Source: Planctomycetaceae bacterium
GTDB lineage: Bacteria; Planctomycetota; Planctomycetia; Planctomycetales; Planctomycetaceae
DNA length: 33,203 nt
Direction of reading: 5' to 3'
Assembly: GCA_020426485.1 (NCBI GenBank)
Contig: JAGQPY010000011.1
Coordinates: 1 to 33,203 of the forward strand
This document shows, one piece after another, positions 1 to 33,203 of the stretch; the stretch's first letter is position 1; each line of letters opens with the position of its first letter. A program made the position numbers and the translations under genes. Under the pieces are notes generated by a model. It made no database searches. It worked only from the letters and a program-made list of their open reading frames with translations, and was not told where the DNA came from.

Positions 1-8
1 AAGCCAAA

Positions 9-26
9 GCGGCGACAAGTCGCCGC
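9..26. repeat. GC-rich perfect palindrome, possible dispersed REP-like repeat
   Basis: Arms of 8 bp (9-16 and 19-26) are perfectly complementary around a 2-nt AA spacer. The palindrome sits in non-coding sequence at the left edge, flanked by A-rich runs. Its form resembles short interspersed palindromic repeats. Only one copy was noticed here, so repeat status is an inference that depends on finding further copies in the genome. Confidence 0.35.
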
Positions 27-59
27 GCTCCAAACCACAACCCGGCGCTGTCCAGCCTA

Positions 60-107
60 AGAACCCCTGGCAAAATCTATGATCCCTTAAGTTTTGTTAG
101 GGGTTCT
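60..107 (+). promoter_or_regulatory. Long imperfect RNA hairpin upstream of the first gene
   Basis: The outer 9 bp (60-68 with 99-107) pair perfectly. The stem continues inward to about 76/91 with C-G and A-T pairs plus three G-T pairs. Those G-T pairs are stable only in an RNA read from the + strand, because on the other strand they become A-C mismatches. No T-run follows, so it is a poor intrinsic terminator. It could be the end of a transcript entering from the left, a leader structure, or a small RNA element. Confidence 0.4.
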
Positions 108-411
108 GAATTCGACTTTCGCAGCCACGATCCGAGCCTGCAGGCGGCATTCACAGGGCATTTCCGTTCCGCGCCTGACAGACGCCTGTTTCTGCGGGCC
201 CCGAAAGCTGAGCCTGCGTTGAAACTTCTCGGGCGTCGTGGCGGTTCTCAAAATTGCGTGCCTAAAGGGGCACAGGTTTGTAACCTATCCAGAGTTCAGG
301 GGGCTTTTGAAAAATCGTCGTGCACCGTGCGCGTATCGTGCGGGCAGGCTGTTGTGCAGAACGTCAGATTTGTCGAACGCCCCGAATCGACTTCGGACAA
401 CCAGGTGCAAA
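108..411. other. Non-coding leader region before the first gene
   Basis: The coding frame of the first gene stays open upstream to a GTG at 238. However, that stretch encodes basic, Cys-rich sequence with no signal-peptide character, and no ribosome-binding site precedes 238. I treat it as leader or intergenic DNA. No convincing RNA gene or promoter motif was recognised. Confidence 0.4.
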
Positions 412-2775
412 ATGCTTTCTGTGACCCCAACTGAATTGAAAGCGAACTGTCAGGATAATGCGAATTCGTCAGTCACTTTTATCGCCGCACGTTGTGGAGC
501 GTTGTTACTGACGGTGCTGTGCGGAATATTGATCGGATGTCATCAGGAAGAAGTCTCAACACAGCACAGTCTTTCTGATGGTTCGGCGATGAATCATTTG
601 TCACCGACCGTAGTCTCGAACGGACACGAACGGATGCGTGAATGGCTGGGGCAGATCGCGGAAGATGCCCGCCACAATAATCCCATCGTCGGCGATCGCA
701 CGGCAAGCGAGTTCAGAAGCATTGTTGATCTGCCGGGCTATCTTGATCGGTTACCTCCGGATCGAAAATGGAAACTGTTATACGATCTGGGTGAACGCGA
801 ATTGCGTCTTGGGAACGAAGCAGACGCCATCCAGCGACTCACTGCCTCACTGGATGCTGCGGATTCGACATCCGCGCCTGCTCGCTATCGTAAGCTGTCG
901 CATTTTCGGCTGGGCATTGCCTATCTGCGATTCGCGGAAACACAAAACTGCTGTCAGAGGAACACTCCCGACAGCTGCATTGTTCCGATTCAGGGCGAAG
1001 GCATCCACCAAAGAAAGGAAGGTTCTCAAAAAGCGATGCAGCACCTGATTGCCGCTCTTCGGTCGGCTGCCGATGCAAACTCTGACGAAGACCGGTTGAG
1101 TGTGGACGAAACGGCGAAGTGGCTTCTGAATGTGGCGGCGATGACTCTGGGAACGTATCCCGATGCGGTTCCGGAGGAGTTTCGCATTCCGGAGCAGTTT
1201 TTTCGGTCGAGAGTCGATTTTCCGAGGTTCCGCAACGTCTACCCCGATCTGGGGCTGACGACATTTAATCTGTGCGGTGGAGTGGTCGTGGACGATCTGG
1301 ATGGTGATCTTGATCTGGACATCATCACCTGCACATGGGACCCCGGTGGTCCAACGCAGGTTTTTCGAAACAACGCTGACGGCTCATTTACGGAAGTGAC
1401 TGAGGGGTCCGGTCTCAAGGGCTTCTACGGTGGGCTCAATATGAATCAGGCGGACTTCGATAATGACGGTGATCTGGATATTTTCATCATGCGAGGAGCC
1501 TGGCTTCGAAAGTACGGACTCCATCCGAATTCACTGCTGAGAAATGACGGGGACCTGAAGTTTACGGATGTAACCATGGAACTTGGGCTGGCCGAGCCGG
1601 CGTACCCCACCAAGACCGCAGCATGGGCAGATTTCGATAATGACGGCGACCTGGATCTGTATGTGGGCAATGAATCCGTCAGTCTGGACCTCTACATGGG
1701 AAGTCAGGCTACGGAAGAATTAAATGCTCCATGTCAGTTGTTTCGAAACGACGGCGAAGCAGGATTTGTTGACATTGCGCCTCAGGCTGGTGTGGCTGAT
1801 CGGGAATTCTCGATGGGCGCTGTGTGGGGAGACTTCAATAACGATCGCTACCCGGACCTGTATGTTTCCTTCATTGGGAACAACCGGCTGTACCGAAATA
1901 ACAAAGACGGCACGTTCACAGATGTTGCCGAACAGGCCGGAGTTCTCGGGCAACCAAGCAGTTTTGCAACATGGTTTTTTGACTACGATAACGATGGCCT
2001 GCTTGACATCTTTGTTGGCTGTAATTCCGGTCCCGTTGGTGTTCTGAACTCCGGAATTCGTTTTCAACTGATGAAGTTGTACAGAAACAGGGGCGATGAA
2101 ACATTTGAAGATGTCGCACCGAAACTGGGGCTGACCTACCCGGCTGAGCCCATGGGGTCGAATTATGGTGACCTGAACAACGATGGCTTCGCAGATTTTT
2201 ATCTGGCCACAGGGAATACGCCTTATTCCGAAATCACGCCGAATGTCATGTTTCTGAATCAGCGGGCCGAATTGTTCGAAAACGTGACAATGGCCGGAGG
2301 ATTCGGACACCTGCAGAAAGGTCATGGGGTTTCGTTTGCAGATATCGACAATGATTTCGACAACGATGTCTATGTACAACTCGGAGGTGCCTATCCCGGT
2401 GATCGCTACACGGACGCTTTGTTTCAGAACCCCGGTTGCGGTAACAACAGTATCACATTGATTCTGACCGGAAGGGATTCCTGTCGATGTGCGATCGGTG
2501 CAAGAATCAGTCTGACTGTGTCCGACGCTGATGGTGAACGCAGGATCTGTACCCATGTTTCCAGCGGCAGCAGCTTTGGGGCAAATCCACTTCGTCAATG
2601 CATCGGCATCGGGGCCGCAGACCACGTCAAGTCAGTGGAAGTTTACTGGCCCGCCAGCGATCGACGTTCTGTCTTCCAGAACCTCAAAGCCAACACCGCC
2701 TATCGGATTGTTGAAGGCGTGGAGCGGGCTGAAGAAGTCCGGCTGCCTCAGTTCGATTTTCCCGCACGAAAATAG
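412..2775 (+). CDS. FG-GAP/ASPIC-UnbV (CRTAC1-like) lipoprotein with N-terminal helical repeat region
   Basis: This is a 787-residue predicted lipoprotein. The ATG at 412 is chosen because AGGTG lies 4 nt upstream and the next residues form a lipoprotein signal peptide: a hydrophobic stretch at about 29-42 ending in L-I-G-C with Cys43. Residues about 115-260 look TPR-like and hold the motif C180-C181...S-C189...H199. From about 285 to 680 there are seven FG-GAP/VCBS-type repeats with D-x-D/N-x-D-G-x-x-D loops that usually bind calcium in beta-propellers. The C-terminal ~80 residues match the ASPIC/UnbV domain, ending in the E-V-Y-W-P element. The protein is therefore probably anchored in a membrane facing the periplasm or outside, with a calcium-stabilised propeller that binds protein or glycan. 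No enzymatic residues are recognised. The next gene, of the same class, starts 53 bp later on the same strand. Confidence 0.85.
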   Translation: MLSVTPTELKANCQDNANSSVTFIAARCGALLLTVLCGILIGCHQEEVSTQHSLSDGSAMNHLSPTVVSNGHERMREWLGQIAEDARHNNPIVGDRTASEFRSIVDLPGYLDRLPPDRKWKLLYDLGERELRLGNEADAIQRLTASLDAADSTSAPARYRKLSHFRLGIAYLRFAETQNCCQRNTPDSCIVPIQGEGIHQRKEGSQKAMQHLIAALRSAADANSDEDRLSVDETAKWLLNVAAMTLGTYPDAVPEEFRIPEQFFRSRVDFPRFRNVYPDLGLTTFNLCGGVVVDDLDGDLDLDIITCTWDPGGPTQVFRNNADGSFTEVTEGSGLKGFYGGLNMNQADFDNDGDLDIFIMRGAWLRKYGLHPNSLLRNDGDLKFTDVTMELGLAEPAYPTKTAAWADFDNDGDLDLYVGNESVSLDLYMGSQATEELNAPCQLFRNDGEAGFVDIAPQAGVADREFSMGAVWGDFNNDRYPDLYVSFIGNNRLYRNNKDGTFTDVAEQAGVLGQPSSFATWFFDYDNDGLLDIFVGCNSGPVGVLNSGIRFQLMKLYRNRGDETFEDVAPKLGLTYPAEPMGSNYGDLNNDGFADFYLATGNTPYSEITPNVMFLNQRAELFENVTMAGGFGHLQKGHGVSFADIDNDFDNDVYVQLGGAYPGDRYTDALFQNPGCGNNSITLILTGRDSCRCAIGARISLTVSDADGERRICTHVSSGSSFGANPLRQCIGIGAADHVKSVEVYWPASDRRSVFQNLKANTAYRIVEGVERAEEVRLPQFDFPARK

Positions 2776-2828
2776 GGCGAGAGTCGCACAGGTGTCCTTT
2801 TGTCAGGGCTTCGAAAGGTTCGGTTGCA

Positions 2829-5717
2829 GTGCACCATGCTCAACAACAACGACCGCAGGGCCGGAATCGGAGGCGTTTCACTATCGTTGCGGTGTGCGTC
2901 CTCAGTGGAGCCGCCTTACTGCTGCTCTCGTTTTTCAAACCGATAAGCCAGACGCCAACGGAGTTCGAAACTACGGATCGCGGGCTGACTCCGGCGTCAG
3001 TCATCGATCGACTGAGAAAATCACAACCCTCTGATGTACAATCAGAAATTGATATGTTTCTCAGTTCCAATCAGGCCGGTCCGGAAGCCGCATATCAACT
3101 TGCGGGTTACTGCTTTTCATCAGGGGCAATCACGGCCGCTGAAAGATGCTATCTTTACGCGCTGGAACACGGCAGTACTCCCGACTTTCGTCTGGCGTAC
3201 GGACAGTTTCTTTTCAGCATCGGTCGAGTCTACGACGCGCGGAGTGTCTGGGAACCACTGCTGAGACATGGTGGCATGGATCTGCTCAGCATGCCTCGTC
3301 TGGGGAATGATGACCTGACTTTCGAGCCTGAGCTGGAATGCATCCGACAGGCGCGGAATCACAAGGATGACGTGGCCGCCGTTCTGGCTCGGGCGCATTT
3401 AATGCTGCAGTCGCGACAGGTCACTGAGGCGAGACAACTGCTGGAACAGCACTTCGAAGCAGGTTGTGATCGAACTCAGTTTCGCGAGCTGTGGGGGGAA
3501 TGTCTGAGTCTGTCCGGAGAAACATCGCAGCTCTGGAAATTTCTTGTCGATCACGGGCCTCCGGAATCGCCCGAAGAATGGTGCCTTGCCGGCAGAGCGA
3601 CACACAGTCAGGGCCGAATTGACGAATCAATTCGCTGCTACCTTGAAGCCGTCCAGCTTGACCCCGCATGTCAGGAAGCCAGTAACCGACTTGCGGAACT
3701 ATATCGGATTCGTCACCGGCATGAGGAAGCTGAATTCTTTCGGAACAGAGCCGATCTTCTTAAACAGTACAGTGTCACGTGTCGTGTCATCCACAGTTCG
3801 GAAGACCTTCCGACTGAGGCAAGTCTCAAAAGTGCGGCGACGCTCAGCAGGTCTGCGGGAGCATTTCGAGAATGCGTGGCGTGGTGTGACATCGCTGCCG
3901 CAGTCTTCCCCGCTGAAACATGGATGGTTCGGCTCAGGGAGGAGTGTCTAAGAGACATCCGACCGGAGGATGGACGTTTTTCGGAAACAGATCCGCTGTG
4001 GGCACAGATCCGGCCGAAGGAATTTCCTCTGCCCCGATGGCATCAACGCTTCGCAACACCACAAGTGACCGAACAATCACCGGTCCCAATTCAGTTTGAG
4101 GACCGAGCGATTGATGTGGGCATCGACTTTGTTTACCGAAGCGGCTACAGATCTGTTGAGCAGTCCCGGTTCTTTGAGTTTACGGGAGGTGGTGTGGCGG
4201 TGATTGATCTGGATCAGGACCTGTGGCCGGACGTGTTCTTTTCACAGGGAGGAAGTTCTCCTCGTCTGGGGCGTCCTTCGGATAACGATCCGGAAAAATC
4301 ACAGCCGGAAGAGGAATGGCCGTCAGATGCGTTGTTTCGCAATCATCGTGGGCAGAGTTTTCATGATGTTGCACAGCTCAGTGGCCTGACGGACAGCGGA
4401 TACTCTCAGGGTTGCACGGCCGGTGACTGCAATCTCGATGGTTTTCAGGATCTGTATGTGGCAAATATTGGTTCAAATGCCCTGATGATCAACAACGGTG
4501 ACGGCACATTTACTCATTCAGAGTTTTCCTTTCCTGATGTCTGGACCACCAGCTGCGCCATCGCGGATCTGACCGGGGACGGCATCCCGGACATCTACGA
4601 TGTCAATCACATGGCGCAGGATGGGATTCACGAAAAAATGTGTCGTAGCGGAGATGCGGCCTATCCCTGCGATCTTTCAAAGATGAAGCCGGAACAGGAT
4701 CGGCTCTGGATGGGTCAGGGAGATGGTGATTTTCTCGACATGACCTTCATCTGTGGAATCGAACAGCCCGAGGGCACCGGGCTGGGCCTGTTGGTTGGAG
4801 ATCTTGATGGCGTTGGCGATCTGGAGATTTTTGTTGCGAATGATGCCAAACCAAACTTCCTTTTTGTCAGGCACCCGGATTCACGTTCACAGTCCGTCAG
4901 CTTCACCAACGAAGCCGCTTTGCGAGGACTGGCCGTCAGCGCTGAAGGCAGGTCGCAGGCGTGTATGGGAGTTGCCGCGGGAGATGCAGACGGCGACGGA
5001 ACAACGGACCTGTTTATCACCAACTTCTTCGCCGACTACAACACGTTGTACCTGCAGCGAGTTTCACCGTTTTTTTCCGATTGCACGCTGGAGAAGAATC
5101 TCTACCTGCCATCATGGAACAGACTTGGCTTTGGGGCTCAGTTTCTGGATGCGGACATGGACGGTCGCAATGAAATCGTGCTTACCAATGGCGATGTCGC
5201 AGATTTCAGCAGCACCAATCCCAGTCGGCCATTCCAACAGTGTTCGCAGTTGCTGAGAAATTCAGGAACGGGCGCTTTTGTGGAGGCGGATGCTGCGAAG
5301 ATCGGCAGCTTCTTTTCTCGACCGGTTCTGGGGCGTGGATTGGCTTCACTGGACTGGAACCGAGATGGGAGACCTGATTTTGTCGTCTCCTGCATGGACT
5401 CTCAGGCAGCTCTGGTGACGAATGCTTCAGACGTCCCTTCAGGTGCCAGCCTGCGAATGATCGGAACAAGCTCTCCCCGTGAACCCATTGGTTGTCAGCT
5501 GAGTATCGAAACTGAACACCGTCAGAGCTTGCATTCCCTGATGACGGGAGACGGATATCAGTGCAGAAATTCAACCGTCATACTCGTGGCAGCTCCACAG
5601 GGACAACCATACTCTGTCCGGATCAAGTGGCCCGGCACCATGCCGCAGGCGTTCACCACGCTGCAAACGGACCTTCTGATTCCGGAGGGAAGAGACGCGT
5701 TGTCGGCACCACAATGA
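2829..5717 (+). CDS. Membrane-anchored TPR plus FG-GAP/ASPIC-UnbV protein
   Basis: This is a 962-residue protein starting at GTG 2829, with GAAAGG about 10 nt upstream. Residues 11-16 are basic and about 17-36 form one hydrophobic segment, so it is probably anchored by an uncleaved signal. Residues about 80-315 contain TPR-like helical pairs, the clearest being 250-305 (L-A-G-R-A...G-R-I-D-E-S-I-R-C-Y-L-E-A...L-D-P). Residues about 450-850 carry FG-GAP loops such as D-C-N-L-D-G-F-Q-D, D-L-T-G-D-G-I-P-D and D-W-N-R-D-G-R-P-D, some degenerate. Residues about 868-955 are ASPIC/UnbV-like, with an I-K-W-P element. It follows the 412 gene at 53 bp, suggesting co-transcription. The family occurs in exported proteins of unknown role; a scaffold or ligand-binding function is inferred. 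The architecture fuses what is encoded as two neighbouring genes at 8344 and 10154. Confidence 0.82.
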   Translation: MHHAQQQRPQGRNRRRFTIVAVCVLSGAALLLLSFFKPISQTPTEFETTDRGLTPASVIDRLRKSQPSDVQSEIDMFLSSNQAGPEAAYQLAGYCFSSGAITAAERCYLYALEHGSTPDFRLAYGQFLFSIGRVYDARSVWEPLLRHGGMDLLSMPRLGNDDLTFEPELECIRQARNHKDDVAAVLARAHLMLQSRQVTEARQLLEQHFEAGCDRTQFRELWGECLSLSGETSQLWKFLVDHGPPESPEEWCLAGRATHSQGRIDESIRCYLEAVQLDPACQEASNRLAELYRIRHRHEEAEFFRNRADLLKQYSVTCRVIHSSEDLPTEASLKSAATLSRSAGAFRECVAWCDIAAAVFPAETWMVRLREECLRDIRPEDGRFSETDPLWAQIRPKEFPLPRWHQRFATPQVTEQSPVPIQFEDRAIDVGIDFVYRSGYRSVEQSRFFEFTGGGVAVIDLDQDLWPDVFFSQGGSSPRLGRPSDNDPEKSQPEEEWPSDALFRNHRGQSFHDVAQLSGLTDSGYSQGCTAGDCNLDGFQDLYVANIGSNALMINNGDGTFTHSEFSFPDVWTTSCAIADLTGDGIPDIYDVNHMAQDGIHEKMCRSGDAAYPCDLSKMKPEQDRLWMGQGDGDFLDMTFICGIEQPEGTGLGLLVGDLDGVGDLEIFVANDAKPNFLFVRHPDSRSQSVSFTNEAALRGLAVSAEGRSQACMGVAAGDADGDGTTDLFITNFFADYNTLYLQRVSPFFSDCTLEKNLYLPSWNRLGFGAQFLDADMDGRNEIVLTNGDVADFSSTNPSRPFQQCSQLLRNSGTGAFVEADAAKIGSFFSRPVLGRGLASLDWNRDGRPDFVVSCMDSQAALVTNASDVPSGASLRMIGTSSPREPIGCQLSIETEHRQSLHSLMTGDGYQCRNSTVILVAAPQGQPYSVRIKWPGTMPQAFTTLQTDLLIPEGRDALSAPQ

Positions 5718-6493
5718 ATGAGACATGCGAAGAATCTTGCGATGTGTACTGCAACCGGCAGGACCGGTGGTGGCCGTTGATCATGAATCAGGAACGATTC
5801 ATCAACGGACCGGGTCCACCTCAAAGCCTGGCCACACCGGCATCAGGCCCGGTCGGACCGGATTCGGATGACGAGTAAAAGCCGGGGCGAACTTTATGCG
5901 GCTCATTGAGACTTGTCGCTGTCCGGCTGAACAGTCGGTCGATCACCCGCTGTGTAAAATCGGTGAAGTCACCCTCTTCTGTTTCTGGAGCTCTCTCCTG
6001 TAGTACTCCTTCAGCAACTGTGTGGGTCTCTGAAATCATCGTCCAGGCTGCAACTCCATATTTCCATCCCTGCAACGAGCACCAGTGATCCCTCGTGAAA
6101 GGTCTTGAAGGGGCATTTCTCATGCAGAGAATGCGATGCCACAGGGGGCCGAACAAACATAGATCACAGCCGGGACTGGCACCCATTCCGATAGGTGGTT
6201 CGCAGGGTTTTTGCTTCGTTGCGGGAGCCAAGCCCGTTTTTTGAGCGCCGTTGTTCCCCGAGATCGCAAAATCCAAGGTCCACATGTCGTTTGAACCGCA
6301 TCGGGGTGCCAAAATGGCACTGGTGCCGCCAACGGATAATCTGTGCCTTTCTGCGAGTAAATTTCACACGGGTGTGAGTTTTTTCAGGCCACTAGAGCAG
6401 TTTGTTGGTAGCATTCTCGGGGTTGGGATCGTCCCGGCTTGGTGTTATCTGTTTCGTCCCCGTTTTTTGGACATGTTCTTGAAAGGAACGCAA
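5718..6493. other. Long intergenic region / leader before the pseudopilin gene
   Basis: This is about 775 bp without a gene I can support. A 163-codon open frame on the - strand (5821-6312) has no ribosome-binding site, no recognisable domain and a composition rich in Cys, Trp and Pro unlike the neighbours, so I do not call it. The last ~130 bp include a hairpin followed by six T (see the separate entry) and the ribosome-binding site of the next gene. A small RNA, a long 5' leader or a decayed gene are all possible. Confidence 0.4.
6364..6384 (+). terminator. Possible short intrinsic terminator in the pseudopilin leader
   Basis: TCACA (6364-6368) and TGTGA (6373-6377) pair around a C-G-G-G loop, or with one further pair around a GG turn, followed by G and six T. 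The T-run fits a rho-independent terminator but the stem is short. It lies about 110 bp before the ATG at 6494. It would therefore either end a transcript from upstream or attenuate the pseudopilin gene. Confidence 0.35.
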
Positions 6494-7627
6494 ATGAAGA
6501 ATGTTGTTCTTCCCGATCGAAGAAAAGGAACTCGCTTTGGCTTCACTCTGATTGAGCTGCTGGTTGTCATAGCCATTATTGCTATTCTCATTGCTCTGCT
6601 TCTTCCTGCGGTTCAGCAGGCTCGTGAAGCAGCCCGCAGAACGCAGTGTAAGAACAATCTGAAGCAGTTCGGCTTGGCCATTCACAACTTCCATGACACT
6701 TACAACGGCCTGCCGAACCTGGTGAATCATTCCGGCGGTCCCACGCTGTTTTTTCATCTGCTTCCATTCTTTGAACAGGCAAATCTCTACAACCTGTACA
6801 ATGGCGGAGCAACCGACGGGTCGGGCAATGCAACAAGCCTGCGTCGCGAAATGGACGGCAACGGCGCGACCGTGAACTTTCGGATCATTGAAAATGCCGG
6901 ACAGGGGCAGTCAATCACCGGGATTCCCGGCTGGCACTGCCCAACGTATCGGTCACCCGCTGTTCAAAGGCTCAATGGTGGAGATCGAACAGATAATCCG
7001 GCACGTGGACCGCTGACGGATTATGCTGTTGTGTTTATGCAGGCTCGTGGGAGCGATACCAATCCAGACATGTCGACGGAGAACGCCTGGTGGGACCATC
7101 ACGATTCGAACAACGCTGGAAAGATTGATCGTCAGAAGGGTGCGATCCGGACCGGAAATACGATCGGTATGGTGAATGATGGCGGCATCGACGGTCTCAA
7201 CGGCAAGCGTCGAGCCGAAGCACGACCGAACTCTAACCTTCGTGACATTCTGGACGGCACCAGCAATACGGCTCTGATGGGCGAAAAGTATCAGCGACTT
7301 GGTGAATGGGGTCGAGCTGCCGCAAACTGGGACCGAACCGACGCATCACCATTTGTTCAGAATGGAAGCTGGCGGGAATACAGCGCGGCTCGCAACATGC
7401 GGTTTAAGCTGAAAACCAAGCCGGAGGCCCCGATCAACGATAACGGTGCTTTCAACACAAATGCTAACACTGCTGCTCGTGGAGCTGGCTTCGGAAGCTG
7501 GCACACAGGAGCAGTTCAGTTTCTTTTGGGTGACGGATCTGTTCGGTCTGTCAGTGAGAATGTTTCTCAGGAGATTCAGTGGCGACTGGCGGACCGAAAT
7601 GATGGCCTGCCGATCGGAGACTTCTGA
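6494..7627 (+). CDS. DUF1559 prepilin-like protein with H-X9-DG C-terminal motif
   Basis: This is a 377-residue type II/IV pseudopilin-like protein of the DUF1559 family, which is greatly expanded in planctomycetes. The ATG at 6494 is chosen because AAAGGA lies 6 nt upstream and the prepilin leader then sits correctly: basic residues 9-14, G16 before the cleavage site, F17-T-L-I-E21 with the conserved Glu at +5, and a hydrophobic helix to about residue 39, followed by the usual Q-Q-A-R-E-A-A-R-R. The body contains the G-T-S-N-T element typical of the family. Near the end H337 is followed after nine residues by D347-G348, the H-X9-DG signature. By family knowledge a prepilin peptidase should process it and leave it membrane-anchored or in a fibre. 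The frame is open upstream to 6251 but that stretch is probably untranslated. The small lipoprotein at 7733 follows. Confidence 0.93.
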
Positions 7628-7676
7628 TCAGTCGTCTGTGATATTGCTTCTGAATTTGTCTGATGTCTGACATACG

Positions 7677-7710
7677 AGCTCCGGTTTGTTGGTAACGAAC
7701 CGGAGCTTTC
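7677..7710 (+). terminator. Strong intergenic hairpin between pseudopilin and lipoprotein genes
   Basis: A 10-bp perfect stem (7677-7686 with 7698-7707) extends inward by four more pairs, one of them G-T, leaving a 3-nt loop (7691-7693). The right arm runs into TTTC only. It could be a partial terminator or a 3'-end stabilising structure that lowers lipoprotein expression relative to the pseudopilin. The lipoprotein ribosome-binding site lies just downstream and is not enclosed by the stem. Confidence 0.55.
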
Positions 7711-7732
7711 AAATTCTGTCGAAAGGAAAGCT

Positions 7733-8137
7733 GTGAGAGCAGGCCTGATTCTTCTTGGAGTGATGCTTGTGGCCGGATGTGGTGGCCAGGGCGGGCGAAA
7801 TGTCGAAGGAACGGTGGTGTTTTCGGATGGTTCTCCGCTAGTGCGTGGAAACGTCATCCTGACGAATGAAAAGAACACCTATCAAGGCGCATTGAATGAT
7901 CAAGGCGTATTCAAGATGGAAGGTGTTCTTGATGGCACATACAACGTGGCCATTGCAGGGGCCGTGATGGCTGAAGCAGGAAATGGTGAGATGCAGTACG
8001 ATGCCGATGGAAATTACATCGAGCCAAAACCAGTTGAGCCTGCTCCGCTGATCAATGCCAAGTTTCAGAAGCCCGACACATCGGGACTGAGCATTACGGT
8101 GCCTGGAGACTACAAGTTGACCGTCGACCGTCCATGA
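7733..8137 (+). CDS. Small lipoprotein, probable beta-sandwich (carboxypeptidase regulatory-like)
   Basis: This is a 134-residue predicted lipoprotein. The GTG at 7733 is supported by AAGGAAAG just upstream. Residues 1-15 form a lipoprotein signal (L-V-A-G-C, with Cys16 as the lipidated residue) followed by G-G-Q-G-G. The mature part has the pattern G-T-V-V-F-S-D-G-S-P-L...G-x-V-x-L, later D-G-x-Y-N-V-A, and ends in V-P-G-D-Y-K-L-T-V. This resembles the transthyretin/carboxypeptidase-regulatory-like sandwich common in small planctomycete lipoproteins. Such genes often sit directly after DUF1559 genes, as here (about 105 bp gap with a hairpin). Function is unknown; a structural partner of the pseudopilin is an inference from position only. 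A terminator follows at 8169-8197. Confidence 0.85.
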   Translation: MRAGLILLGVMLVAGCGGQGGRNVEGTVVFSDGSPLVRGNVILTNEKNTYQGALNDQGVFKMEGVLDGTYNVAIAGAVMAEAGNGEMQYDADGNYIEPKPVEPAPLINAKFQKPDTSGLSITVPGDYKLTVDRP

Positions 8138-8168
8138 GCCTGACGGGTTCCTTTGAAAAACCGAAGCC

Positions 8169-8197
8169 AGCCCGCATCTTACGGTGCGGGCTGTTTT
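8169..8197 (+). terminator. Rho-independent terminator after the lipoprotein gene
   Basis: An 8-bp perfect GC-rich stem (8169-8176 with 8185-8192) has an 8-nt loop and is followed by G and four T. It lies 31 bp after the lipoprotein stop and before the chosen start of the next gene. This argues against translating the open frame from 8134 and supports the downstream start. Confidence 0.75.
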
Positions 8198-8343
8198 CGT
8201 ATGAGGGAATGTCCGGGATGACTCAACAGAAGCGTTTTTCGCAGCATCCCGTTCCGCACCCTGCCCTGTTGTTTCAGAGTCTGCCGGGTTTGGTAAACCA
8301 GTGCTGGTCATCTAACAGATCCGTTGTACGGATCAGGAACACG

Positions 8344-10146
8344 ATGCGTTCGGTAGTTTGTCAATACGAGAAATGGGCCATCCGATGGCTGCTTACAGCC
8401 CTGTGCATCCACATTGGGTGCTCGCCTTCACAACCTTCGCATGACCAGTCATCGCCGAGTCCAGCCCCGCAACTGACGGAACCGTCAGTGGTTGTTCCGG
8501 AATCCTCACAGGCAGCCGCAAGGCTTCCTTTTCCTCGGTCTCAATCGTTGTCTATCCGGCCGATTCAGCCAGGCGATGTCTTCGAAGACGTCGCTTTTTC
8601 GACCGGGCTGCAGTTTCATTACGAAGATGGCAGTCCGGCCGGATGCTACGAACTGCTGGAATCTGTCGGCGGAGGTGTGCTGATTCTGGATGCCGATCAA
8701 GATGGCTCACCAGACGTCTTTTTCCCCGGGGGAGGCCGCCTTCAACCAGGGATGCCGCCAAAGGTCTTCGGGCGTTCCGGGGCCTTGTTTCGGCAAACGG
8801 AGTCACTTGTTTTTAAAGATGTCACCGACAAAGCCGGCGTGCTCGACGACACTCTTTATACCCATGGCGGGACTGTAACGGACTTTGACTCGGATGGTTT
8901 CGATGATCTGCTGGTGGCGGGGTACGGCGGTCTTCGCTGCTGGAGAAATCAGGGCGACGGTACATTCGAGGAGGTGGCACAGCAGCTTGGCCTGATTTCA
9001 CCGTTGTGGAACGTAAGTCTTGCCGCTGGTGATTTTACACAGGACGGGCTGGTGGATATCTATTGTCTGACTTATGCGGACTGGAGTCCGGATGCAGATC
9101 GCACATGTCTGAATGACCGGCAGTCGCGAGATATCTGCGGGCCGACGCTGTTTAATGGTGTCAGCGATCGAGTCTTCATGAATACCGGAGCAGGATTTGA
9201 TGGATCAAGACACCCTGATTGGCTGGTAAAAGACAATCGAGGTCTGGGGGTTGTCGTGACAGACATTGATGGGAACGGAATGATTGATATCGCCGTTGTC
9301 AATGATGTTCAGGAAAACCAGCTCTACATGTTCGAAGAAGCCGGGACTGAAGACGCTGCACTGTTGGCTGGGATGGCCTATTCCAGCACAGGAGAGCGGG
9401 AAGGTTCCATGGGGATTGATGTCAGTGACTTCAATAACGATGGATTTCCGGACATCTGGTACACCAACTACGCTCAGCAGGACAATTCATTGTTGAAGCA
9501 GACTTCACCGAGTCGATTTCTTCACATCTCCGATGTGACCGGAATGGCTGGTGTGTCTCGGCCGTGGGTTGGGTTCGGGACTGGATTCGTCGATGTGAAT
9601 ATGGATGGATTTGACGATCTGATTGTTCTTAACGGGCATGTTGCTTACGAACGTCGCGATAGTCCCTACTTTCAGCCGCCCCAGCTGTTCCGGAATATCA
9701 ATGGCGAACGGTTTGAGGAGATCAGCGGCGAGGGGGGGCCATATTTTGAATGTGATCGATCCGCCCGCGGACTGGCAAAAGTTGATTTGGACAGCGACGG
9801 GGCCATGGATATCATCACTGTTCACCAGAATGATCCGGTCGCAGTACTGAAGAATCGGCTTTCACCGCTGCCATGGATTCGCATTCAGTTGATTGGAAAG
9901 AGTCACGAACGCAGGGCCGTCGGGGCTGTCGTAACGGTGTCTCAGGCAAATCGGCGAATAAGTCGTTGGGTCGTCAGCGGAGGCAGTTACCTGTCTCAGA
10001 GTGATCAACGATTGCTGTTTCACCTTTCGGAATCAGGTACGGAAACGCCTGAAGTTGAAGTCCGTTGGCCGGGAGGCAAGGTGGAGTCCTTTGGAAAGAA
10101 ATCGCTGTATGCTTTGCACCGACTGGTAGAGGGACGAGGAAACTGA
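8344..10146 (+). CDS. FG-GAP/ASPIC-UnbV (CRTAC1-like) exported protein
   Basis: This is a 600-residue protein. The frame is open from 8134, but a terminator at 8169-8197 lies inside that extension. The ATG at 8344 has AGGA a few nt upstream and begins a basic-hydrophobic segment (W-L-L-T-A-L-C-I-H-I-G-C) resembling a lipoprotein signal, with a non-standard His at -3 of the putative lipobox. A Ser/Pro/Gln-rich linker follows. Seven FG-GAP-type loops then occur, including D-A-D-Q-D-G-S-P-D, D-F-D-S-D-G-F-D-D, D-F-N-N-D-G-F-P-D and D-L-D-S-D-G-A-M-D. The last ~95 residues are ASPIC/UnbV-like (R-A-V-G-A-V-V-T-V...S-G-G-S-Y-L-S-Q-S-D...E-V-R-W-P-G-G). Unlike its two upstream relatives it has no TPR region, but the TPR gene at 10154 starts 7 bp after its stop. 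It is probably a periplasmic or surface protein of unknown ligand. Confidence 0.85.
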   Translation: MRSVVCQYEKWAIRWLLTALCIHIGCSPSQPSHDQSSPSPAPQLTEPSVVVPESSQAAARLPFPRSQSLSIRPIQPGDVFEDVAFSTGLQFHYEDGSPAGCYELLESVGGGVLILDADQDGSPDVFFPGGGRLQPGMPPKVFGRSGALFRQTESLVFKDVTDKAGVLDDTLYTHGGTVTDFDSDGFDDLLVAGYGGLRCWRNQGDGTFEEVAQQLGLISPLWNVSLAAGDFTQDGLVDIYCLTYADWSPDADRTCLNDRQSRDICGPTLFNGVSDRVFMNTGAGFDGSRHPDWLVKDNRGLGVVVTDIDGNGMIDIAVVNDVQENQLYMFEEAGTEDAALLAGMAYSSTGEREGSMGIDVSDFNNDGFPDIWYTNYAQQDNSLLKQTSPSRFLHISDVTGMAGVSRPWVGFGTGFVDVNMDGFDDLIVLNGHVAYERRDSPYFQPPQLFRNINGERFEEISGEGGPYFECDRSARGLAKVDLDSDGAMDIITVHQNDPVAVLKNRLSPLPWIRIQLIGKSHERRAVGAVVTVSQANRRISRWVVSGGSYLSQSDQRLLFHLSESGTETPEVEVRWPGGKVESFGKKSLYALHRLVEGRGN

Positions 10147-10153
10147 TTTCGGC

Positions 10154-11359
10154 ATGACAGTAACATCGGCGAGAATCGCCAGACAAAAGCTCATGGCGGC
10201 TGCGGCCGCAACGCTTGTCACATTCGGCATCGTACTCTACTGGTTGAACACCTCGCCCGCAGTGTGCCTGAGCCGCGCACGTCAGGAGATTGCCAGTATC
10301 TTTGAGACGGCGTCATTCTCTGCCAGAAAGAAGCATGCGGAGGAATGTCTGCGTCTGGCTGGTTCCATCACTTCCATAGATGGACAGATTGGAGCAACGG
10401 CAGCGTTATTTGCCGCGTGCGTGGCTCCTGTTGCGGAACCTCAGAGTACAGGACCGGCTCTGCCCGATCCTGCGATCGTCGAGACGCTGCCGACGGAGGA
10501 TCTTTTACTGGCGGCTCGCCTTCTTTTCAGTACTCAGCGATTCCGGTCGGCGGATCAGCTCATCGGCCTGCTGCTTTCTCGGCATGACGAAGAGCGAGAG
10601 GCTGTTCTTCGACTTGCGGCCACCATTCGATTCGACATCGGTCGAGACGATGATGTTCTGAGGCACTGTGATGAACTGCTCTCTCTTGTCCCGGGCGATT
10701 CGCAGACCTATGTCGTTAAAGCAATGGTCTACCGTAATCGAGGAGAATGGGAGCACTTCGTCGATTCGATGGAAGCCGCCGGCATTCGCACGTTGTCACC
10801 GGAACTGACACTGCAGCTTGCTGAAGGGTATGTACAACTCGGCCGAACAGCCGATGCTCGTCGTCTGTTTGACATGATTCAGGCCGCTCGGCCGGAACTT
10901 GTCGAACAGGCACCGGTGATTTATGCCCGGCTGCTCACACAGGAAGGCAGAAACTCTGACGCTGAAAAAGTCCTGAACCGCTACCTGCTTGCTGCACCAG
11001 AGGATTCGGAAGCACTGATTCTGCTGGGGAAACTGAAACTTGCGACCGGGCAACCCGAGGAAGCCGTTCAGGTTCTGACGCGCGCTGTCACCAGTTCTCC
11101 CAGTGAAGAGTTAGCTCACTATCAGTTGGGACTGGCGCTGATGCAGACCGGCAAGGATGAATCTGCCCGAGAGCACATGGCCGAACATCGTCGAATTCTG
11201 GATGCCAAAGTGCAGATTCATGAATTGGAACGTCTTGCTGCCAACCAGCCACAGAACGTCAGCGTGCGCCGACTTCTGTCCCAGTCGTATGCTGAGCTTG
11301 GCAATTTTGAACTCGCTGAATTCTGGATTCGAGCGGCAGATGCCGCGTCGCGCCAATAG
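10154..11359 (+). CDS. Membrane-anchored TPR protein
   Basis: This is a 401-residue protein with one N-terminal hydrophobic segment (about 13-30) preceded by Arg and Lys, consistent with an inner-membrane anchor. Residues about 100-395 are tandem TPR-like helix pairs, for example around 205-235 (L-A-E-G-Y-V-Q-L-G-R-T-A-D-A-R-R-L-F) and 265-345 (A-P-E-D-S-E-A-L-I-L-L-G-K-L...L-G-L-A-L-M-Q-T-G-K). TPR arrays bind partner proteins and no catalytic motif is seen. Its start lies 7 bp after the FG-GAP protein stop, so the pair is very probably co-transcribed. The C-terminal repeats resemble residues about 280-365 of the fused protein at 2829. It most likely works with the 8344 product. It converges with mtnA across a 167-bp gap that holds only a weak 6-bp inverted repeat (11420-11438). 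Confidence 0.85.
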   Translation: MTVTSARIARQKLMAAAAATLVTFGIVLYWLNTSPAVCLSRARQEIASIFETASFSARKKHAEECLRLAGSITSIDGQIGATAALFAACVAPVAEPQSTGPALPDPAIVETLPTEDLLLAARLLFSTQRFRSADQLIGLLLSRHDEEREAVLRLAATIRFDIGRDDDVLRHCDELLSLVPGDSQTYVVKAMVYRNRGEWEHFVDSMEAAGIRTLSPELTLQLAEGYVQLGRTADARRLFDMIQAARPELVEQAPVIYARLLTQEGRNSDAEKVLNRYLLAAPEDSEALILLGKLKLATGQPEEAVQVLTRAVTSSPSEELAHYQLGLALMQTGKDESAREHMAEHRRILDAKVQIHELERLAANQPQNVSVRRLLSQSYAELGNFELAEFWIRAADAASRQ

Positions 11360-11526
11360 TTCCAGCGTTCCGATTGGGGGACACTTTGGATTCGGACAAC
11401 GCCCCGGCACCCTGAGTTCTTCCGCCGGACCTGCGGAAACGCTTCAGCAAAATCACTGGTTGCGGCCTTCGCATTCTCCTGACATACGCTCTTCCTGCGA
11501 TTGCAGAAGTTCGTTGAGGCCTGTTG

Positions 11527-12576
11527 TCACGACGTGAGGTGTTGCCTGACGGAGTTCGTGTTCGGGTGTTCGATGATTCCGCGTTCGGTGATGATGGCGG
11601 TGATGAGTTCATGGGGGGTTACATCGAACGCCGGGTTGTAGATGTTGACTCCGTCGGGGACTGTTTTGCGGCCCATACCTTCTGCCACCTCGGAACGGTC
11701 GCGTTGTTCGATGGGGATTTGTTCACCGCTGGCGAGTAACAGGTCGAAGGTGCTGGACGGAGCGGCAACATAAAATGGAATCTGGTGAGCCTTCGCGAGA
11801 ACTGCGACACCATAGGTACCGATTTTGTTGGCCGCATCTCCGTTGGCCGCAATTCGATCTGCTCCCGTCACAACTGCCTGAATGCGTCCTTCTTTCATCA
11901 CCTGAGCAGCCATGTTGTCGCAGATGACCGTGACCGGTATGCCTCGCTGCTGAAGCTCCCACGCGGTCAGCCTTGCTCCCTGCAGCAGTGGTCGAGTTTC
12001 ATCGGCGTAAACATGCAGCTGTTTTCCGGCGGAAGCGGCTGCGAACATCAGTGACAATGCCGTTCCGTCGCCTGCCGTGGCGAGACCTCCGGCGTTGCAG
12101 TGAGTCAGCACGCCAGCGCCGTCGGGCAGCAGAGAATGACCATGTCTGCCGATCGCCAGACACATGCGACGATCTTCCTCATCGATTTCCCGGGCTTCCG
12201 CCAGCAGCAGATCATGCATTTCATCCGACGGCAGCGCTGCGTTTTCCGTGGCGACACGTCGCATTCGATCCAGCGCCCAGAAGAGGTTGACGGCTGTGGG
12301 ACGACTGGACGCAAGATCGTCGACAACTTGCTGAAGTTTTTGGTCGAAGTCGATTCGATTGAAGTGTCTTGCTGACTGCAGTCCGATCACGACGCCGTAA
12401 GCAGCGGACACGCCGATCGCCGGCGCGCCACGGACTCGAAGAACCTTAATCGCTTCCCAAACCTGTTCGACAGTTTCGCAGCGGACTTCGCGGAATTCCG
12501 TCGGCAGCAGCGTCTGATCAATCAGCCACAGAAATCCGGAAGCATCACCTTCCCAGTGCAGTGTTTGGTACTTCAT
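11527..12576 (-). CDS. mtnA: S-methyl-5-thioribose-1-phosphate isomerase
   Basis: This is a 349-residue aldose-ketose isomerase of the methionine salvage pathway, cytoplasmic, which converts methylthioribose-1-phosphate to methylthioribulose-1-phosphate. It belongs to the eIF2B-related MtnA family. Diagnostic stretches are V-R-G-A-P-A-I-G (48-55), T-H-C-N-A-G-G-L-A-T (158-167), Y-A-D-E-T-R-P-L-L-Q-G (190-200) and T-G-A-D-R-I-A-A-N-G-D (237-247). The family catalytic Cys and Asp fall at 160 and 240, the same numbers as in the Bacillus enzyme, which supports the start at the second ATG (12576). A start ten codons earlier (12606) would overlap the upstream gene. The start lies 4 nt after that gene's stop, with GGAA as ribosome-binding site. 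Length is normal for the family. No other methionine-salvage gene is in the window. Confidence 0.96.
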   Translation of the reverse strand: MKYQTLHWEGDASGFLWLIDQTLLPTEFREVRCETVEQVWEAIKVLRVRGAPAIGVSAAYGVVIGLQSARHFNRIDFDQKLQQVVDDLASSRPTAVNLFWALDRMRRVATENAALPSDEMHDLLLAEAREIDEEDRRMCLAIGRHGHSLLPDGAGVLTHCNAGGLATAGDGTALSLMFAAASAGKQLHVYADETRPLLQGARLTAWELQQRGIPVTVICDNMAAQVMKEGRIQAVVTGADRIAANGDAANKIGTYGVAVLAKAHQIPFYVAAPSSTFDLLLASGEQIPIEQRDRSEVAEGMGRKTVPDGVNIYNPAFDVTPHELITAIITERGIIEHPNTNSVRQHLTS

Positions 12577-12580
12577 CTGA

Positions 12581-13612
12581 TTATTCCAATTCGGGTGTGT
12601 ACCCAATCACATCAATCGTCGTCTGCAGCGGCACGCTCAGCCCGTCATATCCGGGCTCAACGCCCATCGGGAGTTCCTGCAGCAACGTCTGATAGTCCAG
12701 TTCGTGAGACATATGTGTCAGAATCGTCCGTCGTGGCGCTAACCGTTCGGCCCACTTCACGGCCAGATCGACGTGCATATGAGTTGGGTGCGGTTCGTAT
12801 CGCAGGGCATCCAGAATCAGTGTGTCGAGCCCCTCCAGGAGGGGACGACTTTCGGCAGGGATGGAAGATACATCTGTGCAGAACGCAACATCACCGATGC
12901 GAAAGCCCAGAACGGGCAGCTTTCCATGCATCAGCCGAATGGGCAGGACGTTAAGTCCCAGAACGTCCTGTGACACTCCGGGAGCGATTCGCTGAAACTC
13001 CAGCCGGGGAATCGCAAATCGATGAGAAAGCTCCAGGCCATCGTCAAACGCATACTGAAATGTCTGTCGCAAAGATGATTCGACGACTTCTTCACAGAAA
13101 AGAGGCAGGCGGACCGGATGAGCCTTTAAGAAGGCCTCTTCATCGAAGACGTCACCGGATTGTTCGGCGAGCGTTCGAGCTGTCTGGATGGCCCGTTCTT
13201 CCAGCTGGAAGCTGCAGATCCTCAGGTCATCCAGCCCCATGATGTGGTCGGCGTGAGCATGTGTGAACAAAGCCGCTCGAATAAGCGTCGCGTGATTCCA
13301 CAGCAACTGCAGTCGCAGTTCGGGACCCGTATCAATGACGAATTCGCCCAAAGGCGCTTTGACCAGAACGCCGCTTCGAGTGCGTTTGTTACGAGGATTG
13401 GTTGAGGTGCAGACCGGACAGCCACAACCCACCACCGGAACACCCACACTGGTTCCGGTACCCATCAGGATCAGTTCAGATGCGTGGACGGAGTCCTGTT
13501 CTTCGGCAGCGGTCAAAACGAAACTCAGTTTTTCAGCGAGCGACGTGTCACCATATTCAGAGCAGGGTGACTGAGAATCCAATTCAACAATATACACGCA
13601 CGGCCCGCCCAT
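12581..13612 (-). CDS. MBL-fold metal-dependent hydrolase, PhnP-like
   Basis: This is a metallo-beta-lactamase-fold hydrolase with the PhnP-type layout. The conserved core begins M-G-T-G-T-S-V-G-V-P, followed by the Cys cluster G-C-G-C-P-V-C typical of this branch. The metal-binding T-H-A-H-A-D-H-I-M-G-L-D-D motif comes later, then C-T-D-V near the middle and T-H-M-S-H-E-L near the C-terminus. PhnP cleaves ribosyl cyclic phosphates, but many relatives are uncharacterised and there are no phn genes here, so the substrate is open. The start is uncertain. The frame opens at a TTG (13663); an ATG occurs at 13612 (343 residues, used here) and another at 13465 immediately before the conserved core (294 residues). 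None has a clear ribosome-binding site. The stop is 4 nt before mtnA, so the two are probably co-transcribed. Confidence 0.85.
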   Translation of the reverse strand: MGGPCVYIVELDSQSPCSEYGDTSLAEKLSFVLTAAEEQDSVHASELILMGTGTSVGVPVVGCGCPVCTSTNPRNKRTRSGVLVKAPLGEFVIDTGPELRLQLLWNHATLIRAALFTHAHADHIMGLDDLRICSFQLEERAIQTARTLAEQSGDVFDEEAFLKAHPVRLPLFCEEVVESSLRQTFQYAFDDGLELSHRFAIPRLEFQRIAPGVSQDVLGLNVLPIRLMHGKLPVLGFRIGDVAFCTDVSSIPAESRPLLEGLDTLILDALRYEPHPTHMHVDLAVKWAERLAPRRTILTHMSHELDYQTLLQELPMGVEPGYDGLSVPLQTTIDVIGYTPELE

Positions 13613-13752
13613 GATTCCGGTGAAATCATCCAATGCGAGACCGTGAATCAGGAGTTTTGTCAAACACAGCGACCAACGCGAGCCTCTCGGCGGGTATCGT
13701 TAACCACGTCAATCCGTTCACCCACGCCACCGTTTCGCGGGCGGTGCCCTTG

Positions 13753-15198
13753 TCAGGCAAGGATGTCGGTGGCGACTCGGCCGGCAATATCGGTCAAACG
13801 AAAATCCCGACCGGCATAGCGATAGGTCAGCTGCTCATGATTGATACCCATCAGGTGCAGCATGGTTGCATGAAGGTCGTTCACGTGCATTTTATCGACC
13901 TCCGCATAATAACCATAGTCATCGGTCGCTCCATACGCGTATCCACCTTTGACACCGCCACCCGCCATCCACATCGTAAAGCCGTGCGGATTGTGGTCTC
14001 GCCCATTGCTGCCCTGAGCCGTCGGTGTGCGGCCGAATTCGCCACCCCACAGCACCAGTGTGTCTTCCAGCAGACCACGCGACTTCAAATCTGTCAGGAA
14101 GCCGGCGATTGGCTTGTCGACCTCCGCAGCGTTCTTCGTATGCCCGTGGTACAGGTTGGAATGCTGATCCCACTGAACTTCGCTGTCGCTGTGAGTCACC
14201 TGCACAAACCGGACGCCACGTTCCAGGAATCGTCGAGCCATCAGACACTGGCGTCCGAAGTCTTCTGTCACGGCGTCATCCATTCCGTACAGTTTTTTGG
14301 TGGCTTCCGTTTCCAGACTCAGATCCTGAACTTCCGGCATCGAAGCCTGCATTCGGAATGCCAGTTCAAAGGACTGCAGCCGACCTTCCAGAGCAGCATT
14401 TTGCCCGGCCAGTTGCAGATGGTCGCGATTCAGGTCCGCGATCAGATCCAGCTGGCGGCGCTGAATTGTGGTGGAGATGCGGTTGTTGCGAATGTTTTTA
14501 ACCTGCACCTGAGCAGAAGACTGGCTGGCGTTGCCAATCGGTGTTCCCTGACAGTAGGCCGGAAGAAATGCGGCTCCCCAGTTGTTGACTCCACCGTGAG
14601 CAAGCGTGGGGCAGATCGTGACAAAGGCGGGCAGATTCTGATTCTCCGTCCCCAAGCCGTACACCACCCACGATCCCATGCTGGGGCGGACAAACTGATC
14701 GCTGCCGGTGTGCAGTTTCAAAAGTGCGCCGCCGTGGGCCGGGTTGGTTCCGTGAACAGATCGCAGGATACAAAGGTCGTCGATGTGGCGTGCAACGTGA
14801 GGAAACAGCTCGCTGACCGGTAGTCCGCTCTGACCGTAGCGGTGAAATTTCCAAGGCGATCTTAACAGATTTCCCTGAGTCCCGAAGGTCACGCGAGGCA
14901 GGTCGAATGGCAGTGGCTTGCCGTGGTCTCGATCCAGTTGCGGCTTGGGGTCGAACGTGTCGACGTGAGACGGTCCGCCTTTCATGAACAGGAAGACAAT
15001 TCTTTTCGCTCTCGCGGGCAGGTGAGGCGTCGCCGGAGCCAAGGGGTTCTTCGACCGAAGATCGCTGTCGATCGGGGCGTTGTTTGCGGCCTGCAGACCT
15101 TCGGTTCCCAGCATCGCCGCCAGCGCGACATGACCGAATCCTGCTGCGGTTGATTTCAGCAGCTGCCGTCGAGTACCAACAGAAGTGTGTTCGATCAT
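13753..15198 (-). CDS. DUF1501 family protein, Tat-exported
   Basis: This is a 481-residue DUF1501 protein, a family with a sulfatase/alkaline-phosphatase-like fold that is abundant in planctomycetes and of unproven activity. The start at 15198 is supported by GTGAGG upstream, inside the last codons of the preceding gene. It also places a twin-arginine signal at the front (T-R10/R11 order T-R-R-Q-L-L-K) followed by a hydrophobic stretch to about residue 30, predicting Tat export of a folded protein. Family elements are visible: [37 protein letters not shown] and [10 protein letters not shown]. It starts 2 nt after the stop of the DUF1549/DUF1553 gene, the usual planctomycete pairing, so translational coupling is likely. 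The pairing is thought to serve polymer breakdown, but the substrate is unknown. Confidence 0.93.
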
Positions 15199-15200
15199 GT

Positions 15201-18059
15201 TTACCTCACGTAGATGAACTCGTTTGCGGCGTACAGACTCTGGCACAACAACGTCCATGCGGCATGCTGGTCGGTCGTCGGGACGCCCGCAGCGGTGAAT
15301 CGTTCTGCCATGGTTTCCTGCAGGAAGTTCAGGCAGCGGCTGATTTCCGCCTCTAAAGCCGCCCGACCGTACATCTTGCGGTACAGCAGGCGAATTCGAG
15401 CGTCGTCAGTACTCGCCGATGCTAGTACATTGCTGGCAAGTTCGTCCGCAGAATCCATCACGAGGTCCGCATTCATCATCAGCAGAGCCTGCGGGGCAAT
15501 GGTGGTGGTGTTGCGGTGACCAAGCGGCATTGTCGGGTCAGGAAAATCGAACTGTTCAAACAGGGTGTACAAGTTGTTACGAATCACGGGCAGATAGACG
15601 GCTCGCCGCAGACTGTCGTACTTTGTGTGGTCGACCGACGTATGGTTGAACACGAACTGCCGATTTCTGAGCGGGACCGTCTTGCCACCGATGGATAGAT
15701 CCAACCGACCGGCAACCGCCAGCAGAGAATCTCGCAACTGCTCCGCATCCAGTCGCTGCAGGCGAAACTTCCACAACAGCAGGTTTTCGGGATCGGTTGC
15801 CGAGTAGTCGTGTTCGAAAGCATTCGTGCTGGCCATTTGCCAGGTGCTGGAACTCAGGATCAATCGATGGAGTTCTTTCACCGACCAACCGGATTCCATG
15901 AATCGCCATGCCAGCCAGTCCAGAAGTTCCGGGTGTGTCGGACGATCACCAAGTGTGCCGAAATTTTCCGTCGAATTCACCAGCGGCCGCCCGAAATGCC
16001 ATCCCCAGATACGGTTCACAAACACGCGCGCTGTCAGCGGATGAGTTGTGCTGGACAACCATTCCGCAAACTCCAGTCGTCCGCTCTCCTTTGACGGCAG
16101 CACCGGTCGCACGACCGATGTTCGCATCACGGCGGGAAACTCGCGAGCAACCGCCTTTCCCAGATTCAGATGACTGCCTCGAATATGAATGGGCAGCGTT
16201 GCCAGCGTCTCCTGTTCGGAAACACCCATGGCCGCTGACTCGTCCGGTGCGTTGCTCTCGGCGACGCGAGCAATCTCTTCCAGACGGTTGTATTCGGCGA
16301 GTGTTTCGGCATCAAAGGCAAATTCCGCTTTCGGTGGAACGGCCAGAAACCCGGACAGATCGTTCAGCTGTGTTCGGGCTTCTTCCAGCACCGGATCGTT
16401 CAGTGATTTGGCCGAAGAATCCTTTTTCTTCAGCTCTGCAAACGCCGTTTCTGCATCTGCAAAAAGCTGTCGATAGTGATTCCCAATTGCTTCGACGTTG
16501 TTGTCCGCGACCAGTCGATGCCAGACCGCAAAGAAGGGGTCATCGCGATGAAATTCCAGGTGTCGTCTGCAGTGATGCAGAATCCGCGGATGGAGTTTCA
16601 AGGGCTCCGCGATCTGCTCCACCTGCGACAACGGCATCTCGACATCAAACCGAGTGGCCGCCACAAGATAGTCGGCGGCTTTCGATCGAGCATCCTCGCG
16701 CAGCTTTGCCATCGCCGTATTTCGAAACGATGAGGCCGCGCTCTTCAATTTCGCCAGCTCTTCGTCGACCTTCTTTATTGCTGCAAGTTCTTCTTCCGTC
16801 GCAAAGGAATGTTCATACCAGTGTTTGATGACGCCCGTTCGAGTGTCCGAAAACGTGCGGGTGCTCTTGAAGATCGCCGCCAGCCCGTAGTAGTCGTCCT
16901 GCTTGATCGGATCGAACTTGTGATCATGGCAGCGAACGCATCCCAGCGTCATTCCCATGAACACTTTGCCCACGCAGTCCAGCTGTTCATCGATGGTATC
17001 CATGACCAGCTTTTCCATGTCCGGTTCAGCAAGCACCTTCGCACCCAGAGCCAGAAAACCGGTCGCCGTCTTTGTTTCGGCAGTGGCTCCGGGCAGCAGA
17101 TCGCCCGCCAGCTGCTCCACGACAAACTGATCAAAGGGTTTGTTGTTGTTGAAGGCGTCGATGACGTAATCTCGATAACGCCACGCGTTGCCATAGGCGA
17201 GGTTTTCATCAAGCCCGTTGGAATCCGCGTAGCGAGCGACATCCAGCCAGTGCCGTCCCCAGCGAACACCATACTGTGGTGATTCCAGCAGTCGGTCCAC
17301 GACTTTTTGCCATGCTCCGTCTTCCTGGTCGGCAACAAAAGCATCGATTTCTTCCGGAGTCGGCGGCAGTCCGATCAGGTCAAATGTGACTCGCCGAATC
17401 AACGTCTCTCGATCAGCCATCGCGGCAGGTTGCATCTCCGCCTGTTCAAGTCGCTGCAGGACAAACGCATCAATGGGATTTTTCACCCACGCAGAATTCT
17501 GGACTTCAGGTACGACAGAATTCTGCACGGGACGGAACGACCAGAACTGACGCCCTTCCTCAATACTCATTCCCATCGGCCTGGCTTCCGGAGCTGCATC
17601 CGACGGTTCCGCGCGAGGATCAGGTGCTCCGATCGCAACCCATTCTTCCAGAGCCCGAATTTCAGCTTCGGGCAGCTTGGACTGTGGCGGCATCTGAAGA
17701 TCACGATTGGTGTACCGAACAACTTCAATCAGCAGACTCTTATCGGGGGCACCGACGGAAATCGCTGCTCCGGAATCACCGCCTCGCAGCAGGCTCTGTC
17801 GCGATTCGACGGAGAGTCCACCGTTGATTTCATTCCCGGCATGGCACTCGTAACAGCGCTGAACCAGAATCGGGCGAATGTTCTTTTCGAAGAACTCAAC
17901 CTGCTGGTGTGAAGGCTGTGTCTCGTCCTGATCAGACAAAGTGGACGACCCTTTGCGATCGGAATTCACGAGGCGTTCATCGTCTGCCGAAAAAGCCACA
18001 GACGACGTCAGCAGCAGCGACATCAACACAAAGATTCGAGTGTGACAGATGTTGCCCAC
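15201..18059 (-). CDS. Planctomycete cytochrome C / DUF1549 / DUF1553 protein
   Basis: This is a large exported protein, 952 residues from the GTG at 18059. Domains in order are: a hydrophobic signal sequence (about 10-24, ending A-F-S-A); a planctomycete cytochrome-C-like domain with heme motif C69-Y-E-C72-H73 and the later M-P-P-Q-S-K; DUF1549 (about 185-390) including [12 protein letters not shown] and a second [11 protein letters not shown]; a helical linker; and DUF1553 (about 655-930) with [15 protein letters not shown] and S-S-S-T-W-Q-M-A-S. The start is uncertain. The frame is open to a GTG at 18263, while starts at 18080, 18059 and an ATG at 18023 all leave a usable signal peptide. 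It is predicted to be a periplasmic redox or polymer-processing protein, and it is coupled to the DUF1501 gene. Confidence 0.92.
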
Positions 18060-18806
18060 TCTGAAAGTTGCGTTCGTCACCCGGCACAGTTCCGTCCGCA
18101 AAGGACTCCGCGCGAATAAAGTCGCTCTGGTGCCTTTAGATTCAAAGATGGCGGAACGCACACTGGCCCGAAAGAACCTTGAATTCCGGAAGGCTTGTTC
18201 TTCAATGGACACAGAATCCTCCGTCGACACGTGGCTCTGATGCCGAAGGCACGACCAAAGCACACCTGAAAACTAAGAACAGTTCTGCCAGTTGTCGGTT
18301 TGCAGCCAGATGGAGGATGACGTTCAGCAGGAATCTGAGTCATCAAATCCGGAAGTGGCCAGAGGGTGGGTGAGTGACGAACTGACCGAGGCGGGACAAG
18401 GAACCATGTGAATATGAGTTCGACAAGCCAATGGCACAACATGACTCGCGGTGAGTCCGCTGATTCGGTCAACATCGATGCCGAAGGCCGCGATCGATTT
18501 CCACTTCCACAGTTTACTGCGATCTTTTCAGAAACGCGACCAGGAATTGATGATGCAGCAGTGTTTGACTTCATCTGCCGGAATTTCTGCATCAAAACCA
18601 GCGAAATCGGTCCGGTGGCCCGAAACCTGTGTCATCATTCGGGACGGCGACAGCGTGCCGACGTCGGACTTCCGCAAGTGAACCCGGAGATGGCTGGATC
18701 AGGCCTGCGTGGCCGATCGAGCGTTCAAACGGCGTCACCGCATGTTTTGGATCGTCGCATCGTCCCCTGGAATTCCGTTTGAACTGCAGAGAAGAGTCGT
18801 CAGGTC
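18060..18806. other. Divergent intergenic region between the DUF1549/DUF1553 gene and mnmA
   Basis: This 0.75-kb stretch should hold the promoters of two divergent genes. Its left ~200 bp may instead be the N-terminal extension of the DUF1549/DUF1553 protein. Open frames of 124 codons (+, 18408-18782) and 172 codons (-, 18077-18595) exist. Neither has a ribosome-binding site, a recognisable domain or gene-like composition, so neither is called. No RNA gene was recognised. Confidence 0.4.
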
Positions 18807-19955
18807 ATGTCAAAGAAGCGAGTCGTCCTGGCCATGAGTGGCGGTGTGGACAGTTCTGCCGCTGCTGTGCTGCTTCATCGTCAGGGCTACGAAGTCATTG
18901 GGCTGTTCATGAGATCCGGCGAAGAACCAGGCAGCACCTGTGCGGTCGATACGCCGTCGCTGCTGCCCATCGTCAACGCTCCGGCTCACAAACAGGGTTG
19001 CTGCAGCGCTGAAGATGCGTCAGATGCCAGGCGAGTGGCCGACCAGTTGGGCATCCCGTTTCACTCACTGAATTTTCGTGATTCGTTTCAGCGAATCAAA
19101 GATTATTTCGCGGACGAGTACTTCGCCGGTCGAACTCCGAATCCCTGCGTGCAGTGCAACAACTGGCTGAAGTTTGGAAAGCTGTGGGACTTCGCTCTGC
19201 AGGTCGGTGCTGATCATATCGCCACCGGACATTACGCCAGAATTCTGCGCGATTCTGCATCCGGACAGTTCACGCTTCATTGCGGACGCGATCCTCGGAA
19301 AGATCAGTCCTATGTGTTGTTCGGAATCCGCCGTGAACTCCTCAGCAGGATCCTGCTGCCCATCGGCGATTATCAAAAGCCGGACATCCGCAGTCTTGCG
19401 GAAGAAGCAGGTCTGCGTGTTGCGACAAAGAAGGACAGCTACGAAATCTGTTTTGTTCCCAACGATGACTACGTGGGGTTTCTGCATCGATATCGCGACA
19501 TCGGTGACACCAGCGGAGACTTCGTGGATACGTCAGGGCGAATTCTGGGACAGCACCCCGGTTATGAGCGATTCACGATCGGACAGCGAAAGGGGCTGGG
19601 AATCACGTTTGGTGAACCACGATTTGTTGTGCGAGTTGATGCGGCCAGTCGTCAGGTGGTTCTGGGGACCCGAGAGGAACTACAGACCACAACCATTCAC
19701 ATCAACGGAATGAACTGGCTGGTTGAACGTCCTCAGGAATCATTCCGCTGCGAAGTGAAAGCTCGCTACCAGCAGCAGTCTCGACCATCGACGGTGCGGC
19801 TCAACGCAGACGGAACCGCTTCCATCACTCTGGATGAGCCTCTGAACGGGGTCGCCCCCGGTCAGGCGGCTGTCCTGTATCACGGTGATCAGGTTCTGGG
19901 TGGCGGCTGGATCATGTCTCCCGAGCCGTCGCCACAGAATGCTGTGGCGACGTGA
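18807..19955 (+). CDS. mnmA: tRNA-specific 2-thiouridylase
   Basis: This is a 382-residue cytoplasmic enzyme that adds sulfur to U34 of Lys, Glu and Gln tRNAs using ATP and a persulfide relay. The ATP-pyrophosphatase loop S-G-G-V-D-S-S is at 11-17. The nucleophile Cys lies in N-P-C114-V-Q-C-N and the second catalytic Cys in Y-E-I-C215-F-V. G-H-Y-A-R (141-145), K-D-Q-S-Y-V-L-F (165-172) and G-Q-R-K-G-L-G complete the signature. Compared with the well-studied enzyme there is a short insertion at about 38-64, before the G-C-C-S-A-E-D-A-S-D-A-R-R-V-A element. The gene is single and divergent from the DUF1549/DUF1553 gene. Its last codons and stop form a hairpin (19927-19952), and it converges on the epimerase gene 34 bp away. 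Confidence 0.97.
   Translation: MSKKRVVLAMSGGVDSSAAAVLLHRQGYEVIGLFMRSGEEPGSTCAVDTPSLLPIVNAPAHKQGCCSAEDASDARRVADQLGIPFHSLNFRDSFQRIKDYFADEYFAGRTPNPCVQCNNWLKFGKLWDFALQVGADHIATGHYARILRDSASGQFTLHCGRDPRKDQSYVLFGIRRELLSRILLPIGDYQKPDIRSLAEEAGLRVATKKDSYEICFVPNDDYVGFLHRYRDIGDTSGDFVDTSGRILGQHPGYERFTIGQRKGLGITFGEPRFVVRVDAASRQVVLGTREELQTTTIHINGMNWLVERPQESFRCEVKARYQQQSRPSTVRLNADGTASITLDEPLNGVAPGQAAVLYHGDQVLGGGWIMSPEPSPQNAVAT
19927..19952. terminator. Hairpin overlapping the end of mnmA
   Basis: An 11-bp perfect stem (19927-19937 with 19942-19952) encloses a 4-nt loop. It is formed by the last codons of mnmA, and the stop follows directly at 19953-19955. There is no T-run, so rho-independent termination is doubtful. 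It sits between convergent genes and could act as a 3'-end stabiliser or bidirectional stop. Confidence 0.5.
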
Positions 19956-19989
19956 GTTGCCCACCACACCAGCAGCAAGTGGTTCTGTT

Positions 19990-21600
19990 TTATGCGGCAC
20001 GCTTCAGGAACTGAGCTGTCGCGGGCATGTCTTCGGCTTCCGTGCGAACGGCAGGCGTCGGAAATTTCAGAACCTGCAGGCCGTATTCCTTCATTTGCAG
20101 CGAATTGCTGTAAATCGGATCGCGCCAGTCGCCCAGACGACCGCTGCGAACCGCCACAATCATTTCCCGGACGCCTTCGGAAACGTCGATGCTGGCCTGA
20201 AATCCCAGGGTTCGACGGATTTTGTCGAATGAGACGCGGTAGCTTCGCGGGTCGCTGTTGTCGCGAGATTCAATGATCTGAGTGCCGGGCACGTGAGCCG
20301 CAATCATCTGGCCCAGTTCACTGATGGTGTAGTTCTGACTTTCGTCGCCCACGTTGAAGACCTGACATCCGACCAGGTGCAGCGGAGCTTCCAGAGACAT
20401 CCGACAGGCTCGTGCCATGTCGCGAACGTGGATGAATGGACGCGCGTAGTGTCCGTTGAAGACAGAAATCTTTCCGTCGGTCACGGCCTGAGCACTGAAC
20501 AGGTTGGCCACCAGGTCAAAACGCGGTCGGTGCGACAGACCATAGGCCGTTCCGAAACGCAGCATGGTTGGCTGAAACAGTTCATCGGCCGTCTCACGCA
20601 GCGCCTGTTCGGCATCAATCTTCGTTGTGGCGTACAGCGAAACCGGGTTCAGCTTGCCTGTCTCCGTGATGGCTGAAACGCCGTCAGAAGCTCCATAAAC
20701 ACTGCACGTGGACGCGAAGACGAAACGCGAAATTCCGTTCGCTCGAGCCATCTGAGCCATCATTCGAGCGGCCTGATAGTTCACTGCGATGGTGGTGACT
20801 TCGTCGATGGCACAGGCCGGATCTCCCACGATTGCCGCCAGATGCACCACGGCATCCATGTCTCGCAACGCGCGAGTCACGTGTTCAATATTACGGAAGT
20901 CTCCTTTTTGAACCTGTAGCCGTCGGTTGCCTAACAGGTCCTGAAGAGGCTCCAGACCGAAAAGCTGGAGGTCAAGTACGCGAACAAAGTATCCCGCGTC
21001 CAGAAGTTGTCGGACCAGTTCCGATCCCACATATCCTGCTCCACCAACGACCAGCACCGATTCAATATGAGATACGCCGCGAGCCTGTTCGCGAGGAATC
21101 AGTTGAAGCCATGAGGAAACCGAACGGCGACTGACACGGGTCAGGGACAGGGCGACAAACAACATTGACCACGCGGGCACTGCCAGTTCTATGGCCGCCA
21201 GTGCTCGCCCGAGTACCAACCAGCCGAACAGTACCTGAAGAAACAGACCGGCAAAGCAGGACTTTGCAGCGGCTACCAGTCGTTCCTGGATTCGCCCGCT
21301 CGGCATGGGGCGATAGAAGCCGGTGACCGCCAACAGCCCAATGGCCGTCACACCAAACCAAATGGCATTGATCAGGTAATTGGAGTTGATTCTTTCGACG
21401 ACAGATCCGATCGGATCGGATGACGCCAACTGCCGCACGGCCAGAAGTCGGCACAGACACGCAGCGATCAGCACCAGGTTGGCAACGACAAAGTCAATCG
21501 CCATTCTGGAAGTGATCGATCGGACGGACGCGGAGCCGAAAATCCGAAAACGCAACGAACTACCCACCGAGCTGGTAGTGGAACGAGGTTTTTCAGCCAC
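19990..21600 (-). CDS. Membrane-anchored NAD-dependent sugar-nucleotide epimerase/dehydratase
   Basis: This is 536 residues from a GTG at 21600, chosen because GAAGGG lies 7 nt upstream; the frame is open to 21669. The N-terminal third has about four hydrophobic segments (roughly 35-55, 77-95, 113-131, 137-155), like the membrane part of polysaccharide-biosynthesis sugar transferases and CapD/FlaA1 proteins. From about 182 an extended short-chain dehydrogenase begins: NAD-binding G-G-A-G-Y-V-G (186-192), D-x-x-D near the adenine site, H-L-A-A, the catalytic S-T-C-S-V-Y-G (297-303) and Y-A-T-T-K (323-327), then R-P-F-I-H-V-R-D. The catalytic Tyr and Lys are intact, so it is probably active on an NDP-sugar for envelope or exopolysaccharide synthesis; the exact sugar is unknown. 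No glycosyltransferase genes adjoin it. It converges with mnmA. Confidence 0.88.
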   Translation of the reverse strand: MAEKPRSTTSSVGSSLRFRIFGSASVRSITSRMAIDFVVANLVLIAACLCRLLAVRQLASSDPIGSVVERINSNYLINAIWFGVTAIGLLAVTGFYRPMPSGRIQERLVAAAKSCFAGLFLQVLFGWLVLGRALAAIELAVPAWSMLFVALSLTRVSRRSVSSWLQLIPREQARGVSHIESVLVVGGAGYVGSELVRQLLDAGYFVRVLDLQLFGLEPLQDLLGNRRLQVQKGDFRNIEHVTRALRDMDAVVHLAAIVGDPACAIDEVTTIAVNYQAARMMAQMARANGISRFVFASTCSVYGASDGVSAITETGKLNPVSLYATTKIDAEQALRETADELFQPTMLRFGTAYGLSHRPRFDLVANLFSAQAVTDGKISVFNGHYARPFIHVRDMARACRMSLEAPLHLVGCQVFNVGDESQNYTISELGQMIAAHVPGTQIIESRDNSDPRSYRVSFDKIRRTLGFQASIDVSEGVREMIVAVRSGRLGDWRDPIYSNSLQMKEYGLQVLKFPTPAVRTEAEDMPATAQFLKRAA

Positions 21601-21642
21601 AGATTTGCCCTTCAACTCAAATACCGGGATTTCACCGCGACA

Positions 21643-21671
21643 ACGACGCCACACATAACGACGCCACACAT
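21643..21671. repeat. Two tandem copies of a 15-nt unit upstream of the epimerase start
   Basis: The unit A-C-G-A-C-G-C-C-A-C-A-C-A-T-A occurs at 21643-21657 and again at 21658-21672, differing only in the last base. It lies just before the chosen epimerase start and would encode a duplicated V-W-R-R-Y/C if the longer frame were translated. It is probably a slippage duplication in the leader; a role as an operator is possible but unsupported. Confidence 0.6.
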
Positions 21672-21672
21672 G

Positions 21673-22007
21673 GGGTCAGATGCTGGAGAAAGACGCCCAG
21701 TTCGGTCTGTCTTTTCCGGGACGCATTCGGCGAATACATCCGTGACGTTACTGGCGACGCAGGACAAGTGGCAGATCAGTTTCTGCCGATTGCCGTTAAA
21801 ATCACACCGCGTGGCGGATAGTCACGGTGAGAGAATTGAAGAGTCGGCGACAATTGCCACGAGAACCATCCCTTGCGCACTTTCGCCACGGTCCGGTTCG
21901 GCAGTTCGTGCCGAGAACTTTCATTCGAAGAAGGTTGCGAGGCGAAGGATCGCCGTCAGCAGGATGTTTGGGCCGCGGACTGACCGAGGCGCAATGACAC
22001 GGGCGGC
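21673..22007. other. Intergenic region between DUF5009 and epimerase genes
   Basis: About 335 bp lie between two - strand genes. I see no convincing gene, RNA or terminator. It must contain the epimerase promoter unless the two genes share a transcript. Confidence 0.4.
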
Positions 22008-23453
22008 TCAGATTCGGACAAAGTAGCGATGGCGATACATCCAGAAAGCAACCAGCCAGAAGACGGCAAAAACCAAGGTTGGCATCACGATGGCGCCAAT
22101 GCTCTGTGAGTCCAGGACCGCCGGGCCAGAGAAGTAAGTCAGCAGACCACCAAAGTGCTTTTCGACAATCTGTGTTGCAACCCATGGCCGCAAAAGTTGT
22201 CCCATCATGTACATCACGATGGAGTTCATCCCCACAACCACCAGGGGAAACGCCAGCCGCCGAAGCGGCAGAACATCAAACAGCAGATAGAAAACTGCAA
22301 GCATCCAGATAACATAACCGCCACTGAACAGCACCCACGATGGTGTCCAGATTCGTTTGACAATCGGGCAAACCGTGTGATGGGCGATGATCCCGGCCGC
22401 GAAACAGGCAGCTCCCATCACAAGCAGTGATGCAATCATCCGACCGGAACTGCGCCCGGACAACAGAATCTGACCGCAGAAAAGCCCCAGCAGCATTGTG
22501 GCAATGGATGGCACAAAGTTCAGAGTGACATAGCCTCCCGGATTGTGCGTGTACTTCTGTTTCTCGGAAAACAGCCATTGCCGCAACAGTCCTGGAGCAC
22601 GGACTTCCGGATCCGCTCCAACTGAATCTGCTGCAGCGGGCGAATCACTCGTGCCGGGTTCAGGCGTCGCTTCCGGGGACCGAAGCAGGTTCAGGAACCA
22701 CACATCAAAGAAGTGCCCCGCGTTGCCATTTTTGCTCCACGGAGCGAACCGCCCCAAATAGACTTCGCCTTTCTCCGTCGACGCAGCAACGGCTGAATAA
22801 TCGAAGTCTGCGGGAGGAGGATTCATTACAAAGAACCCCCAGTAAGCCACCAGAATTGCCGTGAACGTGGCAAGCTGTATCTCAAGGCTCCGGTCCAGCA
22901 GCACCCAGAGAAAGAAATATCCCAGCCCGATCTGCGCAAGGACGTTTGTGAAGATCCAGTTGGTGTGCTCAGAACGCAGCGAATACAAAAACACGCCCAT
23001 CAAGGTCAGAACGACGGCTCTGATGAACGCATGCAGAGTTCGACGCAGATCACTGCTGCCCATAGCCTGTCGACGGACGTTGCTGAACGGCATCGCGACG
23101 CCCACCATGAACATAAAAGCAGGTTGGATCAGATCCCAGAATGAAACTCCTCCCCAGCCAAAGATGCTCTGCCACGCGGGATGCTCAAAGTGAAACCGCA
23201 ATCGCTGAAACGTGCCGTAGCTCCACGACTGCCAGACGGCGTTGTCTTCCGCCAGATCCGCAAAGGCAGCAATTCCGAATCCGTTGGCAGCCAGCATGGT
23301 CATGATGAAGCCACGATAGGCATCCAGCGACACCAATCGCTTTCCGGCGCTTGGATTCAGCACCACTTCCTCAGGTGCTGTGCCGTTTGGAGCCGGCGCA
23401 GTTAACGAATCCTTCGCAGGTGCCGGTTCCCTGAGACGATATGTTCTGCCCAT
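22008..23453 (-). CDS. DUF5009 / HGSNAT-like multi-pass membrane acyltransferase homologue
   Basis: This is a 481-residue multi-pass membrane protein. The opening L-V-S-L-D-A-Y-R-G-F (about 40-49) is the hallmark of the acyltransferase-3/heparan-alpha-glucosaminide N-acetyltransferase (YeiB/DUF5009) superfamily. About ten hydrophobic segments follow, including one with W-G-G-V-S-F-W-D-L-I-Q-P-A-F-M-F-M-V-G-V-A. A large soluble loop (about 230-300, with W-F-L-N-L-L-R-S) separates the halves. The family moves acyl groups across a membrane onto sugars, and members of this sort are common in planctomycetes with an untested substrate. The start could be the ATG at 23453 (used) or the GTG at 23468; GAAAG upstream slightly favours the ATG. 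It lies downstream of the AP2 gene on the same strand across a ~230-bp gap. Confidence 0.85.
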   Translation of the reverse strand: MGRTYRLREPAPAKDSLTAPAPNGTAPEEVVLNPSAGKRLVSLDAYRGFIMTMLAANGFGIAAFADLAEDNAVWQSWSYGTFQRLRFHFEHPAWQSIFGWGGVSFWDLIQPAFMFMVGVAMPFSNVRRQAMGSSDLRRTLHAFIRAVVLTLMGVFLYSLRSEHTNWIFTNVLAQIGLGYFFLWVLLDRSLEIQLATFTAILVAYWGFFVMNPPPADFDYSAVAASTEKGEVYLGRFAPWSKNGNAGHFFDVWFLNLLRSPEATPEPGTSDSPAAADSVGADPEVRAPGLLRQWLFSEKQKYTHNPGGYVTLNFVPSIATMLLGLFCGQILLSGRSSGRMIASLLVMGAACFAAGIIAHHTVCPIVKRIWTPSWVLFSGGYVIWMLAVFYLLFDVLPLRRLAFPLVVVGMNSIVMYMMGQLLRPWVATQIVEKHFGGLLTYFSGPAVLDSQSIGAIVMPTLVFAVFWLVAFWMYRHRYFVRI

Positions 23454-23682
23454 GTCGTGATCTTTCACCGGGTGTCAGCGAGCCCACGGTTTCCTGTCCA
23501 CAGGCTGAACACCCGCTCCGAAAACCTGAACCGCCGAAACGGCCACTGGTGACCAGACGATATCACAGCGGCAGCAGGAAACAAATTGACCGGCCGCACG
23601 GCAAATGTGTCAATCGAGCACCCAAAGGGTCACGCCGCTGGAAGGAAGGAATTGTGATGCCGTGAAAAATCCATCAACACCG

Positions 23683-24165
23683 TCAGTCCTGCATTTCTTC
23701 GACGCCCTGGCGACGAGCCTCAACGGCCATTCTTCTGGCCTGCACGAAGCCGTATTTCCGAACAGAAAACCGGCGAGTCCGCCGCTGGCCAGGTGCCGGG
23801 CTCCATTGAGCTTCCCAGAAGGCATAGGTCTGCGTTTTTGCCCCTCGCGTATCCTGAACCTCGGTATACCGCACTCCCACGACGCCGGATCGATTGGACC
23901 TTCGCTTCGTTGTCGCTCTGTCCCTTCGGCTGTATTTCCGGTGAGCAAGCTTCTCGATCAGAGAATCGCGGAATGCCCGAGCCGCAAGCAAAGCGGCTTT
24001 CTTTCCGCCGTGGACGCCGTCACTGAACAATTTGCAGTACAGACGTCGCTGTCGCATCAGGCGAACTTCGTAGCCGCGTGTATGCCCGCATTCGATACGG
24101 GAAATGTTGCGATTGACGGATCTGGAGGTGTTGAAGGCAGAAACACCCTGAGAGGAGCTTTTCAT
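23683..24165 (-). CDS. Small protein with two AP2/ERF-like DNA-binding domains
   Basis: This is a 160-residue, strongly basic protein. Residues about 20-72 read I-S-R-I-x5-R-G-Y-E-V-R, then L-Y-C-K-L-F-S-D-G and G-G-K-K-A-A-L-L-A-A-R-A-F-R-D. Residues about 93-152 read S-G-V-V-G-V-R-Y, then F-W-E-A-Q-W, R-R-F-S-V-R-K-Y-G and A-R-R-M-A-V-E-A-R-R. Both follow the AP2 pattern of three strands with aromatic and arginine positions, then an amphipathic helix with A-A-R-x-Y/F or an equivalent. AP2 is best known from plant transcription factors and, in bacteria and phages, from HNH homing endonucleases. No HNH motif is present, so a stand-alone DNA-binding role (regulator or remnant of a mobile element) is inferred. 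No clear ribosome-binding site precedes the ATG at 24165. A terminator lies just upstream, so it needs its own promoter. Confidence 0.72.
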   Translation of the reverse strand: MKSSSQGVSAFNTSRSVNRNISRIECGHTRGYEVRLMRQRRLYCKLFSDGVHGGKKAALLAARAFRDSLIEKLAHRKYSRRDRATTKRRSNRSGVVGVRYTEVQDTRGAKTQTYAFWEAQWSPAPGQRRTRRFSVRKYGFVQARRMAVEARRQGVEEMQD

Positions 24166-24183
24166 TGCTGACGCGTCGCTTCC

Positions 24184-24210
24184 AAAAAATCAGGACGCCA
24201 AGACGTCCTG
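24184..24210 (-). terminator. Rho-independent terminator downstream of the squalene-cyclase-like gene
   Basis: Read on the - strand, a 7-bp perfect stem (24204-24210 with 24191-24197) with a 6-nt loop is followed by A and six T. It is about 225 nt past the stop of the 24437 gene and just before the AP2 start. It separates those two transcription units. Confidence 0.65.
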
Positions 24211-24436
24211 CAGAAGAAATCATCGCATCAGTCGACGGAAGAAAATAAATCACCTGGCCCAATCTCCGGCACGACTGAACGTCACTTTGTCTGACGCGTG
24301 CCCATCGAGATCGCTGCCGGCAACCCGCCAGAAATCCGGAAAGAATTTTTTGAAACGCAGAAGACCGTCAAAATGCTGAAAAAACCGGACAATCAACGCC
24401 CGAACGCTGTTTGCACAGCTGGCGGAAACACGCGAT

Positions 24437-25585
24437 CTACCTCTGATAGATGGGCAGGTAATGATATTTGACGGAAAGCGTCAGAATCGCCATCGACGTC
24501 GCGTAAACACGTCCGAGGCCTCGTTCGGAACCATTCTGAGCCAGCCAGGCTCCGTTGCCCTCTTGCTGGCTGAACAGCATTTCCTGAACCAGCTTCTGCG
24601 ACTGCTCCGAATACTGTCCACCACGCTGGTACATGCCCTGAGCGTAGTAGTAAGTTCCATACGAACAGAATCTCTCGTTCCACTTGGGAGGATGTTCACT
24701 CAACCAATCCGCCGCTCCGGCGACGAGCGGTGATTCATATTCTCCGCAAACCTGCATCGCCAGAAGTCCGGCGGCCGTCATCGCAAATGTGGGGTGAGTA
24801 TGATGAGGCTCATAGCAGAAGCCGCTGGCTTTTTTGTCCGGCTGACCGTCCGGATCCAGTGGTGATGCATAGGACCGCTTCAGGTATTCGACCGCTTCAT
24901 CAATCGCGGTGGAAGGCACCTGCAGCCCGTCATTCCTGGCAGATCGAAGTGCCATCAACTGCCAGACGGAAACTGACAGGTCGGCGTCCCGGGAATCCGG
25001 CGTATACCTCCAACCGCCACGAAACTGAGGTGGCTTGTCTTCCTTCTGTGAACTCAGAATGACGTCGATCGCCTTCTCGCAGCGATCAAGAACCAACTGA
25101 TCAAGTTCCGGTTCGTTGGTCATTCCCAGCAATTCCGTCAACATCAGAGTGATGATGCCGTGGCCATACATCCGAGAACCGTCTTTGCCTCCGTAGTAGC
25201 CCTTGTCGTCACAGCGGTCATCACGAAGCACAAACTGCAGTGCCTTCCGCATCGCGCGGCCTTCCGGAGTTGGTTCTCCGGGCTGAACACCGACACTGGC
25301 CATCGCCATCACGGCCAGAGCCGTCATCGTGGTGTCGTGCTGGTTTTCAACAATCGCACCATCGTCTCGCTGTTGAGTCAGCAGGTAGGCCACCGCTCGC
25401 TCCACCGCAACGTCTGTGGCATCCTTTTGAAATGGATCCGCCGGAGCACCGTCCGAATCAGTGTTCGTCTGTACCGCTTTCGTCTGTACCGCATTTTCCT
25501 GCGCTGCAACTGTCGAAGACCACAGGAATGCGGCACACCCCAGCAGCACAGGCATTGTTCGAACGCTTTTGATCACTCGAAACAT
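24437..25585 (-). CDS. Secreted prenyltransferase/squalene-cyclase-repeat protein
   Basis: This is a 382-residue protein starting at ATG 25585; a TTG three codons earlier is an alternative. Residues about 8-28 form a Sec signal peptide (hydrophobic, ending V-A-A-Q), so it is exported. The mature part has repeated helical segments of the alpha/alpha-barrel family shared by squalene cyclases and prenyltransferases: [41 protein letters not shown] and [10 protein letters not shown]. It lacks the D-x-D-D-T-A catalytic motif of squalene-hopene cyclases, so it is probably not a cyclase. Export also suggests a binding or structural role. It follows the DUF4175-like gene by about 175 bp on the same strand, a common association in planctomycetes. 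A 15-nt duplication (25464-25493) doubles A-V-Q-T near the mature N-terminus. Confidence 0.85.
25464..25493. repeat. In-frame 15-nt tandem duplication in the squalene-cyclase-like gene
   Basis: TTCGTCTGTACCGC occurs at 25464-25477 and 25479-25492 with a 15-nt period. It encodes a doubled A-V-Q-T-K/N unit just after the signal peptide, a tolerant linker position. It is likely a replication-slippage product. Confidence 0.7.
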
Positions 25586-25761
25586 GTATCTCAACCAATA
25601 TGACCGAATGTGAAGCCCCTTCAGCGGCTACAGAATGCTGTCTGCCTCGGAAGGCCTTAATTTTCGTCCACATGTCCCCGAAGAACTACCTGAAAGACAG
25701 TCTGCTGAACCCACAGATTGCCCAGTCCTTCGCCAGTCCGGAGGAGAACACCGTCGGCCGT

Positions 25762-28700
25762 TCAGCGATCAGCACGAGCCCGTTCGGCCAGAACACGAAA
25801 ATAGGCCTCCACACCACGGCGATACTCTTCTGAGACCGCTTCGTTTCGACCTCGCGTCAGATTCTCGGCGGACTTGCTGCGAAGTCTCCCCCAGTCTTCG
25901 CCATCACGAGCCACGTCGCGAACAATAAACGCGTCTGAATCCGGCCCGGTCTCCGGAGGTGCCTGATCCGACGGCTGCGATCCTTCACTCAATGTCCGAG
26001 AAAAACGCTGCTGCGCCAATGTGCGAGCGGCCATCGACTGTGCCTGCTGCCGTTCGGCCTCCTGACGAAGTGACTGCGGCAGCGTTGTATTCGAAGCCGC
26101 CTGTGTTGTGGAATCCGGCCCCGCTGGCGACGTTGAGCCAGGCGACAACTGCCGATCCAGTTCATCCAGCGCCTGTGCCAGTTGCCGACCTCGTGCCAGT
26201 TCTTCCGGACTGATTCGTGAAGGCATCGCCGAAGATTCCGAACGATTGCCGGCCGCCGTTGTTGAATCAGACGATTGGTTCACCTGTCCCGACGAATTTC
26301 GATCGGTCGGTGTGGAATCCACAAGATTCGTCTGAGAATCTGGTGAACCACGATTCGGGCTGGTCTCTCCCTCGTCAGAAGCACCATCCTGCAACAACGG
26401 CTCGATCGCTTCGGCCAAATCGGACGCTCGCTGAGCCAGTGCCTGCTGCGAATCGTTCAATGCAGCTTGAGCCGCCTGCCCTTCACGACGTCCCTGCGGC
26501 GAGTTAACCGAAGATGGGTCATCAGGATCGACAGCCGCTTGTTCTGCCTGCTGAAGACGTTGCTCGGCTGTTGTCACTTCGCGGTCAGACGTTTCCCGGA
26601 TGCGATCGGAAGCAGCCTGCAATGGAGCCATTGCTGCTTCGTTGTTAAGCCTTCGTTCGTGACGGGCAGCGCGAGCAATATCTTCTGAAAGGTCTTCGAC
26701 ATCCTCTCGCACTCGCCCCTGCTGTTCAAAGGACTGCGCCAGCCTCGATTTCGTCGGTGAAAGCTCATTCCCCCACTGTACTTTCTCCGCCAGTTCCCGA
26801 GCCTCCTGAACCATCGACTCAGCCGACTCCCGCGCCTGCCTGCCATAGTGTTCCGCCAGTTCGCTGCCCGGATTCGCAGAATTCAGCGGTGTCTGAGGCT
26901 GCCGTTCAACCGCAGCCTGCCGTTCTTTTGCCTGCTGAACGTTCCCCTGGGACTCCTGAAGCATTTGCCTTTGCTGATCCAGCTTTGCCTGTTCACGCGA
27001 CTGCCTTGCTTCGGCCGATGCCAGGTTTCGCTGAAGGCCCGCATCATCCGGCTTTCGCTCCAGGTTTCTGCGAGCACTGTCCGCCTGCTTTTCATAGTTC
27101 CGCAGATTGTTTTCCAGATTCCGTACCTGCTGCTGAGCACGACGGACACCATCTTCGGCGCGTCGGACGACGTCTTTCGCGCTCTTTTTCTGCTGCTCGA
27201 AAAACTGTTTCTGACTTCGTTCCAGCGATTCACGGGTTCGTTTACGAGCCGCCTCATCAGACGTCAGTTCCTGATCTTTGGCTGCTCCGGAAAAGCGTTC
27301 CGCCTCCGCAAGTTCTGCCACGGCCTCCTGCAGACTTTGCTGCGTCTCCGACAATCGTCGACTCAGGTCAGACAGCAACTCTTCTTCTCGTGCCGCGCCA
27401 CCGTTCAATGCGGCGTCCGTCAACTTCTTCTGCGCTGACTCGAATTTCTGCTGAGCATCCTGTGTACGTCCCTGACTGGCAGCATTGCGAGCCTGAGCCA
27501 CCGTCTGCCGAGACAACTCGGCGGCATCCTGCGACAGCTCGCGAAGATCCTGAACCAACTCGCGCTTCTTTGCCTGAAATGTTTCGTCAGAAGCCTCATT
27601 CTGTCGCTGCATGTTTTGCTCGTCCATCGCAGCATATTCCAAGGCGCTTTGGGCGTTCTCCAATGCGTGTTTGGAGATCTCAGAAAGGGCCTGCTGCATG
27701 GCAGCATTCGATTTCAATTCCTCTTCCAACTGTTTCAACACGTCAGCCGCAGACTGATCAGCCAGACTCTGAAGTTCCCGTGCAGCCTGCTCCTTCTGAT
27801 CCATCTGACGTGCCAGCCCCAGTTCCTGTTCGGCCTGCCGCAGCAGCTCCCGACTGTCGGCCACATCTTCCCCCGCATCCAGACGTCGGAAGTGCTCCGC
27901 AATCATGTCCATCTTTTGAGCCGCCTGCTCCTGAATCTCCGCCACTTGTGACAATTCCCTCGCTGTGGCTGCATCATCGTTCGCAGACCCCGCTTCACGA
28001 ATTGCCTCATCCAACTGACGCGAGGCCTGGCGGACCATCGAAATGCTGTCATCGGCATCTCGTGCGCGTTCGCGCGACGACTCCCGAAGAGAGTCCTGCG
28101 TATTAGCATCATCAATCAGAGCATCGACCAGGTCGGCCATCTTTTCCTGAATCGCCTGCTGTTGCTGTGCAACGTCGCGGACCTGCTCTTCAGCAGCAGA
28201 ATTCTGTGAACGCTCCAGCTGATCGGCGGCATCCGTGGTCTGATTTTCCAGCTTTCTCAGCTCCAGCGCAGAGGTCTCCGCCAGCTGAACAACATCCGGT
28301 GCAAATTGAGCGATCAGCTCTCGCGCTTCCAGCATCGCGGGCTCCAACTCTTCCCGAACAGTGACCAACAATTGCTGTAATGCCTCCAACTCTCGGTCCG
28401 CAGAGACCAGATCGTTTCGGCGCCAGCGTCTCTCGGAAACCTTCCGACCAATGTCGTGAACAAATCGAGACCAACGTGCCTGATCAAAATGAGATCGGAT
28501 TTCCGGGGAAACCTTCGCATCATTCAGGCGGTGACTGATGCTTTCGAAACTTTGGTTGATCACATCCCATTGCCGAGGATGATCATATCCGGCCACAACT
28601 TCCTGACCCGACCAGCGCTCCAACGACGCCAGATGCTTCAGGCACCGCAGTGTCTGTGTCAGTTCATGGCCTGCTTCCAGTGTTCGAAATGCAGGGGCAA

Positions 28701-31569
28701 TCGTGGCGAACACTTCGTCGATGCTCGGGAGGGCACGAGCATCTGCAGCGGACAACACCGGATTTTCGTCTCCTTTTTCGCCGGCATTCGATGGCGGCGT
28801 CCGGACTGAACCCAGGGAAGTGCCTGCAGCTACATCGCTTCCTGGCAGGTCAGCTGCAGAACCTCTGAGTTCCAACTGCCAATCGACAGCCCGTGATGTC
28901 AGCCCCAGATCCGCAGCATATTGAGGATTCGCATCCACGCGAAACTGCTGTAATTCCCGTCGTCGTCGCATCTGCTCAAGATTGCTGCGATGATGCAGTT
29001 CCAGGTCGGACAGAATTCTCCGGACCTGATTCAGCTGAAGCTCTCCTTCTTCAGAATCCTTTGCTTCGACGACTTTTTTCTCTGCCTGGGCCAATTCTGC
29101 AAACGATCGGCCGCAGCCGTCGAGAACGGCGTACAGACTTCCCGACCGCTTGTTCAAGTCGCGCCAGATACCAATCAGATGTCCGGGAAGTCCGCCATCG
29201 GCAACGGCGAAATTCTGCCGCTGTTCAAGCCCCGTGAGAAACTCCGTCGAAGCTCGGACCAGTTCCGGCAACTTGTCCTCTGATTCCATGCCGTGCTGCA
29301 GTCGTTCGCGCTGTTGCTGAAGCCACTGAATCCAGGACAGCACCTGATTCCGATTTGATTCGTTCAGACGAGACCGATGTCGCCGCAGTAGCTGCTCCAG
29401 CTGCGACAACTGATTAACAACAACTGTCTCATGGCGTTTCAGGCGATCCCATGTTTGAGTCGGATGATTCACGATTCTCTGCTGCTGGCGAAGAAGAGCA
29501 TTCATATCCAGCGCGGCAGACATCAGAACATTGTGTGTCATCAATCGCTGGTAATCTTTGGCCAGCGACTGAGTTCCGCCAGCCAGTCGCTCAAACGATT
29601 TTCGCAATTCCGCGAGATCAACAGTTTTCTGTTTCTGTTCACCGAACGGCAGCTTTCGAACCGCTGCCGGAATCTGAGCGGTAACGTCGTGCCGAAGCTG
29701 AGACAACTCCCGACCGACGAGTTCCAGATCCGAGGAATCAGCGCCGGGCGGCATTGCTCTTTGCACCTTCCGCAGCTCGGCAAACACGTCATCGAGTTTG
29801 GATTCCTGGCGACGAACCAGATCCACCAGTGCTCGGGAATCAACGTCCCACTGAACGGAAGCAGGTTCATCATTTTTCCACCGCTCAAGAATCTCGAACG
29901 CAGTAACCTGATCCTCCTGACAGCCTTCAGACAACTCCAGAAGCAGGGGGTAAAAGCTCGTTTTCGCCTCCATAACAAGGTGGCGATTGACGTCAAAGTC
30001 GTCCGCAGCAATCACAATGCTCAGCGATATGGATTCTCCGACATTGCCTTTCCGATCCGTCGCCACCAGGCGAGTCAGCAGTTGATCCCCTGACTTCAGG
30101 CCGTAAGGAAGTAAATCCCACGACCATCGAGAACTTAGCTTCTGAATTGCAGACGACTTTCCGGTTATGGAGTCTTCTGAAGCGGAATCCTCCGGCAGCT
30201 CCTCACACGACAGCGGAATCTGTACCCACTCTCGACCGTTAACCGAAACCTCCTGAACCAGATTCACCAACGATACGTCGTCTTCAGCAACCGCTTTTAG
30301 TTCCAGAATATCATTGGGAGGGAGCAGCAGGTTCGTCTCTGCCTGATCGACAAAGCCAACTCGGGGAACAAGATCCGGCTCTGGTCGGATTTCGTACCGA
30401 GGACTGAAAGGGTTGCCAAATCCTGTTTCTTTTGAAACAAGATTCACCTTGTAGACGGCAGCTCGATCAAGACGAATGTCGGCACACCACTGGCCGTCCA
30501 ATCCCGGAATCAGCTCGATGGAATCAGTCTCCTCTGCTCCCGCATTCTGAACCCGAAGTTCAGCTGTGGAAACCGGTTGATCCGTCTTCAATTCCAAATG
30601 AACAACAGTTCCCTCAAGCCCAACAAGATCACCATTTGTTTCAATCAGCGACTGTTCCGGCAATTCGGCATAGTCCGGAAAGCGAAATGTCTTTTGAAAT
30701 TCCACAACTCGTGGACGCGGCCTTACATCAATCTGAAAGTAACGAGTGATGGCGTCTCCGGCCAGAATGCGATATTCGATCGACTCGTCTGCCACCGAAA
30801 TATTCGCAGAAAAAGTTTCATCCGCCTTGAGTTGCATTCGATGGCGCGTTGTCCCGCCGGAATCTGTGGTTGTTTCCAGAAACGCATCCTCGACAGTCCC
30901 GCCGGAAACGGAGGCAACCACAGCAACGGTCTCATTTTCCGCAAGCAGCAGAGAATGTGGAGTCGGTTCCAGAATTTCGACATTGATTCGCGAGACACGA
31001 GCAATGTTAGCCCCAGGCAACAAGGCTCGTGTGGCAAGGTGACGAAACCGCGTGCCTCCCAGCGTTACCATCAGGCAAAGTGCGATCGAAAACAGTCCGG
31101 CGGCCATCAACCAACGGGAAATCAGCCGAAACGGCAACAGACGACGAATGCGCACACTCTTCATCTGATGAGCGACTTTGCTCTGCAAAAGCCGGCGAAA
31201 AACTGGTGAGTCTGATAACGGGACATCGTCATCTGTGGCCAGTTCAACAGCGGACAGCAGATTCTCACGCAGCGCAGGTTCCGCCAACTCAACAGTGGCC
31301 GCCAGTTTTTCCTGAGCAGGTTCATTCAGTAATTGTTTCAGACCACAGAACCAGACAGAAACCGCGGTGAGACAATAAACCGACAGGCTGAGCCCCCAGC
31401 GAATCTCATTTCCCAGAATCCAATACCAGTCCAGCCCGGCAACCAAAACCATTCCGGGAACCAGAACCAATATCCCGGCACTCAAACACTTGAAGCACAA
31501 CAGAAATCGCCGCCGCCTTCGAAACTGCTCTAAGCGATCTGCGACAACAGGGTCCAGCGTGAGACTCAT
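25762..31569 (-). CDS. Giant DUF4175-like membrane protein with long coiled coil
   Basis: This is a 1,935-residue protein. The N-terminus has three transmembrane segments (about 22-45, 58-78, 150-171). Between the second and third is an L-R-E-N-L-L-S-A-V-E-L element like that of DUF4175 proteins. Residues about 180-560 look like beta-sandwich extracytoplasmic domains (I-N-V-E-I-L-E-P-T-P, F-R-F-P-D-Y and similar). From about 580 to 1700 the sequence is dominated by Q-, E-, A- and R-rich heptads, that is, very long coiled coils. The last ~200 residues are Ser/Pro/Gln/Thr-rich low complexity, ending with a short basic helix. Proteobacterial DUF4175 proteins are about half this length. In planctomycetes such genes usually lie with MoxR ATPase and DUF58 genes, which are absent here; only the secreted squalene-cyclase-like partner is present. 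The role is unknown, perhaps an envelope scaffold. Large open frames on the opposite strand here are shadows. Confidence 0.85.
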   Translation of the reverse strand: MSLTLDPVVADRLEQFRRRRRFLLCFKCLSAGILVLVPGMVLVAGLDWYWILGNEIRWGLSLSVYCLTAVSVWFCGLKQLLNEPAQEKLAATVELAEPALRENLLSAVELATDDDVPLSDSPVFRRLLQSKVAHQMKSVRIRRLLPFRLISRWLMAAGLFSIALCLMVTLGGTRFRHLATRALLPGANIARVSRINVEILEPTPHSLLLAENETVAVVASVSGGTVEDAFLETTTDSGGTTRHRMQLKADETFSANISVADESIEYRILAGDAITRYFQIDVRPRPRVVEFQKTFRFPDYAELPEQSLIETNGDLVGLEGTVVHLELKTDQPVSTAELRVQNAGAEETDSIELIPGLDGQWCADIRLDRAAVYKVNLVSKETGFGNPFSPRYEIRPEPDLVPRVGFVDQAETNLLLPPNDILELKAVAEDDVSLVNLVQEVSVNGREWVQIPLSCEELPEDSASEDSITGKSSAIQKLSSRWSWDLLPYGLKSGDQLLTRLVATDRKGNVGESISLSIVIAADDFDVNRHLVMEAKTSFYPLLLELSEGCQEDQVTAFEILERWKNDEPASVQWDVDSRALVDLVRRQESKLDDVFAELRKVQRAMPPGADSSDLELVGRELSQLRHDVTAQIPAAVRKLPFGEQKQKTVDLAELRKSFERLAGGTQSLAKDYQRLMTHNVLMSAALDMNALLRQQQRIVNHPTQTWDRLKRHETVVVNQLSQLEQLLRRHRSRLNESNRNQVLSWIQWLQQQRERLQHGMESEDKLPELVRASTEFLTGLEQRQNFAVADGGLPGHLIGIWRDLNKRSGSLYAVLDGCGRSFAELAQAEKKVVEAKDSEEGELQLNQVRRILSDLELHHRSNLEQMRRRRELQQFRVDANPQYAADLGLTSRAVDWQLELRGSAADLPGSDVAAGTSLGSVRTPPSNAGEKGDENPVLSAADARALPSIDEVFATIAPAFRTLEAGHELTQTLRCLKHLASLERWSGQEVVAGYDHPRQWDVINQSFESISHRLNDAKVSPEIRSHFDQARWSRFVHDIGRKVSERRWRRNDLVSADRELEALQQLLVTVREELEPAMLEARELIAQFAPDVVQLAETSALELRKLENQTTDAADQLERSQNSAAEEQVRDVAQQQQAIQEKMADLVDALIDDANTQDSLRESSRERARDADDSISMVRQASRQLDEAIREAGSANDDAATARELSQVAEIQEQAAQKMDMIAEHFRRLDAGEDVADSRELLRQAEQELGLARQMDQKEQAARELQSLADQSAADVLKQLEEELKSNAAMQQALSEISKHALENAQSALEYAAMDEQNMQRQNEASDETFQAKKRELVQDLRELSQDAAELSRQTVAQARNAASQGRTQDAQQKFESAQKKLTDAALNGGAAREEELLSDLSRRLSETQQSLQEAVAELAEAERFSGAAKDQELTSDEAARKRTRESLERSQKQFFEQQKKSAKDVVRRAEDGVRRAQQQVRNLENNLRNYEKQADSARRNLERKPDDAGLQRNLASAEARQSREQAKLDQQRQMLQESQGNVQQAKERQAAVERQPQTPLNSANPGSELAEHYGRQARESAESMVQEARELAEKVQWGNELSPTKSRLAQSFEQQGRVREDVEDLSEDIARAARHERRLNNEAAMAPLQAASDRIRETSDREVTTAEQRLQQAEQAAVDPDDPSSVNSPQGRREGQAAQAALNDSQQALAQRASDLAEAIEPLLQDGASDEGETSPNRGSPDSQTNLVDSTPTDRNSSGQVNQSSDSTTAAGNRSESSAMPSRISPEELARGRQLAQALDELDRQLSPGSTSPAGPDSTTQAASNTTLPQSLRQEAERQQAQSMAARTLAQQRFSRTLSEGSQPSDQAPPETGPDSDAFIVRDVARDGEDWGRLRSKSAENLTRGRNEAVSEEYRRGVEAYFRVLAERARADR

Positions 31570-31880
31570 GCGCTACGATCCAGTCTGAAATCCGGGAAGT
31601 AAAAGGTGGCCGACACCACCCAAAACATCATAACCGGAAAACCCTCGAACAAAACAAGTCCCCCGACATCCGTCCGGTACCGACACGGGAAGTCTGTCGC
31701 AACGAGGTGCCTCACGAACATTCGCCGGAAATCAGCCCAAGAATCGCTGACAAGACAGGGACTGTGTCCCGCAACCTGTGAAACACCCCTCGGGAAGAGG
31801 GTGGCCCGGTTTTGTCAGGGCCTCTGAAATAAAGACATTCACGAACTCTGAGCAGACGGAAGTCGAAACGCACCACGCAG
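31570..31880. other. Intergenic region with a cluster of short inverted repeats
   Basis: About 310 bp lie between the DUF4175-like and YggS-like genes, with no supported gene. Three short inverted repeats sit together: 31758-31770 (5-bp stem, 3-nt loop), 31784-31803 (7-bp stem with one bulge) and 31803-31822 (5-bp stem, 10-nt loop). None has a good T-run on either strand. They may end the YggS transcript or be part of a dispersed palindromic element. Confidence 0.4.
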
Positions 31881-32603
31881 CTACGAAAGACCTTCGAACA
31901 GCGCGCTGCCGACACGAACCAGCGTCGCGCCTTCCTCAACCGCGACACCAAAATCGCCACTCATCCCCATCGAGAGTTCCTGCAAATGAATCGCAGGATT
32001 TCCACCAAAGCCGCGCAGCTCTTCTCGAAGCATTGCCAGCTCGCGAAAAAATGGTCTCGCATCTTCGGGATCCTCAACCTCAGGAGCCATCGTCATCAAA
32101 CCCGAAATCTCGATAAACCATGATTGCTCCAGGATTTCCTCCCAAACGCGCCGCAAGCCATCGGGAGCAAACCCGGATTTCGAATCTTCTCCGGAAACAT
32201 TGACCTGAAGCAACACCCGAATTGATTGAGAAAGCTCACCGGCAACATCATTGACCCGCTTTAAAAGACGAACGGAATCAACGGAATGGATCACGTCCGC
32301 GTTGGCCACCGCTAATCTCACCTTATTCCGTTGCAGTTGCCCGATCAGATGCCACTCCGCACCGTCAAACTGCGCCCGCCGCTCGGCGAGCTGCTGCGGA
32401 CGATTTTCCCCGAACCGAACGGCTGGAAGCACACTCTGAAGACATCGCATCCAGCTCAACTCGGCATACTTTGTGACGGCCACCAACTGCACATCCTCAA
32501 CAGGCCGTGCGGCCCTTGAGCAATGAATGGAAATCTGTTCACAGATCGTTGAAACATTGCTTCGAATGATCTCCTCAGAAACAGAACTCGTCACAGCAGT
32601 CAC
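31881..32603 (-). CDS. YggS/PLPBP-family pyridoxal-phosphate-binding protein
   Basis: This is a 240-residue single-domain PLP protein of the YggS/PROSC family, which has an alanine-racemase N-domain fold and controls cellular PLP and amino-acid balance rather than acting as a known enzyme. The PLP lysine lies in L-V-A-V-T-K45-Y. Other family motifs are F-G-E-N-R-P-Q-Q-L, W-H-L-I-G-Q-L-Q-R-N-K, L-L-Q-V-N-V-S-G-E-D-S-K-S-G-F, G-L-M-T-M-A-P and the phosphate-binding L-S-M-G-M-S-G-D-F, followed by V-R-V-G-S-A-L-F-E-G. Length is normal. The start is a GTG (32603) with TTGAG just upstream. It lies downstream of the rRNA operon on the same strand but behind a strong terminator, so it probably has its own promoter. 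It does not sit with the cell-division or proC neighbours usual elsewhere. Confidence 0.94.
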   Translation of the reverse strand: MTAVTSSVSEEIIRSNVSTICEQISIHCSRAARPVEDVQLVAVTKYAELSWMRCLQSVLPAVRFGENRPQQLAERRAQFDGAEWHLIGQLQRNKVRLAVANADVIHSVDSVRLLKRVNDVAGELSQSIRVLLQVNVSGEDSKSGFAPDGLRRVWEEILEQSWFIEISGLMTMAPEVEDPEDARPFFRELAMLREELRGFGGNPAIHLQELSMGMSGDFGVAVEEGATLVRVGSALFEGLS

Positions 32604-32725
32604 CTCAACTCATACCAACGGCCAACACAGCTCGGCCACTCCCGGCCGAAATGCCGAAAATGCAGATCGCCGATCACATGACTGTGGACTCGTGAACAAA
32701 ACGCCTCCAACGATCGCGCAGCGCA

Positions 32726-32757
32726 TAAAAAAAGCCAGTCCCGAAGGACTGGCTTTT
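32726..32757 (-). terminator. Strong rho-independent terminator of the rRNA operon (UUCG loop)
   Basis: A 12-bp stem including the A/T end pairs (32730-32741 with 32746-32757) encloses a 4-nt loop that reads TTCG on the - strand, closed by a C-G pair: the extra-stable UUCG tetraloop. On the - strand it is followed by seven consecutive T including the stem end. It sits just after the 5S rRNA. A shorter T-run on the other side means it may also work in the + direction. Confidence 0.9.
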
Positions 32758-32764
32758 ATAAAAG

Positions 32765-32877
32765 TTCCCGGCAATAACCTACTTTCGCGCTGGTATGCAC
32801 TATCATCGGCCCTGAGAGCTTAACGGTCGTGTTCGGAATGGGAACGTGTGTTTCCTCACAGGTAAAGTCACCGGGAT
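32765..32877 (-). rRNA. rrf: 5S ribosomal RNA
   Basis: About 113 nt read on the - strand. The 5' end TCCCGG-TGAC pairs with the 3' end TTG-CCGGGA to form the terminal helix. The conserved core is present: the stretch around CCCATTCCGAACACG (loop B/C region), GTTAAGCTCTC, and AGTAGG near the 3' side. Ends are placed from the terminal helix and are accurate to a few nt. It follows the 23S gene after a ~120-nt spacer, which holds a 6-bp hairpin at 32929-32944, and is followed by a strong terminator. Confidence 0.93.
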
Positions 32878-32997
32878 GCACGGAAGCGCCAGCAAAGCCG
32901 CACTCCTCCGTGTGAAAAAGTCTAAGTGTTGGCCCAAAGGCCAAATTGCGTACCAAGTAGTCGCCACACGATCAACGCCAACTGGCAGTCAATCAAA

Positions 32998-33203
32998 GTG
33001 GTCAAGCATTCCTCCGTTAGTACTGGTCAGCTCAGACGCTTGCACGCCTCACACAGCCAGCCTATCAACCTGGTCGTCTTCCAGGGGAGTTCAGGACCGA
33101 AGTCCAACGAAACCTAATCTTGGGGATGGCTTCACGCTTATATGCTTTCAGCGTTTATCCAAATAGCAATGTAGCTACCCAGCCATGCCCTTTTGGGACA
33201 ACT
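32998..33203 (-). rRNA. rrl: 23S ribosomal RNA, 3' end only (runs off the window)
   Basis: On the - strand the sequence matches the last ~205 nt of bacterial 23S rRNA. From the window edge it reads the conserved G-G-C-T-G-G-G-T-A-G-C-T-A region, A-A-A-C-G-C-T-G-A-A-A-G-C-A-T, then GTTGATAGGCTGG, and finally GAGCTGACCAGTACTAA near the mature 3' end. The 3' boundary (about 32998) is estimated from the conserved end and may be off by several nt. The rest of the gene lies beyond 33203. Order on the strand is 23S, 5S, terminator; whether a 16S gene is linked cannot be seen. Confidence 0.95.

Follow-up and report, generated by a model that had tools for sequence, protein, structure and literature searches.

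The AP2 fold is best known from the transcription factors that serve as gene switches in plants, while bacterial AP2 proteins are known for their DNA-cutting part. AP2 domains have been reported in bacteria but sparsely (77 proteins in one survey; PMC7017128), and proteins combining HNH with AP2 are treated there as a family of homing endonucleases (PMC10448857). According to one survey of DNA-binding domains, prokaryotic factors do not repeat a single domain, and only plants have AP2 repeats (PMC2937223). A search of the open-licence literature turned up no paper devoted to tandem AP2 proteins of bacteria, which does not in itself establish priority. Presented here is a nuclease-free protein with two AP2-type units, encoded on a 33,203-nucleotide stretch of a Planctomycetaceae bacterium (the window; contig JAGQPY010000011.1). 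We favor its reading as a chromosomal DNA-binding protein in which two AP2-fold units are joined by a short basic linker, most likely one that regulates transcription or has an architectural, nucleoid-associated role.

Five described groups come closest to it. Plant AP2/ERF proteins (PF00847) have the AP2 fold in common, and the two-unit layout recalls the repeated AP2 domains of the plant AP2 subfamily, although the window protein is bacterial and its first unit lies below Pfam detection. PfSIP2 of Plasmodium (PDB 6sy0) likewise packs a pair of AP2 units into about 140 residues and has been solved with two DNA half-sites; however, it is eukaryotic and its sequence similarity to the window family is weak. 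HNH-AP2 homing endonucleases (HNH_3 plus AP2) share the AP2 unit and occur in the same bacterial class, but they join HNH_3 to usually one AP2 unit, whereas the window protein has two units and no nuclease. The closest predicted folds are those of the Toxoplasma mtAP2 proteins, which are eukaryotic and bind rRNA within the ribosome. Finally, bacterial histone-H1-like proteins (HC2, AlgP type) share Lys/Ala-rich tails with many relatives of the window protein, but they have no AP2 units, and the window protein has no tail.

The gene is located on the minus strand at 24165..23683 (ATG at 24165, stop at 23683) and encodes a strongly basic protein of 160 aa (pI ~11.4), in agreement with the size and charge given in the first-pass annotation. 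The plus-strand frame at 23683-24165 was rejected as a shadow frame, the AP2 protein being encoded on the minus strand. The first-pass annotation had made its reading depend on translation of the frame. An untranslated frame could be argued from the overlapping plus-strand shadow ORF (188 aa), which is longer than the AP2 gene, and from a codon-position GC that is weakly gene-like. However, a family profile from which the window protein was held out has its sole match within the window in the minus frame (E-value = 2e-45), so that the AP2 gene is not a chance ORF, and there is 55% identity, with an intact frame, to G360; we give the untranslated reading practically no weight. On the same strand, a hairpin of 8 pairs that resembles a terminator, with a run of T behind it, was located at 24191-24210, ending about 20-25 nt 5' of the AP2 ATG. 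It may serve as an attenuator or mark where an upstream transcript ends, and it was not seen by inspection in the upstream sequences of orthologues. Elsewhere the window encodes DUF1549/1553, DUF1501 and DUF1559-type proteins, a gene content that points to a planctomycete host. The minus strand at 32766-33203 carries the 5S rRNA and the 3' end of the 23S rRNA; the contig ends within this rRNA operon and the ORFs listed in that region are spurious.

The first-pass annotation had proposed two AP2-type segments, and both find support, by different routes. Pfam AP2 (PF00847) matches residues 117-153 (23707-23817; E-value = 6e-9) at 36.5 bits against a gathering cut-off of 33.3, in the second unit only. 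The first half had no match to this model, and residues 17-77 searched alone matched no Pfam family; PHROGs and NCBIfam gave no match for the window protein. In two relatives, L129 and L113, it is the first unit that the Pfam AP2 model hits (E-value ~4e-4). Homology of the first half to the second was seen when the profile of residues 19-78 was compared with that of residues 88-160, both drawn from 38 relatives; the comparison scored 31.5 (P = 1.9e-6) against a maximum of 12.2 among 40 column-shuffled control profiles. The duplicated units share an F-S-x..G..A..A signature, of which F-S-x..G..A is common to both halves in most relatives, and basic residues at positions 23, 35, 38, 45, 55, 129, 137 and 151 are kept across phyla.

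Structure prediction, which had been suggested for both halves, points the same way. The AlphaFold2 model (16 sequences; mean pLDDT 76) predicts three strands followed by a helix in each half. The first AP2-like unit (residues 19-74, 23944..24111, minus strand) would comprise strands at 21-26, 29-38 and 41-48 and a helix at 55-74, and the second (residues 86-159, 23689..23910, minus strand), located by the PF00847 match and the model, strands followed by a predicted helix at 140-159. Between them lies a basic linker (residues 75-85, 23911..23943, minus strand; pLDDT <50 for residues 76-83), and an N-terminal extension of 18 residues (24112..24165, minus strand) is non-conserved, missing in orthologues and modeled with low confidence (pLDDT <50 for residues 1-17). 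With a pTM of 0.42, the model does not fix the relative placement of the halves. Modeled alone, the N-terminal half reached a pLDDT of 87, and its top Foldseek matches were Toxoplasma mitoribosomal AP2 domains (probability 1.00 and 0.99, TM 0.69, rmsd 1.5-1.8 Å); E-values in this search are weak, with none below 0.001, and the fold call relies on probability and TM-score. Next came P4-like integrase arm-binding domains, and the tandem AP2 of Plasmodium SIP2 stood further down. A PUR-alpha-like fold, among the weak fold matches, was set aside as having no sequence support.

We infer DNA as the ligand, two-site binding and a regulatory or architectural role, DNA being chosen because of the AP2 membership, the conserved basic residues and the tails of relatives. 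The three-stranded sheet of each unit would probably enter the DNA major groove, and the pair of units may read or clamp two neighboring half-sites. Since no nuclease or sensor domain is present, the protein most likely works through occupancy of DNA, in a regulatory or an architectural capacity. RNA is a real rival as ligand, given that rRNA is what the nearest solved folds bind (PMC11652630). Under that alternative the AP2 units would bind structured RNA, or the ribosome, like the mitochondrial AP2 proteins of Toxoplasma, which are included among the best sequence-profile and fold matches and contact rRNA through Arg residues (PMC11652630); the very basic character of the window protein would fit it as well. 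Against it, the best match of the family profile in the PDB is 6sy0, the DNA-bound tandem AP2 of PfSIP2, and no ribosomal gene context appears among the neighbor matches listed. The H1-like tails of relatives, typical of DNA-packing proteins, also argue for DNA. We consider RNA binding unlikely and retain DNA binding as the preferred reading.

These Lys/Ala-rich tails reach up to about 150 residues and would confer extra, non-specific DNA affinity; they are borne by the paralogue in this genome and by many relatives, whereas the window protein has no such tail and is itself strongly basic. They sit at the N terminus in Gammaproteobacteria and Verrucomicrobiota and at the C terminus in planctomycetes, and their position at opposite ends in different phyla suggests separate acquisitions. 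The tail of one relative (L010) scored 36.5 bits against Pfam HC2, under the cut-off of 40, and composition bias may contribute to this score. Two members from Bacteroidota MAGs (L013 and L024) are acidic rather than basic. The family might represent a new class of bacterial chromatin-like protein. Its patchy occurrence in the bacterial family of the window (6/170 genomes) speaks against the role of a general nucleoid protein in that group.

The earlier claim that the protein is nuclease-free held: no HNH motif was found in it, nor in the three upstream frames, and an upstream HNH relict was rejected. The pattern used upstream recognized just two of four known HNH examples, and these frames were therefore also read by eye. 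Among the 38 aligned tandem proteins none contains HNH, while Pfam AP2 was matched in 32 of them; members of the family are nearly always devoid of a DNA-cutting part. An alternative is that they represent the DNA-recognition module, or the remnant, of a nuclease system of homing or restriction type whose nuclease was lost, and that they may still act with a partner nuclease. All eight other AP2 proteins found in the planctomycete class are HNH_3 fusions, an HNH gene is found close to one of the plasmid members, and split HNH/AP2 reading frames are known from phage ICP1 (PMC10448857). A gammaproteobacterial relative (L110:1423-2382), in which tandem AP2-like units are followed by a C-terminal HNH domain (PF01844), also speaks for it; this protein may be a nuclease of restriction type that uses AP2 units for recognition. 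In opposition stand the absence of HNH from the aligned members and from the upstream frames, the lack of a PADLOC match for the window protein (by which a defense system was also discarded), and the single-copy, syntenic occurrence in most genomes of one gammaproteobacterial family. Moreover, profile comparison gives the two halves a far higher mutual similarity than they show to HNH-linked AP2 domains of the same class; the descent from an HNH homing endonuclease put forward in the first-pass annotation remains conjectural. We regard a nuclease-derived module as improbable and keep to a chromosomal DNA-binding protein. A planctomycete HNH_3 protein with two AP2 domains was also encountered (L071:1174-1938).

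Signs of maintenance come from Gammaproteobacteria and from one planctomycete pair, and not from the window gene itself. One gammaproteobacterial family has a member in 22 of 24 genomes; in four of these the member is of a divergent form, and a fifth carries a divergent second copy. At 10 of the 11 loci examined the tandem AP2 gene is followed closely by the same Sel1-repeat gene and preceded by a DUF1631 gene; farther out, most have a sensor kinase and a glucokinase. The median dN/dS is ~0.03 (10 usable pairs). Given this frequency, the mostly conserved locus and the low ratio, the tandem AP2 gene is a maintained host gene in this family at least. Across the class Gammaproteobacteria the distribution is patchy (19/369 genomes). 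Our wider proposal is tentative, and somewhat short of an even bet: that these are previously unrecognized bacterial tandem-AP2 chromosome-binding regulators with exchangeable histone-H1-like tails, near-core and syntenic in at least one gammaproteobacterial family. If true, they would be a bacterial counterpart of the plant double-AP2 factors and contradict the view of AP2 repeats as plant-only; a nuclease-free tandem AP2 family spanning several phyla speaks against that statement (PMC2937223). Such proteins would also offer tractable systems for asking how AP2 domains, whether they came out of mobile nucleases or another source, were taken up by hosts for their own purposes.

Tandem homologues were detected in 20 of 398 genomes of the planctomycete class, and also in Verrucomicrobiota, Bacteroidota, Rhodothermota, Chloroflexota and Gammaproteobacteria; databases list such proteins, those on plasmids included, as 'hypothetical protein' or 'AP2 domain-containing protein'. 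The copy-number survey that had been proposed for the same genome yielded two divergent copies, the second being a basic-tailed paralogue (contig C266; 35% identity), and the genome search found no third tandem homologue. In the tree, a tailed planctomycete clade (100/100) that includes the paralogue stands apart from the tail-less forms nearest to the window protein, while deeper branching is poorly resolved. Phages gave no match with the queries used, nor did three scans of viral contigs, which detect close relatives only; on these results a phage or virus origin was discarded, and with two divergent copies the gene does not behave as a mobile, multi-copy insertion. Members on large plasmids of Rhizobiaceae (Alphaproteobacteria) and Methylobacter were reached with an Acidithiobacillus relative as query, the window protein itself giving no plasmid match.

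Together with the patchy occurrence in class and family, and with the finding that planctomycete loci share no neighbor genes, these plasmid members could indicate a horizontally transferred accessory gene, transient in planctomycetes and of no important role in this host. However, the planctomycete neighbors are varied, ordinary metabolic genes among the matches listed, the 25 commonest of 117 matched families include none from mobile elements, one planctomycete pair shows a dN of 0.003 against a dS of 0.30, and two well-separated subfamilies are both present in this genome. A transient passenger is therefore very unlikely in our judgment, and a chromosomal DNA-binding protein remains the preferred reading. 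The suggestion of a domesticated regulator in the first-pass annotation is upheld in part: the signs of a host gene (strong purifying selection and synteny in the gammaproteobacterial family, ordinary neighbors in planctomycetes, no phage or viral match with the queries used) stand, and the origin from an HNH homing endonuclease is conjectural, as is a role in transcription over one in DNA organization or RNA binding.

A squalene-hopene-cyclase-like gene adjoins the AP2 gene in two distant planctomycetes (window 24437-25594 and L062:5561-7294; 29% identity); it may be shared by chance and is weak as a conserved neighbor. Tandem AP2 proteins on Agrobacterium and Rhizobium plasmids (L081:5965-6936 and L082:5950-6891) bear an extra C-terminal region of about 150 residues that has no Pfam match, and one of these two genes adjoins a type VI secretion vgrG gene.
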